NCBI RefSeq assembly: GCF_014230085.1 | Contig: NZ_JACHVB010000035.1 | Coordinates: 310,001-374,000, forward strand | From: Ruficoccus amylovorans | Lineage (GTDB): Bacteria; Verrucomicrobiota; Verrucomicrobiia; Opitutales; Cerasicoccaceae | DNA: 64,000 nt | Direction: 5' to 3' | Part shown: piece by piece, positions 1 through 64,000 of the stretch | How positions within the stretch are numbered: the stretch's first letter is position 1 | Layout of the letters: the number at the start of each line of letters is the position of its first letter | The notes under the pieces: model-generated | What the model saw: only the letters and a program-made list of their open reading frames with translations | Database searches by the model: none | What the model was told of the DNA's origin: nothing | Program-made: the position numbers and the translations under genes

Positions 1-65
1 TCGGTCTGATCGTGGCTGACGCAGGGATCAGACGGGTCCTCGTGAGGCGGATAAATGAGATTCGC

Positions 66-119
66 CGCGGATGAACGCGGATAATAATGATTAAAAACAC
101 CATCCGTGTTTCATCCGCG
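66..119. repeat. Imperfect inverted repeat near window start
   Basis: Two arms of about 17 bases (66-82 and 102-119) are near reverse complements. The left arm begins CGCGGATGAA and the right arm ends TTCATCCGCG, with an AT-rich loop between them. The arms differ by one or two bases. It lies beyond the 3' end of the pullulanase gene, which runs leftwards, so it may be a palindromic intergenic repeat or part of a transcript end. No clear T-run follows on either strand, so a plain intrinsic terminator is not supported. The rest of 1-295 shows no convincing gene. Confidence 0.45.
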
Positions 120-295
120 TCTGAGTCATGATCTTGAACCAAATGGGATAGGGATGACAGGACGACTCGAAAGAGCCGAAAGCATTGCCTGTAACGATGG
201 CTTTCGATCTGGCTGTTAATAAGAAAGCCTGCGGCCCGGGCGGCGCGTTACACCCCCAGAGCCACAGGCTCATCTGATAACTGCGAAAGCGGGAG

Positions 296-3175
296 CTACT
301 CCTGGTAGAGCACAGTGACGGCGGTGCCCTCGGCTACGATGCTGCCGGATACCGTGCGACCGTTGCCCTCGGTTGGGTCGGCTTTTTCGATCGCCACGTG
401 CCAGTCTCCCGAGGGGAGGGTGACAGTCGTATTGAGGCCGCAGTTGTAGATCACGAAGATTTCGCTCCAACTGTCGGTGTTGTTGGCGGCGCCGTGGATG
501 TGGTTGACGAGTACGGTGGAGGTCGGGCTGTAGGTGGTGATGTTGTCGGTGATCTCCTGCCAAGTATTCATGCGAAAGCCCGGATGAGCCCGGCGGGTGC
601 TGATGAGGTCCTGATAGTAGGCGAAGATGTCGAGGTTGTCAGCCTTGCGCTGCCAGTCGAACTGGTTGATAGCATCGGGCGACTTGTAGCTGTTGCTGTC
701 GCCTTGCTTGGTGCGCAGGAACTCTTCACCGCCGTGAAGGAAGGGAATTCCCTGCGAGGTCAGGACGATCCCGTTGGCAAAGGTCGAGATGCGCTTTTTG
801 TAGGTCGGGTTACTGATGCCGTTCAAGCTCGCCCAGGCTTCGATTTTGTCCCAGAGGCAGAGGTTGTCGTGCGCGGAGACGTAGTTGATGCATTGCTCCG
901 GGTCGTTGGCGAACATCGAGTCCCAGGTGTTGACCGTGGTGCTGGGGGTATAGGCATAACGGATGCCTCCCCGGCTTCCGACCTGGATTTCCCACATGTT
1001 GGCGAGCTGGTTGAAGGCGTATCCGCCGCCACTGCCGTTGTCGTTGTTGCCCTTGATGGCTTCGCGCAGTTTCGGGTTGAAGCAGCCGACATGGGTGTCG
1101 GCGATGAGCCCGATCGTACCCAGCCGCACGCGCTCGGCTTCGTCCGGATCGGTGGCGTAGCCGTTCCAGGGCTCGCCGTAGATCAGGAGTTGACGGTCGG
1201 GAAAGCGCGTCTCGAGGTAGCTGGCCCAGCCGGCCACTTCCGAGTAGTCGAAGATGCCGATCAGGTCGAAGCGGAATCCATCGACCCCGATCTCACCGGC
1301 CCAGTATTCGAGGGAGTCGCGGATCATGCGGCTGACCATTGGGACGCGCGGGTTGATCGAGTTGCCGGTCCCGGCCAGCCCATAGGTTCCGGGCGCGTTG
1401 GTGTTGAAGTAATCCAGCGTGATGTCCGAGAACATGTTCTCGCCCTCGGGATGGGAGAACTGCTTGTTCCCGTAGGCGTCCTCGGTCTCGATGACCCAGG
1501 TGTGGTTGTAAACCACGTCCATGATGACGCGGAGGCCATGCGCGTGCAGAAGGTCGATCATCTCCTTGAGTTCGCGGATGCGCCCGTGATAGTCGTAGGG
1601 ATCGACCGCGTAGCGTTCCTCGGGGATGTTGTAGTTTTCCGGGTCGTACCCCCAGTTGTAGCTGTCCGGTTGGTAATCGGGGTCTTTGGCGGAGCAGGTC
1701 CCGTAGTCGAAGATGGGCAGAAGCTGCACATGGGTGACCCCCAGGTCGATCAAGTGCTGAAGCCCGGTGCTGACCCCGCCATAGCTGGTGCCGGGCTGGA
1801 CCATCCCGAGGAACTTTCCGCGCTTGTCCGCATCCACGCCACTGGAACTGTGGATGGTGAAGTCGCGCACATGCACTTCATAGATGACGGCGTCCTCGCG
1901 CTCGACCAGGGAGGGCGGCGCGATACGCCCACCGCTTGGAGTGGTTTGGAACGGATCGATCACGATGTTTGTGTCCGTGCCCGGCACAACCATACGGCCA
2001 TAGGGGTCGCGCACCTGCACATCGTCGACGAGAAAATAGTACTCTTTCAAGACAAGGTCGCCGTAAACCTGGATGGCGTAAACATCGGTGTAGTCGCCAT
2101 TATCGGGCTGCTTGAGCATCGTGTACACATCCCCGTCGATGGACAGCTTGACATTGGCGGTGTCGGGGGACCAAATGGCAAAAGTGGTCAGCTCGGGTGA
2201 ATAGGTGTGCCCGAGTTTGATCGGCTCGGCGGCGTCGGTCGATGTGACGGAGTAGGTGAGCGTGTCGTCGTTGAAGGTGATGAAATAGCGGTCGGGGGAG
2301 ACGTGGATGTCGGCACCGCCGCTTTCGGCGATCCCGTCAGACTGGTTGTCGCCGTAGTACTCGGACCAGTCCCCGAAGCGGTCGAACTTGAACCGGTCGG
2401 AGGCCTGCCCGACGAAGTTGACCTCGATCACCCAGGTGTGGTCGCCGACGAAGCTCATGGGCGCGTTGCCCCATCCGTTGAGGGTCCCGCGGAAGTAAAC
2501 CTGGTCGAAGTTGCGGGCACTCATGTTGGCGAGGCTGTACGCGTGCGTCTGGTCGTTGAGCGTGATCAGGTAGTTGCCTGCCGCCGGGATGGGAATGTCC
2601 CCGCCGTTGGACTCGACCGTGCCGTCGAGCGCCGTGTCACCCAGTTTGCCCGACCAATCCTGCGAGTGATCGAAAACGAAGCGGTCGTTGGGGTCGCCGG
2701 AGAAGCTCAGCTCGGCTTGCCAGGTGTGATGATTGACCAGGGCCATTGGGCAGCTCAGGTCGAACCCGTTGGCCGTGCCCCGGACATAGACCTCGGTGTA
2801 GTTGCGCCGGGTGACGGCGTAGGCGAGGGTCTCGTCGTCGAAGAGGATCCGGTACGAACCCGGCCCCAGCGGCGGGTAGATGTCTCCGCCGCCGGGCTCG
2901 GCAATCCCGTTGGCGTCCGTGTCCCCGTAGGCCCCGGAGAAGTCATAGGAGGTGTCGAACTTGAACCGGTCGTCGCCGTTGGCGTCACCGAGACCGTTGA
3001 AGGTGGTATCGGTCAGCCACAGGTGATCGTAGATGAGCGTCATGGGCTGTGTGTTCCATCCGTTAGGGGTGCCGCGAAAATGAAGCTGGCTGAAATTGCT
3101 GGCCTGGGCGAACGCGGGGCCGCCCGGGAGCAGGGCGAGGATCGTGAGGAGCAGATAACAAGGTCGGGTTTTCAT
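296..3175 (-). CDS. Secreted pullulanase (GH13) with three N-terminal repeat modules
   Basis: Predicted secreted debranching enzyme that hydrolyses alpha-1,6 links in pullulan, amylopectin or branched dextrins. The 959-residue protein starts with a signal peptide ending near AFAQ (residue 24). Three modules of about 95 residues follow, each opening with a variant of FRGTPNGW (near residues 33, 127 and 223). A CBM48-like pre-domain and a GH13 barrel come next. The YNWGYDP signature of type I pullulanases is near residue 508. The catalytic trio is visible as the Asp in DGFRFD (about 635), the Glu in YGEPW (about 667) and the Asp in SAHDN (about 769). It is divergent from the GH31 gene across a 464-bp gap, and together with the amylase at 9320 it forms an extracellular starch-degrading set. 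The repeats resemble those of that amylase and are probably starch-binding, which is inferred. Confidence 0.93.
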   Translation of the reverse strand: MKTRPCYLLLTILALLPGGPAFAQASNFSQLHFRGTPNGWNTQPMTLIYDHLWLTDTTFNGLGDANGDDRFKFDTSYDFSGAYGDTDANGIAEPGGGDIYPPLGPGSYRILFDDETLAYAVTRRNYTEVYVRGTANGFDLSCPMALVNHHTWQAELSFSGDPNDRFVFDHSQDWSGKLGDTALDGTVESNGGDIPIPAAGNYLITLNDQTHAYSLANMSARNFDQVYFRGTLNGWGNAPMSFVGDHTWVIEVNFVGQASDRFKFDRFGDWSEYYGDNQSDGIAESGGADIHVSPDRYFITFNDDTLTYSVTSTDAAEPIKLGHTYSPELTTFAIWSPDTANVKLSIDGDVYTMLKQPDNGDYTDVYAIQVYGDLVLKEYYFLVDDVQVRDPYGRMVVPGTDTNIVIDPFQTTPSGGRIAPPSLVEREDAVIYEVHVRDFTIHSSSGVDADKRGKFLGMVQPGTSYGGVSTGLQHLIDLGVTHVQLLPIFDYGTCSAKDPDYQPDSYNWGYDPENYNIPEERYAVDPYDYHGRIRELKEMIDLLHAHGLRVIMDVVYNHTWVIETEDAYGNKQFSHPEGENMFSDITLDYFNTNAPGTYGLAGTGNSINPRVPMVSRMIRDSLEYWAGEIGVDGFRFDLIGIFDYSEVAGWASYLETRFPDRQLLIYGEPWNGYATDPDEAERVRLGTIGLIADTHVGCFNPKLREAIKGNNDNGSGGGYAFNQLANMWEIQVGSRGGIRYAYTPSTTVNTWDSMFANDPEQCINYVSAHDNLCLWDKIEAWASLNGISNPTYKKRISTFANGIVLTSQGIPFLHGGEEFLRTKQGDSNSYKSPDAINQFDWQRKADNLDIFAYYQDLISTRRAHPGFRMNTWQEITDNITTYSPTSTVLVNHIHGAANNTDSWSEIFVIYNCGLNTTVTLPSGDWHVAIEKADPTEGNGRTVSGSIVAEGTAVTVLYQE

Positions 3176-3639
3176 ACGGGTGCTTTCCTTGGGGGTGGCT
3201 GACGGGCGGCTGAGCCGAATGTCTCCGGCCGACTGTCAGAGGATCGGTGAGATGAGAATCACAGGCCGAACGGTATCCGCGTCCGGCGAAGCTTGTAATA
3301 TCTTTGAGTGTTGACAGTTGAACAGCGGTCGATGCCCGTGCGCAAACGAGCGAGGGCAGCTACGCGGCGCGGGCAATCTGTGAACTGTTTAACGCGATCG
3401 GGCTTTAAGGTTCGGGAGCGGTTGGTAGGGTAGCGCCCTTGCGAGGAGACTGCCTCCTCTTCCCCTGTTGCTGAAAACCTCTGACTCTTCTCGCGGGCGT
3501 TATGCCTCTGCCCGCGTTACCGGTCAGGATTTATTCCCTAACGTGACTGCCTTCGTCCGGTGTTGTTTTGCTGAGCAACGCCGGCTTCGAGGACGGCCCC
3601 AACGACTCCTCACAAGCGTTCGTTTAACCCTGTCTTATC
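3176..3639. promoter_or_regulatory. Divergent intergenic region between pullulanase and GH31 genes
   Basis: This 464-bp gap separates two divergent starch genes, so both promoters should lie here. A TTGACA hexamer at 3311-3316 could be a -35 element, but no good -10 follows at normal spacing. Two small hairpins lie on the GH31 side: GAGGAG/CTCCTC arms at 3443-3459, and CGCGGGC/GCCCGCG arms at 3492-3516. The second would fall in the GH31 5' untranslated leader. No strong ribosome binding site precedes the GH31 start. I see no gene here. Confidence 0.4.
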
Positions 3640-6600
3640 ATGATGAAAAAATATAAAAATGCCGCGGGCTTGACGGGCCTCGGCGTGCAAAAAATAGCGT
3701 TGTTCGTCGCGCTCCTGTTTTTCGGATGGAGCACGGCTTTGTTTGGCCAGACGGTCACGGTCGGTTCCGTGACATCGGCGACCACGGCGACGGAATCGGG
3801 AAAACAGAAGGCGGTCTTTGCCCTGAGCACGGGCGGGGTCTGCGAAGTCATTCCCTACGCCCCGGACCTGATCCGGGTGAAGTTTGACTGGGGCGGCATC
3901 GAGTCCCACGAGGATGTCGCGATCGCCAAGCCGCTGGACCAGTGGCCCGCGTTTAGCGCCACCTTTACGGACGGCGCCGTTTATACGATCGAGACCGACG
4001 AGTTGATTGTCCATGTGACGAAGAGCCCGAGCCTGAAAATCGACTTCATCGACAAGACGCAGAGCGGGCAATACCTGCTGCGCGACAAGCGCATGGAGTA
4101 CGACACCGGTTACGATCCCTACAATGACACGTCCTTCCAGTTGCTGAAGAACAGCAACAACATCGCCGCCTGGTACCGCGTGCGCGTGGTGAAGGAAAGC
4201 CCGACCAACGAGTCTTACTTCGGCCTGGGCGAAGTCCCCTTCCAGCTCAACCGCCGCGGGCAAGTGGTGCAGGGGTGGAACTCAGACGCCTTTTATTGGA
4301 ACCAGGATAAAAACCCGATGTACATGACGATGCCGTTCATGTACGGCGTGCAGGCAGCCACCTCCACGCAGCCCGGTTTCACCTATGGTGTTTTCTGGAA
4401 TAACCCGGCCCGTCCCAATTTTATGTTTCAGAAGGAGCGCCCCTATGGCGGTGCCCAGCGCGACCAGTTGACCACGGTCAGCGACCAGTTTTCCTTTGAG
4501 GCGACCGAGGGGTACATTGACTACTTCTTCTTCGGCGGCGGCGACGATCATACGCCCGCGCAGGTGCTTTCCCGTTACTCCGAGCTGACGGGCCTGCCGG
4601 CGCTCCCGCCCCGCTGGGCGATGGGGCACCATCTCTCCCGCTGGACCTACACGGAAGACCAGATGCGCAACGTGGTCGCGACCGCGCGCGCGCAAGGTTA
4701 TCCGCTCGATGCTATCTACTTTGATATCGACTACATGGACAGCGACCCGCACATCGTCCCGCCCGGCGGCACTTTTGACGACAATGAGTACCGCGGCAAC
4801 AACGACATGCGGCAGCTGACCTTTCAGGACGACCCCAATAACGCGAATTACTGGTTTAAAGATGGAGTGGGCCTGATTAACGATCTGCACACCAATAATA
4901 TCAAGGCGGTCCCCCTCATCGAAGCTTGGCTAGCATCAGCTGATCCGCTCTGGTCCGAGGCCAACAACGCCTCGCACTTGATCAAGGATAACAACGGAAA
5001 TTCAGCTATTGCCTGGGTCTTCTTTGGCGATGTGTCCTTTATCGATTTTACCAATTCAAGCACACAGAGTTGGTGGAAAACAAAACAGAAAAACTACCTC
5101 AATACCTACGCCTTTGACGGTATCTGGAACGACCTTAACGAGCAGGCGGACGAACGAGACACCGTCGCGCAGTCGCAGCCCATCCCGCTCAATGGCCTCT
5201 ACTCGGCGGACGGGCGCTATGGGTCGAGTACCAGCGACTATCGCCGCCAGCAGATCTACCTGAAGAACACCTATAACGTGTATCAGGCGAGCAATACCTA
5301 CGCGACCCTGGCGGAGCAGTACCCGAACCGCCGCCCGTTTGTGCTCTCCCGGGCTGGCTGGCCCGGCATCCAGCGCTACGCCTTCAACTGGAGCGGTGAC
5401 AATGTCAACGAAAGCGCAGGATCGGGCTATGGGCAGGTGCCGAGTCTGCGCGTGGGCCTGAGCACGATGATCTCCGGGCAGGTGTATTTCGGGCATGACC
5501 TTGGGGGCTTCCTCGGGGATGTCTCCAGCGCATCGATGGCCCGCTGGGCCCAGTGGTGCAGCCTGATGCCGTTCTTCCGCAATCACTCCGGCAAATGGGA
5601 CCAGATGCGCGAACCCTGGCTCTACGCCAATGCGGCTCAGATCAAGAGCGCGATCGAGATGCGCTACGCCCTGATGCCGTACCTGTATTCGCTCGCCTAC
5701 CGCGCCTCGCAGACGGGCCTCCCGCTTAACAACCCGATGTTCTTCTCCTTCCCGGATGATCCGCAGACGCACCAGGCCAGCAGCGACACCGACTTCATGG
5801 TCGGCCCCTTCCTCATGGCCTCGCCCGTCTATCAGACCGGGGCCACTCAGCGCAGTTCCTATCTGCCCAGCGGTACCGACTGGTATTACTGGTACGGGGA
5901 CGGCTTCCACGGCGGTGGCACGACCGTGACGAAATCGACGCCGATCGACGTCATGCCGATGTACGTCACCGAGGGCGCCATCATCCCGATGGGCCCGGTC
6001 ATGGAATACGCGAACGAATACCAGGCCGAGCAACTGATTATCCATGCCTGGCCGGGGGATGAGACGACGACGTTCACCCTCTATGAAGACGACGGGGAGA
6101 GCTTCGACTATGAGTCCGGAGAGTATGCCATCACGCCGCTGACCAACACTACGAGCGCCGGAGTCTGGACCTTCACCATCGGGGCCAAGCAGGGCACGTA
6201 CGATCATGGGCACACCTCCTATATGGTTGCCCGGCACGCTATCGACGCGCCGACCACGGTGCAACTGGGTGGCGCACCCGCCGATCCGTACCCCAGTCTG
6301 ACCGCGCTCGAAGCCGAGGACACGGGCTACTACTACGACAGCGCGGACCGGATCCTCTACGTCAAAACGGACGAGACCGAACAGGCAGTGACGATCACCG
6401 CTACGGACAGCTCGGCCAACCAGATTACGATCTACTACATCACGGACTTTGCCGAGCGCATCCACTATGACGCGGGCATCGACGGGAGCTGGACGGCGTT
6501 CCCGGGCGAGTTGCTGTACAGTAGCGTTTATCCCGGGGTCAAGGCTGTGACCATCCCCGCCACGAGCGTGGAGTTCGCCTTTACGGACGACGGCACGAAC

Positions 6601-7809
6601 TGGGAAAACAACGGAGGAAGCAACTACACCATCAGTTCCTCTGGTACCTATACGATTGATCCGGTTTCCGGGACGATCATGAGCGGCGAGCCCAAGAGCT
6701 TCACGATTTACTATTTGCCACCCGCTGGTTGGACATCCGTGAAGATGCACTACCAGGCCAACGGCGGAGACTGGACGGCGTTCCCCGGCGTGACCATGAC
6801 GACCAGTTCGCTGGACCCGGAATACGTCGAGTTGAGCGTGTATGCCAACGAGCTGACGCAGGTGGCGTTCACCGATAACGGCACGAACTGGGAGAACAAT
6901 TCCGGCTCAAACTATGCGCTCACGCTGCCAGGGACGTACACCCTCGACTCCACGGACAACTCTGTCGTCAGCGGGACACCGGGTGGCATCCGCCTCTATT
7001 ATGAAACGAGCTGGAGCACCCCGTACATCCATTACAACGCAGATGGGGCCGGCTGGACGACGACTCCCGGCGTGCAGATGCAGTCCACCGCGCTGTCGAA
7101 CTTCAAGTACATCGAGATCAACGCCCAGAGCCTCGAGTGCGCGTTCAATGACGGCAACGGCACTTGGGACAGCAACAACGGGAGTAACTACACCATCACC
7201 CAGCCCGGTCTCTACACGGTGGGCTTCGGGGGCAACCTGCTGCCCGACTACAATCCGATCCGGATCGAGATCTACTATGACTCGGACTTCACGCCCCAGA
7301 CGCATATCCACTACAATGTGGACAACAAGGGCTGGACGACGCTCCCCGGCGAGCTGATGGTCGAGGACGCGAACTTCCCCGGTTACGCGTACCTCGCGAT
7401 AGAAGGCACCTCGGTCGAGTTCGCCTTCACGGACGACGGCACAAACTGGGAGAACAACGCGGGCAGCAACTACACGATCAGTGCTCCGGGCAAATACTCC
7501 ATCGACGCGGCCACCCACAGCGTCAGTTCCGGCTATCCGGCGGTGACGATCTACTACGCGACGACCTGGAGCCAGGCAAACATCCACTACAACGCCGACA
7601 GCGCCGGATGGACGGCCCTGCCGGGTGCCACCATGGCGAACAGCTCCGTGCCGGGCTACAAGGTCATCACTCTCGACGCGACCGCGGTGGAGTTTGTCTT
7701 CAACAACGGAAGCGGCACCTGGGACAATGGTAGTGGCTCGAACTACACCGTCAGCGCCAAGGGTATCTATACCGTGGATAACGGTGTCCTGACGCTGGGA
7801 GCGCCCTGA
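3640..7809 (+). CDS. Secreted GH31 alpha-glucosidase with five C-terminal CBM25-like modules
   Basis: Predicted exo-acting GH31 enzyme that releases glucose or a related alpha-linked unit from starch oligosaccharides outside the cytoplasm. The 1389-residue protein has a signal peptide with a hydrophobic stretch near residues 18-35 and a likely cut before QTVTVG. The GH31 barrel carries the nucleophile in IWNDLNE (Asp about 498) and the likely acid/base in WSGDN (Asp about 587). A beta-sandwich region leads into five tandem repeats from about residue 930 to the end, each with the pattern IYY...W...IHYN..G.GWT..PG..M, which fits starch-binding CBM25. Plain GH31 glucosidases are about 700-900 residues long, so the repeats explain the extra size. 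A strong terminator follows at 7840. Exact substrate (alpha-1,4 or alpha-1,6, hydrolase or transglucosidase) cannot be told from sequence alone. Confidence 0.92.
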   Translation: MMKKYKNAAGLTGLGVQKIALFVALLFFGWSTALFGQTVTVGSVTSATTATESGKQKAVFALSTGGVCEVIPYAPDLIRVKFDWGGIESHEDVAIAKPLDQWPAFSATFTDGAVYTIETDELIVHVTKSPSLKIDFIDKTQSGQYLLRDKRMEYDTGYDPYNDTSFQLLKNSNNIAAWYRVRVVKESPTNESYFGLGEVPFQLNRRGQVVQGWNSDAFYWNQDKNPMYMTMPFMYGVQAATSTQPGFTYGVFWNNPARPNFMFQKERPYGGAQRDQLTTVSDQFSFEATEGYIDYFFFGGGDDHTPAQVLSRYSELTGLPALPPRWAMGHHLSRWTYTEDQMRNVVATARAQGYPLDAIYFDIDYMDSDPHIVPPGGTFDDNEYRGNNDMRQLTFQDDPNNANYWFKDGVGLINDLHTNNIKAVPLIEAWLASADPLWSEANNASHLIKDNNGNSAIAWVFFGDVSFIDFTNSSTQSWWKTKQKNYLNTYAFDGIWNDLNEQADERDTVAQSQPIPLNGLYSADGRYGSSTSDYRRQQIYLKNTYNVYQASNTYATLAEQYPNRRPFVLSRAGWPGIQRYAFNWSGDNVNESAGSGYGQVPSLRVGLSTMISGQVYFGHDLGGFLGDVSSASMARWAQWCSLMPFFRNHSGKWDQMREPWLYANAAQIKSAIEMRYALMPYLYSLAYRASQTGLPLNNPMFFSFPDDPQTHQASSDTDFMVGPFLMASPVYQTGATQRSSYLPSGTDWYYWYGDGFHGGGTTVTKSTPIDVMPMYVTEGAIIPMGPVMEYANEYQAEQLIIHAWPGDETTTFTLYEDDGESFDYESGEYAITPLTNTTSAGVWTFTIGAKQGTYDHGHTSYMVARHAIDAPTTVQLGGAPADPYPSLTALEAEDTGYYYDSADRILYVKTDETEQAVTITATDSSANQITIYYITDFAERIHYDAGIDGSWTAFPGELLYSSVYPGVKAVTIPATSVEFAFTDDGTNWENNGGSNYTISSSGTYTIDPVSGTIMSGEPKSFTIYYLPPAGWTSVKMHYQANGGDWTAFPGVTMTTSSLDPEYVELSVYANELTQVAFTDNGTNWENNSGSNYALTLPGTYTLDSTDNSVVSGTPGGIRLYYETSWSTPYIHYNADGAGWTTTPGVQMQSTALSNFKYIEINAQSLECAFNDGNGTWDSNNGSNYTITQPGLYTVGFGGNLLPDYNPIRIEIYYDSDFTPQTHIHYNVDNKGWTTLPGELMVEDANFPGYAYLAIEGTSVEFAFTDDGTNWENNAGSNYTISAPGKYSIDAATHSVSSGYPAVTIYYATTWSQANIHYNADSAGWTALPGATMANSSVPGYKVITLDATAVEFVFNNGSGTWDNGSGSNYTVSAKGIYTVDNGVLTLGAP

Positions 7810-7839
7810 GTCAGGTAGCCCTGTACCCCGCTTAAACAC

Positions 7840-7875
7840 AACGCGTAACGGTTAAACCCGTTACGCGTTTTTTTT
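7840..7875 (+). terminator. Intrinsic terminator after the GH31 gene
   Basis: A perfect 12-bp stem (arms AACGCGTAACGG and CCGTTACGCGTT) encloses a six-base loop and runs into eight T residues. It sits 31 bp past the GH31 stop codon and 90 bp before the ABC ATPase start, so it separates those two transcripts. Confidence 0.93.
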
Positions 7876-7964
7876 GTGGCCGGATTGTGCATGATAGGAG
7901 GACAGATCGCCGTCGGCCCCATCGGCGGTGGCATGATCCCCAACCCCGGCGAGCGATTATTTTT

Positions 7965-9101
7965 ATGGCTAAGGTAAACCTAACGAATCTGGTCAAGGAG
8001 TACCGCGATGGCAAACGCACGGTCTTCCGGGCGGTCAAGGGCATCGATCTGGAGATCCGTGACCGCGAATTTATGGTCCTGGTGGGCCCTTCGGGCTGCG
8101 GGAAGTCAACCTCGTTGCGGATGATCGCGGGCCTGGAGGATATTACCGCCGGCAGCATCAGCATTGCCGAGCGGGTGGTGAACGACGTGCTGCCGAAGAA
8201 CCGCGATATCGCCATGGTTTTCCAGAACTACGCGCTCTATCCCCATATGAGCGTTTACGACAATATGGCCTTCGGCTTGAAGTTGATGAAGTATTCCAAG
8301 GCCGAGATCGACGAACGGGTCCGTTATGCCGCGGGAATCCTGGGGCTGGAGAGCTTGCTGGAGCGCAAGCCCAAGCAGCTCTCCGGCGGGCAGCGCCAGC
8401 GTGTCGCCGTGGGGCGGGCCATCGTCCGCAAGCCCAAGGTCTTTCTCTTTGACGAGCCGCTCTCGAATCTGGACGCGAAGATGCGCGTGCAGATGCGCAC
8501 GGAAATCTCGAAACTCCACACCCGGCTGAACACGACGATGATTTATGTGACGCATGACCAGGTCGAAGCCATGACGATGGGCGACCGAATCTGTGTCATG
8601 AAAGACGGGCACATCATGCAGGTGGCCGAACCGCTCGAGCTGTACAACCGTCCGGCCAATATGTTCGTCGGCGGATTCATCGGGAGTCCGCCCATGAATT
8701 TTTTCCGGGGAGCGGTCCATCAGCACGCTGGCGCTTTGTTTTTCACCGAGCGCAACGATAGCGAGAACGCATTCACCGTCGGCCTGGACGCGCGTTTCCG
8801 CGAGCAGGTCGGGCAGGGGATCGGGGGTGAGTTTGTGCTCGGCCTCCGGCCCGAGGACCTGCGCCTGGCCGGGGTGGATGAGGAGTCTGCTATCAGGGCC
8901 AGGGTGGAAGTGTCCGAGCCGATGGGCGCGGAGACGTATTTGCATTTGGATACTGGTGGGCACGCGTTTGTCGCGCGGGTCGGTTGTTCGCAGCGTTTCC
9001 AGAGCGGCGAAATCGTTGGCCTGGTGCCCGATATGGGCAAGGCGCACCTCTTCGACCCGATGACTGAGGCCAACCTCGCCACACGAAACGCGAGAAACTA
9101 A
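7965..9101 (+). CDS. Sugar ABC transporter ATP-binding protein (MalK/UgpC/MsmK type)
   Basis: Predicted cytoplasmic ATPase that powers a carbohydrate ABC importer. The 378-residue protein shows, in order, Walker A (GPSGCGKST), a Q-loop (VFQNYALYP), the signature LSGGQRQRV, Walker B ([12 protein letters not shown]) and an H-loop His in YVTHDQ. A C-terminal regulatory TOBE-type domain follows from about residue 235, the layout of MalK, UgpC and MsmX. I chose the ATG at 7965 because [10 protein letters not shown] begins the conserved fold; the open frame upstream to 7887 is unlike the family. No permease or binding-protein genes are adjacent, so it may serve importers encoded elsewhere, as shared ATPases such as MsmX do. 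Its place between GH31 and amylase genes suggests maltodextrin uptake, which is inferred. Confidence 0.92.
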
Positions 9102-9319
9102 GGTCTGTTGAGGTCGACGTGCGCGTAACGCCTTAAGCTGGTAGTGCGATGGCCTCGGGCAGAATGGTGCTGTTTTCGGGGTGCCTGGGATGAGCGCTTA
9201 TGATCGTGATTCAACTGTAAAACTCGCACGGACTTATCCGCGGGCTCCGTTTTGTTAAGGTCTGCGGTGTCCGAGAACACGGTTCTCTCCTGCCCTTACC
9301 CCACCGAAAGGATATTCCC

Positions 9320-12217
9320 ATGAAACGCTTTGTCCCCCACGCTTGTCAGCTTCTGCCGGTTGTTTTCGTCATGTTGACGTTGGGCAGCCTTGTCTCGCAC
9401 GCCGAATGGTATTTTCGGGGAACCCCGAACGGTTGGGACGCCGCGCCGATGACCCCGGTGGATACCACCACTTACGAGATCGTTCAGAGCTTTGACGGTG
9501 AGGACACCAACGCGCGTTTCAAGATCGACCGCAGCGGCGACTGGGCCGAGAGCTATCCGGCGGCGGACCGCGTGGTCGATGACCACAAGACCTACCGGAT
9601 CACGTTTGACACGGTGTCCAAGTCCATCACGACCGAGGAAATTCTGCCGCAGGACACCTGGTACTTTCGCGGGACGCCCAATGCCTGGAATACGGCGGCC
9701 ATGACCTATCTCGGCGCGAATCTGTACGAGTACATCGCCACCTTCGATGGCGAGGAGAGCCCGGCGCGCTTCCTTATCGACCGTTACGGAGACTTTTCCG
9801 AGCGCTATCCCGCGCAGGACTATCCGGTGGACGATTATAAAACCTACCGCATCCTTTTCAACCAAGCGACCAAGGCGATCACGACGGAAGAGATCTGGTT
9901 GCCCGACACGTGGTATTTCCGTGGGACACCCAACGCTTGGAACATGGCCGAGATGACGCGCCTGTCCGCCAATACCTACGAGTATATCGCCACCTTTGAC
10001 GGCGAGGAGAGTCCGGCCCGGTTCCTCATCGACCACACGGGCGACTTTTCCGAGCGTTATCCCGCGCAGACGGATGTCAGCGTGACCGACCAGCGCATTT
10101 ACCGCATCACCTTCAACAGCGACACGAAGGCGATCACGACGGAGGAACTGGGGGTGATCGAGCCCTGGTATTTCCGGGGGACATCGAACAACTGGAACAC
10201 GGCACAGATGACGCATCTCGGACAGGGATATTACGAGTACATTGCCACCTTCGACGGCGAGGAGAGCCCGGCCCGGTTTCTGATTGATCGTTACGGTGAC
10301 TTCTCTGAGCGATACCCGGTGCAGGACTATCCCGTTCAGGATCACAAGACCTACCGCATTCTCTTCGATATCCTGACCAAGACGATCACCGTGAGCGAAC
10401 TCGGCGTGAGCGGCGGGGATTTCCGGGAGGAGACGATCTATTTCGTGATGACGACGCGTTTCTACGACGGCGACCCCTCCAACAACATGAAGTGCTGGGA
10501 CGGCGGCCTGAACCCCAGTACGGATCCGGCCTGGCGGGGAGATTTCAAGGGGCTGATCGAAAAGCTCGACTACATCAAGGCGCTCGGTTTCTCGGCCATC
10601 TGGATCACCCCGGTGGTGAAAAATGCCAGCGGCTATGATTACCACGGCTATCATGCCATCGACCACAGCAAGGTGGATTTCCGCTACGAATCCGCGGGCG
10701 TGAGCTACCAGACCCTGATCGATGAAGTGCATGCACGGGGGATGAAGCTCATTCAGGACATCGTACTCAACCACAGTTGCAACTACGGCGAGGAAAACCT
10801 CTACCCACTCTTCCAGCGCTCGGAGACGATCAACTTCAATGAAACCGCGAACAGCGCCGTCACCATTGATGACCCGATGGGAGTGCTGCCTTTGAATTAC
10901 GCGAGCCTGGCTCCAAACAACCAGTACGGGGCCCGTATCGACGCGATGAAGGAGGACGCCAATGACGTGAACTTTATCTACCACCACGAGAAGTCGCTTC
11001 AGTGGGAGGGCTACACGGTGCAGACCGGACAGATCGCCGGTGACACTGTTGATCTTAATACGGAAAATCCCGTGACGGCGCAGTACCTGATCGACGCGTA
11101 TAACCAGTACATCGACATGGGCGTGGATGCGTTCCGCATCGACACGGTGAAGCATATCTCACGCTTGACGTTCAACAACACGTTTGTCCCGGCCTTCAAA
11201 CAGCGCGGGGGCGAGGACTTTTTCATGTTCGGCGAGATCGCGAGCCGTTACCGCCAGGTCTGGAACAGTAACATCCCTGCCATCTCCACACCGTTCTACA
11301 CCTGGGCCGAGACGGTGTCCTACCCGTGGGGGACGCGCACGCTCAATGAAGCCTCCGTTTACCAGCACTGGCAGGACAACTCGACGGTGGACAATGAGCC
11401 CATGAGCAATAATCACCGGCTCATCGGCAACGACTACCACGCCCCGGACTATTCGCTGAACTCGGGGATGGCGGTGATCGACTTTCCCATGCACTGGAAC
11501 TTCCAGTACGCAGCCGATGCATTCGGCGTAGCGGTGGGCGGGGACCTGTGGTACAACGACGCCACGTTCAACGTGACCTACGTTGACTCGCACGATTACG
11601 CCCCGGACGGCGCGCCGGAGAATCAGCGCTTCGCGCAGCCTCAGGACAGTTGGGCGGAAAACCTGAGTCTGATGTTCACGTTCCGCGGCATCCCGTGCAT
11701 TTACTACGGCAGTGAGATCGAGTTCCAGAAAGGCATGCCGATAGATGTCGGGCCGAATCAGCCGCTCTCGCAGACTGGACGGGCTTACTACGGAGATCAT
11801 CTGCAGGGCAGCGTGTCCGTGAGTGATTTCGGCCAGTACAGTAACACCAGCGGGGAAATGGCCGTCACGCTCAGTCATCCGCTGGCTCAGCATATCCGCC
11901 GCCTGAACCTGATTCGTCGGGCCGTGCCAGCCTTGCAAAAGGGGCAGTACTCGACCGACGGCATCAGCGGGGGAATCGCTTTTAAGCGCAGGTACACGGA
12001 TGCCGAGACGGATAGCTTTGTTTTGGTGGCGATCAGCGGCGGAGCGACCTTTAGCGGCATCCCCAACGGAACTTATGTGGACGCCATTACCGGGGGTGTG
12101 CAGAATGTCGTAGCGGGTAGCTTGTCGGCCTCTGTCAGTGGCAAGGGCAATATGAAAGTGTATGTGCTCAATGGGCCCGGAAAGATCGGCGAAGACGGGA
12201 CTTACCTCAAGCCTTAG
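9320..12217 (+). CDS. Secreted GH13 alpha-amylase with four N-terminal repeat modules
   Basis: Predicted extracellular endo-acting alpha-amylase that cuts alpha-1,4 links in starch. The 965-residue protein has a signal peptide (hydrophobic core about residues 8-26, cut near SHA). Four repeats of about 85 residues follow, each with a WYFRGTPNxW-type opening, a middle block like FDGEESPARFLIDR and an end like KTYRI.F. The GH13 barrel follows, with the nucleophile Asp in DAFRID (608), the Glu in FGEIA (639) and the third Asp in VDSHD (759). Metal and substrate motifs such as IQDIVLNH are present. AAAGG lies just upstream of the ATG. The repeats are close relatives of those in the pullulanase at 296-3175. 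They are probably starch-binding, though I cannot assign a CBM family number. Confidence 0.93.
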   Translation: MKRFVPHACQLLPVVFVMLTLGSLVSHAEWYFRGTPNGWDAAPMTPVDTTTYEIVQSFDGEDTNARFKIDRSGDWAESYPAADRVVDDHKTYRITFDTVSKSITTEEILPQDTWYFRGTPNAWNTAAMTYLGANLYEYIATFDGEESPARFLIDRYGDFSERYPAQDYPVDDYKTYRILFNQATKAITTEEIWLPDTWYFRGTPNAWNMAEMTRLSANTYEYIATFDGEESPARFLIDHTGDFSERYPAQTDVSVTDQRIYRITFNSDTKAITTEELGVIEPWYFRGTSNNWNTAQMTHLGQGYYEYIATFDGEESPARFLIDRYGDFSERYPVQDYPVQDHKTYRILFDILTKTITVSELGVSGGDFREETIYFVMTTRFYDGDPSNNMKCWDGGLNPSTDPAWRGDFKGLIEKLDYIKALGFSAIWITPVVKNASGYDYHGYHAIDHSKVDFRYESAGVSYQTLIDEVHARGMKLIQDIVLNHSCNYGEENLYPLFQRSETINFNETANSAVTIDDPMGVLPLNYASLAPNNQYGARIDAMKEDANDVNFIYHHEKSLQWEGYTVQTGQIAGDTVDLNTENPVTAQYLIDAYNQYIDMGVDAFRIDTVKHISRLTFNNTFVPAFKQRGGEDFFMFGEIASRYRQVWNSNIPAISTPFYTWAETVSYPWGTRTLNEASVYQHWQDNSTVDNEPMSNNHRLIGNDYHAPDYSLNSGMAVIDFPMHWNFQYAADAFGVAVGGDLWYNDATFNVTYVDSHDYAPDGAPENQRFAQPQDSWAENLSLMFTFRGIPCIYYGSEIEFQKGMPIDVGPNQPLSQTGRAYYGDHLQGSVSVSDFGQYSNTSGEMAVTLSHPLAQHIRRLNLIRRAVPALQKGQYSTDGISGGIAFKRRYTDAETDSFVLVAISGGATFSGIPNGTYVDAITGGVQNVVAGSLSASVSGKGNMKVYVLNGPGKIGEDGTYLKP

Positions 12218-12295
12218 GCTGTTGCTGATTGATCGTGTCCACGTAAACTGAGCCGCTTGCAAAGTTAGTCTGAGTGCGTAGAAAGGGCTCAGGGC

Positions 12296-12412
12296 ATGAA
12301 AGGCAAGCGATACACAACAGAGTAAAGAATTCGCATATTACGTGCCGTCGATGCGGGCAAATCGATCGTAGATGTCTGCCGCGAGGCTGGTATCAGCAAG
12401 CAGACGTTCGCC
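12296..12412 (+). pseudogene. IS3-family transposase OrfA remnant
   Basis: Reading from the ATG at 12296 gives MKGKRYTTE, a TAA stop, then RIRILRAVDAGKSIVDVC and REAGISKQTF. This is the N-terminal helix-turn-helix of IS3-type OrfA proteins, where the stop position normally holds Glu. Similarity ends near 12412 and no OrfB (DDE domain) is present. The sequence just upstream, near TGTCCACGTAAACTGAGCC (about 12236-12254), resembles an IS3-type terminal repeat, but no matching right end was found. The element is inactive, marked by an early nonsense mutation and loss of its 3' part. It sits between the amylase gene and a tRNA, in a zone of decayed mobile DNA. Confidence 0.8.
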
Positions 12413-12474
12413 CCCGGCGGCTTGTCGTCACTTCAGGATGCATCGCCGCACCTTTGGTTATTAGGTGAAGGGAT

Positions 12475-12690
12475 CTACCCCTTGGCTCGCAAGGTTACGG
12501 GGTGCTTTGCGTCGCAAGAGCCAGGAGTATCCCGAGCTGGGTTACCCGCGTCATGCTCATGGGCATCAAGTGCGCCCAGGCCTACAGCTTCGACCAATGC
12601 GACCGGCTTATCATCGGTTCCCTTCAGGATCGCATAGGCTGAGCGGGCATCCGCCTTTTGCTCATGAGTCAGGGCATAATTTCTTCGCAC
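12475..12690 (-). CDS. Uncharacterised short open frame in a decayed region
   Basis: A 71-codon frame starting with GTG encodes a charged helical N-terminal half (ALTHEQKADARSAYAILKG) and a low-quality C-terminal tail. The first half has the look of a real protein and vaguely recalls the first helix of phage-type integrases, but I cannot place it in a family. It lies between an IS3 remnant and a tRNA-Leu gene, where neighbouring genes are broken, so it is more likely a fragment than a functional gene. Apart from this frame I see nothing in 12413-12844. Confidence 0.2.
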   Translation of the reverse strand: MRRNYALTHEQKADARSAYAILKGTDDKPVALVEAVGLGALDAHEHDAGNPARDTPGSCDAKHPVTLRAKG

Positions 12691-12844
12691 AGTAGATCAG
12701 ATTTAAGTCCGTCCTGCATTTGCTCTCAAATGCTTAATTCTGCCCTGATTTTGCGTTTTTTTGCCACCTAGCCCCAGCTCAAGCTGTGAATGATCGATGG
12801 CCTTCGCTTACCGTTAAGCTCTTTTTTATGAGTGATTTATACCT

Positions 12845-12929
<85 letters not shown>

Positions 12930-13014
12930 AAGGTGCTTTCTATCAACTACTTAATGGGTATCTCTGGTGTTCGAATTTTGGCTTTTGACACCCTTTTTGT
13001 AACCCGATGATGAT

Positions 13015-13284
13015 GTGCATGGCTGCAACGCCATCATCTGGGACGCCTTTTTTAAGGTTGGAGAGTGTCTGTACCGTAATTCGTCATCAGGAACCTACTA
13101 TGCGTTGGTCAAGAAGAACGGGAAGCAGATTAGAAAATCGCTCAAAACGCAAGACCGCAAATTCGCAGAATGACGACTTAAAGAATTTCGGGGAAAAGTC
13201 GGCCAACTCAAGGCGGACCGGTTCGAGCGTAAATTGCCGTTCGAGGCCTACGCGCAGCGATGGTTCGATAGGCAGGTCAACTGA
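13015..13284 (+). pseudogene. Tyrosine recombinase (phage-type integrase) N-terminal remnant
   Basis: From a possible GTG at 13015 the frame reads ...FFKVGECLYRNSSSGTYY, then ALVKKNGKQIRKSLKTQD, RKFAE, a TGA stop at 13171, then RLKEFRGKVGQLKADRF and FEAYAQRWFDRQV, and ends with TGA at 13282. This matches the arm-type DNA-binding domain and the start of the core-binding domain of phage-type tyrosine integrases. The stop interrupts a region that reads AERRL in such proteins. The catalytic domain with its Arg-His-Arg-Tyr residues is missing. It lies 85 bp from the 5' end of tRNA-Leu and meets the heparinase gene tail to tail. It is a dead integrase, probably left from an excised or decayed island. 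Confidence 0.82.
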
Positions 13285-13303
13285 GGTTACGAAGCTCGTG
13301 TGG

Positions 13304-15430
13304 CTACGGTTGCGGCTTGGTGGAAAGCGCGGGCTGCATGGCCGAAGTCAGAGGAATGTCAGCCACATAGCGCTCGTCGTCCAGCTTGACCTCGACTTGA
13401 AGTCCCGCCTCCGTGTCACTGAGAATACGAACGCGGGCGGCTGGGGCTTTTTCTCCCCGGTAGGGGAGCAGCAGCCAGGCGAAATCCGTCGCGCCCTGGC
13501 CGATGTCGGCCTTGTAAACGGCGGCGGGCGAAGGCTCGTACTGGCCATAAATACGTGAGAACCAGCCTTGCAAGGTAGGCTCTTCCTGTCCCTTGGTGAT
13601 TTCCGGATGCCAGGCGAGTTGCCCAACTGGCTCGATGCGCAGATTTCCAACGCCGGGATCGACAGAGGCGACGGCCTCGCCGTCGAGGACCACAGTGCAG
13701 TCCGGGTGGTAGTGCCAGAGGGCCTCGATTTGGCGGGGCTGGCTGCTGGTGATGCGATCCACCACGATCCAGAACTTGCCGCGTACGTAAAAGATGGCCC
13801 GCTCATGTTCGGCCTGGCCGGTGAGTTCCTCGAATTTGTCGTAGGCGTAGCGGGCGTAGTCGAAGGTCTCGGTGATCGCGTATTGGTCTTTGGGGAGGGG
13901 GGCCTCGGCTTTGCTGGGGCCGTGGGTTTGGCCCTTGCCGTCGATCAGGATGACGTTGTGGCCCCGGGAGTGCACGGCGTAGGGTTCGCGGAATTTGTCG
14001 GCCACTTCGCCCTGATAGGCGAATTTGTCCGTATCGACAAGGAGGTTGCGCCCGTAGGCCATGAGTGAGAGGTGCATGCGGTCATAGTGCGCATGGAAAC
14101 CGGGACCGGCGGGACCGGCGTCGAACATCGCCCATTGGGCGTCCTTGCCCCAGCCGTCTCGCATAATGAGGTGCCCAGCCCAGGGGAACATTCGCGAGGG
14201 CAGGCCTTTGGGGCGCTCTCCCTGTTCGCCATTGGTGGCGATGTAAAGCCAGTCGGGCCGATTGTAGATCGCGGCGTATTTGAGGATGATCTCTCTTGAG
14301 TCGCTCAGGCCCGAGTCGTTGTTGGCGGGCTGGGAACCGTCGGGGAGCATGATGAGCGCGTAGTAGTTCCAGGCCTTTTGCAGCGTGTCCTGAAGCTCCG
14401 GCGAGAGTGGTTTACCGGCGCTGCGGGCCGCGTTGGCGAGGCGCTCGTAGTTACCGGCGGCGTAGGCGTGGTAACCTGCGGTCAACTCCTCGTGCACGCC
14501 GTCCGGGTAGAATTGCTCGGAGGCGTCCTTGCCCAGGTAATCCGCCGCGTGGGTGAACCATTCGTCGGATTCGCTGAGTTCGGGCCAGAGGACGGCGCAG
14601 GTGGCGAGCCCGGAAAGATCGAGGGTTGCGTGGTTGCCGCCGAGCGAATGGTCCTTACGCAGGCCGCGCCCGTGGTCAACGATGCTGCACAGCATGAGGA
14701 GTCGGGTGGCGGGGCGAAACTGTCCGGAGTCTTGCAAACCGTAAAAGAACTTGCCCCAGCCGTGGATGCGGATGCCCATTTCCATCGGCCGCCACATGCG
14801 GTCAGCCAGGCGGGTCTCCTGTGGCGTGTCCGCCGTGTAGGCCGGGAGGCTGCTCACGATCCAGTCGCGCATCAGTTCGTCCAGCTTCTCGATGTAAGCG
14901 GGGTTCCCGGTTTGCCTGTAGGCGTAGTAAAGGGTGCGTAGCGGGATGTGGCGATTGAGTTTGGCAGCCCATTGTTTGTCATCTTGAGGGCCGCCGTCAT
15001 ACCAGTCCACGCGCCCGTTGGAGCGGCGGGCGATGGGGGCGGTCAGTTCGTAGGACGTCATCCGGTCTTCGAGTATGAGATCCGCAAGGGTAATGTCCGT
15101 GATGTCAGTCTCATTGGGGATGAGGGGGATCTCTATCCGCTGGGCCGTGTGTTCGGGATGATCGTGGTAGTAGGCCAGCAGCAGTTCGGAAGCCCGGACG
15201 GTGTCGCCCGATTGGTAGGCGGCCTTGACGGCTTCCAGGCCAGGGGTATCAAGATCGAGGGCTTCAAAAAGTTGCTCCACCTGCTCGGGGTAAATCTCGC
15301 ATACGTCCGCCACGGTGTAGAGTTCCTGATAGCCGTCGGCGCGGGGGTCGTCTCCGGCCAGGGACGCCCGGACCGAAACAGCGATGGGAAGCAGGGACAG
15401 GGCAAGGATAAGGGCTCGCGAGTAATTCAT
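13304..15430 (-). CDS. Secreted heparinase II/III-family polysaccharide lyase
   Basis: Predicted exported lyase acting on an acidic (uronate-containing) polysaccharide. The 708-residue protein starts with a signal peptide (hydrophobic stretch about residues 6-22, cut near VRASLA). An alpha/alpha-toroid domain follows at roughly residues 40-380, with GGNHATLDL near 263. A heparinase II/III-like beta-sandwich comes next, with FHAHYDRMHLSL near 445 and LLVDTDKFAY, blocks where these enzymes keep metal-binding or catalytic His and Tyr residues. The size fits lyases of PL12, PL15, PL17 and PL21; family and substrate cannot be separated by eye. It stands alone, convergent with an integrase remnant 19 bp away, and it diverges from the efflux operon. 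Confidence 0.85.
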   Translation of the reverse strand: MNYSRALILALSLLPIAVSVRASLAGDDPRADGYQELYTVADVCEIYPEQVEQLFEALDLDTPGLEAVKAAYQSGDTVRASELLLAYYHDHPEHTAQRIEIPLIPNETDITDITLADLILEDRMTSYELTAPIARRSNGRVDWYDGGPQDDKQWAAKLNRHIPLRTLYYAYRQTGNPAYIEKLDELMRDWIVSSLPAYTADTPQETRLADRMWRPMEMGIRIHGWGKFFYGLQDSGQFRPATRLLMLCSIVDHGRGLRKDHSLGGNHATLDLSGLATCAVLWPELSESDEWFTHAADYLGKDASEQFYPDGVHEELTAGYHAYAAGNYERLANAARSAGKPLSPELQDTLQKAWNYYALIMLPDGSQPANNDSGLSDSREIILKYAAIYNRPDWLYIATNGEQGERPKGLPSRMFPWAGHLIMRDGWGKDAQWAMFDAGPAGPGFHAHYDRMHLSLMAYGRNLLVDTDKFAYQGEVADKFREPYAVHSRGHNVILIDGKGQTHGPSKAEAPLPKDQYAITETFDYARYAYDKFEELTGQAEHERAIFYVRGKFWIVVDRITSSQPRQIEALWHYHPDCTVVLDGEAVASVDPGVGNLRIEPVGQLAWHPEITKGQEEPTLQGWFSRIYGQYEPSPAAVYKADIGQGATDFAWLLLPYRGEKAPAARVRILSDTEAGLQVEVKLDDERYVADIPLTSAMQPALSTKPQP

Positions 15431-15707
15431 AGCGGATGTTGAAAGGGGAGGGGGGTGCTGGAGCGCGGCGTCAATTATTTCTGAAGTAAAGGCAGGCCGG
15501 GCGGTGAGTCGCGACTCTTGTTTTCACCGTTGGTGGCCGTCTGCATAAAACCATTAAATCGGACTCGGCGGCAATGCCTTTGCTGCTGATACAGATGACT
15601 CCTGCTCATTGCTGCAGGACAACGAATGAGGATTTACCAGGTAAAACCGGAGAAATAAACGGGCGGTTTCAGTTGCATTCGGCGAAAGTGCCATTTTAGT
15701 CCGTAGC

Positions 15708-16826
15708 GTGCCCGCTGAAAATTCATCAACGGACTCGAAACCCAAGCGTCGGCTTGGGATGATGGTCTCCGCCCTCGCCACTCTCGCCTTCGCCGCCCTG
15801 GCGGTGTACTTCTTTTTCGCGCCCGCTCCGGGGCGGGAGAACGAGCGTGCCGCCCCTCCGCCGCCCCCCGTGCTGACCGGAGAGGTGGAGGAAATCGTCT
15901 GGGACGAGACCGTGCGCGCGCTTGGCAATGTCCGGGCCAACGAACAGGCCATGCTCTCACCAAAAATCACCGAGCGGGTGATCGCGGTCAATTTCGAGTC
16001 CGGCCAGCACGTCGAAAAGGGGCACCTCCTCATCCAGCTCAACGACGCCGAGCAGCAGGCCCAACTGGAGGAAATGCAGGCCAGTCTCGACGAGCGTTCC
16101 CAGCAACTGGAGCGCGTGCGCTCGGTCGAGGGCAGCGGGGCGCTTTCGCGCTCGGTCATCGACGAGGAGATTTCGCGCTTCAATGTCGCCCGCGCCCAAC
16201 TCGATCTGGCCAAGGCCCGTGTGGACGACCGCCGGATTTACGCCCCCTTTGACGGTGTGCTCGGCTTGCGCGATCTCAGCCCCGGTGAACTGGTCGAGGC
16301 CGGAGACGATCTGGTTGAGATTATCGATCTGACTCCGGTCAAGGTGGACTTCACCGTGCCCGAGCGTAACTTTGCACAGATCGCGCCGGGCCTGAAGATC
16401 ACGGCCCGCTCTGAGTCTTATCCGGGGCGTGTCTTCGAGGGCGAAGTCCGCTCCGTTTCGCCCAATATCGACCCGGTCAGCCGATCCGCGCGGGTGCGCG
16501 CCTTTGTCTCGAACGAGGATTTTGCGTTGCGCCCGGGGATGCTCCTGCTGGTCGAGCTCAACCTTGGCAGCAAGAGCGTACTCACCGTACCCGAGAGCGC
16601 CTTGAGCCCGATTGGCGATCAGCAGTATATTTACCGCGTGACTGAGGACGGCCTGGCCGAGCGCGTGCCGGTCCGGGTCGGGCGCCGCCAGAAGGGCGTG
16701 GCCGAGTTGCTGGAGGGGCTGGAAAAGGGCGATGCGATCATCACGCATGGCCATCGCGCCCGCAGCGGACAGCCGGTCAACACATTAACCCAGGAGCAGG
16801 TTTTCAACCACTCCACCGACTCCTGA
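15708..16826 (+). CDS. RND efflux periplasmic adaptor (membrane fusion) protein
   Basis: Predicted adaptor linking an inner-membrane RND pump to an outer-membrane channel. The 372-residue protein starts at GTG 15708, has an N-terminal membrane anchor (about residues 18-38) rather than a lipobox, then a Pro-rich linker. A split lipoyl domain follows (ANEQAMLSPKITERV and VDDRRIYAPFDGVLGLRD), with an intervening coiled-coil hairpin (about residues 110-165, rich in Glu, Gln and Arg). Beta-barrel and membrane-proximal domains end the protein. It is first in a three-gene operon, with the pump starting 7 bp after its stop. The exported compound cannot be deduced. Confidence 0.93.
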   Translation: MPAENSSTDSKPKRRLGMMVSALATLAFAALAVYFFFAPAPGRENERAAPPPPPVLTGEVEEIVWDETVRALGNVRANEQAMLSPKITERVIAVNFESGQHVEKGHLLIQLNDAEQQAQLEEMQASLDERSQQLERVRSVEGSGALSRSVIDEEISRFNVARAQLDLAKARVDDRRIYAPFDGVLGLRDLSPGELVEAGDDLVEIIDLTPVKVDFTVPERNFAQIAPGLKITARSESYPGRVFEGEVRSVSPNIDPVSRSARVRAFVSNEDFALRPGMLLLVELNLGSKSVLTVPESALSPIGDQQYIYRVTEDGLAERVPVRVGRRQKGVAELLEGLEKGDAIITHGHRARSGQPVNTLTQEQVFNHSTDS

Positions 16827-16833
16827 GCGCGCC

Positions 16834-19800
16834 GTGCATATTTCTGAAATCTCGGTCAAGCGCCCGGTCTTTGCCTCCGTCCTGAGCCTGTTGCTCATCG
16901 TGGTCGGCTACCTTGCGTTCCGCGAACTGCCGGTGCGTGAGTACCCGAATATTGACCCGCCCATCGTCTCGGTCGAGACCTCGTATCCGGGGGCGTCGGC
17001 GGCGGTGGTCGATACCAAGATCACGCAATTGCTGGAGGACCGCATCAGCGGTATTGAGGGCATCCGATCAATTACTTCGTCGAGCCAGGACGGACGTTCG
17101 GACATCAGCATTGAGTTCGAGTTGAGCCGGGATATCGACGCGGCCTCCAACGACGTGCGCGAGCGCGTAGGGCGAGCCCTGGACAACCTTCCGCTGGAGG
17201 CCGACCCGCCGGAGATATTTAAAGTGGACTCCAGCGGCGACGTCATCATGTGGTACAACCTCGCCAGCGACGAACTCAACGGGCTGGAGTTGACCGACTA
17301 CGCCGACCGCTACCTGGTGGACCGCCTCTCGACCGTCAACGGTGTGGCGCGGGTGCGCATCGGCGGCTCCCGCGAGTACTCCCTGCGTGTCTGGCTGGAT
17401 CGCGACGCCATGGCTGCGCGCGGCATTACGGTCGCCGATATTGAAGAAGCCCTGCGCTCGGAAAATGTCGAGCTGCCTGCCGGGCGGGTGGACTCCACTG
17501 ACCGTTACTTTACGGTGCGCACGCAGCGCGGCTACGAGACCGAGGACGACTTTGCGCAACTTGTGGTAGGCGAGGGGAGGGACGGGCATCTGATCCGCCT
17601 GGCCGAAGTGGCCGAGGCCCGCATCGGTGCGGTCGAGCACCGGCAGGAGTTGCGCGGCAACGGCCAGGACATGATCGGCCTGGGCATCATTCCCCAGTCC
17701 ACTGCCAACACCCTGGAGGTGGCCCGTGGGGTAAAAAAGGAAATCGAGCGCATTAAGGAGTCGCTGCCGGATGGGACGCGGATCTTCAGCAGCTTTGACC
17801 GGACGGTTTTCATCGAGGACTCGATTAACGAGATTTACATCTCGCTGGTGATCGCGCTCGTGCTGGTCGTGCTGGTGATCTTCGCCTTCCTGGGCAGTGT
17901 GCGGGCCGTGCTTGTGCCCGCCGTCACCGTGCCGATCTCGCTCACCGGGGCGCTGATCTTTTTGCAGTTCATGGGCTACTCCCTGAACCTGCTTACGCTG
18001 CTCGCGCTGTTGCTGGCCATCGGCCTGGTGGTGGACGACGCCATCGTGGTGCTGGAAAATATTTACCGCCGCATCCACCTCGGGGAGTCTCCGGCGCTGG
18101 CCTCTGTGCGCGGCTCGAAGCAGGTCAGCTTCGCGGTCATCGCCACGACGCTCGTGTTGATCGCGGTCTTCGTGCCCATCGGCTTTCTCTCGGGCAACAC
18201 GGGGCGGCTTTTTAGCGAGTTCGCCTTCGCGCTGGCGGCCTCGGTCGGCGTCTCAAGCCTGATCGCGCTGACCCTTTCGCCCATGATGTGCTCCTTTCTC
18301 CTGTCTTCCGGGCAGACCGAGGGGCGCTTCGCGCAGCAGGTGGACCGCTCCCTGCATTACGCCTCCAACCTCTACCGGCGCTGCCTCTCGGGCGCGCTGC
18401 GGCATCCGCTGCTGGTCGCGGGGGTCGTACTGGTTTCCGCCGCAGCGATGGTTTTCTGCTTCCGGGGGCTGACTTCGGAGTTCGCGCCGCGAGAGGACCG
18501 CGGGGTTTTCTTTGTCATAATGAACGCCCCGGAAGGGGCCAGCTACGAGTACTCCCGTGACTACATGCGCCAAATCGAGGGCGACCTCATGCCACTGGTC
18601 GAGTCGGGCGAGGCCAAGCGCATTCTCGTGCGGACGCCACGCAGCTTTGGCACTCCGAACTCCTTCAACGGGGGCATGGCTATCGTGGTGCTGGACGATT
18701 TCGGGCAGCGACGTTCCTCGCACGAGATCGTCGGTGAAATCGCTCCCAAGCTCGGCCGGCTGGCGGGAGTACAAGCTTTCCCGGTCCAGCGCAGCGGCCT
18801 CACGCGCAACGTGGGCGAACCGGTGCAGTTCGTCATCGGGGGCAACACCTACGAGGAACTGCGTGAGTGGCAGGACATCATCCTCGACGCCGCCCGCGAT
18901 AACCCCTACCTGCTCAACGTCGATACCGACTTCAAGGAGACCAAGCCGCAACTGCGCGTCAACATCGACAAGGAGCGTGCCGCCGACCTCGGTGTTTCAC
19001 TGCGCCAGATCGGGCAGACGCTGGAGACCTTTTTCGGCTCGCGCCGGGTGACGACCTTCCTCGAACGCGGGGAGGAGTACGACGTCATCCTGCAAGGCCG
19101 CGACAGCGACCGCCAGACGACGACCGACCTGACCAACATCTACGTGCGCTCCGAGCAGAGCGGGACGCTCATCCCGTTGAGCAACCTGGTTGACATCCGT
19201 GAGACGGCCGAAGCCTCCACCCTGAACCGCTTTAACCGACTGCGGGCGATCACTATCTCCGCCAACCTGGCCGAAGGCTACACCTTGGGCGAGGCGCTGG
19301 AGTTCCTGCGGGCCTCGGTCCGGGAAAAACTCCCCGCCCGCGCGCAGATCGACTACAAGGGCGAGTCGCGGGAGTTCATCGACGCGCAGGGGGCGATCTA
19401 CTTCGTGTTCGGGATGTCGCTCGTCATGGTCTTTCTCGTGCTGGCCGCGCAGTTTGAAAGCTGGATTCATCCCTTTACGATCCTGCTGACCGTGCCGCTG
19501 GCCATCGCCGGGGGCTTATGGGGATTGATGACGGTTGACGGCACGCTGAACATTTTCTCGCAGATCGGGATCGTCATCCTCGTCGGGCTGGCGGCCAAGA
19601 ACGGTATCCTCATCGTTGAGTTCGCCAACCAGTTGCGCGACGAGGAGGGCATGAGCGTGCGCGATGCCATCCTGAGAGCCGCGCAACTGCGCCTGCGGCC
19701 CATCGCGATGACGGCGATTTCGACCGTTTTCGGGGCGATCCCGCTGGTCATGGCCACGGGGGCCGGTTCCGAGAACCGTATGACCATCGGTATCGTGATT

Positions 19801-19944
19801 TTCTTTGGCGTCTCCGTGGCCTCACTGCTGACGCTCTTCGTCGTGCCTTGGGCGTACAATTTTCTGGGCCGCTTCACCACCAGCCCCAACGCACGTACCC
19901 GGCGCATCGAAGCCGAGGCCGAGCAGAAAGCTTTCAAGGAATGA
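16834..19944 (+). CDS. RND-type efflux pump, inner-membrane transporter (AcrB/MexB-like)
   Basis: Predicted proton-driven drug or hydrophobe exporter. Its 1036 residues match the AcrB family length. It starts at GTG 16834, seven bases after the adaptor gene. The first transmembrane helix lies at about residues 10-28, followed by periplasmic porter and docking domains. In the central helical bundle, LAIGLVVDDAIVVLEN holds the proton-relay Asp pair at 401-402. The C-terminal half repeats the pattern (GLAAKNGILIVEFANQLR). These features place it with the HAE1 hydrophobe/amphiphile exporters and not with heavy-metal pumps. The stop overlaps the next start as ATGA, so pump and outer-membrane channel are translationally coupled. 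Confidence 0.95.
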   Translation: MHISEISVKRPVFASVLSLLLIVVGYLAFRELPVREYPNIDPPIVSVETSYPGASAAVVDTKITQLLEDRISGIEGIRSITSSSQDGRSDISIEFELSRDIDAASNDVRERVGRALDNLPLEADPPEIFKVDSSGDVIMWYNLASDELNGLELTDYADRYLVDRLSTVNGVARVRIGGSREYSLRVWLDRDAMAARGITVADIEEALRSENVELPAGRVDSTDRYFTVRTQRGYETEDDFAQLVVGEGRDGHLIRLAEVAEARIGAVEHRQELRGNGQDMIGLGIIPQSTANTLEVARGVKKEIERIKESLPDGTRIFSSFDRTVFIEDSINEIYISLVIALVLVVLVIFAFLGSVRAVLVPAVTVPISLTGALIFLQFMGYSLNLLTLLALLLAIGLVVDDAIVVLENIYRRIHLGESPALASVRGSKQVSFAVIATTLVLIAVFVPIGFLSGNTGRLFSEFAFALAASVGVSSLIALTLSPMMCSFLLSSGQTEGRFAQQVDRSLHYASNLYRRCLSGALRHPLLVAGVVLVSAAAMVFCFRGLTSEFAPREDRGVFFVIMNAPEGASYEYSRDYMRQIEGDLMPLVESGEAKRILVRTPRSFGTPNSFNGGMAIVVLDDFGQRRSSHEIVGEIAPKLGRLAGVQAFPVQRSGLTRNVGEPVQFVIGGNTYEELREWQDIILDAARDNPYLLNVDTDFKETKPQLRVNIDKERAADLGVSLRQIGQTLETFFGSRRVTTFLERGEEYDVILQGRDSDRQTTTDLTNIYVRSEQSGTLIPLSNLVDIRETAEASTLNRFNRLRAITISANLAEGYTLGEALEFLRASVREKLPARAQIDYKGESREFIDAQGAIYFVFGMSLVMVFLVLAAQFESWIHPFTILLTVPLAIAGGLWGLMTVDGTLNIFSQIGIVILVGLAAKNGILIVEFANQLRDEEGMSVRDAILRAAQLRLRPIAMTAISTVFGAIPLVMATGAGSENRMTIGIVIFFGVSVASLLTLFVVPWAYNFLGRFTTSPNARTRRIEAEAEQKAFKE

Positions 19945-21455
19945 GCCCGTTGACCTTATCGCGTACAACCTCGCCGTTGCGAACGACTCTTCCGGTGCTC
20001 CTTGCGCTCGGGGTGGGGGGCTGCATGGTCGGCCCCGACTACGAACGCCCGGACCTGGAGACTCCGGCTCAACTGCGCTACGAAGACTCTGCCGAGGGGG
20101 AGATGTTAACCGCCCAGTGGTGGACGGCCTATGACGACCCCGAACTGACTGCGCTGATTGAAACCGCCACTGAGGCGAATCCCGACATCGGAGCCGCGCT
20201 GGCCCGGGTGGACCGGGCGGCGGCCTCGGTCGGTGTCGCCCGCTCGGAGCTTTTCCCGCAGGTGGACTTTTTCACCGAGGCCATGCGTCAGCGCAGTTCC
20301 GGTAACCAGACCCGTCCCTATGGGGATGCCTCCACTCGCAACAACTTCGCCTCCGCCCTCGGGCTGGCCTGGGAACTGGATGTGTGGGGCCGGGTACGCC
20401 GCCTGAGCGCTTCCGCGATGGCTGAGGCTCAGGCGCAGGCCGACGCCTACGGCTACGCTATCGTGCTCGTGCAGACTCTTGTCGCGCAACAGTACTTTGA
20501 AATCCGCACGCTCGATCAGCGGATCGAGTTTCTGGAAAAAACCGTTGCCGGGCGCAAGCGTTCGCTCGACCTGGTGGAAGTCCGCCGCAACAGCGGGTTG
20601 GCCGACGACCTGGAGTTTTACCAGGCCAGTACGGAGTGGTCGATTGCGCGTTCGGAACTGGAAGGCTTCCGCCGCCGCCGGGCGTTGGCCCAGAATGCGC
20701 TGGCCATCCTGATGGGGACTTACCCCTCGGACTTTGCCCTGGCCCCCGATCCGGGCTGGGTGCCCTACCTGCCGCCCGCGCCCCCCGCCGTGGCCTCTAC
20801 ACTGCTGGAGCGTCGCCCGGACCTCGCGCAGGCCGAGAGTGTTGTCCGCGCCGCCAGCGAGCGTATCGGTGCCCGCGTGGCCGAGTATTTCCCGCGCATT
20901 CAGATCACCGGCGACGTGGGCTTTGCTGCCGCCGACGCCGGGAACTGGTTCACGCGCTCCAGCCTGTTTGGTTCGCTCGGACCGAGCGTGAGCATGCCGG
21001 TTTTCAACGCCGGTCGTATCTCCAGCCAGGTTGATGAAGCCCGCGCTGAGTACCGGGAACTGCTGGAGCTTTATCGGGGGCAGGTCTTGACTGCATTCAA
21101 GGAAGTTGAGGATGCGCTGGCCGCGCTGCGAACGCTCCACATCCAGATTGAGGCGCAGCAGGACGCCGCGAGCGCGGCCCGGTCCGCCGCCGAGGTCGCG
21201 CAGCAGCGGTACGAGACGGGGCTGGTCAACTACCTCGAAGTCGTCGATACCGAGCGCACCGCGCTCAATAACGCGCTCCTCCTGGCCGAGCTGGAAAACT
21301 CCCTCTATGCGCGGCAGCTCGACCTCATCCGTGCGTTGGGCGGGGGCTGGTCACCCGCCAGCCTGAGCTCGCTTCAGGGGGAGGACGCCATGCTGGACGC
21401 GTTGTCCAACTCCGCTCCGACACCGCCGTCGTCCTCGGAGCTGGATCAGGGCTGA
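19941..21455 (+). CDS. RND efflux outer-membrane lipoprotein (OprM/NodT family)
   Basis: Predicted outer-membrane channel completing the tripartite pump. I chose the ATG at 19941, which overlaps the pump stop as ATGA. From it the 504-residue protein has a lipoprotein signal ending LGVGGC, followed by MVGPDYERP, the classic start of OprM-type factors. Two outer-membrane efflux domains follow, each with long Ala-, Gln- and Glu-rich helices (for example IETATEANPDIGAALARV and ARAEYRELLELYRGQVLTAF). An open frame upstream to 19848 lies inside the pump gene and is not used. Adaptor, pump and channel together form one complete operon. Confidence 0.94.
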   Translation: MSPLTLSRTTSPLRTTLPVLLALGVGGCMVGPDYERPDLETPAQLRYEDSAEGEMLTAQWWTAYDDPELTALIETATEANPDIGAALARVDRAAASVGVARSELFPQVDFFTEAMRQRSSGNQTRPYGDASTRNNFASALGLAWELDVWGRVRRLSASAMAEAQAQADAYGYAIVLVQTLVAQQYFEIRTLDQRIEFLEKTVAGRKRSLDLVEVRRNSGLADDLEFYQASTEWSIARSELEGFRRRRALAQNALAILMGTYPSDFALAPDPGWVPYLPPAPPAVASTLLERRPDLAQAESVVRAASERIGARVAEYFPRIQITGDVGFAAADAGNWFTRSSLFGSLGPSVSMPVFNAGRISSQVDEARAEYRELLELYRGQVLTAFKEVEDALAALRTLHIQIEAQQDAASAARSAAEVAQQRYETGLVNYLEVVDTERTALNNALLLAELENSLYARQLDLIRALGGGWSPASLSSLQGEDAMLDALSNSAPTPPSSSELDQG

Positions 21456-21520
21456 GGTCAATAAAACCGGTCGGGAGTAAACCCCGGAATCGCGGCGATG
21501 CGGTTTCACCTGTGTGTTGT

Positions 21521-21751
21521 TTACAGTGCGGACGGCCGCGCCTGATAGTATTTCTCGAAATTGGCCGCGATGGAGATCGCCCCCATCCCCGCCATCCCCT
21601 GACCCACCGCCAGCAGGTAACGCCGCCCCATCCGGTTTGCAGCGAGAAAGTCCGCCACGCTCTTGTTCAGCACGTGTGCTACCGCGCAAATGCCGATCAT
21701 CAGGGCCACGATGACCGCAGGGATGAGCCAGTCGATAGGGTGTATGTTCAT
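21521..21751 (-). pseudogene. N-terminal stub of a sodium:solute symporter
   Basis: A 76-codon frame starts MNIHPIDWLIPAVIVALMI (first membrane helix), then reads KSVADFLAANRMGRRYLLAV and GQGMAGMGAISIAANFEKYY, ending after QARPSAL. This is the conserved start of sodium:solute symporters (SSS family), which run to about 500-700 residues with 12 or more helices. Here only about 70 residues remain before a stop, and nothing symporter-like follows between the stop and the efflux operon at 21455. It is a truncated gene with its 3' part deleted. It sits just ahead of the regulator at 22104, so it may once have belonged to that sugar-uptake region. Confidence 0.75.
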
Positions 21752-22103
21752 TCAGAAACTGAGGGTGTGGGCGAGCGGAGAGTAGATCTTTATATCGGTG
21801 TGAAACTTTTAAATTTTGTTAAAATACAATGTTAATTCGTTAACGTAATGCGTCTGCTAAATACCGGGTATTATCATGCTGAAAAAAGAGTCTGGACGTC
21901 CTGATCTTGAGAAAAAACCATATAGAATGGCTTGTCGTTTTGGTTGTGTTAACCTGTGGCAAGGCTTGCCGAGCCTGAGGGACGTCGGCGGGTTTACGGA
22001 TGTCTGGCTTGAGGTAAACACTTGGAATTACATACAGCGTTGTTAGGAAACATTAGATTCTGCTCGAATATTATGCATCAACCTGTTTGTCTCTCGGTTA
22101 GGC
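21752..22103. promoter_or_regulatory. AT-rich region upstream of the GntR/LacI-hybrid regulator
   Basis: This 352-bp gap lies between the symporter stub (minus) and the regulator gene (plus). It is much richer in A and T than the surrounding genes. It has an interrupted palindrome GTTAA-N4-TTAAC at 21831-21844 and another GTTAAC at 21948-21953, either of which could bind the adjacent regulator. This is only a suggestion because such hexamers are expected by chance in AT-rich DNA. No gene is visible. Confidence 0.35.
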
Positions 22104-23165
22104 ATGATCGGAACAAGGAAAGAGCTCGAAGCGGATATCCTGCGGCTGTTGCGTAAAACGAGTACGGTTACCACGCCGTTGCCGACCACGCGCGAACTGG
22201 GGGAGCGTTTCAACCTTTCCCATGTTACGGTGGCCCGCGTGATGAAGCGGATGGTCGAGGAGAAGCTTTTATGGCAGAGCAAGGGAGGCCGCTTTTACAG
22301 TCCGGAGGCCGAGGCGCTGCTTGCGCGTCCGCAGCCCGTGGGTTGTCTTATCCGGGGCATTAACGCCTGGGCTTCCTGGTATCCGCACCTGATGGGGGGC
22401 GTGAGCGAGACCTGTGAGGCGAGCGGGCGGGGAATGCTCATTCATCCGGTTAATGTATTGCTCAAGCAGGAGCGTCCGGATGCGCGGCCTGACTATGCCA
22501 GCCCCAAGGAACAGCAGGCAGCCCTGCAGACTTATATGCGGGTGCATGCCAGCGAATGCGCGATTACGATTTTGGACGATTTATGGGACGATGAGGTCCT
22601 GGCGCGCTACGCACGTGAAATGCCGTCCCCGCGCATGCTGTTGCGATCCTGCGCGGTGGAAGGCGTGGAGTCGGCTTATCCAGACTACGAACAGGGGGCG
22701 TTGCTTGCCGTTTCTCATTTTCTTTCCCGCGGTTATGAAAAGGTCATCGTCGCCCGACCCTTCCGCGGTTATGGAACGGTGGACCAGATCGTGGACGCAT
22801 TTGAGAAGACCTCCAGCGTTCTCGGTGGTGGGGATACGGTCAAGGTGGTCGAACTCGACGGTAATCCGAAGAACCTGAGCTGGCTCAAGGCAATCGCTCG
22901 CTCGCATAAGCGGGTAGGGATCTTCTGCCCGGAAGACAATTTCGCGGTTGCGCTGCATGAGAACATTATCGCAGCCGGTTACCGGATACCGGAGGATGTT
23001 GGTATCCTGGCAGGGCTTGGGAGCGAAATGGTCTCGGATCGCGGTTTCAGTTCGCTATCGGTTAATTTCGAGCAGTTGGGAAGGCTGGCCGCCTCGGCGC
23101 ATCCCGGGCAGTTGCACGATCGCTCGCATCTCAGGCTCGAGCTGGTTATCGGTTCAACGACTTGA
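22104..23165 (+). CDS. Transcription regulator, GntR-type DNA-binding head with LacI-type sensor
   Basis: Predicted cytoplasmic sugar-responsive regulator of 353 residues. Residues 1-75 form a GntR-like winged helix (LPTTRELGERFNLSHVTVAR, then VMKRMVEEKLL). From about residue 85 the chain looks like a LacI/periplasmic-binding-protein sensor (GVSETCEASGRGMLIHPVN, AISHFLSRGYEKV-like block, RIPEDVGILAGLGSE and LSVNFEQLGRLA). This hybrid is common among Verrucomicrobiota sugar regulators. It lies upstream of the catabolic operon at 24625-29918, with a HAD phosphatase between on the other strand, and probably senses that pathway's substrate. The link rests on position only. Confidence 0.85.
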   Translation: MIGTRKELEADILRLLRKTSTVTTPLPTTRELGERFNLSHVTVARVMKRMVEEKLLWQSKGGRFYSPEAEALLARPQPVGCLIRGINAWASWYPHLMGGVSETCEASGRGMLIHPVNVLLKQERPDARPDYASPKEQQAALQTYMRVHASECAITILDDLWDDEVLARYAREMPSPRMLLRSCAVEGVESAYPDYEQGALLAVSHFLSRGYEKVIVARPFRGYGTVDQIVDAFEKTSSVLGGGDTVKVVELDGNPKNLSWLKAIARSHKRVGIFCPEDNFAVALHENIIAAGYRIPEDVGILAGLGSEMVSDRGFSSLSVNFEQLGRLAASAHPGQLHDRSHLRLELVIGSTT

Positions 23166-23238
23166 GCGCGGGACCCGGTTGGCTGCCGGAGTGGCAGCCA
23201 ACCGACGTAGTCCGTGACTCCCGTGGATGATAAAAGAC

Positions 23239-24102
23239 TCAGGTGGAGGCATGAGCGGCCAGAACCGCGTGCCGTTTCCTGCTCAGGGGACGCGGACTCT
23301 TTTTCTGCCGGACGGGCAGGGGCTCCTCGAAAACCTGCGGAAAGAGGTTCGGAAGGTCTGCAATGCTACCGATGATGTGGTTTGGCCGGTAGGAGTAATT
23401 GCGGACCTCTTCGGCCTTGGTGCCTCCGGAGAGGACGAGCACAGTCTGGTAACCCATTTCCACGCCTCCGAGGATGTCGGTGTACATGGTGTCGCCGATC
23501 ATGACCGTCTGGCTGGTGGTCGTTTCCATCTGCTTGCGGGCCAGCCGCATCATGACGCTACTGGGCTTGCCGACGGAAAAGGCTTTGACGCCGGTGGCCT
23601 CCTCGATCAGCCGCACGATGGCCCCGCAGCCGGGACGGATGCTGTTTTCGATCGGGCAGTTGCTGTCGAGGTTGGTCGCGATGAGCTTGGCCCCGGCATG
23701 GACAAGCTGGGTTGCTTTTTCCAGGTTTTCGAAATTGATCACCCGGCCCTCGCCGACGACGACATAATCGGGATTATCCTCGGTGATCGAGTAGCCGTTG
23801 GTGTGAAGGGCGAGGTTGAGGCCGCCTTCGCCGATGACAAAGGCCGTTCCCTGTGGCTTCTGGGAAGCCAGGAAGCGTGCAGTGGCTATTGCGCAGGTGA
23901 AAATGTGTCGATCTTCGACCTGCATACCCATCTTCTTGAGTTTCAGGGCGACGTCGCGGCGTGTTTTCTGGCTGTTGTTGGTGATGAAGCAGAAAGGTAT
24001 GTTCTTTCTGACCAGATGATTGATGACATCGACGGCGCCATCAATGACCTGTGATCCCTTGTAGATCACTCCGTCCATATCGATGAGAAATCCTAGTTCC
24101 AT
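23239..24102 (-). CDS. HAD-superfamily phosphatase, NagD-like
   Basis: Predicted cytoplasmic phosphatase of 287 residues acting on a small phosphorylated sugar or nucleotide. Start is set at the ATG at 24102 because FLIDMDGVIYKG is the first HAD motif, with the nucleophile and acid/base Asp pair. The upstream open frame to 24240 is not family-like. Further motifs are CFITNNSQKTRRD (motif II Thr/Asn), SVGKPSS (motif III Lys) and GDTMYTDILGG (motif IV). The cap insertion between motifs II and III is of the NagD/class IIA type. In other bacteria nagD lies beside amino-sugar genes. Here it diverges from a NagB-like and PIG-L operon, which may be meaningful. The tail after residue 260 is basic and unusual. 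Confidence 0.87.
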   Translation of the reverse strand: MELGFLIDMDGVIYKGSQVIDGAVDVINHLVRKNIPFCFITNNSQKTRRDVALKLKKMGMQVEDRHIFTCAIATARFLASQKPQGTAFVIGEGGLNLALHTNGYSITEDNPDYVVVGEGRVINFENLEKATQLVHAGAKLIATNLDSNCPIENSIRPGCGAIVRLIEEATGVKAFSVGKPSSVMMRLARKQMETTTSQTVMIGDTMYTDILGGVEMGYQTVLVLSGGTKAEEVRNYSYRPNHIIGSIADLPNLFPQVFEEPLPVRQKKSPRPLSRKRHAVLAAHAST

Positions 24103-24624
24103 GACTGTCTTGCTAGTGTTGTTTTCGTTTATGTTAGTCGGGTAATGGATCCTGAGGATAACAAGGTGAGGACTAAAGTGTGCGTGCATGGCCATTCCGG
24201 GTGCCTGTATTTTTCGCACTTGTCGGTATTTTGCACACATTTCGCCTAGAGCAAAGTCTGTGCCTGAGTTAACAAAAACGTGTGTTATGCCCTTTCAGTC
24301 GCAGTCGTGGCTAAAATATATCTATCTGATTTTTAACATGATAGCTGGGTTTTTCAGGTTTTTGATTGGAAATATGCAAACGAAGGGTCTGGCAGGCGGC
24401 AGCTATCAAGTGTAAATTTATTTTTGTTTCTTAACATGAAAATATTGTTGCAGATGGGGTTGGCTAACGTAGCATGTTTAATCATCAGTCTTTTGGCTGA
24501 TGAACGGAAATTTAACGACTCTGCGGTGAGCCAATCGCCGGGCATCTGCCCTGTGGCGGAGTCATGGCGGATGGCTGGGCATCCGATGGGAACGCGCAGG
24601 AGTATCACTAGAGCAAGTCATTCT
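24103..24624. promoter_or_regulatory. Long divergent intergenic region before the amino-sugar-like operon
   Basis: This 522-bp AT-rich gap lies between the HAD phosphatase and the deacetylase gene and should hold promoters for both. It contains GTTAAC at 24268-24273, two TTAACATG tracts (near 24333 and 24434), and an inverted pair GATAGCTG (24340-24347) and CAGCTATC (24400-24407). An in-frame extension of the deacetylase to 24424 has no family similarity, so 24424-24624 is more likely leader. I see no other gene. Confidence 0.4.
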
Positions 24625-25437
24625 ATGCAGGAAGAAAGCACCATCAAGGCGCTCGCCATGTTCGCCCATCCGGACGACATTGAGTTTTCGTGTGCGGGAA
24701 CGCTCGCGATGTTGCACAGCCGTGGCGTTGAGACACATTACCTGACGCTCGCCAACGGCTGTTGTGGAAGCATGGTCGAAGACCGGGAACAGACAGCTCG
24801 CCGCCGCTGGAATGAAAACCTGTCCGCCGCCAAGGTACTTGGGGCTGTTGCCCATCCGCCTCTGTTTGATGACCTGGACATTTTTTACGGGCGCGAAAGT
24901 GCTCAGCGGGTCAGTGCTGTTGTCCGCCGCATTCGCCCGGATATTATCCTGACGCACGCGGTTGAGGACTACATGGAGGACCATATGGAGACGGCTCGAC
25001 TGGCGTTGCATGCGGCCTTTACGGCGTCGATGCCCAACTATGTTACCGAACCCTCCGTCCCGCCGGTAGCGGGTAGTTGTGCGCTCTACCACGCGCTGCC
25101 GCACGGGCTTCGAAGCCCACGTGACGGCACGCGGGCTTATCCTTCTTTCTATATCGATATCAGTGAGGCTCTGTCGTTAAAGCGCGAAGCGCTTGCCTGC
25201 CACGAGAGCCAGAAGCTCTGGCTGGATCAGACGCAGGGAATGGACGCTTATCTGGAGGAGATGGAGCGCATGGCGCTGGAGCAGGGGAGCGACACCGGAT
25301 GCTTTAAGTTCGCTGAAGGTTTTACCCGGCATTCTTCGCTTGGGCTTTCCGCCGAGAGCTACCGCCCGCTGGAAGAAGTGCTGGCGGGTGCGCTTTGGCT
25401 CAACAAAAACTACCCGCAGTCACCTCGGGGTAGCTAA
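24625..25437 (+). CDS. PIG-L/LmbE-family deacetylase
   Basis: Predicted zinc-dependent N-deacetylase of 270 residues, acting in the cytoplasm on an N-acetylated sugar or cyclitol. Start is set at 24625, just before the family's first strand and the AHPDD motif (residues 14-18), whose His and Asp bind zinc and act in catalysis. A further ligand His lies in EDHMETARLALH. Relatives include LmbE, MshB, BshB and chitooligosaccharide deacetylases. It begins a five-gene operon; the NagB-like gene starts 19 bp after its stop. PIG-L followed by NagB-like suggests that deacetylation exposes an amine the next enzyme removes. Substrate is unknown, and bacillithiol-type roles are not favoured by context. 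Confidence 0.88.
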   Translation: MQEESTIKALAMFAHPDDIEFSCAGTLAMLHSRGVETHYLTLANGCCGSMVEDREQTARRRWNENLSAAKVLGAVAHPPLFDDLDIFYGRESAQRVSAVVRRIRPDIILTHAVEDYMEDHMETARLALHAAFTASMPNYVTEPSVPPVAGSCALYHALPHGLRSPRDGTRAYPSFYIDISEALSLKREALACHESQKLWLDQTQGMDAYLEEMERMALEQGSDTGCFKFAEGFTRHSSLGLSAESYRPLEEVLAGALWLNKNYPQSPRGS

Positions 25438-25456
25438 CCGCAAATAACCAATCACT

Positions 25457-26392
25457 ATGTCACGACCGATTAGCAAGTTGGCTCCCGCCTGGTGGGACTA
25501 TACGACACTGGACCCTGCGATCCTGAACGACGCTGCCCGGCTCAGCGCCAGGGACCTGACCCAACTCTCCCGGCCTGGGTTCTCGGTACGGATCTATGAT
25601 ACGCCGCAGGAGTTTTACGCGGCGCAGGCACTGGAGTACCTGGAGGCCTGGCGTGAATCCACTCCGGATAATCCGGTGGGCATCTGCGGCCCGATCGGGC
25701 CGACCGAACATCTTCCGTTGGTGGCTCAGATGGTGAACGCGATGAGGTTCGACTTGGGCAGGCACGAGGCGCATTTCTGGGGGATGGACGAATGGCTGAT
25801 TGATGGTGAAACCGTCAGCCCAAAGCATCCGCTTTCCTTTGCGCGCTGCGACAACGAGCTGTGCTTTGACCGTATCGAGTCAGCGCTCGCCATGCCCGAG
25901 GCCAACAAGCATTTTCCGACGGGTGACCTTGAAGCCTACAGTGCGAGCTATGACACGGTGCGTTGCGCGATCATGCAGGGCGGCCAGGGCGAGGTGAAGC
26001 ACTGGGCATTCAATGACCCGCTGATGCGCGAAGGCGCATATACCGATGTGCCGCCCACGCCGGATGAATATCGTTCGCTGGGCACGCGCAGAGTAAAACT
26101 TCACCCCGTTACTGTCATGCAAAATGCCCGTACGAGCGGCGGAGGTAACGTAAGCATGGTGCCGACGGAAGCCGTTACGGTGGGGCCGCGGGAGACCTGG
26201 AAGGCTGATTGCGTGTCGATCTGGCATCCCGGCCACCACGACAATCCCTTCGGTATTCGTCTTACCGCTTTCATGATTGCCAACAGCATCATGGACACGG
26301 CGGTACCGATGTCTCTGCTGGCGGATCATCCCAATGTGCGTTTCAGTTATCTGAGATCGGGAATCGGAGAGGTCGCGGTCGAAATGCACTGA
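25457..26392 (+). CDS. Divergent glucosamine-6-phosphate deaminase-like (NagB family) protein
   Basis: A 311-residue cytoplasmic protein of the NagB/RpiA/6-phosphogluconolactonase fold. The nucleotide-like loop is [13 protein letters not shown] (about 75-87). FWGMDEW (107-113) matches the NagB MDEY block with its catalytic Asp. The NagB active-site segment GVDGHIAFNEP is replaced by [11 protein letters not shown] (178-188). His182 is kept, the Glu is Asp187, and the Asp before GH becomes Val180 with Lys181 in place of Gly. So key residues are changed and the reaction may differ from GlcN-6-P deamination. Family members are usually 240-270 residues; this one is longer at both ends. It lies between a deacetylase and an oxidoreductase in one operon. 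Confidence 0.8.
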
Positions 26393-26413
26393 GATTTGCG
26401 TGTCCGGAAGCTC

Positions 26414-27628
26414 ATGAACAAACGAAAGGCGGATGAAGTGAAACCGGTCGAGGTGCTGATCGTAGGGATTGGCGGCTATGGGATGAGGTACCTTGAGGCG
26501 GTCAGGGAATACGCCCATAAGGGTATGGCGCGTTTGGTGGCGGTTGTTGATCCGTGCCCGGAAAATTGCCCCGCCTGGGAGCGGATCAAGGCTGAAAGTG
26601 TGCCGCATTTCTCGACGCTGGAGGATTACCTTGCCAGTGGCAGCCGTGCGGATTTGGCGGCGATTTCTTCACCCATCGCATTTCATGCGCATCAAGCTTG
26701 CCTGGCCCTGGAGGCGGGAATGAATGTGCTGTGTGAGAAACCGATTTGCGCGACGATGGACGAGGCTCGGCGGATGATCGCGCATCGCGATTCCAGCGGA
26801 AGGTTTCTCGAAATCGGATACCAATGGGTGTTCAGCCAAGCTGTGCAGGAGCTAAAAAGCGATGCGCTGGCGGGCTTGCTGGGGGCGCCTCGACGTTTTC
26901 TCACGCGCGTGGCCTGGCCGCGCGGAAGTGCTTACTACGGGCGCAATAACTGGGCCGGGGCAGTCCGCGATGCCGCCGGGCGGGTAGTTTATGACAGCCC
27001 GGTCAATAACGCGACCGCTCATCATCTGCATGCCATGCTTTACATCGCGGGCCTTGAGTCCAGCGCCGCTGCGAGACCGACAGCCGTTACAGCGGAGTGT
27101 TACCGTGCGAACAAGATTGAGAATTTCGATGCTGCCTGTTGCCGTATTGAAACGCGCGAGGGGGTGGAGATTCTGTTTTATTCGGCGCATTGTGTAGAGG
27201 AGTATTCCGGTCCGCTCATGCGCTACGAATATGAGAATGCGGTGGTTGAGTTTACGATGGAGGGCGGCATGGTTGCCCGCTTTGGTGATGGTGCCGTAAA
27301 AGCCTATGGCTCGCCCATCGATGATCCGATGCGCAAAATGCGTCACTGTATCCAGCGCTGTCGAGATGGAGGCAAGGGTGCTGCTGTTTGCCCGCCTGAG
27401 GCTGCTGCCGCCCACACTCTCTGCGTTGAGGGGATCCAGCATATGCCCGTGCAGGAGTTTCCCCCCGATGAAATACGGGAGAAGGAAACTGAGCCGGGGA
27501 ACCGTCTCGTCTATATGCCGGGGCTTGCGACTGCTATGGAAATCTGTTTTGAGCGCGGTGTGCTTTTTTCCGAATTTGATCAACCTCCCCTGACCTGGAC
27601 AGTCCGGGCGAGGCGAGTCGAATTATAA
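26414..27628 (+). CDS. Gfo/Idh/MocA-family oxidoreductase
   Basis: Predicted NAD(P)-dependent sugar or cyclitol dehydrogenase of 404 residues. The Rossmann domain shows VLIVGIGGYGMRYLEAV near the N-terminus, VAVVDPCPE after the second strand, and NVLCEKPICATMDEA, the EKP motif whose Lys takes part in catalysis. The C-terminal alpha/beta domain begins near residue 135. I took the ATG at 26414; a TTG at 26396 in the same frame is possible. It follows the NagB-like gene by 21 bp and precedes the aldolase-like gene by 42 bp. In such a pathway it would oxidise a ring or side-chain hydroxyl, possibly to help amine or carboxyl elimination, which is inferred. Confidence 0.87.
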   Translation: MNKRKADEVKPVEVLIVGIGGYGMRYLEAVREYAHKGMARLVAVVDPCPENCPAWERIKAESVPHFSTLEDYLASGSRADLAAISSPIAFHAHQACLALEAGMNVLCEKPICATMDEARRMIAHRDSSGRFLEIGYQWVFSQAVQELKSDALAGLLGAPRRFLTRVAWPRGSAYYGRNNWAGAVRDAAGRVVYDSPVNNATAHHLHAMLYIAGLESSAAARPTAVTAECYRANKIENFDAACCRIETREGVEILFYSAHCVEEYSGPLMRYEYENAVVEFTMEGGMVARFGDGAVKAYGSPIDDPMRKMRHCIQRCRDGGKGAAVCPPEAAAAHTLCVEGIQHMPVQEFPPDEIREKETEPGNRLVYMPGLATAMEICFERGVLFSEFDQPPLTWTVRARRVEL

Positions 27629-27670
27629 GAGCCCCGGCTTCCGTTTCTAACCTTCAACTGATCTAATTCT

Positions 27671-28723
27671 ATGTTTTTCAGAAAAAGCCTGGACCAGAAA
27701 CTTGCCCGCATTCATGCGGGGACGGCGACTCGCAGTGACTTTATTATAGCCGATGCTAAAGATGCGGACATGGCCTTTGGGGTGATGGCTCCGGGGCCTA
27801 ACCGGGCAGGAACCTGTCCTCACGGCTACGACCGGAGGCAGGGCTGCTATAAGACGCTGACTGACTACCTGGCCCAGATTCGCGAGGTGATCAATCAGCG
27901 GCTGGTGGACATCATGCTTTTGTCCGCCTCCAATCTTGAGCGGCTGGCGATTGACGAGGGAGTGTTCAGGAATTCCCCGATCACCCCGGCGGCCCGCGCA
28001 AATGATACCACTGATGTATGGGCGGTGCGTGAGGGGCACTACCCCAAGGAGCCGTCGCGCCACTTCCGTACTGCGACTCTGGACCACATCAAGTATGGCA
28101 AGCTTGAGACCAACTACCATAAGCCCCCGGCCGGTGCGGACCTGGGGTTGTATTCGATCACATTCACGAATAATCTGGATTGGGATTATACGGCTCTGGA
28201 GGCGTTTCATAACTTCCGTCTCGAAGCAGAGCGAAAGCACTTCCGCTACTTTCTGGAAGTTTTTAACCCGAACGTAGATCCGGGCTTCGATCCGAAAGAG
28301 GTCGGTGGCTTCCTTAATGACAACATCATCCGCTGCCTCGCAGGTGTGACACGCGTGGGGCGTCCGGTCTTTCTCAAAATCCCTTACAACGGCCCGGGGC
28401 CGCTGGAGGAACTGGTTTCTTACGACAGCAGTCTCGTCGTGGGCATCCTCGGTGGAAGTGCAGGTACTACGCTCGATGCTTTTCAGTTGATTCATGACGC
28501 GCAAAAGTATGGTGCGAAGGTGGCATTGTTTGGGCGTAAGATCAACCTCTCGGAGCATCCTCTGGCTTTCATTGAGTACCTCCGGCGTATTACTGACGGG
28601 GAGGTCGATCCACGTGAAGCCGTCAAGGCTTACCACGGTCATTTGCAGCGGAGCGGTATTTCCCCGGCACGCAGCCTGCAGGACGATCTCGTGCTCACGG
28701 ACGCCAAGATGAGCTATTCCTGA
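27671..28723 (+). CDS. TIM-barrel protein resembling class I aldolases
   Basis: A 350-residue cytoplasmic protein I cannot place in a named family. It shows a regular beta/alpha pattern. Strands such as LVDIMLLSA, YFLEVFNP and VVGILGGSAG are visible, and the last glycine-rich strand resembles the phosphate-binding end of aldolase barrels. PVFLKIPYNGPG (Lys about 236) resembles the Schiff-base Lys strand of class I aldolases such as the DeoC/FbaB/LacD group. KVALFGRKINLSEHPLAF follows. It lies between a dehydrogenase and a PfkB kinase, the order expected for a kinase/aldolase pair that splits a sugar phosphate, as IolC and IolJ do. A role in aldol cleavage is an inference from fold and context. 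Confidence 0.6.
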   Translation: MFFRKSLDQKLARIHAGTATRSDFIIADAKDADMAFGVMAPGPNRAGTCPHGYDRRQGCYKTLTDYLAQIREVINQRLVDIMLLSASNLERLAIDEGVFRNSPITPAARANDTTDVWAVREGHYPKEPSRHFRTATLDHIKYGKLETNYHKPPAGADLGLYSITFTNNLDWDYTALEAFHNFRLEAERKHFRYFLEVFNPNVDPGFDPKEVGGFLNDNIIRCLAGVTRVGRPVFLKIPYNGPGPLEELVSYDSSLVVGILGGSAGTTLDAFQLIHDAQKYGAKVALFGRKINLSEHPLAFIEYLRRITDGEVDPREAVKAYHGHLQRSGISPARSLQDDLVLTDAKMSYS

Positions 28724-28817
28724 CCATGCTATTTATGGGTGCTTTCCATGAGGCTCTTGCGAGTGGAGTCAAACAGGATTGGGCCCGGAAAGGCCGAACA
28801 GTAAGCAAACAACGGTT

Positions 28818-29918
28818 ATGAACTCTGGTGAACTAGCGCAGCTACTTAACGAGAACCGCGCGCGCATCAGTGGGTGCAGGGCGGTCACCGGCTTTGATGC
28901 CTTCGTGGATGAAATGATCTCCGTGGTCGATGAGCGTCATCACTTGGAAGCCTACCGGCGTGTAGAAACCATTTCGCAATTCGGCGAGTTAATCAAGTCG
29001 GCCGCCGGGCACAGCAGCCTGCGTGAGATTGTGGTCAACCGCAGGGAACCGGGCGGATGCGCGATTAACATGGGGGATGGGCTGGCGGCATTCGGGGTGC
29101 GTGTGGACACGTTCGCCACGGCAGGTGAGCCCTGCGACGATGCGTTCGCCGCCTATGCAGGGCAGGCTTCGTTGCATTCCTGGGGCCGCGAGCCGGGGCG
29201 CACACTTGCCTTCGAGTTCGCCGACGGAAAGCTGATGTTTTCCGCCGTTACGCCTTTGTCGGACTTTACCCCGGAGTACGTCGCCGGGAGGCTGGCCGAT
29301 GGAAGCTTCCGGCTGGCCTGTGAAAGAGCTGGCGTCATCGCACTGACCGATTGGTCGCTCTATCCGCACATGACGGAATGCTGGCGTCTCTTGCAGCAAG
29401 AAGTGTTCAAGCACTTGTCCGCTCGTCCGCGATTTTTTATCGATCTGGTCGATCCTTCAAGCCGCTCTGAGGCGGACATCGGTAGTATGATCGAGGCGCT
29501 TCCGGGCTTTGAAAACTGTGGGCCGATCACGTTGGGGTTGAACCAGAACGAGGCGAACATCCTGTCCCGAATCACAGGTGGCGAGGCTCTGGCGGAACCG
29601 GGGATTGCCGAAACCGCTTCGCAGGCTGCCGTGTTGCGCCGTGCATTAAAGATAGATGAAGTGGTTATCCACGCGCATAAATACGCCGTAGCGGCCAACG
29701 CTTCCGGCGTCCATGCGGGGGAGGGACGCTTTTGTGAGAAACCAGCGAAATCGACGGGCGCAGGCGACCGCTTCAACGCCGGTTACGCCTTGGGCTTGCT
29801 GCTGGAGTTACCGCCGCAGGAGTGTGTGGCGCTTGGGACGGCGTCTTCCGGTTTGTATGTGAGGCTTGGTCGGAGTGCCACCCTTTCCGAACTGATAGAT
29901 TTTCTGACGACGAGTTGA
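28818..29918 (+). CDS. PfkB-family carbohydrate kinase
   Basis: Predicted ATP-dependent kinase of 366 residues that phosphorylates a sugar or keto-acid intermediate. Start is set at ATG 28818. The PfkB signature 1 region is PGGCAINMGDGLAAFGV and signature 2 is STGAGDRFNAGYALG, with the catalytic Asp in GAGD and its anion hole. It is last in the operon that begins at 24625, about 94 bp after the aldolase-like gene. Members act on fructose, ribose, 2-keto-3-deoxygluconate, tagatose-6-phosphate or 5-dehydro-2-deoxygluconate. Pairing with an aldolase-like protein favours making the aldolase substrate. Confidence 0.88.
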   Translation: MNSGELAQLLNENRARISGCRAVTGFDAFVDEMISVVDERHHLEAYRRVETISQFGELIKSAAGHSSLREIVVNRREPGGCAINMGDGLAAFGVRVDTFATAGEPCDDAFAAYAGQASLHSWGREPGRTLAFEFADGKLMFSAVTPLSDFTPEYVAGRLADGSFRLACERAGVIALTDWSLYPHMTECWRLLQQEVFKHLSARPRFFIDLVDPSSRSEADIGSMIEALPGFENCGPITLGLNQNEANILSRITGGEALAEPGIAETASQAAVLRRALKIDEVVIHAHKYAVAANASGVHAGEGRFCEKPAKSTGAGDRFNAGYALGLLLELPPQECVALGTASSGLYVRLGRSATLSELIDFLTTS

Positions 29919-30007
29919 CGGTGGAAGCCGTGATGGTGCGGCCTGCCGGGTCGGTGCTTGACTCTTTGTTGCTCAGGTCTGGTAGACCGCTATTGAGGAA
30001 CTGGTAG

Positions 30008-30715
30008 TTATTCTGTGGCCAGTCGCAAGGTGTCCCACTCGTGGCGACGGTGGTAGCTGGCCTTGGTCAGGGGAGCGGTGGATGACAGCGTCGCCTTGTC
30101 CTTGTTATGGGTGGCATCGTAGCGGCAGACGGCGATTTCAAGTGCGTATTCGCTTTGACCGTCAGGCAGGCCCAGTGAACTCCACGGAATAAAAGCCTGT
30201 ATGTGCCAGCGGTTGTTTGCAGAGTCGATCTGGGTCTGACTTTGCATAAAGCCCATGTCCTCCACGAAGAAATCGCTGAATGGGCGGTCGCCTTGACGAT
30301 ACGCTTTAAACCCGGCTGGGTCCCAGGCCAGTTGCAGCCGCTGATTACCGGGCGTGATATGGAGTTCCCAATAGCGGGCGCTCCCCGGGACTGCGACGAA
30401 GATCTCCACCACGTCGCCCAGCTCCCAGGTACGCTGATTGGGGCGGGTTGCTTCGTTGTGGATATCTTTGTCCTCAAGGGTTATGTTGAGGGTGAGTCCC
30501 ATTTGGTCGGAATGGAGCATTACCTGCCCGTCAGTGAAATCATCGCTGGGGGTATCGAGCCAATGCTGGCGAAAGTTCAGTGTGTGCGAAGCCTGCTCCT
30601 GCGATGGCTGATGGTCCTCGGGGGTAGCTGGGCCAGTTGACTCAGGTATGGCGGGAGTATCGGGCATGCTTAGAAACGGAGCTAGTGTCAGAATGCAGTA
30701 AGCTGGAAAGGACAT
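30008..30715 (-). CDS. Exported CBM9-like carbohydrate-binding protein
   Basis: A 235-residue protein with a short hydrophobic N-terminus (MSFPAYCILTLAPFLSM), a Pro/Glu-rich spacer and, from about residue 45, a single domain like the CBM9 family found in sugar-binding and DOMON-type proteins. Telling blocks are DGQVMLHSDQMGLTLNITL, DVVEIFVAVPGSARYWELHI and WHIQAFIPWSSLGL. No catalytic domain is present. It is probably exported and may bind a glycan outside the cytoplasm. It diverges from the SGNH hydrolase across an AT-rich 110-bp gap that contains GTTAAC at 30751. Confidence 0.7.
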   Translation of the reverse strand: MSFPAYCILTLAPFLSMPDTPAIPESTGPATPEDHQPSQEQASHTLNFRQHWLDTPSDDFTDGQVMLHSDQMGLTLNITLEDKDIHNEATRPNQRTWELGDVVEIFVAVPGSARYWELHITPGNQRLQLAWDPAGFKAYRQGDRPFSDFFVEDMGFMQSQTQIDSANNRWHIQAFIPWSSLGLPDGQSEYALEIAVCRYDATHNKDKATLSSTAPLTKASYHRRHEWDTLRLATE

Positions 30716-30825
30716 GGTAGAAATGAATGGAAACTGTATTTATTTTGTATGTTAACAAATTTGTATTGTAAACACGTTTTGCGCGGAAAGAATAACCAAA
30801 GCTCCAAAATCAAATACTAACTGCT

Positions 30826-31461
30826 ATGAGTCTGCTTTTCAACCCTGGTCAAACCATCCTGTTCCAAGGGGACAGCATCACTGACGCTCTTCGCGACAAG
30901 GAGACGAATCTCGCTGACATGGGGCGTGGCTACGCCTCAATGGCGGCGGCTTGGCTGGGGGCTTCCCGGCCGGAACTTGGGCTGTCCTTTATTAATCGGG
31001 GAATGAGCGGAAACCGCATTACTGATCTGGTAGAGCGGTGGCAAAAAGATTGCCTGGAGTTGAAGCCAGACTGGGTGTCGGTCCTCATTGGCCTGAATGA
31101 CACCTGGAGGCGTTACGACAGCGCTGACCCAACCTCTGTGGAGGATTTTTATGAGCGTTACCGGAGTATTCTGACGCAGTGTGTTGAGGCGGGCTGCCGG
31201 CTGATCCTGTGTGAGCCTTTTCTTCTTCCGTATCCGGAAGATCGCAAGGTATGGCGTGAAGATCTCGACCCCAAGATACAGGCAGTCCGTGAGTTAGCAC
31301 GTGAGTTTGGGACTCCTTATGTCCCTTTCGACGGCGTCTTCGCTGCTGCCTCCATGAAGCAGCCCCCCAGCTACTGGACGGTGGACGGGATTCACCCGAC
31401 TCCGGCCGGTCATGCCCTCATGGCTCGGCACTGGCTGGCAACAGTGGGGCTTGAAGCTTGA
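30826..31461 (+). CDS. SGNH/GDSL-family hydrolase (likely carbohydrate esterase)
   Basis: Predicted esterase of 211 residues, probably removing acyl groups from sugars. Block I is FQGDSIT with the nucleophile Ser (about residue 17), the block II Gly is in RGMSGNRI, block III Asn is in IGLNDTW, and block V has the Asp and His in VDGIHPTPAG. All catalytic blocks of the SGNH group are intact. There is no signal peptide, so it probably acts in the cytoplasm. It stands apart from its neighbours, 18 bp from the convergent AraC gene. A C-terminal fragment of a similar protein is found at 35838-35948. Confidence 0.85.
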   Translation: MSLLFNPGQTILFQGDSITDALRDKETNLADMGRGYASMAAAWLGASRPELGLSFINRGMSGNRITDLVERWQKDCLELKPDWVSVLIGLNDTWRRYDSADPTSVEDFYERYRSILTQCVEAGCRLILCEPFLLPYPEDRKVWREDLDPKIQAVRELAREFGTPYVPFDGVFAAASMKQPPSYWTVDGIHPTPAGHALMARHWLATVGLEA

Positions 31462-31478
31462 GCTGCTGAACCTCCGGC

Positions 31479-32300
31479 TTAGCCGGATAGCCTTGATCCA
31501 GGGCTGGACGCTGGCGGCGAACGCGTCTCGCTCGGGCAGTAGCCGAAACGCTGTTTGAAGGCCCGCGAAAAAGTGCTCAGGTCCTGGAACCCGCAGCGTT
31601 CTGCGATCTCGGATAGCGGCAGTTGGGTTTCCGTGAGCAACTGCATGGAGCGCTGGTAGCGTAACTGGTCGAATAGCTGCTTCGGTGACGCCCGGAATAC
31701 CCGATGGAAGAGGCGGCGAAGATTGGCTGGTGAGCTGTGGGCTGCCTGGGCAATTTCGGGCAAAGCCGGAGCCAGGTGCATGTGTTCCCGATACCAGGTG
31801 AGGGCGATACGCACGCGCTTTTCGGCTTGATGGTAGCCGCTGGGCGGTTCCTGGCGATTAAGGCCCTCGCAGGAGAGCAGGCAGAGGCTGAGTAGCGCAT
31901 GCTCGAAGCAAAGTTGCGTTTCAGCGCTGGGTTGATGCCAGTATCGGTTGACCCTGATGGCGAGTCTTTGCAGTTCCTGTACCTCCCCGTTGCTGAGGTC
32001 GATCACGGTATTATGACTGCGGCCAATCAGGCGGGCGCTGAGTTCTTCGGAAATGTAGTGGAAATGAAATACAACAATCGTCGCCGGTTGTCCGGGGATT
32101 CCGGTCCATCCGTGTTTGGAGCCCGGCGGAGATATCCAGAGACGACTTGAGGCGGGGGAGGTGTGCCCGGAGGGATGGTCGGTGCTGATTTGAGCTATGC
32201 TGCCGTCTAGGACTACCTGGAACTCCCAGAATTTTCGGGTCATTATGGCAATCGGATTTTCGTAGTAGAGACGTTTGCCATAACTGAAATAGGCGAGCAT
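31479..32300 (-). CDS. AraC-family transcription regulator
   Basis: A 273-residue regulator with an N-terminal cupin-like sensor ([20 protein letters not shown] and [11 protein letters not shown]) and two C-terminal helix-turn-helix motifs ([19 protein letters not shown], then [20 protein letters not shown]), followed by the family's closing FGYCPSE motif. It diverges from the Gfo/Idh oxidoreductase at 32390 across 89 bp, which include a perfect inverted repeat at 32342-32362. It probably controls that gene and itself in response to a sugar. The regulator at 61035 is of the same type. Confidence 0.9.
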
Positions 32301-32341
32301 ATCGGAAATGTATCCGACTGAGTGAAAATGTCAAATTAATG

Positions 32342-32362
32342 AGCGTCCATGTCATGGACGCT
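32342..32362. promoter_or_regulatory. Perfect palindrome, candidate operator
   Basis: Two 10-base arms (AGCGTCCATG and its exact complement) flank a single T. It sits midway in the 89-bp gap between the AraC regulator (minus) and the oxidoreductase (plus). A TATTAT hexamer follows at about 32378, where a -10 element for the oxidoreductase could be. The symmetry suits a dimeric repressor. AraC proteins often prefer direct repeats, so the true binding partner is uncertain. Confidence 0.6.
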
Positions 32363-32389
32363 ATCGGCTGTCTACGCTATTATAGCGGC

Positions 32390-33703
32390 ATGTCAGACTC
32401 TTCATCTTCCAGGAAACGTTATGCTATTGTCGGGTTGGGGGGGCGCTCCAGCCTGTTCTCAGAGGCTTTGCTCGGAACTTATTCCGGCACCTCGGAACTG
32501 GTCGCCCTGTGTGACCGGACACAAACTCGGATGGACTACCATAACGGTATTTATGGGAAAAAACATAAAATAGATCCCGTGCCGACTTATCTGGCCAGCG
32601 ACTTTGATCGCATGATCGCCGAGCAAAAACCTGATGTGGTCATCGTCACCACGATGGACCGTACGCACCATGACTATATTATTCGTGCCATGAAATCCGG
32701 GTGCGATGTCATTACGGAGAAACCGATGACGGTAGATGCCGGCAAGTGCCGGGCGATCCTCGATGTGGTTGAGCGAACTGGCAAAAACCTGACCGTAACC
32801 TTTAATTACCGATATTCTCCCTCACGGACCAAGGTCAAGGAACTCATTATGTCGGGGGTGATCGGAGATGTGCAGTCCGTTCACTTTGAGTGGCTGCTGG
32901 ATACTCGCCACGGGGCAGACTATTTTCGCCGCTGGCACCGTAACAAGATCAACTCCGGCGGGTTGATGGTCCATAAATCCACGCATCACTTCGACCTCGT
33001 GAACTGGTGGCTGGACTCGACTCCTGAGATTGTCTTCGGTTTCGGTAAGCTCGGCTTTTATGGACGTGCCAACGCTGAAAAGCGGGGCGTCACGAATTTC
33101 TACTACAGGAGTACGGGTTGCCCGGCGGCGAAGGATGATCCCTTTGCGCTCGATTTGAAAGCGGACGATCACCTGAAAGGTTTATATTACGACGCCGAGA
33201 GCGAAGACGGTTATCTGCGGGACCAGTCCGTCTTCGGCGACGGAATCAACATCGAGGATACGATGAATGTGCTGGTCCGCTACGTGAACGGTGCTCAGAT
33301 GAGCTATGCGCTGACCGCTTTTTCTCCCTGGGAAGGATTTCGTATCGCTTTTAATGGAACCAAGGGACGCATCGAACTGGAAGAAGTCGAGAAGTCCTAC
33401 GTCAACACCGGAAAGGGGGCAGAGGGCGAAGGGGAGAGCCAAACCCGTAAAATTCTGGTTCGTCCCTTATGGGAGAAGCCCTACGAAGTCGATCCCGGCG
33501 AATGCCAAGGGTCACACGGGGGAGGCGATGTTGTCATGTTGAGGGATATCTTCGGCCAAGATAAGGAAGAGGATCCCTTTAGTCGGGCAGCTTTCCATAT
33601 CGATGGCGCAAAGTCTATCCTGACCGGAATTGCGGCTAATCAGTCCTTTGAGACCGGCCTTCCTGTCCGCGTGGGGGAGTTGATAAAACTTAATCGCGAC
33701 TGA
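32390..33703 (+). CDS. Gfo/Idh/MocA-family oxidoreductase
   Basis: Predicted NAD(P)-dependent dehydrogenase of 437 residues. The ATG at 32390 places [14 protein letters not shown] at the start as the first Rossmann motif. The catalytic EKP block is in [13 protein letters not shown], and a sugar-site His pair is in [14 protein letters not shown]. Members of this length in Verrucomicrobiota and Planctomycetes often take part in breaking down rare sugars. An AraC regulator diverges from it and a terminator-like hairpin follows at 33740. The other Gfo/Idh protein in this window (26414) is not closely alike. Confidence 0.9.
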
Positions 33704-33739
33704 GGCTGAACCAGTCCAACGAAGTTTAAGCAAACTATA

Positions 33740-33782
33740 AACAGCTCCGGCCGGGCCTACGTGCACACGGTCGGGGCTGTTT
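33740..33782 (+). terminator. Probable terminator hairpin after the oxidoreductase gene
   Basis: Arms reading AACAGCTCCGGCCG and CGGTCGGGGCTGTT pair with few mismatches around a loop of about 14 bases, ending in a short TTTT. It lies between two converging genes, the oxidoreductase (plus) and the beta-propeller gene (minus), and may serve both. The loop is long and the T-run short, so strength is uncertain. Confidence 0.6.
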
Positions 33783-33826
33783 TCATTGCAGCGGACCGTT
33801 TCCCCCGCGAGGAGAGCGAGGTTATC

Positions 33827-35038
33827 CTAATCGTTGTGATTGGCGGAAGCCTGAAGGTGCTGCAAATTGAGACGATAGATCCCGCGAAAGCCCTCATGGA
33901 CCGAGTCGAAGGACAAGCGACGACCATCGGGATGCCAGCGCGGATGGAGGTCGCAGCGTGTTTCCAGCCGGACTGGTGTATTGATGGAGTGGGACTTGAC
34001 GGTCGCAAGGCGGTGACCGATTTTTTGCCGCAAGTCGTAGAGATAGAGGCTGCGCTTTTCGTCCTGTGGATAGCTGTCATAGAGCAACCATTGGCGGTCG
34101 GGGGAATAGCTCTGGTGCCCGTCGTCTAGAAAGAAGGCTGGGTCCACCAGGGTGTATCCGGGTTGTTCATCGCGGAACTCGGCCAGCGTGATTGCCCCTT
34201 GCGGAGTTCGGATGACCATTGAGAGTGTGGTGTCATCGCGCCAATGGTAGTGCGAGGCGACACCTCCATCCCAAAGGATAAAGGGGCGGGAACCGTCCGC
34301 GTTGGCAGTTATGGCGATGGTTCGCAAGGGGGCGCCGGGCTTGTCCGGGAAATGCCGCACCAGTGCGACAAAGCGGGTCCCGGAAGGATTCAGATTCAGG
34401 TGATTGACGAGGAGCTTTTGTTGCCCGAAATAGGGACGGCAGATGTCGCCGAGCTCGGCCAGGGAGAGGATTAATCTGCATGGGCCATCGGGCAGCTCCA
34501 TGCGCCAGATGCCGTCCGCGTTCGGCTGCGTTTGGCTGGCGAACGGGTCGGGCGTCCCGGCGTAGCCGTAGCCGGGACGGAAATCAAACATGCGGGAGAA
34601 ATTGACACTGAGCGCGTAGCGTCCGAGGGGATCGACGTTGGCGATGGGGGCGGGCAATCGGATCGTTTGGTTTTTGTGCAGATCGTGGATCACGCCTTTG
34701 AACTGCTGACCCTCGCGCTGATTAAACAGGATCTGGTTCGGCTCCTGCGGGTGCCACTGGAGCATCGATCCCTGCTGAAAGTTCCAGGCATTCGTGGTTG
34801 CCACTGGATGAAAAGAAGTGTCGCCGGTAGTGACGAATCCCAACTCCGTGGCATCTTCAGGCTTAGGAATGCGGTCTATAAACGTTACCCTGTGCGCGAG
34901 ATGCCGCTGCCCGGAACTATCCCAGGCGGGCAGATCATAGTAACCGTAAAAAAAGTGTCCTGACTCCGGCGTGATGCGTTCAAGTTGGGAGCATTCACCG
35001 GAATGAGCGTTGCCCGTCATTGTGGGTGTGTTTCTCAT
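33827..35038 (-). CDS. Beta-propeller protein related to TolB/oligogalacturonate-lyase types
   Basis: A 403-residue protein made of repeated beta-propeller blades, with motifs such as YSPDRQWLLYDSYP, LHPRWHPDGRRLSFDS and GIYRLNLQ. The pattern resembles the seven-bladed propellers of oligogalacturonate lyases (PL22) and TolB-like proteins. His-rich blocks (SGHFFYGYYDLPAW, LLVNHLNLNP, ASHYHWRDD) could hold metal, as in PL22, but this is not proven. No signal peptide is seen, so it is probably cytoplasmic. Its start overlaps the stop of the glycosidase fragment above by four bases, so the two were co-translated. Function is best left as a putative lyase or glycan-processing propeller. Confidence 0.6.
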   Translation of the reverse strand: MRNTPTMTGNAHSGECSQLERITPESGHFFYGYYDLPAWDSSGQRHLAHRVTFIDRIPKPEDATELGFVTTGDTSFHPVATTNAWNFQQGSMLQWHPQEPNQILFNQREGQQFKGVIHDLHKNQTIRLPAPIANVDPLGRYALSVNFSRMFDFRPGYGYAGTPDPFASQTQPNADGIWRMELPDGPCRLILSLAELGDICRPYFGQQKLLVNHLNLNPSGTRFVALVRHFPDKPGAPLRTIAITANADGSRPFILWDGGVASHYHWRDDTTLSMVIRTPQGAITLAEFRDEQPGYTLVDPAFFLDDGHQSYSPDRQWLLYDSYPQDEKRSLYLYDLRQKIGHRLATVKSHSINTPVRLETRCDLHPRWHPDGRRLSFDSVHEGFRGIYRLNLQHLQASANHND

Positions 35039-35820
35039 TTTGGGCTAAAGATGAGTTTGAGTTTGCCCGCCAGTCCAGATGACGCCGGGCTCAGGTTCTC
35101 GAAATCATGGATGTCCTCGATGCGCTTTCCATAGGCTTTATGAACGTACTCAAAGTCGTAAAGCATGGCATTACTCAGTTGGTTGATGAGCCTGTTGCTT
35201 ACTTTGATTGCGAGCGTGTTCACGCCCCGCTTCAGGGCACTCGTCGCGTCAACCCGGTAAGGCGGAGCGAATAATGAGCCGATATATTGCCCGTTGAGCC
35301 AGAGACGTGCGGCATCCATGACCGGGGTTTTGAGGAAGACCGAGAAGCCGATGTTCCGGCGTTCGGGTCTAAAGCGATGCGGCTTTACGGCTACGGGTTT
35401 TTCAAATTCCAGAAATGCCGTCAGTCCGGATGATAACTCCTGTTCGCAATCGAATGTGCAGCGATATTCAGCCTGGCCGGAGTAGTCCGCCAGTTCGCTG
35501 AAATCGGTCCACGGCTTGAGCGATTCAAGCTCAAGCGTGATGCCCCTGTCAGGGACATGTAAGGCCCAGGGCTGCTTGATCTGGCATTCACGGATAGCTG
35601 GAGAGGGCTCCTTCGGTGAGGGTGATTCTCCATCTCTGTCATATGTAAGGGTCCGGACCGTGATTACGCTTTCAAACGGTTCCAATTTGATGGATGACTC
35701 CAGCCCCATTTGAAATGCCTGGCCGTCCATAGGGCGTATCCAGGTGAATTGTCCGTCTGAGTCTTTGAAGGAAGGAGCAAACGCCACCGGCTCGTTTGAT
35801 GTATTCACAAAAAAATACAC
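35035..35820 (-). pseudogene. C-terminal fragment of a large glycoside hydrolase (GH106/GH2-like end)
   Basis: The frame opens with ...DEADVYFFVNTSNEPVAF, then KLEPFESVITV and a galactose-binding-like sandwich with RNIGFSVFLKTPVMDAARLW, NGQYIGSLFAPPYRVDA and LKRGVNTLAIKVSNRLINQL. Such ends belong to proteins of 800-1100 residues like alpha-L-rhamnosidases (GH106) and unclassified GH2-like enzymes. Family-like sequence extends a few codons past the nominal GTG start at 35820, to about 35835, and then stops abruptly. The catalytic domain is missing. This is the 3' third of a broken gene; its downstream neighbour still overlaps it by four bases. At the break it meets the stump of a plus-strand gene. 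Confidence 0.7.
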
Positions 35821-35837
35821 GTCCGCTTCGTCCCTTG

Positions 35838-35948
35838 GGGGTGACTCGGGATCTCGTCCATCCCGCCCCGCAGGGGATGCTCGAAATCGGGAACTATGTC
35901 GGAGCCGCGATCAAGCGGATACTGGCCCGGCGAGCGGGAGATCAGTAA
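35838..35948 (+). pseudogene. C-terminal fragment of an SGNH-type hydrolase
   Basis: In the plus frame ending with TAA at 35946 the sequence reads LGVTRDLVHPAPQGMLEI, then GNYVGAAIKRILARRAGDQ. It lines up with the end of the intact SGNH hydrolase at 30826, where VDGIHPTPAGHALMA holds the catalytic Asp and His (D-x-[IV]-H-P-x-P-x-G). Nothing hydrolase-like precedes it; the next bases belong to the glycosidase fragment on the other strand. Its last seven bases overlap the end of the sialidase gene. It appears to be a remnant left by a deletion that removed the 5' parts of two divergent genes. Confidence 0.6.
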
Positions 35949-37309
35949 ACCAGGTCGCGGAAATTCTTGACGCGGTGGAAGGTGATCAGGTTACCGTTGT
36001 GGGCGCTATGGGCCCGCTCGTCTCCGCTGCGGGAGAGGATCACGAGGTCGTCTCCGTCCACCGCCATAGATGCGTAATGCCGGGTCTGGTCGGGAGCGTC
36101 AGTCATCGCCACTACCCCGGCGAAGCACCAGTCCACGAGGTTTTTGGAGAAATGCAGGACCATCCGGTGGCGTTCGTTATTGGGAGTGCCGAAGCGGGCC
36201 GCAGGGAGGCGGTCGGCACGCGTCATGGAGTCTGTGGCCTGCGAGCCGAGTAGCCAGTACAGCTCTGTCTCTTCGTCATAGAGGATGTGAAAGCGCATCT
36301 GCCCGCCGGGCAGGGGGAGAAAAAGTTGAGTGCGACCAGAGGGGACTTTTTCCAACTCAGTCAGCATGCTTCCGTCCTCCTGCTCTACGACTTTGAGCAG
36401 CGCCGCGTATCCGGTGCCGCCGGTGTGAGCGCGCATGAGCAGGTGAAAGGTCTTGCCCTCGGGGTCGTACCAGTAGTGATTGGGATCGGTGATTTGGGCT
36501 ACATTGGTCTCCAGCCAGCCCATCGGCGCAACGGACCTGATAACGCCGGAGGAGCGATCGAGCAACTGGCTGTCGGGATAGTTTGACGGATAAAAAGGAA
36601 CGCCGAACCAGTCGAGGTCCGGATCGTTTTCCCGGTATCCGGGGATGAGGTCGGCGAACGCCAGCTCACTTGCGAACGTCCAGTTCTCAGGTCGCGTCAA
36701 GTCCGTGCCCGAGCGCCCGCGCAGCAACACCGGGGCGAAGTCACCCACTGGCCAGGCATCGATGTCGTTGTGAATGCGCTTTTCCAGCGGCAGATAGATA
36801 TTGCCGTTGGCATGGATGTAATTGGTCGCGCTTTGGTGCCAGCGTCCGGTGGCGATCAGGGAAGGGGCGGACCACGTCTCTCCGTCATCGGTGGAGCGGA
36901 TAATGCGCAGGGATTTGCCCGACCCGAGCGAATAGATGCTGTCCCCATCGACAAACAGCCGGCTTTGTCCGATGGAGTCGGTGTGGCGGAGCTGCCAGGT
37001 TTTGCCACCGTCATCCGAGGTCGCAATGTGCTGTTCGGAAGGTAATTTCGCGTACTTCTTGCTGACGAGGTAGGCGGCCACGAGGCGTCCATCGTCGAGG
37101 GCGACGATGGACGGGTTGAACAGCGGCCCGATTTTCGGGTCCGCCTCGGCGACAATTACATAGTCTTGTGCCAGGGGGCGGATCGGGGCCCCGGTTGGCG
37201 TGTCGATACCGTATGCAGGTCGGACGCCTGCGAGCATCGAGAGGAGCACGCCAGCGACCGGGAGTGAGCCATGAGAAAAAAGGCGACGAAAAAGAGGGGA
37301 GCTTGGCAT
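35942..37309 (-). CDS. Exported sialidase-like (BNR/Asp-box) protein
   Basis: Predicted secreted six-bladed propeller of about 455 residues, sialidase superfamily. I set the start at ATG 37309 so that a signal peptide (RRLFSHGSLPVAGVLLSML, cut near AYG) comes first; the frame is open to 37366. Asp-boxes of the S-x-D-x-G-x-T-W type appear in TSDDGGKTW and STDDGETW. The blades end in ITFHRVKNFRDL, almost the same as the tail of the protein at 58112. No clear FRIP motif is present, so true sialidase activity is unproven; many relatives act on other sugars. It is third in a PEP-CTERM/pseudopilin operon, which suggests cell-surface glycan work. Confidence 0.78.
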   Translation of the reverse strand: MPSSPLFRRLFSHGSLPVAGVLLSMLAGVRPAYGIDTPTGAPIRPLAQDYVIVAEADPKIGPLFNPSIVALDDGRLVAAYLVSKKYAKLPSEQHIATSDDGGKTWQLRHTDSIGQSRLFVDGDSIYSLGSGKSLRIIRSTDDGETWSAPSLIATGRWHQSATNYIHANGNIYLPLEKRIHNDIDAWPVGDFAPVLLRGRSGTDLTRPENWTFASELAFADLIPGYRENDPDLDWFGVPFYPSNYPDSQLLDRSSGVIRSVAPMGWLETNVAQITDPNHYWYDPEGKTFHLLMRAHTGGTGYAALLKVVEQEDGSMLTELEKVPSGRTQLFLPLPGGQMRFHILYDEETELYWLLGSQATDSMTRADRLPAARFGTPNNERHRMVLHFSKNLVDWCFAGVVAMTDAPDQTRHYASMAVDGDDLVILSRSGDERAHSAHNGNLITFHRVKNFRDLVY

Positions 37310-37404
37310 AAGGGGCATAAGGGGCTTAAGGGAGTCGTCATCCGTGCAGAGGGCTGCCCAGTCCACGGCGTGATGAACGAAATAAAACGTTGGGGCGTTG
37401 CGCG

Positions 37405-38154
37405 TTAATCAATGCCCTTCCATTTTTGCTCGGTCAGGTTGTCCAGCCACACGGGGTCCACGGATTTGACGGCGCCATCGGCCGTGAGCACGTTCATGTT
37501 CCCGTTGTGGCGAAACGAGAAGTACAACATACTGTCCGGCGGGTTGTTGCGGTCGCTGCTGGCCTGAGGCCAGTTGGCGTAATAGTTGGTCTGCATCTCG
37601 AAGCGCGGACCCAGACGACCGTCGTAAACCAGCGGCGTCAACGCGGGGTTGGCAATGGAGTTGTAATGGCGGGGTTCGAAGCGGTTCGTCCCGCCATCGC
37701 CGTACCAGGCAGCACTTGAGTTGTACGCCATCCGGATGTACTTGGGGCCGCTTCTACCGCTGGGAGTGACAGCGGCCGGACAGACGAACAACTCATTTTC
37801 CCAGAGCAGCGAGGTCTCCGCCGCCCGGCGGCTTTGAGGGAGGTATTCATCGAGATCGCGTGACCAGCGGGTATTTGGCGATTGCTTGGCGGGGACGGAT
37901 GGATCGGTCGCGCGCGAGGCGGCAGGCAGGTACCCCTGATGGTCTGCGGCGTACAACTGTAGCGTTGTGTATATCTGGTGCAGGTTGCTGACGCACTGCG
38001 TTCTTCGTGCATTGTCGCGAACCACCCCGATGGCCGGAAGGATGATGGCGGCCAGGATAACGATCACCGCGATCGTCACCACAAGCTCGATTGTAGTCAT
38101 CCCTTTGTAGTGACCACCGGGGGTGCGCTTGCGCTGAGATAGTATCAGTTCCAT
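37405..38154 (-). CDS. Type II secretion-like pseudopilin with H-X9-DG motif
   Basis: A 249-residue protein with a prepilin leader. The cleavage/methylation site is KGMTTIELVVTIAVIVIL, with the cut expected after Gly and the conserved Glu at +5. A single hydrophobic helix follows, then a globular domain with FVCPAAVTP and, near the C-terminus, HNGNMNVLTADG, which fits the H-X9-DG motif of prepilin-processing-associated proteins of Planctomycetes, Verrucomicrobiota and Lentisphaerota. It lies 95 bp upstream of the sialidase coding region and 41 bp downstream of the PEP-CTERM gene, all on the same strand. Large families of these occur beside glycan-degrading genes, and their partner machinery is unknown here. 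Confidence 0.9.
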   Translation of the reverse strand: MELILSQRKRTPGGHYKGMTTIELVVTIAVIVILAAIILPAIGVVRDNARRTQCVSNLHQIYTTLQLYAADHQGYLPAASRATDPSVPAKQSPNTRWSRDLDEYLPQSRRAAETSLLWENELFVCPAAVTPSGRSGPKYIRMAYNSSAAWYGDGGTNRFEPRHYNSIANPALTPLVYDGRLGPRFEMQTNYYANWPQASSDRNNPPDSMLYFSFRHNGNMNVLTADGAVKSVDPVWLDNLTEQKWKGID

Positions 38155-38195
38155 GTCGGCTTACCCTGTTTGTCAACAGATGCTGGCGCGAGGCA

Positions 38196-39080
38196 TTAAC
38201 GCTTGCTGCGGCGGGACAGAGCAAGCAGTCCGAGGGCGATTGAGCCGAGGATAAGCGAACTGCCGGACACCTCGGGGATGGCGGTGCTGATCATGACATT
38301 ATCGATCGTGCCGTCTCCAAAACCGTTGTTCCACGCGAAGGCGAAGGTATCGAAGCTGTAGTTTTTGTACACCGAATCCACGATGGTGCTGCTGACCGAA
38401 CTATTGCCGTCGCTCGTGGTGTAGGTGATACTGACATCACCATTGGACAGACGCTCGAACTGGATTGATACCTGGTAGGTGGTCCCTTGAGACATGGCAA
38501 ATGTATCGGCCGGGGTGTCGTCACCGAGGGCATTGCCCCATTGGTCACCCAGCGAGGTCAACAGCGATCCGGATTCGGAGGTGCGGTTATAGACCCGTAC
38601 GCGCTGGACCGTGGGGTTGATGAAAAAGCCATAGGCTCCGTTCAGTGTCAGATTCGGGTTGCTGTTCTGCTCGGTGATCCGGGCCGATCCCGAATCCGCC
38701 AGCATGAAGCGCAAGCCGTTGATGTTGCTTTGGGGTGTGCCTGAGGTTGGCGTCAGATCGAAAGAAACGTTCAGGATTTCACCGGTCGAATTCAGCGTCG
38801 CGGGAGCGGTGGACGAGGTAAAGTAGGCGACTCCCTGCCGGACGGTGGCACTGGTCGGGGCGTTTTGCAGGGCATAGTTGCCGGTCGATACCTCCACGGT
38901 GCTCAGGTTGTTAAACGACTGGAACCATTCCGCCGAGGACGGGAGATTTTGGTTCTGCCAATTGTTGTCGCTGAAAGTATCGTTGAGGTAGGTCGTTTGA
39001 GCGCCTGCGTATTGAGCAAGCAGGGCGATTGCCATTGCGGAAAAAACCTTTTTTCTTGTGGGCGTAATCATTTTATTCAT
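38196..39080 (-). CDS. PEP-CTERM sorting-domain surface protein
   Basis: A 294-residue exported protein with a signal peptide (KVFSAMAIALLAQYAGA). The middle is a beta-sandwich of LamG/concanavalin-like type (FDTFAFAWNNGFGDGTIDNV). The C-terminal sorting signal is IPEVSGSSLILGSIALGLLA followed by basic residues, the form recognised by exosortase (motif PEV in place of PEP). It is first in an operon with the pseudopilin and the sialidase-like protein. Probable role is surface or exopolysaccharide attachment, perhaps binding a glycan. The N-terminus has a typical export signal and no lipobox. Confidence 0.88.
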   Translation of the reverse strand: MNKMITPTRKKVFSAMAIALLAQYAGAQTTYLNDTFSDNNWQNQNLPSSAEWFQSFNNLSTVEVSTGNYALQNAPTSATVRQGVAYFTSSTAPATLNSTGEILNVSFDLTPTSGTPQSNINGLRFMLADSGSARITEQNSNPNLTLNGAYGFFINPTVQRVRVYNRTSESGSLLTSLGDQWGNALGDDTPADTFAMSQGTTYQVSIQFERLSNGDVSITYTTSDGNSSVSSTIVDSVYKNYSFDTFAFAWNNGFGDGTIDNVMISTAIPEVSGSSLILGSIALGLLALSRRSKR

Positions 39081-39287
39081 GGGTAATATGGGGGTGAATA
39101 GGTTTCGGGTCTGCGAGTGGATACTGGCGGTTGTGGGATGGTTTTCAATTGTGGCGTCGTGTTATGATAACATGGAGGTTGGCGGCAGTCCCAAATGGCT
39201 GTTGCCTATGTTCTCGATCGCACGGCAGATTCTGCTTGCCGTGGTGAGTGGCTCGTTGCTTGAGACTCCCAAAAAAGCTGGATGCGG

Positions 39288-39959
39288 CTATTGGGAGTCG
39301 TCCAGCGGCAGGTCGGCGGCTCGCCACTCGGGGACGCTGAAGCGCAGCCGATGGGCAGGCACGCCACTATCGCGCAGGAGCGAAGTACCCTTGATCGCCA
39401 TGAGGCAGTAGGGGCCGCGGCAATAGACGAGGACGGGCCGCTTGGCTGGGATGTCTCCAAGGTGCGCCTCAAGGCGGGGAAAGGGCAGGTTGCGGGCATG
39501 GGGGAGGTGCCCGGCGGCGAATTCGTCCTCGGGGCGCAGGTCGAGCAAAAGGCTTTTGCGGGATTGAACCTGCTGGAGCACGTCGCTCATTGAGAGCGCG
39601 GAGAGGCTTTCGGGGGTTTCGAAATGGGCGTGCAGGATCTCGCGCATTTCCGGGTCGAGGTCTTCGCCGAGCGTCCGCAACGTCAGCCAGAAGCGGCTGA
39701 CGTTCTCACCGGCCAGGCGGTAGTAAACGTTGCGCCCGTCCTTGCGCGTGTCCGCGAGCCGCGACCCGCGCAGGACTTTCAGGTGGGCGCTGGCGGCGGC
39801 CTTCGACTGACCGGTCAGCTCGGCCAGTTGGTCCACGTGCTTTTCCCCCTGGCTGAGCAGGCTGAGCAGCTTCAGGCGTTGCGGGCTGGCCAGCGCCTCG
39901 CCGATGCGGGCGAGTTGCCGGTAGAGCTGCTGCTGTTTCTCCTGGAGGGGGATGGTCAT
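39288..39959 (-). CDS. ArsR-family regulator fused to a rhodanese domain
   Basis: A 223-residue cytoplasmic protein. Residues about 12-95 form an ArsR/SmtB winged helix (ALASPQRLKLLSLLSQGEKH, SKAAASAHLKVL). Residues about 120-215 form a rhodanese domain with the active loop VYCRGPYC. This fusion is typical of sulfur-responsive regulators, where the rhodanese Cys may sense or carry persulfide. Start is at ATG 39959, which overlaps the stop of the DoxDA gene as ATGA, so the two are co-expressed. A perfect palindrome at 41029-41048 upstream of the pair is the likely operator. Confidence 0.9.
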   Translation of the reverse strand: MTIPLQEKQQQLYRQLARIGEALASPQRLKLLSLLSQGEKHVDQLAELTGQSKAAASAHLKVLRGSRLADTRKDGRNVYYRLAGENVSRFWLTLRTLGEDLDPEMREILHAHFETPESLSALSMSDVLQQVQSRKSLLLDLRPEDEFAAGHLPHARNLPFPRLEAHLGDIPAKRPVLVYCRGPYCLMAIKGTSLLRDSGVPAHRLRFSVPEWRAADLPLDDSQ

Positions 39960-40996
39960 GGTTGTGCTTCGATATGGAGGGGGGACGTCCATTGTGCGCC
40001 GCTGATGTCCTCAAGTTCAACGCTGTAATCACCGGGAGCGAGCGAGGCCAGCGCCTTGTCGCGCAAGTGGATCTGCGCCCGTGCCCCAAGCGGCAGGATC
40101 AACCCGTGCGGACCGGGGCGAATCTTGGCCACGTAGCTGTTTTTAATGTCAGCTTCGGGGAGGTCGGCAAGCTCCTCCATCCCCCAGTGAGCAACCGTTT
40201 CTCCGTCAGCGCTGCGGATGCTAACCCCGATCAGGAACGAACCGTAAACGTCCGCCCCTTCGACCCGGTAGGCGGTGAAGCTGAGGGTATCCCCACTGAT
40301 CTGGGCTTTCTGAACTTCCACCAGCGGGCGCACGGATTTGTTATGCAGCGGTCCCCAGAGGCCACCGTGAAAAACCTGGTTGGTCAACAGCGCGAGCGCG
40401 AAGGCGGCCAGCCCGCCCCAGAACGCCAGGCGCGACAGCGGCCATTTTTCAATGAAACCGAGAGAAAGCCATCGGCAGAGCCCGTGCCGGTCCCACTGCG
40501 GCTTGCGGGTGGAGATAAGGTAATCCAGGGAATAGCGTCCTCCGCCGGTGATGGCGACGGCCAGCCCCCCGGCCACGCCGAGGATGCCTATTTGCCACTC
40601 GTCGAGACAGGTTGTGCCGAGCCAGCCCGCCCCCAGCAGGATACCCAGCGCGAGCAGGCTGGTGGCCAGTCCGGCGGCACGCGTCAAAAAGCCCGTCATG
40701 AGCGCCAACCCGACCACGCCCTCCACCAGTGTGAAGAGCAGCAGCTTCCACCACAGCAGTTCGGGGTGGCTGACGAAGAACTCGATCCCGGGTTTGATCA
40801 GGAAAGCATTGGGCAAAAAGTGATTGAACTTGGCTCCGATGTAGCCCGCCGCTTCGGGGTCGAGCTTGTAGTCGATGATCATCCGCCGCCAGAAGGCGGA
40901 AAAATAGGTCCAGCCCAGAACGAGGCGAACGGCGAAAAAAGCGTCCGCGATCAGAGGAAGGCGGACGGCGGGAGAGGGGAGGGCTTGCTGCTTCAT
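39956..40996 (-). CDS. DoxDA-type membrane protein (thiosulfate:quinone oxidoreductase-like)
   Basis: A 346-residue protein with four or more membrane helices in its first half (YFSAFWRRMIIDYKLDPEAA, EGVVGLALMTGFLTRAAGLA, GILGVAGGLAVAITGGG). This resembles the DoxD subunit of thiosulfate:quinone oxidoreductase. After another helix (about 195-215) a soluble beta domain like DoxA follows. Fusion of the two parts is known in bacteria. It probably passes electrons from thiosulfate or a related sulfur compound to quinone. The ATG at 40996 is preferred to a TTG at 41008. It is first in an operon with an ArsR-rhodanese regulator. Confidence 0.82.
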   Translation of the reverse strand: MKQQALPSPAVRLPLIADAFFAVRLVLGWTYFSAFWRRMIIDYKLDPEAAGYIGAKFNHFLPNAFLIKPGIEFFVSHPELLWWKLLLFTLVEGVVGLALMTGFLTRAAGLATSLLALGILLGAGWLGTTCLDEWQIGILGVAGGLAVAITGGGRYSLDYLISTRKPQWDRHGLCRWLSLGFIEKWPLSRLAFWGGLAAFALALLTNQVFHGGLWGPLHNKSVRPLVEVQKAQISGDTLSFTAYRVEGADVYGSFLIGVSIRSADGETVAHWGMEELADLPEADIKNSYVAKIRPGPHGLILPLGARAQIHLRDKALASLAPGDYSVELEDISGAQWTSPLHIEAQP

Positions 40997-41005
40997 GCCC
41001 GCAGT

Positions 41006-41048
41006 CAATACGCTATAAACGTATTGTCAAATAATCAATTGATTATTT
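41006..41048. promoter_or_regulatory. Operator-like palindromes upstream of doxDA/arsR pair
   Basis: A perfect 20-bp palindrome (half-site AAATAATCAA) lies at 41029-41048. It matches the AT-rich symmetric sites bound by ArsR/SmtB/BigR regulators. A second inverted repeat, CAATACG-N7-CGTATTG, lies at 41006-41026, between that palindrome and the start at 40996, and would overlap the promoter or leader. The regulator of this operon belongs to the ArsR family, so autoregulation is likely. Confidence 0.75.
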
Positions 41049-41118
41049 TACGTAGGAATCGAAAGACGCTCCTGCCGGGGCGAAGCCCTTATTGTCCTGT
41101 GCGGTCACGCACCGCGCG

Positions 41119-41139
41119 TGCGGGCTGCGTAAGCCCGCA
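41119..41139 (+). repeat. REP-like palindrome, copy 1
   Basis: Arms TGCGGGCT and AGCCCGCA flank a five-base loop GCGTA. The same 21-mer with one change recurs in inverse orientation at 54513-54533. Both lie in intergenic DNA just beyond genes. It may help end the exodeoxyribonuclease transcript on the minus strand, but no T-run follows. Confidence 0.6.
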
Positions 41140-41163
41140 ATAATTATGCCGAAGGCTTAAGAC

Positions 41164-41976
41164 CTAGTCCCACTTGAGCCGGATGCCCAGCGGGCAGTGG
41201 TCGGAACCCATGACGTCCTTGAGGATAAACGCGTCGGCCAGGTGGGGCTCAAGGTCTTTGGAGACGAGGAAGTAGTCGATGCGCCAGCCGATGTTGCGGG
41301 CGCGGGCTCCGGCGCGGAAGCTCCACCATGTGTACTGTTCGGCCAGGCCGGGGTTGAGGTGACGGAAGGTGTCGATGAGGCCGCTTTCGAGGTGCCGGGT
41401 GAATTCCGCCCGTTCTTCGTCGGTGAAGCCCGCGTTGCGGCGGTTGGCCTGCGGGCGGGCGATATCGATTTCCTCGTGGGCGACGTTAAAGTCCCCGCAC
41501 ACGACGACGGATTTTTCCTTCGCCAATGCGGTCAGCATTTCCCGGAAGGCCGGGTCGAACTCACCTGTGCGGTAGCCGAGTCGCCGCAGCTCGTTCTGCG
41601 AATTGGGGACATAGACATTGACCAGGTAGAAGCGTCCGAAGTCGGCCACCTGCACGCGGCCCTCCTGCGGGTGCAGGGCGCGGTCGGGCCAGTCGAGGTT
41701 TACACTGGCGGCCGGAACGTTGGAAAAAATAGCCGTGCCCGAGTAGCCTTTTTTTTCCGCCGAGTGGTAGTACTGGCAGGCGTAGGGGATTTCGAGTTTG
41801 GGGATGTCTGCCTCGGACGCTTTAATCTCCTGCAGGCAGAGGATATCGGGTTGGTGGGTGCCGACGAAGTCGCCAAAGCCTTTTTTCATGACGGCGCGCA
41901 GGCCGTTCACATTCCAGGAGACGAGGGTCAGTTCGTTGGGCAGGGACGGATTGGATTCACTCACCGGTACAGCCAA
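41164..41976 (-). CDS. xth: Exodeoxyribonuclease III
   Basis: Predicted Mg-dependent AP endonuclease and 3'-5' exonuclease for base-excision repair, 270 residues. Family blocks are LTLVSWNVNGLRA, ILCLQEIKA (metal Glu), YSGTAIFS, VVCGDFNVAHEEIDIA (Asp and Asn), the YTWWSFR region and GSDHCPLGI, with the closing catalytic Asp-His. Start at TTG 41976 is uncertain; GTG 41964 in frame is an alternative and gives a more usual N-terminus. It is oppositely oriented to infA across about 190 bp. Confidence 0.95.
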   Translation of the reverse strand: MAVPVSESNPSLPNELTLVSWNVNGLRAVMKKGFGDFVGTHQPDILCLQEIKASEADIPKLEIPYACQYYHSAEKKGYSGTAIFSNVPAASVNLDWPDRALHPQEGRVQVADFGRFYLVNVYVPNSQNELRRLGYRTGEFDPAFREMLTALAKEKSVVVCGDFNVAHEEIDIARPQANRRNAGFTDEERAEFTRHLESGLIDTFRHLNPGLAEQYTWWSFRAGARARNIGWRIDYFLVSKDLEPHLADAFILKDVMGSDHCPLGIRLKWD

Positions 41977-42164
41977 AGCCCTGCCGTCGCGGTGGACAAG
42001 ATTTTAGCGTGTCTTTGTTTTTTCTGCCGGATTTGGGGTTATTTCGCAGGGCGGATAGGCCGCTGTGCCCGTAAATACTTGACTAAACTAGGCAACCGGG
42101 CTCATTTATTACCCTTTACACAACTCCATTCCAGCTCATTCCAGCGAAAGTTAGTTCACACTGC

Positions 42165-42440
42165 ATGTCCAACGAAGTCATCGAAGTCGAGGGTAAGATC
42201 GTCGCCGTTCTGCCCGGTACCATGTTCCGGGTAGAACTGCCCAACAAGCACGTCGTGCTTGCCACCATCTCCGGCAAGCTGCGTAAGAATTTTATCAAGA
42301 TCACGACGGGGGACATGGTAAAGATGGAAATGACCCCGATGGATCTCAACCGCGCCCGCATCACCTACCGCCTGCGCAACGCCAACCATAACCGCAATGC
42401 GCCCATGCGCAGCTTCGGCCCCCGCCGCCGCGGCCGCTAG
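42165..42440 (+). CDS. infA: Translation initiation factor IF-1 with basic C-terminal extension
   Basis: A 91-residue S1/OB-fold protein that binds the ribosomal A site during initiation. The core [38 protein letters not shown] and [20 protein letters not shown] is clear IF-1. The usual length is 72; here about 20 extra residues follow, ending [16 protein letters not shown], and are highly basic. The cysteine synthase gene follows 71 bp later. The extension could contact rRNA, which is inferred. Confidence 0.96.
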
Positions 42441-42511
42441 GCAACGCGGTGGCCTTTCGCGTCCTGCTTTTTGTCCTCTCACCCGTTTAACCCACCAATC
42501 CCTTATCAGTC

Positions 42512-43471
42512 ATGTCTGGAGCCTATAACAGCATCACGGAAACGGTCGGCAACACGCCGTTGATCAAACTCAACAAACTGACCGAAGGCCTTGAAGCCGA
42601 AGTCTGGCTCAAGTGCGAATTTTTCAACCCGCTCTCCAGCGTCAAGGACCGTATCGGCCTGGCCATGATTGAAGCGGCGGAAAAGGCGGGCAAGCTCAAG
42701 CCCGGTGGTTTTGTGATCGAGCCGACCTCCGGTAATACCGGGATCGCCCTGGCCTTTGTCTGCGCCTCGCGCGGCTACCGCTGCCTGCTGACCATGCCCG
42801 AGACGATGTCGCTGGAGCGCCGCGTGCTCCTGCGTATGCTCGGCGCCGAGATCGTCCTGACACCCGGCCCGAAGGGCATGGGCGGGGCCATCACCCGCGC
42901 CGCCGAACTGGTCGAGGAGTACAAGGGTGAGGCCTTCATGCCGCAGCAGTTTGAAAACCCGGCCAACCCGGAGGCCCACCGCCGTACCACAGCGGAGGAG
43001 ATCTGGAAGGCGACCGGCGGCAAGATCGACGCCTTTGTCTCTGGCGTGGGCACGGGCGGGACCATCACCGGTGTTTCTGAGGTTATCAAGTCGCGCAAGG
43101 AACTTTACGCCGTGGCCGTCGAGCCCGAGGCCAGCCCCGTCATCAGCGGCGGTAAGCCCGGCCCGCACAAGATCCAGGGCATCGGTGCCGGCTTCATCCC
43201 GAAGAACCTGAACACGGAGATCGTGGACGAGGTCATCCAGATTACCAATGAGCAGGCCTTCTCCACTGCGCAGGAACTTACCGCATTGGAAGGTATTCCG
43301 GTCGGCATTTCCTCTGGGGCTAATGTTCGCGCCGCGCTGACGCTGGCCGCCCGTCCTGAAATGGCCGGGAAGAAGATCGTCACGGTGGCCTGCAGCTCGG
43401 TCGAGCGTTACCTGAGCACCCCGCTGGCTGAAAAGGCCCGGCAGGAGGTTGCCGCCGGATTCAATATCTGA
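42512..43471 (+). CDS. cysK: Cysteine synthase A (O-acetylserine sulfhydrylase)
   Basis: PLP-dependent enzyme joining O-acetylserine and sulfide to make cysteine, 319 residues. The PLP Lys is in [11 protein letters not shown], the substrate loop is [11 protein letters not shown], the phosphate-binding loop is [11 protein letters not shown], and the C-terminal Ser of the active site lies in GISSGANV. Length and motifs match CysK rather than cystathionine beta-synthase. A strong terminator follows 27 bp beyond the stop. Confidence 0.96.
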
Positions 43472-43497
43472 GCCGATTTCGCAACCCGTTTGCTTTG

Positions 43498-43528
43498 AAA
43501 GACTCCCGGTTTGGCCGGGAGTCTTTTT
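43498..43528 (+). terminator. Intrinsic terminator after cysK
   Basis: A perfect stem (AAAGACTCCCGG arm pairing with CCGGGAGTCTTT) with a five-base loop ends in five T residues. It closes the cysK transcript. Confidence 0.92.
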
Positions 43529-43572
43529 GTCTCTCGGTATAAAAATCCTGCACATCTACAGGATCTGACGGA

Positions 43573-43708
43573 TTGGCTTTTGGTAAAATAGAGGTAAAAT
43601 AGGCTTGTCTTGGGTGGAATAGCTCAGGATGCTGTAGTTCTTCTACAGGTAGATGTAGTAGCAGTAGTGGTAGCTTAAGGACCGCCGCCCTTCGGGGTGG
43701 CGGTTTTT
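43573..43708 (+). ncRNA. Candidate small RNA or leader with in-register UAG triplets
   Basis: A possible promoter (TTGGCT at 43573, TAAAAT at 43595, 16-base spacer) precedes about 100 bases with no gene. They hold a hairpin CTGTAG/CTACAG (43632-43648) and six TAG triplets at 43635, 43650, 43656, 43659, 43665 and 43671, all in one three-base register. A strong terminator ends it at 43682-43708. The layout fits a small RNA; a leader for the photolyase gene is less likely since the terminator would stop it. UAG/GAG triplet arrays are known as TRAP-binding sites in Bacillus, but no such protein is seen here. Confidence 0.4.
43682..43708 (+). terminator. Intrinsic terminator with UUCG tetraloop
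   Basis: A nine-pair stem (CCGCCGCCC with GGGTGGCGG, one G-U pair) closes a TTCG tetraloop and is followed by five T residues. It lies 93 bp before the photolyase start, behind the cysK terminator, so it must end a separate short transcript. Confidence 0.9.
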
Positions 43709-43800
43709 GCTACCCGACCGCATATGAGCAAGGCCGCGATTGAAGGGTCTTTTGTGAGAATACCGAAGGGATAATCGCCCGGGCTTGCGATTTGCGGGAC

Positions 43801-45276
43801 ATGCTATTGGTTGTCCGGCAGATGCTTTCCTCACCTGCGCGACCCTCTCTGCTCTGGTTCCGGCTCGATCTGCGGCTGGAAGATAACCCCGCCCTGGCCG
43901 ACGCACTCGCGGCAGGCGGGCCGGTGCTCCCGGTCTTTGTTCATGATCCGGCAGGCGAAGGGGCTTGGGCTCTCGGCGGCGCTTCCCGCTGGTGGCTGCA
44001 TCATGCGCTGGCTGATCTGGCTGATCAACTCGACCGGCTTGGTCTCCCGCTGATTTTACGCGAGGGGGATGCGTCGGGCTGCCTGCGTGAGCTTCTGGCC
44101 GAGACAGGGGCCGAAGCGGTGTATGCCAATCGCCGTTACGAACCTGCGGCTATCGCGCAGGAGGCGGAGGTAGCGGAGGGCGTGCTGGCATCCGGGGCTA
44201 AAATTTATTTTAGTAACGCGGCGCTGCTTTTTGAGCCCTGGGAGATCCGTAACAAGTCCGGTAATCCCTTTCAGGTGTTTACGCCCTACTGGCGGACCTG
44301 CCGGGAGCAGGGGTGGCCCGGCCCGGTACGGGTGGATTTAAAAAAGCTGGCAAAAATACCCGCCAAAGAATGCCCGCGTTCGCTCGCGCTGGACGAGCTT
44401 GGCCTGCTGCCCGACAAGGACTGGGATGCGGGCTTTTACGAGGCTTGGCAGCCGACGCGGGAGGGGGCGTTGGCGAGACTGGAGACCTTTGTCCGCGAGG
44501 GGCTTGACGAGTACGAGGGAGAGCGTGACCGTCCGGACCAGGACGGGACTTCGCGGCTTTCGCCGTACCTTCACTTCGGGCAGATTGGACCGCGAGAGGT
44601 TGCCGCCGCGCTAAAGCAGGGGGCGGGCGCGGTTGCTGCCGGAGCGGACAAGTACCTGGCTGAAATCGGCTGGCGCGAGTTCTCGCATCACCTGCTGTAC
44701 CATTTCCCGCAGACGCCGGAAGCGCCACTGAGGCCGGAGTTTGCCGACTTCCCCTGGCGGGAAAACGCTGACTTGCTCCGGGCCTGGCAACGCGGCCGAA
44801 CGGGTTACCCCTTGGTCGATGCCGGGATGCGGCAGCTCTGGTCGACCGGCTGGATGCACAATCGCGTGCGTATGGTGGCGGCCTCCCTGCTGGTCAAGCA
44901 CCTGCTTCAGCCCTGGCAGGCAGGCGCGCGCTGGTTCTGGGACACGTTGGTGGACGCCGACCTGGCCAACAACACCCAAGGCTGGCAATGGACCGCCGGT
45001 TGCGGGGCTGATGCCGCGCCGTATTTTCGCGTCTTCAACCCCGTGACGCAGGGCGAGCGTTTCGATCCGCAGGGCGACTACGTGCGCCGCTGGGTGCCCG
45101 AACTGGCCAAGCTGCCTCCGAAGTTCATCCACCGTCCGTGGGAGGCTCCGGCTTCGCTGCTGGAGGATTGCGGGGTGGTGTTGGGGAACGATTACCCCGA
45201 GCCAATCGTGGGGCATGTCGAGGGGCGCGGGCGCGCGCTGGCCGCGTTCGAGAAATTCAAATCCGCCCGCTCGTGA
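43801..45276 (+). CDS. phrB: Deoxyribodipyrimidine photolyase
   Basis: Light-driven repair enzyme that splits cyclobutane pyrimidine dimers using FAD, about 491 residues. The N-terminal antenna domain opens SLLWFRLDLRLEDNPAL. The FAD domain shows TGYPLVDAGMRQLWSTG, WMHNRVRMVAASLLVKH and ANNTQGWQWTAGCGADAAPY, all matching class I photolyases. Start at ATG 43801 is likely; TTG 43792 and ATG 43822 are in the same frame. The nucleoside-epimerase-like gene follows about 80 bp later. Confidence 0.95.
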   Translation: MLLVVRQMLSSPARPSLLWFRLDLRLEDNPALADALAAGGPVLPVFVHDPAGEGAWALGGASRWWLHHALADLADQLDRLGLPLILREGDASGCLRELLAETGAEAVYANRRYEPAAIAQEAEVAEGVLASGAKIYFSNAALLFEPWEIRNKSGNPFQVFTPYWRTCREQGWPGPVRVDLKKLAKIPAKECPRSLALDELGLLPDKDWDAGFYEAWQPTREGALARLETFVREGLDEYEGERDRPDQDGTSRLSPYLHFGQIGPREVAAALKQGAGAVAAGADKYLAEIGWREFSHHLLYHFPQTPEAPLRPEFADFPWRENADLLRAWQRGRTGYPLVDAGMRQLWSTGWMHNRVRMVAASLLVKHLLQPWQAGARWFWDTLVDADLANNTQGWQWTAGCGADAAPYFRVFNPVTQGERFDPQGDYVRRWVPELAKLPPKFIHRPWEAPASLLEDCGVVLGNDYPEPIVGHVEGRGRALAAFEKFKSARS

Positions 45277-45356
45277 ATTTTTACTGCTGTGAACTTTTAC
45301 CGGGGGGCGGGGATTCTCCCTCGCCATCGGGCGATACTGCCTAAACCATATTCACC

Positions 45357-46244
45357 ATGATGACAGTCGCCATTGCCGGAGGAACCGGCCTGATCGGAAG
45401 CGCTCTGCGCGCTTCACTCGAAGCCGACGGGCACCGTTGCCTGATCCTTTCCCGTTCGCCGGGCGAGAACACCGTCCGCTGGGACCCCGAGACCGGCGAA
45501 ATCGACGCCGGGGCGCTGGCAGGAGTTGATGCTGTCGTCAACCTGGCCGGGCGCAATATCGGCGGCCGCTGGAGCGAGTCGGTCAAGCGTGAGATCCGCG
45601 AAAGCCGTGTCGCTGGAACGGAACTGCTGGCTCGCCTCATTGCCGAACTGGAGCCGAAGCCACGCGTTTTCATCAATGCCTCGGCCATCGGTTACTATGG
45701 CATCGAGCGCGACGGGGATTTGGCGGAGGATGCCCCCGCCGGGGAAGGCTTTCTGGCCGATGTCTGCCGTGAGTGGGAAGCCGCTGCCGCCCCGGCCATC
45801 GCCTCGGGCGTCCGTACGGTGCTCCTGCGAAACGGGGTGGTTCTGACGCCCGATGGCGGCGCGCTGGAAAAAATTCTGACGCCGTTCAAGGCCGGGATCG
45901 GCGGCCCCATCGGCGACGGCAAGCAGTGGATGAGCTGGATCGCGCTCGACGATGTGGTGGGGCTGATCCGTTTCTGCCTCAACCACGATTCAATCAGTGG
46001 GCCGGTCAACGCCACCGCCCCCGCACCCGTGACCAACGCGGAATTTGCCACCACGCTGGGTGAGGTCATGGACAAGCCCTCGGCCATCACCACGCCCGCC
46101 TTCGCGGTCAAGTTCGCCTTCGGGCAGATGGCGGAGGAGACGGTTCTCTCCAGCGTGCGGGTGCTCCCGGCCAAGGCCGAAGCCGCCGGGTATGTTTTCC
46201 GTTTTCCGACCTTGCAACCGGCGCTCGAACACCTCTTGTCGTAG
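45357..46244 (+). CDS. TIGR01777-type SDR epimerase-like protein
   Basis: A 295-residue NAD(P)-binding short-chain dehydrogenase of the TIGR01777 (YfcH/SDR39U1) group. The Rossmann motif is [12 protein letters not shown], the partner block is [13 protein letters not shown], and the YxxxK-like site is in [21 protein letters not shown] and GPVNATAP are group-specific blocks. The enzyme function of this group is not settled. It begins a cluster with dtd and the 3-methyladenine glycosylase, spaced by 4 and 5 bp, so the three are likely one operon. Confidence 0.92.
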
Positions 46245-46248
46245 TAAC

Positions 46249-46704
46249 ATGCGTGCCGTCATTCAGCGAGTGGACGCGGCCTCGGTCAGCGTCGCGGGGG
46301 AAACGGTGGGTGAAATCGGGCCGGGCCTGCTTGTCTTTCTCGGCGTGGGGGAGGGCGATACGATGGAGGATGTGGCCTGGCTCGCGTCGAAGGTCTGCAA
46401 ACTGCGTGTCTTCGAGGACGGGGAGGGCCGGATGAACCGCGCCTTGACCGAAACCGGCGGCGGCGTGCTTGTCATCAGCCAGTTCACGCTCTTTGGGAAC
46501 CTGAAAAAGGGCACGCGCCCGTCGTTCAACCGTTCGGCCCCGCCGGAGCTGGCCATCCCGCTGTACGAGGCGTTTATCTCGGAGGCCTCGCGGTTGTTGG
46601 AAAAGCCCGTGCCCTCGGGCCGTTTCGCCGCCGACATGACGATCCACGCCGTCAACAACGGCCCCGTCACGCTCATTCTCGATACCCGCCAGAAAGATTT
46701 TTAA
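46249..46704 (+). CDS. dtd: D-aminoacyl-tRNA deacylase
   Basis: Homodimeric enzyme that removes D-amino acids (and Gly from tRNA-Ala) from tRNAs, 151 residues. The start [15 protein letters not shown] and blocks [18 protein letters not shown] and [13 protein letters not shown] are hallmarks, including the Gly-cis-Pro loop variant NNGPVT. It begins four bases after the preceding stop at the ATG 46249. The open frame from 46045 is an internal artefact. Confidence 0.96.
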
Positions 46705-46709
46705 CCCAG

Positions 46710-47249
46710 ATGTCCATCCCGAAAGGAAAAGTGCTGCCGGTTGCTTTTTACCGGCGCGAGGCCGAAACCGTGACCCGCGAGTTGTTGGGGAAGGCGCTGT
46801 GCCGGGCGTTGCCCGGCGGCGGGGTACGGCGTTGCCTGCTGACGGAGCTGGAGGCCTACGTCGGCCCGCACGATAAGGCCTGCCACGCGAGCAAGGGTAA
46901 GACGCCGCGCACGGCCGTGATGTTCGAGCCCGGCGGTGTCTTTTACGTGTACTTGTGCTATGGCATGCACTGGATGCTGAACATCGTCACCGGCGCGAAG
47001 GACTACCCGGCGGCGGTGCTTGTGCGGGGAGTGGAGGAGATTTCCGGTCCCGGTCGCGTGACGAAGCAGCTCGGCATCGGGCGCGAGCAGAACGCGCTGC
47101 CCGTCCGCCGGACCAGCGGCCTTTGGGTGGAGGATGTCGGTATCGAAATTTTGGATACACAAGTCGAGCGCACGCCCCGCATCGGCATCAACTATGCGGG
47201 GGAATACTGGGTGAACCAGCCGCTGCGCTACCTCGTGCGCCCCAAGTAA
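46710..47249 (+). CDS. DNA-3-methyladenine glycosylase (AAG/MPG family)
   Basis: Predicted monofunctional DNA glycosylase removing alkylated purines, 179 residues. The conserved YVxxxD-like block is in LLTELEAYVGPHDKACHA (catalytic Glu), then GKTPRTAVMFEPGGVFYVYL and CYGMHWMLNIVTG, followed by AAVLVRGVE. This matches the human-MPG-like family rather than the helix-hairpin-helix AlkA/Tag groups. It begins five bases after dtd. Confidence 0.95.
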   Translation: MSIPKGKVLPVAFYRREAETVTRELLGKALCRALPGGGVRRCLLTELEAYVGPHDKACHASKGKTPRTAVMFEPGGVFYVYLCYGMHWMLNIVTGAKDYPAAVLVRGVEEISGPGRVTKQLGIGREQNALPVRRTSGLWVEDVGIEILDTQVERTPRIGINYAGEYWVNQPLRYLVRPK

Positions 47250-47277
47250 TACCGGTCCTAAGTAGTTTTGGGGGTTA

Positions 47278-47313
47278 TGCGAGAGGGGGTTTTTTGAAAA
47301 AAAAACCCTCTCG
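47278..47313. terminator. A/T-run hairpin beyond the glycosylase gene
   Basis: Arms GCGAGAGGG and CCCTCTCGC enclose a T6 and A9 pair, giving a long self-complementary stem with a two-base turn. It lies 29 bp after the stop and may end the three-gene repair transcript. The T tract lies inside the stem rather than after it, which is unusual. No further gene is visible in 47314-47496. Confidence 0.5.
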
Positions 47314-47496
47314 CGCTCTCCCTAAAAAACTTTTGAGCCGGAACTTCGTTCCTTCGCAAGAGCAGTAATCTTCAACTCAGGAGAGAGCCGGTACTCTCTC
47401 CGTGCCTCTGTGCCGCCGTGTGAGCATTTTTTCATTTTCAGGGCCTGAAATAAGAACCCTCAACCCTTGTCCATAAGGGCGCGGGGGATGGACAAG

Positions 47497-47532
47497 AAAA
47501 AACCGGAAAGCGTGTTTCACCACACTTTCCGG
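47497..47532 (-). terminator. Intrinsic terminator of the superoxide dismutase gene
   Basis: Read on the minus strand, a 12-pair stem (arms CCGGAAAGTGTG and CACGCTTTCCGG, one T-G mismatch-type pair) with a six-base loop is followed by six T residues, about 36 bp after the gene's stop. Confidence 0.9.
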
Positions 47533-47567
47533 CCTTCCTGTTAAAAGGTTCTGCTACGATTAAAAGC

Positions 47568-48341
47568 TCAGGCCGTCATGGCTGCCTCGGTGCGCTGGGC
47601 GACGTTATCCCAGTTGACGACGTTCCACCAGTTCTTGATGTAGTCGCCGCGGCGGTTCTGATACTTGAGGTAATAGGCGTGCTCCCAGACATCGAGCGCG
47701 AGGATCGGGATGACGCCCCACTGGGTCAGATTCTGGTGCTTCTCGGCCTGGAGGACGACGAGCTTGCCGCCGAAGGGCTGGTAGCCGAGGATGGCCCAGC
47801 CGCTGCCCTGGACCTTGGCGGCGGCGGCGGAGAATTGCCCCTTGAAGGCGTCGAGGCCACCGAAGTGCGTGTCGAGGGTCTTGCTCAGGGTGGAGGAGGG
47901 CTTGGTTGTCCCTTCCGGGGCCATGTTTGCGAAAAAAACGGTGTGCAGGTTGTAGCCCGCGCCGTTGAAGGCCAGCTCGTTCTCCCAGTAGGAAATCTCC
48001 GGGTAGTCTCCGGCGGAGCGGAACTGCTTGAGTTGGGCGAGCGCCTTGTTGAGCCCGTTCTTGTAGCCGTTGAAGTGGATGTCGTGGTGCAGGCGCATGG
48101 TCTCGGCGTCGATGGCCGGCTCCAGCGCGTCGTAGGCATAGGGGAGCGGGGGGAGTTCGTACTCGCCCGCACTGTTCATGGGCACAGTGTAGAGGAGCGA
48201 ATTGGTGGTGGAAGAAGAGGTGGCAGGGGCGGCCTGGGCGCGGCTGGCACCGAGAAGCCCCAGTCCGGCGAGGCCTGCGGCACCGACAAAGGCGCGGCGG
48301 TTCAGATTGACGGGGGGAGTGCTGTCAGGTGTCGTTTCCAT
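47568..48341 (-). CDS. Tat-exported Fe/Mn superoxide dismutase
   Basis: Predicted superoxide-detoxifying enzyme of 257 residues. The N-terminus has a twin-arginine signal (NRRAFVGAAGLAGLGLLG, Arg at 15-16) followed by SRAQA and a linker. The SOD fold supplies metal ligands His in MRLHHDIHF, His in GAGYNLHTVFF, and Asp and His in ALDVWEHAYY. Metal type (Fe or Mn) cannot be fixed by eye. Export through Tat implies it folds with its metal before crossing the membrane, so it probably guards the periplasm. A strong terminator follows. Confidence 0.93.
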   Translation of the reverse strand: METTPDSTPPVNLNRRAFVGAAGLAGLGLLGASRAQAAPATSSSTTNSLLYTVPMNSAGEYELPPLPYAYDALEPAIDAETMRLHHDIHFNGYKNGLNKALAQLKQFRSAGDYPEISYWENELAFNGAGYNLHTVFFANMAPEGTTKPSSTLSKTLDTHFGGLDAFKGQFSAAAAKVQGSGWAILGYQPFGGKLVVLQAEKHQNLTQWGVIPILALDVWEHAYYLKYQNRRGDYIKNWWNVVNWDNVAQRTEAAMTA

Positions 48342-48454
48342 CCCGCAGCGTAGAGAAGGTGCGAGGTCAAGTCAAACGGACGGGTGATTTTTGCCGGGGC
48401 TTTTTGTGGGTGCCGTATTTATTGATACGCGTTAGATAAACTGCTGAGACTCTG

Positions 48455-49975
48455 CTAACGGCTCATGCCGAGACGTTCCCACTGTTCGGCGGGGGCGTCG
48501 AGGGCGTGCAGGTGACGGTCGAGTTCGGCCAGGAGACGGTTTTCGACGGCTTCGTCTGTCAGTGGCGATTGTTGCTGTGGGTCGGCCTCCAGGTCGAAAA
48601 GGAGAGTCCCGAAGGTGCGCGAGATCCGTTCGTTGCCGGGCATACCGCCGCCAGAGGGCAATTTCATCAGGTGGCAGCCCTGGGTGAATCCGAAACTGAC
48701 CGGCTCGAAGGGCTGCTGGAAAACTTCGGTGGAAAAGGCGGCTCGCATGTGCGCGGGCATGAGGGTGTAGGCGTTGAGAGGGGCGTTTTCTGCGTCCGGG
48801 GGATTGCCACGCATGTAAACGTGGCGGCCGTCGGTGATGTTGACGTGCGCCCCGAACATCCCGAAGACGGCGGTTTCGCGGACCGGCTTGTCCGTGGCGA
48901 TGGTGGCGGCGAGGTTGTGGCCGCTCATGCGCGGGGTGGGACAGAGGTCGAAAAAGTTCAGCACGGTCGGGGCGATGTCGATGGCGGGCTGGACAAGGGA
49001 CTGGCGGCGTTCGCCGCGTTTACGGCAGCGCGGGTCCCAGACGAAGAACGGCGTGCGGGCCACTTCTTCATAAAAGGGCATCCAGCATTTGGCCCAGCAG
49101 TCGTGTTCGCCGAGGAGGAATCCGTGGTCGGTTCCGACGATGAGCATGGTGTCATCCCACATCTGGTGCGCGTCCATGTAGTCGAGCACGTCGCCGAGCT
49201 TTTCGTCGCACATGGAGACGAGAGCGGCGTACTGGTAGCGCATGTGCTCGACCTCCTCGGGGCTCTCCTCGACCCGGCGGTACGGGGGCCAGTCGATGTC
49301 GCGGCCCTTGTACTTCCCGTAGTGCTCGCGGTAGAGATCCTTGTAGCGGCGGTGCGAGAAAAAGGGTTCGTGTGGGTCGAAGGTCTCGATTTGGAGGAAC
49401 CAGTTGTCCTCGTCGCGGTTGCGGTCCAGAAACTCCCTCGCCTGCGTGAAAACCTGCGACATGGGCTGGAGATGGGGGTCGGGCATGACCTGGCGGTTGA
49501 TGGCGTCCTGGCGTACCATTTGAGAGTTGTCGTCGGCTGGGAGTTTCATCGAGCAGTTGCGCAGGGCGTGGGCCTCGATGGGGTCGGGGGAGCGCACTTG
49601 AGGAATCCACGGATCCCCTTCCTGCCCGCGGATGCACTCCCAGGTGTTGTACTTGGTGTGGTAGTTGGTACCGCCTTCTTCCCAGTAGTGGCCGTGGTCG
49701 CTGATGAGGTGGGTGTAGACGCCAGCCTCCTTGAGTATCCGGGGCATGGAGTCGTCGCAGGGTTCGAGCGGTCCCCAGCCTCGGTGCAGGAAGTTCGGAC
49801 GGCCGGTGTGCAGGTCGCGCCGGGCGGGCATGCAGGGCATGCTGCAAACGTACGACGTGTCGAAGGTCACGCTCTGGCGTGCGAGGCGTTCGAAGTTCGG
49901 AGCCACGATGGAGCCGCCGTAGGGGGGCAGCATATGCCGGTTGAGCGAGTCGAACATGACGTAGATCACTTTCAT
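48455..49975 (-). CDS. Type I sulfatase
   Basis: Predicted sulfate-ester hydrolase of 506 residues. The maturation motif CMPARRDLHTG (Cys about 48) matches C-x-P-x-R, the site converted to formylglycine. Metal ligands are in YVMFDSLNRH and in GTDHGFLLGEHD. Start at ATG 49975 is chosen because MKVIYVMFDS is the first strand and a GGGGGA precedes it; the frame is open to 50017. No signal peptide is visible, so the enzyme may act in the cytoplasm on imported sulfated sugars. Its substrate is unknown. A sulfatase-maturing enzyme is not in this window. Confidence 0.92.
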   Translation of the reverse strand: MKVIYVMFDSLNRHMLPPYGGSIVAPNFERLARQSVTFDTSYVCSMPCMPARRDLHTGRPNFLHRGWGPLEPCDDSMPRILKEAGVYTHLISDHGHYWEEGGTNYHTKYNTWECIRGQEGDPWIPQVRSPDPIEAHALRNCSMKLPADDNSQMVRQDAINRQVMPDPHLQPMSQVFTQAREFLDRNRDEDNWFLQIETFDPHEPFFSHRRYKDLYREHYGKYKGRDIDWPPYRRVEESPEEVEHMRYQYAALVSMCDEKLGDVLDYMDAHQMWDDTMLIVGTDHGFLLGEHDCWAKCWMPFYEEVARTPFFVWDPRCRKRGERRQSLVQPAIDIAPTVLNFFDLCPTPRMSGHNLAATIATDKPVRETAVFGMFGAHVNITDGRHVYMRGNPPDAENAPLNAYTLMPAHMRAAFSTEVFQQPFEPVSFGFTQGCHLMKLPSGGGMPGNERISRTFGTLLFDLEADPQQQSPLTDEAVENRLLAELDRHLHALDAPAEQWERLGMSR

Positions 49976-50093
49976 GTCCCCCAGTCTGATCCCGGCTTTT
50001 CGCTTCTCCAATTCCAAAAGCGTACCCTAAAATCCATACATATGTATTTTGAGGCGTAGCTTGCACCGCGCGAAGGTTTCTTGCCTACGCCGT

Positions 50094-50522
50094 TTAATCC
50101 AAGGGGAGTTCCATCTTGTAGCGGGCGATTCCAAAGGCGGGGGTGAGCGAACCTTGCTTGCGGTATCCCTGGCGGATGAGGAAGGGCAAGTGGCGCTCTT
50201 CGGCGTGGACATAGACAGACTTCAGGCCCAACTGCCGGGCGACTTGGGACAGATAGATCAGAATATCATCGCCGAGGCGGTGCCCGCGGTATTCGGGCAG
50301 TACGACGATGCGGCTGAGCTTGCCGTCGCACTCCAGTCGTCCTGTGCCGACATAGCGCCCTTCGGGGTCTTTGGCCAAGGCGTGCCGACAGTAACGGTCT
50401 TCACGATCCGTTTCCAGCGCGGTCGGATTTTTCTTTTCCTCCATGTAGACGATGAAACGGATCGCCTCAATGTGCAGGTAGTCCTGCTCCCAGCATGCGA
50501 GCTGTAGATGAACATCTTTCAT
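50094..50522 (-). CDS. GNAT-family N-acetyltransferase
   Basis: A 142-residue acetyltransferase of unknown substrate. The acetyl-CoA site reads RIVVLPEYRGHRLGDDIL, and YVGTGRLECDGKLSRI and LGLKSVYVHAEERHLPF fill the fold, similar to the ElaA/YjcF-type group. It lies about 75 bp downstream of the sulfatase's 5' side in the same direction and 98 bp from the divergent aldo/keto reductase. A role for the pair is not apparent. Confidence 0.85.
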   Translation of the reverse strand: MKDVHLQLACWEQDYLHIEAIRFIVYMEEKKNPTALETDREDRYCRHALAKDPEGRYVGTGRLECDGKLSRIVVLPEYRGHRLGDDILIYLSQVARQLGLKSVYVHAEERHLPFLIRQGYRKQGSLTPAFGIARYKMELPLD

Positions 50523-50620
50523 GGGGTCTAGTCCTTAATCGGAGCAATGGGTGACTACTTTAGTTCGTAGAGCCTTTTTTCATGCTGGTTAGGCTAACCG
50601 CTATTTGCTAAAGTTTACGC

Positions 50621-51622
50621 ATGGAATACCGCCGATTGGGAAAGACAGGGTTGAAAGTGAGCGCGCTCTCCTATGGCGCCTGGGTTACTTTCGGGCAGCA
50701 GATTGACGATGAGACAGCCAAGGCTCTGATCAAAACCGCCTACGATGGTGGGGTGACATTTTTCGACAATGCCGAGGTCTACGCCGCCGGGCAGGCTGAG
50801 CGGGTCATGGGCAAGGCCCTGGCCGACCTGGGTTTTGCCCGCGACAGCTTCTGTGTCTCCAGTAAGGTCTATTGGGGGCCGACAACCTCGAACACCCACC
50901 CGACCACCCGCGGACTCTCCCGCAAGCATGTGACCGAGGTTTGCCATGCCGCGCTCAAGCGCTTGCGCGTGGATTACCTGGACCTGTATTTCTGCCACCG
51001 ACCCGACCGGGAAACCCCCATCGCCGAGACGGTGGCCGCGATGACCGACCTCATCCGTCAGGGCAAGGTGCTTTATTGGGGCACCTCCGAGTGGACCGCC
51101 CGCGATATTGCGCTGGCGCACGCTGCCGCCCGGGAGTACGGACTCTACGCGCCCGTGGTGGAACAGCCGCAGTATAACCTCTTTCATCGCGCCCGGGTGG
51201 AGGTCGAGTACAGCCGGCTCTACGAAGACCCCGGTCTGGGCACCACTGTGTGGTCGCCCTTGGCCTCCGGACTGCTCTCGGGCAAGTACCTCGAAGGCGA
51301 CCCCGGCGACACCCGTATCTCCATGCAGGGGATGGAGTGGCTGAAGGAGCGTTTCGAGGGGGAAGAGTTTGAGCAGAAGTGCAAAATCGTGGCCGAACTG
51401 GGCAACCTGGCTGGCGAACTCGGAACGACACTTCCCCGGCTGGGCCTGGCCTGGTGCCTGAAAAACCCGAATGTCAGCACCGCCATCATGGGCGCATCCA
51501 AAGTTTACCAGTTGGAGGAAAACCTCAAGGCGATGAACGACGTGGCACTGCTCACCGACGAGGTTATGGCGCGGATCGACGCCGTCGCCGGAACCCGGCC
51601 CGAGCCCGAACCGCTTTTCTAG
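50621..51622 (+). CDS. Aldo/keto reductase, Kv-beta-like
   Basis: NADPH-dependent reductase of 333 residues with the (beta/alpha)8 fold. Catalytic residues are visible as Asp in FFDNAEVYAAG with Tyr, Lys in VSSKVYWG, and His in DLYFCHRPD. The NADPH-binding C-terminal part shows NPNVSTAIMGASK. It resembles the potassium-channel beta-subunit/YghZ group of reductases acting on aldehydes such as methylglyoxal. A cluster of hairpins follows the gene. Confidence 0.92.
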   Translation: MEYRRLGKTGLKVSALSYGAWVTFGQQIDDETAKALIKTAYDGGVTFFDNAEVYAAGQAERVMGKALADLGFARDSFCVSSKVYWGPTTSNTHPTTRGLSRKHVTEVCHAALKRLRVDYLDLYFCHRPDRETPIAETVAAMTDLIRQGKVLYWGTSEWTARDIALAHAAAREYGLYAPVVEQPQYNLFHRARVEVEYSRLYEDPGLGTTVWSPLASGLLSGKYLEGDPGDTRISMQGMEWLKERFEGEEFEQKCKIVAELGNLAGELGTTLPRLGLAWCLKNPNVSTAIMGASKVYQLEENLKAMNDVALLTDEVMARIDAVAGTRPEPEPLF

Positions 51623-51653
51623 GGGTCCGCTACCAAAATTCTTCCTATAAATA

Positions 51654-51726
51654 TTGGGGGCTGCGCGCCCCCCAAGTGCGTGAGCGCACTGGACATTGAG
51701 GGGCGCTGCCCCGACCCCTGAGGGGT
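51654..51726. repeat. Cluster of four perfect hairpins
   Basis: Four inverted repeats lie in 73 bp: TTGGGGG/CCCCCAA (51654-51675), AGTGCG/CGCACT (51675-51690), GGGGC/GCCCC (51700-51712) and ACCCC/GGGGT (51714-51726). They lie between the aldo/keto reductase and the DUF2254 gene, which converge. No T-run follows, so these are not simple terminators; a repetitive element or structured 3' end is more likely. Confidence 0.65.
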
Positions 51727-51778
51727 ATCCAAACTGAGTTACACCCCAAACTTATGCCAGGAACTTGGCTAACATGAC

Positions 51779-53038
51779 CTATGCGCTGGGCTGTTTACAG
51801 ATATCGGCTACGCTTTGGTAGTCTTCGTCCAGGGCGAGGCCGAGCTTGGCGCGTTTAAGGGCTTGTTCGGCGTGGCGTTCGCAGACGGCTTTTAAGTCCT
51901 CGTCCACGGCAGCGAGGGCGCGGAAGGCTTTTTGCAGGCGGATCATCACCTCGCGCATGGGTGCGCCGTCGCGGGCGATGCCGGTAAAGGCGTCGTCAAA
52001 CAGCGCGTCCAGGGGGATGCAGGGCGCATCCACCCGGTCGTAGCGGTTGTCCGTTTCGGCGTCCGATTCGTTTTGGGGGTTACTCCAGCGGTGGAGTAGG
52101 CGGACGAGCTGCCCGGTGACCTGAATGGCGGTGCCGGGGTCGTTGACAGCGGGGGAGAGGGCGCGGCTGGCGATTTCCGAGAGAACGATGAAGCCAAAGC
52201 GCGGGTCCTCGTCGAAGAGCCGTTGCTCGCCGATACGGAAGGCGCGGCGCACGCGGTTGATTTCCTCTTCTTCGAGGGGGGCTTGCGGCTTGCCCGCGAT
52301 GCGGGCCAGCACCCGGTCCGGCGTGATGAACGCCCCGGGCAACACCTCGGCGTGGACTTTCAGGTCCGCCTGAGTGGCCCATTTTTGCAGAAAAGCCCAG
52401 TCCACCCGCTGAAGGTAGCCGATGTCGGCCCCCCGGATTTCGATGCCACCGTCGGTGTCCTCCTGGGCGCAGGCATGCCAGAGCCAGGAGCGCTGGTAGC
52501 GACCGATGGAGCGGACGGTTGCGGCTTCTACTTTTTCCAGGGTCATGCCGAGCCGCCCGAGACGGGCGATGCGGTCCACCCAGCGGATAAAGGTGATGAC
52601 CACGACCCAGAAGACCGTCAGCGTCAGCAGCAGGAGAAAGAAGCGTCCGGAGCCGCTGTAGAACCCGTTCATCAGGGCGAGCACGGCGATGACCGAGAAC
52701 AGGAAAGCCCCGATAAAGGTCGAGAGCGCGTTCTGGGAAACGTCGTCGGCGATGATGAGCGAGAATGCGCGCGGGGTGGCGGTCTGCCCGGCGGAGGAGT
52801 AGGCCGAAACCATGGCCCCGACCGCAAAAACCGCGATGGCGAGCATGCCGGAACTGAGCACGCCAAGCAGGATCTGAAGGGATTCGCGGCTGATGTCGGG
52901 CACGAGGCTGTCGTCCACCCAGCGCCCCAGCAGGTAGGCGATGACGGTCGCCACCACGGAGACTATACACATGAGCAGGGGGCGCACCCAGAGGGCTTCG
53001 GCCAGACGGTTTCGGATAAATTGCAGGGTACTGAGCAT
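51779..53038 (-). CDS. DUF2254-type membrane protein
   Basis: A 419-residue inner-membrane protein. Four predicted helices lie in the first 150 residues (LLMCIVSVVATVIAYLLG, LLGVLSSGMLAIAVFAVG, LSTFIGAFLFSVIAVLALM, FFLLLLTLTVFWVVVITF), followed by a large cytoplasmic domain with EDPRFGFIVLSEIASRALSP and AVNDPGTAIQVTGQLVRLL, which mark the DUF2254 family. Start is ATG 53038; the open frame to 53224 lies outside the family. The function is unknown; a channel or osmotic role has been suggested for relatives, but nothing here shows it. It diverges from trpB over about 220 bp. Confidence 0.88.
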   Translation of the reverse strand: MLSTLQFIRNRLAEALWVRPLLMCIVSVVATVIAYLLGRWVDDSLVPDISRESLQILLGVLSSGMLAIAVFAVGAMVSAYSSAGQTATPRAFSLIIADDVSQNALSTFIGAFLFSVIAVLALMNGFYSGSGRFFLLLLTLTVFWVVVITFIRWVDRIARLGRLGMTLEKVEAATVRSIGRYQRSWLWHACAQEDTDGGIEIRGADIGYLQRVDWAFLQKWATQADLKVHAEVLPGAFITPDRVLARIAGKPQAPLEEEEINRVRRAFRIGEQRLFDEDPRFGFIVLSEIASRALSPAVNDPGTAIQVTGQLVRLLHRWSNPQNESDAETDNRYDRVDAPCIPLDALFDDAFTGIARDGAPMREVMIRLQKAFRALAAVDEDLKAVCERHAEQALKRAKLGLALDEDYQSVADICKQPSA

Positions 53039-53260
53039 CTTTTGGGTTCTGGTACAAAAAAGCGTTTTTGCCTCCGCTGCAACACGCATACGCTTCTTCC
53101 ACCGGGGAGCGCTTGACGGTGCACAAAGACAATGCGGGAACCAGGTGGGATGGGTATTGATTTTCGGGGCTGATATCCACATACTCGAAGGTTCAATGAC
53201 AACCTCAGCCGGGTCCGGCAGCATTGCCGTCCGGGCGGGCTGATTTTCACCTGCTTAGCG

Positions 53261-54463
53261 ATGACCAATTATTTTAAAAATACCCCCGACAAGGACGGTC
53301 TGTTCGGCGAATTCGGCGGCAGCTTTATCCCGCCTGAGCTTCAGGCCGAGATGGATAAGATCACCGAGGCGTACTACACGATCAGCAAATCGCACGAGTT
53401 TATCTCGGAACTGCGCAGCATCCGCACGCATTTCCAGGGGCGCCCGACGCCGGTCTATTATTGCCGCCGCCTTTCCGAGCAGATCGGGGCGCGGCTGTAC
53501 CTCAAGCGCGAGGATCTCAACCACACCGGCGCGCACAAGCTCAACCACTGCATGGGCGAGGCCCTGCTGGCCAAGTACATGGGCAAGAAGCGCCTCATCG
53601 CTGAAACCGGGGCCGGCCAGCATGGGGTGGCGCTGGCCACAGCGGCCGCCTACTTCGGGCTCGAATGCGAGATCCACATGGGCGAGGTGGACATCGCCAA
53701 GGAGCACCCGAATGTGGTACGCATGAAGATCCTCGGGGCGGAAGTCGTGCCCGTCACCCACGGATTGAAAACGCTCAAGGAGGCGGTCGATTCGGCCTTC
53801 CTGTCCTACCTGAAAGACCCCATCAACACGATTTACTGCATCGGCTCGGTCGTAGGGCCGCACCCCTTCCCGATGATGGTGCGGGATTTCCAGCGCGTGG
53901 TCGGGATCGAGGCGCGCGCCCAGTATCTCGACATGACCGGAGAGCTGCCGGACAATGTCGTCGCCTGCGTGGGCGGCGGCAGCAACGCGATGGGCATTTT
54001 CTCCGCTTTCCTCGCCGACGAGTGCGAGATATACGGGGTCGAGCCCTCGGGCCGCTCCTACAAGATGGGCGACCACGCCTGCTCGATGAAGTTCGGCAAG
54101 ACCGGTGTCATCCACGGCTTCAAGTGCAAGATGCTCCAGGACGAGGCGGGCGAACCGGCCCCGGTCTACTCGGTGGCGAGCGGCCTGGACTACCCCGGTG
54201 TGGGACCGGAGCACTGCCTGCTGGCCGAGCAGGGGCGTGTCAACTACGTCGATGCCAACGACGACGAAGCCATTGACGCCTTTTACCGGCTCAGCCGGAT
54301 GGAGGGCATCATCCCGGCGCTGGAGAGTTCGCACGCCGTGGCTTACGCCTTCAAGCTGGCCCAGGAAAAACCGCGCGAGTCGATCCTGGTCAACCTCAGC
54401 GGACGCGGTGACAAGGACATCGACTTCATCGTGGACACCTACGGACTGCCCGAGGACAAGTAA
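53261..54463 (+). CDS. trpB: Tryptophan synthase beta chain
   Basis: PLP enzyme joining indole and serine to make tryptophan, 400 residues. [12 protein letters not shown] opens it, the PLP Lys is in [31 protein letters not shown] is the core, and the phosphate-binding loop is [14 protein letters not shown], with the expected LSGRGDKD near the end. It is of the TrpB1 type. No alpha chain (trpA) or other trp genes are adjacent, so trp genes are split on this genome or the unit is expressed separately. A palindromic repeat follows the gene. Confidence 0.95.
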
Positions 54464-54507
54464 CTGCCGCTTGGGGCGCAGACTGGATTCTTCAAAGCTT
54501 CTGCATG

Positions 54508-54538
54508 ACAACTGCGGGCTCACGCAGCCCGCAGTTGT
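54508..54538 (-). repeat. REP-like palindrome, copy 2
   Basis: A 13-bp perfect stem (ACAACTGCGGGCT and its complement) around a five-base loop CACGC. The inner 21 bases (54513-54533), read on the minus strand, match the element at 41119-41139 except for one position. It lies about 45 bp after trpB and could assist termination, although no T-run follows directly. Confidence 0.6.
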
Positions 54539-54694
54539 ACCAAGGCTGGCTGCTTTATCTTTTTGCTGCCACCTTTTCTGTTGCGGGGGAGAAGGCTCCA
54601 TCGTCCTGTGCTACCACTCTGCTGGATAACGACTTTTAGGGCGCACAGGTGATCTGCGGGGCCGAGTGGCGCAGACGTGACTCGGAAAAAGGTT

Positions 54695-55369
54695 TTACCT
54701 TTCCTGCAAGACAGATTTTCCGACCAGTTCGTGCAGCCCGCTGATGATGTAATCGGCCTCGGGCAGGGTTTGGGAGGTGCCGATGCCGACAGCTTTCATC
54801 CCCGCTCGGTGGGCGGCCTCGACGCCCGCTTCGGCATCTTCATAGACAACGCATTCGCCGGGTTGCAGGCCGAGACTTTTGGCCCCTCGCAGAAAAACTT
54901 CAGGGTCGGGCTTGGCGTTGGTTACGCTATTACCGTCGATGACGGCGTCGAAAAGGTCAGTGATATGGAGCTTGTCCAGAATCAGCGGTGCGTTTCGGCT
55001 GGCCGAACCGAGAGCGATTCTTACCCCCTGCTCGCGCAAGGACTGGATGTACTCCCGGGCACCGGGCAGAATTTCGTCCTGCGTCATGTGCGAGATGTAC
55101 TCCACATACCAGTTGTCCTTGAGGATGCTCATGCGTTCGCGCAGGGCCTCGCCGATATCGAACTTGCCCAACTCCAGCAGGATGTCCAGTGAGCGCATGC
55201 GACTGACGCCCTTGAGGCGCTCATTGTCGGCTTCGGTGAAGTCGAAGCGCAGTTCGTTGGCCAGGCGTTTCCAGGCCAGGTAGTGGTATTTGGCGGTGTC
55301 CACGATCACGCCGTCGAGATCGAAGAGCGCGCCGCGGGCGCGTGAAATGAAGTCGGGCAGATGGTTCAT
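54695..55369 (-). CDS. pgmB: Beta-phosphoglucomutase
   Basis: HAD enzyme converting beta-glucose-1-phosphate to glucose-6-phosphate, 224 residues from ATG 55369. The Asp pair in LFDLDGVIVDTAKYH is the HAD nucleophile and acid/base. Cap-domain residues appear in KGVSRMRSL. SASRNAPLIL and VVYEDAEAGVEAAHRAGM give the Ser and Asp motifs, with KPDPEVFL holding the Lys. It begins four bases after the GH65 gene, so the two are co-translated, which supports the role. Confidence 0.95.
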   Translation of the reverse strand: MNHLPDFISRARGALFDLDGVIVDTAKYHYLAWKRLANELRFDFTEADNERLKGVSRMRSLDILLELGKFDIGEALRERMSILKDNWYVEYISHMTQDEILPGAREYIQSLREQGVRIALGSASRNAPLILDKLHITDLFDAVIDGNSVTNAKPDPEVFLRGAKSLGLQPGECVVYEDAEAGVEAAHRAGMKAVGIGTSQTLPEADYIISGLHELVGKSVLQER

Positions 55370-55373
55370 CGGC

Positions 55374-57692
55374 TCAGCGTTCGGGAAGGTTTTTTCTGGC
55401 GGCTTTAACGGTTTCACCCGGCGAGCAGGAGCGTGGGGTACCGTCGAGGTTGAAATCCTGTTGGGCCGTGTTCACGGGGTCGGCGCTGACGCTGATCTCG
55501 TCAGTTGTGACGGAGACCGTGAACCACTGCCCCCGTCGGCAGAAGCGGAAGCTCAGCCCCGTCCAGGCCGAGGGCAGACGGGGGGCGATGCAGACGACAT
55601 CGCCCTCTCCGGTGCGCAGCCCACCGAAGCCGAGCACGGCGGCCATCCAGGCTCCGCCGTTGGCGGCGGGATGGGTCCCTCCGATGTAGAGCGGCCCAAC
55701 GAACTGCTTGGATTTGCCGGTGAGGTCGATGGTGGCCGTCCTCAGGAAATATTTGTAAGCCCACTCGGTGCGCCCGAGTTCGGCGGCGAGGAGAGCATAG
55801 ACGCAGGGACTGAGGCTGGAGCCGTGCTCGGTGCGCGGTTCGTAGTAGTCCCAGTTGGCGGCTTTGGTGGCGGCATCGTAACTCCCGGAAAACAGGTGCA
55901 GCATGAGCACCACGTCGGCCTGCTTGATGACCTGGGTGGAGGTGGCAACGCCATTGGCCCCGCCCCAGTATTCGTTCGGATCGAGAAGGCGCTCCTTGAG
56001 CGCGGCGGGGGTGGAGTCTTCCAGCTTGAAGTAATCGCTGAACTGCTCGATGACCCTGGTCCGGGCGTCGGGGGCTGGGATAAAGAGCTTGTCGCGCATG
56101 TCGGCGAGACGGGGGAGGTCTTCGGCGAAACCGAGGCGCTCGATCAGTGCCGCGCAAAAATCGGGACGCTCGCGTTCGAGCAACTCTACGGCTTTGAGCG
56201 CAATGTCGAGCGTAGCTCTTGCCATCACACTGGTGAAGGCGTTGTTGTTGACGCGCTCGTGGTATTCGTCGGGGCCGTCCACATCAAGTATCTCGTAGCG
56301 GTCGCGTTCCGGCTTGTACCAGGCGTAGGAGTAAAAGAAACGGGCGCATTCGAGGATGACCTCGGCTCCGCCGTCCGTCAGTACATCCAGATCGCCGGTG
56401 AGGGTGGCATGCCGCCAGACGGCCAGCGCCACATCCGCGCTGATGTGCACCTGCTTGTCGCGGAAGTAGGTCCGCATCGGGCGGTTGGTGAGTACGTCGG
56501 TGATATTGAAAAGCGTGCAAGCGTCGTCGCCGGTTTCCTGGCTTTCCCAGGCGTAGTAGGCCCCGCGGAAGCCGTATTCGGCGGCCTTACGGCGGGCACC
56601 GTCGAGTGTGTGGTAGCGGTAGTTGACGAGGTGCCGGGCCAGTTCGGGCTGCGTGTGGTCGAAGAACGGCAGCATGAAAATCTCCGTGTCCCAGAAGATC
56701 GCCCCCTTGTAAACCTGACCGGAAAGGCCCCGTGCGGGAATGGAGGCACGGTCGTCGGTCGGGCAGGCGATGAGCAGATGATAGATGGAGTAGCGCAGGG
56801 CGAGTTGGGCGTCTTCGTCCCCCTCTATGCGCACGTCGCTGTTGCGCCAGCGTTTTTCCCAACAGCGGACATGGCTCTCAAGCAGGCTTTCGTAGCCGGT
56901 GGTGGCCGCGTTTGTGACCGTGTCCGCCGCCGAGGCTGCGGGAGCTTCGGTGTCGGCACCGGTATGCAGCCCAATGTATTTGGTAAAAGTGAAGGTATCG
57001 CCTGCTCTGGCCTGCAGCCGGTAACGGTGGTACACCGATTGTGGACCCGCGGCGAACTCTGGAGCGGGAAGCTTCTCCCCGTGGACGACGGCAGCGGTGG
57101 TCACAGGGATGGCAAGCTCGCCGGTCTGGGCGTCGAGGGTGAGCATCCCCTCGATTTGGGCCGCACGGAAGTCTTTCAGGTGCGGGCCGTTGATGTCCCA
57201 GATGTCTCCGTCGATGCCGGTTTCGATAAGCAGTTCGCAGTCTTCCTGAGTGTTTACGCTGAAACGCAACACGCCCAGGTGTTTGTTTTCCAGACTGAGG
57301 AAACGGCTCGAGGCGAGGGTGATTTCGTTACCGCCGCTCAGGCGCAGACGTGTCTGGCGGTAGTGGACGGCCTTGTCGAGTTCGAGCCACTGGCGGTGGC
57401 TGACAATACTTGCCGTGAGCGTGGAGCAGGCTTCTCCATTCGCGCTGACTTTGACCCCGAAGGCGGCAGGGGCATTGACTGGCTCGCGCCATTTGTCACC
57501 GTCCCGGTCGTAGAGGCCGGAAATGGTACAAGCCGCCAGTTCGGCGGGGCCGTGCTCCTCCAGAGTGCCGCGCAGGCCGAGGTAGCCGTTGCCGATGAGG
57601 AACTTGTTTCCGTTCTTTTCAACGTCGTTGGCGCTGTAGGCTTCGTCGCTGACCGACCACGGATTACTGGGAGAGGAAAGGGAGGCGCTCAT
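55374..57692 (-). CDS. GH65 disaccharide phosphorylase (maltose phosphorylase-like)
   Basis: Predicted inverting phosphorylase that splits an alpha-linked glucose disaccharide with phosphate to beta-glucose-1-phosphate and glucose, 772 residues from ATG 57692. The general acid is the Glu in GPDEYHERVNNNA (about residue 475). FLIGNGYLGLRGTLEEHGP and WDTEIFMLPFF are family blocks, and a C-terminal beta-sandwich lies after residue 650. It acts in the cytoplasm. With beta-phosphoglucomutase downstream, maltose made by the secreted amylase and pullulanase would enter glycolysis. Maltose, trehalose and kojibiose phosphorylases share this fold, so maltose is the best guess. Confidence 0.93.
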   Translation of the reverse strand: MSASLSSPSNPWSVSDEAYSANDVEKNGNKFLIGNGYLGLRGTLEEHGPAELAACTISGLYDRDGDKWREPVNAPAAFGVKVSANGEACSTLTASIVSHRQWLELDKAVHYRQTRLRLSGGNEITLASSRFLSLENKHLGVLRFSVNTQEDCELLIETGIDGDIWDINGPHLKDFRAAQIEGMLTLDAQTGELAIPVTTAAVVHGEKLPAPEFAAGPQSVYHRYRLQARAGDTFTFTKYIGLHTGADTEAPAASAADTVTNAATTGYESLLESHVRCWEKRWRNSDVRIEGDEDAQLALRYSIYHLLIACPTDDRASIPARGLSGQVYKGAIFWDTEIFMLPFFDHTQPELARHLVNYRYHTLDGARRKAAEYGFRGAYYAWESQETGDDACTLFNITDVLTNRPMRTYFRDKQVHISADVALAVWRHATLTGDLDVLTDGGAEVILECARFFYSYAWYKPERDRYEILDVDGPDEYHERVNNNAFTSVMARATLDIALKAVELLERERPDFCAALIERLGFAEDLPRLADMRDKLFIPAPDARTRVIEQFSDYFKLEDSTPAALKERLLDPNEYWGGANGVATSTQVIKQADVVLMLHLFSGSYDAATKAANWDYYEPRTEHGSSLSPCVYALLAAELGRTEWAYKYFLRTATIDLTGKSKQFVGPLYIGGTHPAANGGAWMAAVLGFGGLRTGEGDVVCIAPRLPSAWTGLSFRFCRRGQWFTVSVTTDEISVSADPVNTAQQDFNLDGTPRSCSPGETVKAARKNLPER

Positions 57693-58111
57693 GGAAAGGA
57701 GAATGGGATGGAACCTGAATAAAGGGGAAGTGAATCTGTTGCGGCTAGTGTTGAGTATAGCCAGAACATGCCCGTTTAAAAGCGTGCTCACAAGTGTCTA
57801 GTGGTATCCACCCCGGTAAATGGGCTGAACGATTTGGTAACGGTTTGCGAATTACGCAAATACGTATATATAGTGAGACATGTTTGCTGCCCCCGGAAAC
57901 ATAATGCCCTTACCGGATCGGATAGGACAGCTACCGTTATCTACCATTGTTGAATCTTTCGTCTCGCTGTATGGCCGTTATAAATTCGTAGCTATAAGGT
58001 TTTTTCCAGCCCCCACCTGGTTCGTTGTTCTGTCCGCAGGAAAGAAACATTTTGGATAACAACCGGAAACCTCTTTAATCCCCGAACCGTCACTGAAACA
58101 TCCATCCCGTC
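57693..58111. promoter_or_regulatory. Divergent region between GH65 operon and sialidase-like gene
   Basis: This 419-bp AT-rich stretch should carry both promoters. It has an inverted repeat TTTGCG-N5-CGCAAA at 57844-57860, directly followed by an ATACGTAT palindrome. These may be the operator for a LacI-type repressor of the GH65 operon, which is an inference from symmetry. I see no gene here. Confidence 0.45.
57844..57860. promoter_or_regulatory. Candidate operator, palindrome upstream of GH65
   Basis: Perfect six-base arms (TTTGCG, CGCAAA) with a five-base spacer, about 155 bp upstream of the GH65 start. LacI-family sites often have CG-centred symmetry of this length, although the spacer here is unusual. 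No regulator is encoded beside it. Confidence 0.45.
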
Positions 58112-59245
58112 ATGCTTTATACAGAAGTCAAATACATGCCTGAACGCAGCAAGACGTTCCTTGGCAGCCCGTCTGTTGTCCGTCTCGAAGATGGCTCGCT
58201 GGTCGCCTCGCACGATTATTTCTACGCCGAGAGCGATGGCTTCGATGATGGCCTGATGCGCATGTGCAGCGTCTATCGTTCGGAAGATGACGGGGCGAGT
58301 TGGCAGAATTGCTCGCAACTGATCGGCGCTTTCTGGAGTTCGTTATTTCTCTATGAGGGAGCCCTCTACATGCTCGGGTGTGACCGTCGCTACGGCTCGA
58401 TTGTCATCCGTCGCAGTGACGATGGTGGCTTCTCCTGGACCTTCCCGCTCGACGCCGACCGTGGCCTGCTTTTCCAGGGAGGCAAGGCGGCGGAGCCACC
58501 GAACTACCACTGTGCGCCGACGCCGGTACTTGTCCACGAGGGGCGGATTTACCGCGCTTACGAAGATAATGTGACGGCGCTCTGGCCCTCCGGTTTTCAG
58601 GCCTTTGTCATTTCCGCTGAGGTTGGCTCCGACCTGCTCAAGGCTTCAAGTTGGACGATGAGCAACAAGGTGCCCTTCGATCCCACCCGCGTTCCCTCGG
58701 ATTGGGGCGAAACCGGTCCCGGCTTCCTCGAAGGTAACATGGTCGCCGGTCCCGACGGGCAGCTCTGGAATATCCTGCGCATGAGCACGGAGCCGCATTC
58801 GGATTACGCCGCCATGGTCAAGGTCTCCGCTGACGGCCGGGAACTGAGCTTCGATTACGACAGGGACATCATTCGCCTGCCCGGCGGCACCCATAAGTTC
58901 ACCATCCGGCGCGATCCGGTGAGCGGACTTTACTTCACCCTTGGCAATAACAACACCGTCCCCGGTAAGGCCAGCCAGCGTAACGTGCTTTCGCTTGCGG
59001 CCTCACGCGACCTGCGGGAGTGGAAGATCCTCAAGCCCATGATCGTAGACGAATCCGGCCTGAGCCAGGAGGATTCCTTGCGCCTGACCGGTTTTCAATA
59101 CGCGGACTGGCAGTTCGACGGGGACGATATTATCGCGCTTGTGCGCACGGCTTGGCGCGGCGCGGTACGTTTTCACGATTCCAACCGGATCACCTACCAT
59201 CAGTTTAAAAATTTCCGTCGCCTATGCGCGGGCATGGAGATTTGA
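58112..59245 (+). CDS. Cytoplasmic sialidase-like (BNR) propeller protein
   Basis: A 377-residue six-bladed propeller with Asp-box variants RSEDDGASW and RSDDGGFSW. No signal peptide is seen, and the first blade begins at once (KTFLGSPSVVRLEDGSLV), so it probably acts in the cytoplasm. Its tail ITYHQFKNFRRL matches ITFHRVKNFRDL of the exported protein at 35942, so the two are paralogues of different location. The conserved FRIP motif of sialidases is not obvious; the substrate may be another sugar. It begins a plus-strand cluster with a sulfatase and an AraC regulator. Confidence 0.75.
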   Translation: MLYTEVKYMPERSKTFLGSPSVVRLEDGSLVASHDYFYAESDGFDDGLMRMCSVYRSEDDGASWQNCSQLIGAFWSSLFLYEGALYMLGCDRRYGSIVIRRSDDGGFSWTFPLDADRGLLFQGGKAAEPPNYHCAPTPVLVHEGRIYRAYEDNVTALWPSGFQAFVISAEVGSDLLKASSWTMSNKVPFDPTRVPSDWGETGPGFLEGNMVAGPDGQLWNILRMSTEPHSDYAAMVKVSADGRELSFDYDRDIIRLPGGTHKFTIRRDPVSGLYFTLGNNNTVPGKASQRNVLSLAASRDLREWKILKPMIVDESGLSQEDSLRLTGFQYADWQFDGDDIIALVRTAWRGAVRFHDSNRITYHQFKNFRRLCAGMEI

Positions 59246-59294
59246 GGACGCCGCGGACTGAATCTTTGTTTCGCTTTAATCAGGATTACGCCCC

Positions 59295-60815
59295 ATGACC
59301 CCCGACCAGAACCGGACCCAGCCAAACATCCTGCTGATCATGACCGACCAGCAGCGTTGGGACAGCCTCTCGTGCTACGGCTGCAAAGCCATCGAAACAC
59401 CGAATCTCGACCGGCTTGCCGGGGAGGGAATGCGCTTTGACCGTTGCTACTGCTCGAACCCGATCTGCACGCCCTCGCGGGCCAGTTTGATGACCGGGCA
59501 ACCGGTTCCGGTGCATACGGTTGAGCGCCTCTACGACGTGCTTCCGCCGCAGACGCCGTTATTTCCGGTTTACCTGCGGGAGCAGGGCTACCAGACCGCG
59601 CTTTTCGGGAAACTCCACGTCAGTGCGATCCGCCACGAGCTTGAGAACCGCAAGCCCAACGATGGCTTTGACGTGTACGAATGGTGTCCCGAGCCGAGCC
59701 TCCTGCTGGATCATCCGGAGCAGGCTTACGGACGCTGGCTGGAGCGTGAGCACCCGGCGTTTTACCGCGAATTACTGGCGAACGGACGCCAGGTCCAGGA
59801 TGTGCCCCGCGAGTGTCACATGACGCATTGGGCCGCCGGGCGGACGATTGACTATCTGCGCAACCGCGACAAAGAGCGTCCGTTTTTTTGTAAAATGAGC
59901 GTCTTCGATCCGCATAATCCCTACCGCGACTATCCGGGCGAGTTCAGGGAAAAAGTGGATGCGGAGAAAATACCGCCGGCGATTACGGATAAAGTTGAAA
60001 TCTCAGCTTTACCCGAGGCTGTCCGGCGCGAGCATGAGCACGGCTACATGCTGGCGGGCACCACGAAGGGCCCAGCCTGGGGCGGGAAAAAAGGCACCAC
60101 CGAGCCTCCCGAACGCGCGCCGGTGGAGAGCTTTTATACGGATGAAGCTATCCGCCGTGACCGTGTTGATTACCTGGCGTCGATCGCGCTTCTCGACGCC
60201 GAAGTCGGCCGTGTGCTTGACGCGCTTGACGACGAGGGCTTGAAGGAAAATACGCTGGTTGTCTTTTGCAGCGATCACGGGGACATGCTCGGCGACCACA
60301 GCCTGTTGGCCAAGGGTGCCTACTTCTACGACCCGTCCGTGCGTGTGCCGCTGATTCTGCGCTGGCCGCAGCGTATTCGGCCCGAGACAGTCAGTGTGGC
60401 GCCGGTTCAATTGCATGACCTGACCGCGACACTCCTGCATGCCGCCGGGGTAGACCCCCAATGGCTGCGAGGAAACATGCCCGACTCTTTCGATCTGCTC
60501 GGAGCGCCCGGCGACCCCGTTCGCGAGGCCTGTATCTGTGTTTATCATGGGACGGGTATCTGCGACACGGGAAGCTATTTTGATCCGCCTATCTACGGAG
60601 CGATGATTTTCGACGGACGCTACAAGCTCAATCTCTACTTCCCCGAGGGGAAGCCGGAGCAGGGCTTCGACGGCCAGCTCTTCGACCTGTACAATGATCC
60701 CGGTGAGTGTGACAACCTCTGGGGAGAATCCGCCCACGAGTCGAAGCGGGAGGCCCTCCGGTTGCGCCTATTGGCCTGGTATCGGGAACACCCTGCTTGC
60801 GCGGTTGCGCATTGA
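59295..60815 (+). CDS. Type I sulfatase
   Basis: Predicted sulfate-ester hydrolase of 506 residues. Blocks are NILLIMTDQQRWDSL (metal ligand Asp pair), the formylglycine motif CTPSRASLMTG (Cys about 58), GKLHVSA, and SDHGDMLGDHSLL with metal ligands, ending with DLYNDPGECDNLW, typical of the family. No signal peptide is seen, as with the other sulfatase in this window, so cytoplasmic desulfation of imported oligosaccharides is possible. It follows the sialidase-like gene by 49 bp and is probably co-transcribed. The unusually high Cys content near the N-terminus may be incidental. Confidence 0.93.
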   Translation: MTPDQNRTQPNILLIMTDQQRWDSLSCYGCKAIETPNLDRLAGEGMRFDRCYCSNPICTPSRASLMTGQPVPVHTVERLYDVLPPQTPLFPVYLREQGYQTALFGKLHVSAIRHELENRKPNDGFDVYEWCPEPSLLLDHPEQAYGRWLEREHPAFYRELLANGRQVQDVPRECHMTHWAAGRTIDYLRNRDKERPFFCKMSVFDPHNPYRDYPGEFREKVDAEKIPPAITDKVEISALPEAVRREHEHGYMLAGTTKGPAWGGKKGTTEPPERAPVESFYTDEAIRRDRVDYLASIALLDAEVGRVLDALDDEGLKENTLVVFCSDHGDMLGDHSLLAKGAYFYDPSVRVPLILRWPQRIRPETVSVAPVQLHDLTATLLHAAGVDPQWLRGNMPDSFDLLGAPGDPVREACICVYHGTGICDTGSYFDPPIYGAMIFDGRYKLNLYFPEGKPEQGFDGQLFDLYNDPGECDNLWGESAHESKREALRLRLLAWYREHPACAVAH

Positions 60816-61034
60816 ACGGAGGGTTTACGTTTAAGGAAAATTTCACGGGTATGCTTGTGGCAGGTCAGGCCGTTAGTGTCTTATCCGGTTGTGGTGAATC
60901 GCGGGTGTGGCAAGCGGTTTCGACGATTGGAAGGGCCATCTTAAGTCGCAGCCGAATGGTCTTGCCCGTACCTCTTTTGATTAAAATGAGTCCTGTCACT
61001 TGCGGATACATCTCTTATTTGGTATAATCTGGTC

Positions 61035-61967
61035 ATGTCTCCGCTGGAAAGTTTCAGCCGCCTGCATGGCGGGAAGTTTACACGGCAGACCGGTTTGGAG
61101 CCTGAGCAGACCCGTGATTATTGGCTCATCATGGAATCATTTCATCCGCTATTTCCGGGATGGATCGGGCGTAGTCTCCAGATCGAACGAAACTGGGGCA
61201 TGATGTTCCACGGACAGGAAGAGAAGCGCAGGACAATTACGACCTATGGACTGACCTATGTGTACGAAGGGGAGGGCGAGTACAGCGATGATTTGAACGA
61301 GCAGCCGATCCGTGTGCGTGCCGGTGACGTCATCTGTCTCTTTCCAGGGAAAAGGCATGCCTATCGTCCTCTGCCGGAGCAGACCTGGAACGAAATTCAC
61401 ATCGGTTTTTCCGGCCTGCTTTTCGACGCGTGGATGGGCACCGGGCTGCTGGATCCGGACCATCCGGTGCGCGGCCTGGCCAGCGAATCCAGGGACGTGG
61501 GTTATTGGCTGAAGCGTTTCCACGAGGTGGTCCTGCCGCTGGCCAAAGTCGGGGCCGAGCCCGCGCTCAGCGACAGTGGGCGACTGGTTGCCCTGATTGC
61601 CGAAATGTGCACGGCCTGGGGCTCTCCCAAACTGAGCGAAAATGTGGAATGGGCGGATAAGGCCCGGGCGGCTCTGATCTCACTTTCTCCGGAGGAGCCG
61701 CTTGATCTGGTCGTGCTCGGGCAGCGTTTCGGGCTCGGTGAACAGGCTTTCCGCAAAAAGTTCAAACGCCTGTGCGGGGTTACACCGACGGTGTTTCGCT
61801 CCCGCAATCTGGTTGAGCAGGCCTGTCACATGCTCATCACGAGCAACGCCTCGATTAAGGAAATCGCCTTCGAATGCGGCTTTGGCAGTCAGCCGTATTT
61901 CTCGCGTCGTTTTAAGCAAATCACCGGAGTTTCACCGGAAGAGTACCGGGCCCGGTCGGAGGTATAA
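61035..61967 (+). CDS. AraC-family transcription regulator
   Basis: A 310-residue regulator with an N-terminal cupin-type sensor (TYGLTYVYEGEGEY, AGDVICLFPGKRHAYRPLP) and C-terminal double helix-turn-helix (LVVLGQRFGLGEQAFRKKF, IKEIAFECGFGSQPYFSRRF), ending with TGVSPEEYRA. It follows the sulfatase by 219 bp and probably responds to a sugar handled by that gene group. It is separate from the AraC regulator at 31479. Confidence 0.9.
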   Translation: MSPLESFSRLHGGKFTRQTGLEPEQTRDYWLIMESFHPLFPGWIGRSLQIERNWGMMFHGQEEKRRTITTYGLTYVYEGEGEYSDDLNEQPIRVRAGDVICLFPGKRHAYRPLPEQTWNEIHIGFSGLLFDAWMGTGLLDPDHPVRGLASESRDVGYWLKRFHEVVLPLAKVGAEPALSDSGRLVALIAEMCTAWGSPKLSENVEWADKARAALISLSPEEPLDLVVLGQRFGLGEQAFRKKFKRLCGVTPTVFRSRNLVEQACHMLITSNASIKEIAFECGFGSQPYFSRRFKQITGVSPEEYRARSEV

Positions 61968-62193
61968 TAATGGTTATAGATGAGTGGATGAGTCGATATT
62001 CAAGCCCGGAGCGACGATTTTTTTATACCGTTTCGGACACGAGAGTCACCTTATCCTGTAAGGGTTTAAATTTGACCGAAAGATGGATGTGATGAACGTT
62101 TTTAGTCATTACAGGAAACGGCTAGTAGAGAAAGCCCCGCGTTTTAACCCCCCACGAAAACCCCAGCGGTTTGTGGCCAAATCCCACTTCAGT

Positions 62194-63528
62194 ATGAAGC
62201 CTATCAACCCCTTGAGAAAAACCTTTTTTCACGCCTCGGCCCTGAGCCTGCTGATGCCGGTTAGCGCGCTGGCCATCTCCACCACCGTCTGGGACGGATC
62301 AGACGGTAATTGGGGGCAGGAGGCCCAGTGGAGCGACGGCATCCCGTCGGCGGCCAAGAATGTGAACATCCCTGCCGGGAAAGTGCAGCTCAATACCTAC
62401 GCGACCGCACGGCTGTTCCTGATCGGGTGTGAGGCGGGCAAGAGCGCAAGCCTGGTCGTCGAGGAGGGCAGTACGCTTCAGGTGGGCTCAGCAGGAGCCT
62501 CCCGACTCGGTGCAGCGGATGGGAGCACCGGAGTGGTCACGCAAAACGGCGGCAGCGTTGTTATCGGTAATACTTTCTATGTCGGTGGTTTTCAGGCCAG
62601 CGGAAGTTCCAAGGCTACCTACACGCTCAAGGATGGGAGCCTGAAAGTCTATCGCGGAGACCTCGTGCTTGGGGGGAACAGGACCGGCTCGTCCGAATCG
62701 CTCTTTGAGCAGCGTGGCGGCGAAGCCGAACTGGGTGGCCTGAGCATCGGAGGCGAGCGCTACCTCGGAATGAAGGAATCCCCGGTCAACCAGGCGGAGT
62801 ACGCGATTTATGGTGGCAAGCTTCAGGTAAACGGTGCGCTCAGCCTCGGCACCGAAGGGACGAATGGCAGCGGCGAGGCCAGCCCGGTGCTGAGTGTCCA
62901 CAGCGGTGCGGTGGATGTTTTCGTGCGTGGCAGCCTGAACTTTTACGATCACAAGAAAAGTCACCCCACGCTCCGGTATGTTTTGACCGATTCAAAACCC
63001 GGACTTATCCGTGTGGCGACCAAAGGCGATGTTTCGCTCGGCGGAGCACTGGAAATCAACCTTCCGGGTGGAGTCGCAGTACTTTCTAGCTCCGAGCTTG
63101 GGCTGCTGCAGGCCGGAACAGGCAAGTTGGGCGGTAGTTTTACCACGCTTCCTTCGGCGGAACTGTGGAGCCTGAGCACGCCAACGGTCGGTCGGGATCG
63201 CAGTGAGCTTCGCCTTTCATTGGCTGAAAAGGCGCGAGTAGCCGAAGTCACTTCGTCACAGCCCGCGACTTTTGCCCCCAGCAAATCCGGCTATGCCGTC
63301 CTTGGGAATTTAACCGCGGGTGCCGCCTATGAGGTGACGCTGACGGTCGCCGCCGACGGCTCGGCCAATGCTGCCGACTGGGCCAAGTCCATTACCCGTC
63401 CGGGCATCACGGCCGAAGCGGGCGCGGGCGGGACGGTTGTCATTCGCGGGACTGCCGATGGTGAAACGCTTTATCTGGTATGGGATGTATCCGATATAGG
63501 AATATCTGTTGTTGGAGTGAGTCTTTAG
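62194..63528 (+). CDS. Exported beta-helix, autotransporter-like protein
   Basis: A 444-residue exported protein with a signal peptide (KTFFHASALSLLMPVSALA). Gly-rich, repetitive strands follow in the style of autotransporter passenger repeats (GAADGSTGVVTQNGGSVVIG, NTFYVGG, TYTLKDGSLKV). The start TTVWDGSDGNWGQEAQWSDG is a form seen in such proteins. The final 150 residues are less regular. No outer-membrane barrel, PEP-CTERM or other anchor is visible, so it may be released or bound by a partner. Start is set at ATG 62194; the frame is open to 62083. It lies beside an AraC regulator and sulfatase. A role in glycan binding or cell surface is inferred. Confidence 0.7.
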   Translation: MKPINPLRKTFFHASALSLLMPVSALAISTTVWDGSDGNWGQEAQWSDGIPSAAKNVNIPAGKVQLNTYATARLFLIGCEAGKSASLVVEEGSTLQVGSAGASRLGAADGSTGVVTQNGGSVVIGNTFYVGGFQASGSSKATYTLKDGSLKVYRGDLVLGGNRTGSSESLFEQRGGEAELGGLSIGGERYLGMKESPVNQAEYAIYGGKLQVNGALSLGTEGTNGSGEASPVLSVHSGAVDVFVRGSLNFYDHKKSHPTLRYVLTDSKPGLIRVATKGDVSLGGALEINLPGGVAVLSSSELGLLQAGTGKLGGSFTTLPSAELWSLSTPTVGRDRSELRLSLAEKARVAEVTSSQPATFAPSKSGYAVLGNLTAGAAYEVTLTVAADGSANAADWAKSITRPGITAEAGAGGTVVIRGTADGETLYLVWDVSDIGISVVGVSL

Positions 63529-63642
63529 AACTAACGTCCGTTAAATTGGAAGTCATGCCTTACGGGTTTTTAATTATAGATACATGATCCGGTTGCTATA
63601 AGACAATAATTGCCCCATTATACCGAACGAAAGGAGCCTGAA

Positions 63643-63930
63643 ATGAAAAACGCTATCACAGAGCCCACTGGCAGGGCGAATGTGGATCTCGACGAGCTGG
63701 ATGCGCGTCGCCGGAGGCGTGACATGGCAGCTCCCGGAAGAGCCAGGAATCAAATGGGATATTTGTCAGCCAGCACTGGTAACCCTGCGTCTGGTCTTCA
63801 GCGTCGTCTATTTAATTTTGCGTCCGAGAAGCGTCGTCGATGCCCGTTCCGGGCCTACCGGCTGCCATCGGACTGTCTCATACGCCAAAAGTTTCTCATA
63901 GTCCACGAAGGCTTACCAAATCGGATATGA
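63643..63930 (+). pseudogene. Possible frameshifted gene at window end
   Basis: From ATG 63643 (preceded by an AAAGGAG Shine-Dalgarno-like sequence) the frame reads MKNAITEPTGRANVDLDELDARR, then becomes Arg-rich and loses protein character. In the neighbouring frame from about 63705, GGVTWQLPEEPGIKWDICQ and PALVTLRLVF look protein-like. A frameshift near 63700-63715 would join them. The joined start suggests a gene that is broken or affected by a sequence error. I cannot name it. Nothing else is visible to the window end. Confidence 0.3.
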
Positions 63931-64000
63931 TACGGACATATTCCTGCAAACATTTCCGGTTGTAAGCTTGATGGTGTGAGAGCTATATTACCCCTAAACA

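Follow-up and report, generated by a model that had tools for sequence, protein, structure and literature searches.

The window (the whole stretch of 64,000 nucleotides that was analysed) contains an operon built from two modules and an accessory gene rather than from a single conserved unit. Module 1 is a PIG-L family deacetylase together with a NagB-like protein, module 2 is a ketohexokinase together with a TIM-barrel protein, and the accessory gene encodes a Gfo/Idh/MocA oxidoreductase. We infer the substrate, the order of steps and the products, and our preferred reading, which we hold at slightly below an even chance, is a composite amino-sugar catabolic pathway in which the PIG-L protein, a NagB-like deaminase, the ketohexokinase and a TIM-barrel aldolase act in series. 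The genes of the region are as follows:

22104..23165, plus strand: GntR/LacI-hybrid regulator (Peripla_BP_3 and a sub-cut-off GntR helix-turn-helix); probable operon regulator
23239-24240 (longest ORF), minus strand: NagD-like HAD phosphatase, upstream of PIG-L
24625..25437, plus strand: PIG-L family deacetylase (PF02585); module 1, probable N-deacetylase as predicted from sequence
25457..26392, plus strand: NagB-like protein of an unnamed family; module 1
26396..27628, plus strand: Gfo/Idh/MocA oxidoreductase (PF01408); accessory
27671..28723, plus strand: TIM barrel, predicted class I (Schiff-base) DHAP-aldolase fold; module 2
28779..29918, plus strand: PfkB-superfamily ketohexokinase (PF25270), with an ATG at 28818; module 2
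30008..30715, minus strand: CBM9-like neighbour, conserved

The five genes listed in the first-pass annotation are present where it had placed them, on the plus strand and tightly spaced, with gaps of 19, 3, 42 and 55 bases in order; an upstream TTG is an alternative PIG-L start, from which the ORF would run from 24424. The sugar-type regulator reported upstream is also present. It matches Peripla_BP_3 (E 1.5e-10), its GntR helix-turn-helix falls slightly under the Pfam cut-off, and a homologue (35% identity over 351 aa) lies immediately 5' of PIG-L and NagB-like genes at locus L117. The NagD-like phosphatase gene exists as described, but because it is on the opposite strand and no NagD gene lies between regulator and PIG-L in L117, we do not count it in the operon. 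The CBM9-like protein (23.2 bits; Pfam cut-off 23.4) has a 46% identical homologue adjoining the NagB-like gene in L117; compared with that locus, the Gfo/Idh–TIM–kinase block of the window looks inserted, and the CBM9-like gene apparently marks its 3' boundary. Pfam and NCBIfam scans of 8 proteins from the operon and its surroundings gave no match to a NagA-type family.

A co-occurrence check across 288 genomes sampled from the phylum did not support the conserved five-gene unit that had been proposed. The NagB-like family is found in 88 of these genomes and a strong TIM homologue (at least 49% identity) in 16; the two occur together in 4, against 4.9 expected, which is not above chance. Each module is itself coherent. 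A PIG-L gene lies within three genes of the NagB-like gene in 53 of 65 loci across the phylum, and in 48 of the 54 loci where both were called they are on the same strand and no more than 200 bases apart. These neighbourhood counts draw on 60 genomes, mostly the best-scoring of the 87 others that have a strong NagB-like gene, and so lean to closer relatives; locus genes were called by homology-guided calling, and locus counts depend on the calling and on contig ends. Of the 55 genomes that give a match at all, 9 have the ketohexokinase subfamily (at least 43% identity), and all nine also carry the TIM gene. Modules 1 and 2 adjoin each other in the window and likewise in two Cerasicoccus species (L039 and L040), which have the four genes in the same order without Gfo/Idh.

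Two of the proteins are readily placed. The PIG-L protein scores 83 bits against PF02585 (cut-off 28.2; E 3e-23) and has the HPDD motif at residues 15-18. The kinase scores 162.5 bits against PF25270, 'prokaryotic ketohexokinase' (cut-off 35; E 2e-47); it is a ketohexokinase, and phosphorylation of fructose at the 1-position is predicted from assayed haloarchaeal relatives.

The NagB-like protein is more divergent. No Pfam family matches the window copy at E ≤ 1, and against the NCBIfam nagB model TIGR00502 it scores 16.2 bits (E 0.005), below the cut-off of 236.9. All 24 family members match TIGR00502 at E ≤ 1 (best E 3.6e-6), the family profile matches NagB structures (E 4.7e-6), and hhalign pairs the protein with E. 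coli NagB (probability 94.8, E 5e-8). The family is strongly conserved (mean column identity 74%, 24 sequences), and Asp72, Glu73 and His143, which we take to be the catalytic residues of NagB, are identical in 14 of 14 aligned sequences and kept in 8 of 8 MAFFT alignments. Differences are concentrated around what is presumably the NagB phosphate site (loop 41-44, Arg172 and Lys208): in all eight alignments loop positions 43-44 are missing, there is no Lys at column 208 and no Asp at column 141, and Arg172 is kept. Asp262 stands at column 208 in five of the eight; the residue opposite Lys208 thus differs between alignments, and the losses are otherwise stable to altered settings. The hhalign alignment puts a two-residue gap directly past the loop, retains Thr44 and places Asp262 opposite Lys208. 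The predicted structure, built from 4 sequences, has a pLDDT of 37 and was not used; the residue losses are therefore those read from sequence alignments. With the phosphate loop two residues short and the lysine lost, the substrate is probably unphosphorylated, and the protein is probably a deaminase/isomerase of an unphosphorylated hexosamine; the retained Arg172, presumably a phosphate ligand as well, and the gap placement by hhalign speak against this.

The family does not replace canonical NagB, since 87 of the 88 genomes that carry it (the exception is G059) also match TIGR00502, with best E-values of 1e-17 or better; it is therefore not simply the cell's GlcN6P deaminase. A role as a lactonase was also rejected: its AFNDP motif resembles the AFNEP of NagB, from which we take the 6-phosphogluconolactonase motif to differ. 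One Haloarcula relative is annotated as a 6-phosphogluconolactonase.

The TIM barrel has no Pfam match at E ≤ 1, PF01791 included, and matches the NCBIfam DhnA-type aldolase model at E 2e-4, far under its cut-off. An AlphaFold2 model (mean pLDDT 83.5) gives as its best fold match (VIA) ADH synthase with DHAP (Z 21.9), then LsrF and an archaeal FBPA; FBP, tagatose-bisphosphate and sulfohexulose-1-phosphate aldolases are also among the matches. Lys236 is invariant (46 of 46 rows) and lies opposite the DhnA-type aldolase Lys in hhalign; a HMMER alignment with LsrF is one residue off at this position. As judged from the model, the protein has a class I (Schiff-base) DHAP-aldolase fold with Lys236 as its invariant lysine. 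It shares with DhnA-type class I aldolases the fold (Z about 20.6-21.9), the position of the Schiff-base lysine and the GG and GR motifs, which presumably bind phosphate, but its 13-16% identity to them and lack of a PF01791 match make it a family of its own.

Elsewhere, among TIM loci that are the best 80 of at least 585 confirmed candidates, a D-lyxose/D-mannose isomerase lies within two genes of the TIM gene in 17 of 81 loci, compared with 0 of 549 more distant genes (one copy matches PF07385 at E 6e-53). Within four genes this isomerase accompanies the ketohexokinase at 10 loci, the PfkB kinase c9 at 4 and neither at 3, and NagB-like at none. An aldose-to-ketose enzyme thus stands beside kinase and TIM barrel, in the ketose-producing slot that the NagB-like protein would fill here. 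A class II aldolase is already present in two TIM paralogue operons of the same genome and in 26 of 26 TIM loci that also carry microcompartment shell genes (an assignment borne out by a Pfam test), so the TIM protein there, and perhaps here, may have a role other than the main cleavage.

In the composite pathway the PIG-L protein would strip the N-acetyl group from an N-acetylhexosamine, with GlcNAc or GalNAc as leading candidates; the PIG-L/NagB-like pairing suggests that release of an amino group precedes the NagB-like step. By isomerisation and deamination the NagB-like enzyme would then turn the free hexosamine into NH3 and a ketohexose (fructose or tagatose), the ketohexokinase would convert this ketohexose to its 1-phosphate, phosphorylation following deamination, and the TIM-barrel aldolase would cleave it to DHAP and glyceraldehyde. 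The Gfo/Idh protein may serve to convert the sugar where it occurs modified or in glycosidic linkage. A point against the pathway is that the 25 operon-neighbour families listed, out of 113, include no chitinase or hexosaminidase family. Because of the module swaps, each step could be tested directly with four purified enzymes.

Deacetylation followed by isomerising deamination by a NagB-related enzyme is common to this scheme and the NagA/NagB pathway, but the operon has PIG-L in place of the NagA deacetylase and a NagB-like protein altered at the phosphate site, and its kinase would act after deamination. PRK02122-type proteins, which we take to be NagB–LmbE/PIG-L fusions, join domains that are neighbouring genes here; at E ≤ 1 that model picks up 8 of the 24 NagB-like family members, the best at E 0.0033. 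The Thermococcus (archaeal GlcN) route relies for its later steps on GlmA, GlmD and an ADP-dependent kinase and is not known to use NagB-like, ketohexokinase or window-type aldolase. It has in common with the operon a PIG-L-type (COG2120) deacetylation of an unphosphorylated GlcNAc sugar; PMC3102087 names both the chitobiose deacetylase and its COG.

A parallel in the archaea is found on two Haloarcula plasmids (L176 and L177), where NagB-like, ketohexokinase, DhnA-type class I aldolase and Gfo/Idh genes lie together; no PIG-L gene was found in the stretches read. The plasmid ketohexokinase homologue is 27% identical to the window kinase and in the same Pfam family. According to PMC11519228, a haloarchaeal ketohexokinase phosphorylates fructose and is required for growth on mannitol and sorbitol, and in Haloarcula hispanica ketohexokinase acts with 1-phosphofructokinase, an enzyme absent from the window operon. 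The khk-fruK-fbaB1 system described there shares the kind of ketohexokinase and a class I aldolase with the operon, but includes 1-phosphofructokinase and is fed by sugar-alcohol dehydrogenases.

We tentatively suggest, with about one part belief to two of doubt, an undescribed route of Verrucomicrobiota and relatives, with a parallel haloarchaeal cluster, in which PIG-L and a NagB-derived enzyme that has lost its phosphate site would deacetylate and deaminate an N-acetylhexosamine in its unphosphorylated state, and a new class I aldolase family would cleave the ketohexose so formed as the 1-phosphate. Among the matches listed in open-access literature (titles and abstract starts), neither the gene combination nor a NagB acting on an unphosphorylated substrate is described. 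Deamination of unphosphorylated amino sugars by the NagB-like family, if true, would represent an activity new to a textbook enzyme family; it would also add to the picture of how amino-sugar-rich glycans are broken down by Verrucomicrobiota.

The Gfo/Idh protein (PF01408, E 1.6e-17) bears on a different scheme, that of a five-step pathway for an N-acetylated aminocyclitol or a 3- or 4-amino sugar with an obligatory Gfo/Idh oxidation, which we consider very improbable. Such genes are enriched near NagB-like genes, making up 18 of 352 genes within three genes and 7 of 362 farther away (p 0.017; within two genes, p 0.10), and 12 of 103 operon-like neighbours against 3 of 103 random others (p 0.014), although these p values are optimistic because related loci were counted apart. 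The latter tally started from 109 genes, of which 107 remained after length filtering; leaving out four genes of L039 and L040 that encode TIM and kinase brought the number to 103, and the control was 103 genes drawn at random from 431 eligible others. Four of the operon-like neighbours are DegT-type aminotransferases. Against an obligatory oxidation, Gfo/Idh types vary from locus to locus, the Cerasicoccus unit has none, and no close relative of the window protein lies beside a NagB-like gene among the matches listed from 51 other genomes of the order. Its closest relatives among the matches listed are 47-50% identical and sited at other loci, and in a plasmid search every relative fell below 60% identity and covered less than 80% of the protein. 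Among the copies compared, the window copy is locus-specific. The inositol parallel drawn in the first-pass annotation extends to shared superfamilies (Gfo/Idh, PfkB and an aldolase, as in IolG/IolC/IolJ), but the kinase is a ketohexokinase, the operon proteins reach 50.7 of 355 bits for IolG and 23 of 300 for IolC, and the aldolase fold is class I DhnA-like, leaving a cyclitol substrate unsupported. What survives of that annotation's uncharacterised amino-sugar-like catabolic operon is likely deacetylation, deamination or isomerisation, phosphorylation and aldol cleavage; the obligatory oxidation does not.

Two readings that we regard as unlikely differ from the composite pathway at single steps. 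The NagB-like protein could be a plain aldose-ketose isomerase, with PIG-L deacylating a conjugate, for instance an N-acylated sugar or glycoside. The D-lyxose/D-mannose isomerase of sister operons would suit this, as would the NagB-like clusters of Vibrio and Haloarcula, without PIG-L in the stretches read; the Vibrio protein belongs to a nucleoside-salvage cluster and still has a Lys at column 208, so proteins of this shape need not deaminate. The recurrent PIG-L partner across the phylum argues the other way. Alternatively, and compatibly with the composite pathway, a kinase encoded elsewhere might convert the 1-phosphate to a 1,6-bisphosphate for cleavage by the TIM protein. The TIM gene also pairs with an alternative PfkB kinase, in rhizobia among others, and on two annotated rhizobial plasmids an FGGY kinase lies beside TIM and PfkB, where a bisphosphate substrate would fit, as it would with the FBP and tagatose-bisphosphate aldolases among the fold matches. 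Neither the window operon nor L039 has a second kinase, however (in L040 a PfkB-like gene lies three genes past the ketohexokinase), and the sulfohexulose-1-phosphate aldolase match is a precedent within the fold for 1-phosphate cleavage. Finally, the genes could be a loose string of sugar genes joined by rearrangement, without a common substrate, as the apparently inserted block and its locus-specific Gfo/Idh copy might suggest; the identical order of four genes in two Cerasicoccus genomes and the parallel archaeal cluster make this a poor prospect.

The operon in the window is a real, partly conserved and composite sugar operon. It contains five orfs in one direction (24625-29918) separated by gaps of 19, 3, 42 and 55 bases, bearing out the tight same-strand packing reported in the first-pass annotation:

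Gene 1: PIG-L deacetylase
Gene 2, 25457-26392: protein with weak similarity to NagB
Gene 3, 26396-27628: Gfo/Idh oxidoreductase
Gene 4, 27671-28723: TIM-barrel protein (TIM) without a Pfam match
Gene 5: PfkB-superfamily kinase, for which PF25270 (prokaryotic ketohexokinase) is the best description

The regulator and NagD-like phosphatase placed upstream by that annotation are both present, the former a GntR/LacI hybrid, although the phosphatase gene, which separates the regulator from the operon, lies on the opposite strand. The superfamilies are known and their combination is new; one NagB-like family and one aldolase-fold family are unnamed. The operon is best read as an amino-sugar route with phosphorylation after deamination. 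Among the first 25 of 113 families of operon-like neighbours, no glycosidase family points to a source of the sugar.

In a sample of 288 genomes from the phylum, 104 have a match to the NagB-like protein at E ≤ 0.001. By our own reading 88 of these contain the family proper, with full-length copies at least 59% identical and the gene in pieces in three (G007, G216 and G269); the remainder have only relatives of about 25-35% identity. Sixty-five loci with the gene were compared (the window, four from the TIM record search, and 60 fetched from among the 87 other genomes carrying the family), and a PIG-L gene lies within three genes in 53. The two are on the same strand and no more than 200 bases apart at 48 of the 54 loci where both were called, and both gene orders occur. 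At L191:7528-9083 a PIG-L orf and the gene for a remote NagB-like paralogue (E 3e-19) overlap, with a Gfo/Idh gene nearby, so the pairing may extend past the main family. A NagB-like protein on a Vibrio nigripulchritudo plasmid (L178:8830-9726) sits within a nucleoside-salvage cluster of nucleoside hydrolase, adenosine deaminase, ribokinase and nucleoside transporter genes. Canonical nagB matches in at least 12 genomes of one genus (family f7, genus g28; including G021, G024, G027 and G033) each have one in-frame TAA, the match perhaps merely extending beyond the stop.

The NagB-like family is strongly conserved in sequence, and its profile matches NagB structures (E 4.7e-6) and, in hhalign, E. 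coli NagB (probability 94.8). Alignment against the NagB of E. coli and five canonical NagB sequences from the phylum shows that it retains Asp72, Glu73, His143 and Arg172, has Asp in place of Glu148, lacks Asp141 and Lys208, and is two residues shorter in loop 41-44. Eight alignments of all 24 family members under varied settings bear out these features, with Asp262 facing Lys208 in five, Ile267 in two and Asn263 in one. Asp262 is also opposite Lys208 in hhalign, which puts the two-residue gap just past the loop. With the functional roles that we presume for the compared NagB residues, the changes suggest that phosphate recognition has been lost. Two NagB-like proteins encoded on a single Haloarcula plasmid and the one from Vibrio also have the loop deletion; none of these three keeps Arg172, and the Vibrio protein retains Lys at column 208.

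Gfo/Idh genes are moderately enriched near the NagB-like gene, occurring within three genes at 16 of 65 loci. With related loci counted separately, the superfamily accounts for 18 of 352 genes within three genes and 7 of 362 beyond that distance (p 0.017; p 0.10 within two genes), and PF01408 for 12 of 103 operon-like neighbours against 3 of 103 random other genes (p 0.014); the C-terminal family PF22725 gives 11 of 103 against 4 of 103. The subfamilies vary between loci, and relatives of the window protein in the order are at best 47-50% identical and lie at other loci; we treat it as accessory. Four loci (L136, L144, L158 and L159) have an operon of NagB-like, DegT aminotransferase and Gfo/Idh genes with a third conserved protein, which has a below-cut-off match to neutral ceramidase (E 1.3e-4).

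The predicted TIM structure (pLDDT 83.5) most closely resembles class I DHAP-type aldolases, and, going by title or relation, all of the best 50 matches listed are either aldolases or proteins of the aldolase fold (Z 21.9-18.9). Lys236 is invariant (46/46 sequences) and is opposite the lysine of a DhnA-type aldolase in hhalign; the HMMER alignment with LsrF is offset by one residue there. TIM is strong in 16 of 288 genomes (20 at E ≤ 0.001), and its closest named records among the matches listed are mostly from Verrucomicrobiota. At 81 TIM loci (the window and the best 80 of at least 585 confirmed candidates), genes found within three of TIM include ketohexokinase (19), an alternative PfkB kinase, c9 (14), and D-lyxose/D-mannose isomerase (17), with enrichments within two genes relative to the rest of the loci of p 3e-7, 4e-5 and 1e-8, respectively. 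Ketohexokinase matches occur in 55 of 288 genomes, and all nine with at least 43% identity also have TIM. Rhizobial plasmid copies of TIM are 53-56% identical (20 of 47 records listed); a c9-type kinase follows at all four loci read, and two annotated loci adjoin a sugar ABC transporter, FGGY kinase and ROK regulator. On Shinella plasmids (L207:8992-11042 and L208:8992-11072) TIM, annotated as hypothetical, overlaps the c9-type kinase by 4 bases, with the same three functions alongside.

The first-pass annotation looked to co-occurrence of the five genes elsewhere. In Cerasicoccus arenae and C. frondis four of them (PIG-L, NagB-like, TIM and ketohexokinase) form an unbroken run, but without Gfo/Idh, and NagB-like and TIM share a genome in 4 cases against 4.9 expected among the 288; the joining of the deacetylase/NagB-like and TIM/kinase modules is thus lineage-specific. 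At L051 short PIG-L and NagB-like fragments adjoin TIM and a kinase gene truncated where the contig stops. At L117 the order is regulator, PIG-L, NagB-like and then a homologue of the window gene at 30008-30715, so the Gfo/Idh-TIM-kinase block looks inserted in the window; that genome has neighbouring TIM and kinase genes on a different contig. Kinase c9 directly follows the NagB-like/PIG-L pair at three loci (L161, L162 and L170), lies about 640 bases after it at L150, and is present with Gfo/Idh in the L145 cluster. Over all NagB-like loci, c9 makes up 5 of 242 genes within two of NagB-like and 2 of 472 farther (p 0.048).

TIM also occurs beside class II aldolases, in two operons of the window's own genome (a 4.5 Mb draft of 64 contigs) and in microcompartment loci, and therefore it may carry out a second cleavage or have some other role. 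The two paralogous operons (L197:3946-8715, contig C13; L198:7940-12536, contig C14) encode a 504-560 aa protein (no Pfam match in the one copy scanned), a PfkB kinase, a class II aldolase (PF01116) and TIM, placing two unlike aldolases side by side in each. Of 80 TIM loci, 26 have shell genes (PF00936 and PF03319 in tested copies), and every one of these also has the class II aldolase cluster. Their Planctomycetes/Verrucomicrobia-type operons (L073-L114) end in TIM of a longer subfamily, with a median length of 430 aa, which in 26/26 lies no more than two genes downstream of the gene for class II aldolase or for LDH; the family assignments of the shell proteins, aldehyde dehydrogenase, acetate kinase and PduL were confirmed on single copies. 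The consulted portions of PMC4207490 and PMC8857213 make no mention of this longer TIM.

A parallel cluster on two Haloarcula plasmids (L176 and L177) has two NagB-like genes, a GlpR regulator, ketohexokinase, aldolase, Gfo/Idh and an ABC transporter; no PIG-L gene was found in the stretches read. The ketohexokinase matches the profile in both (PF25270 E 2e-137 in L176), and DhnA-type models match the L176 aldolase. According to excerpts of PMC11519228, haloarchaeal ketohexokinase is active on fructose but not on any of the six further sugars assayed, its deletion almost abolishes growth on mannitol and sorbitol, and in that system it works alongside 1-phosphofructokinase.
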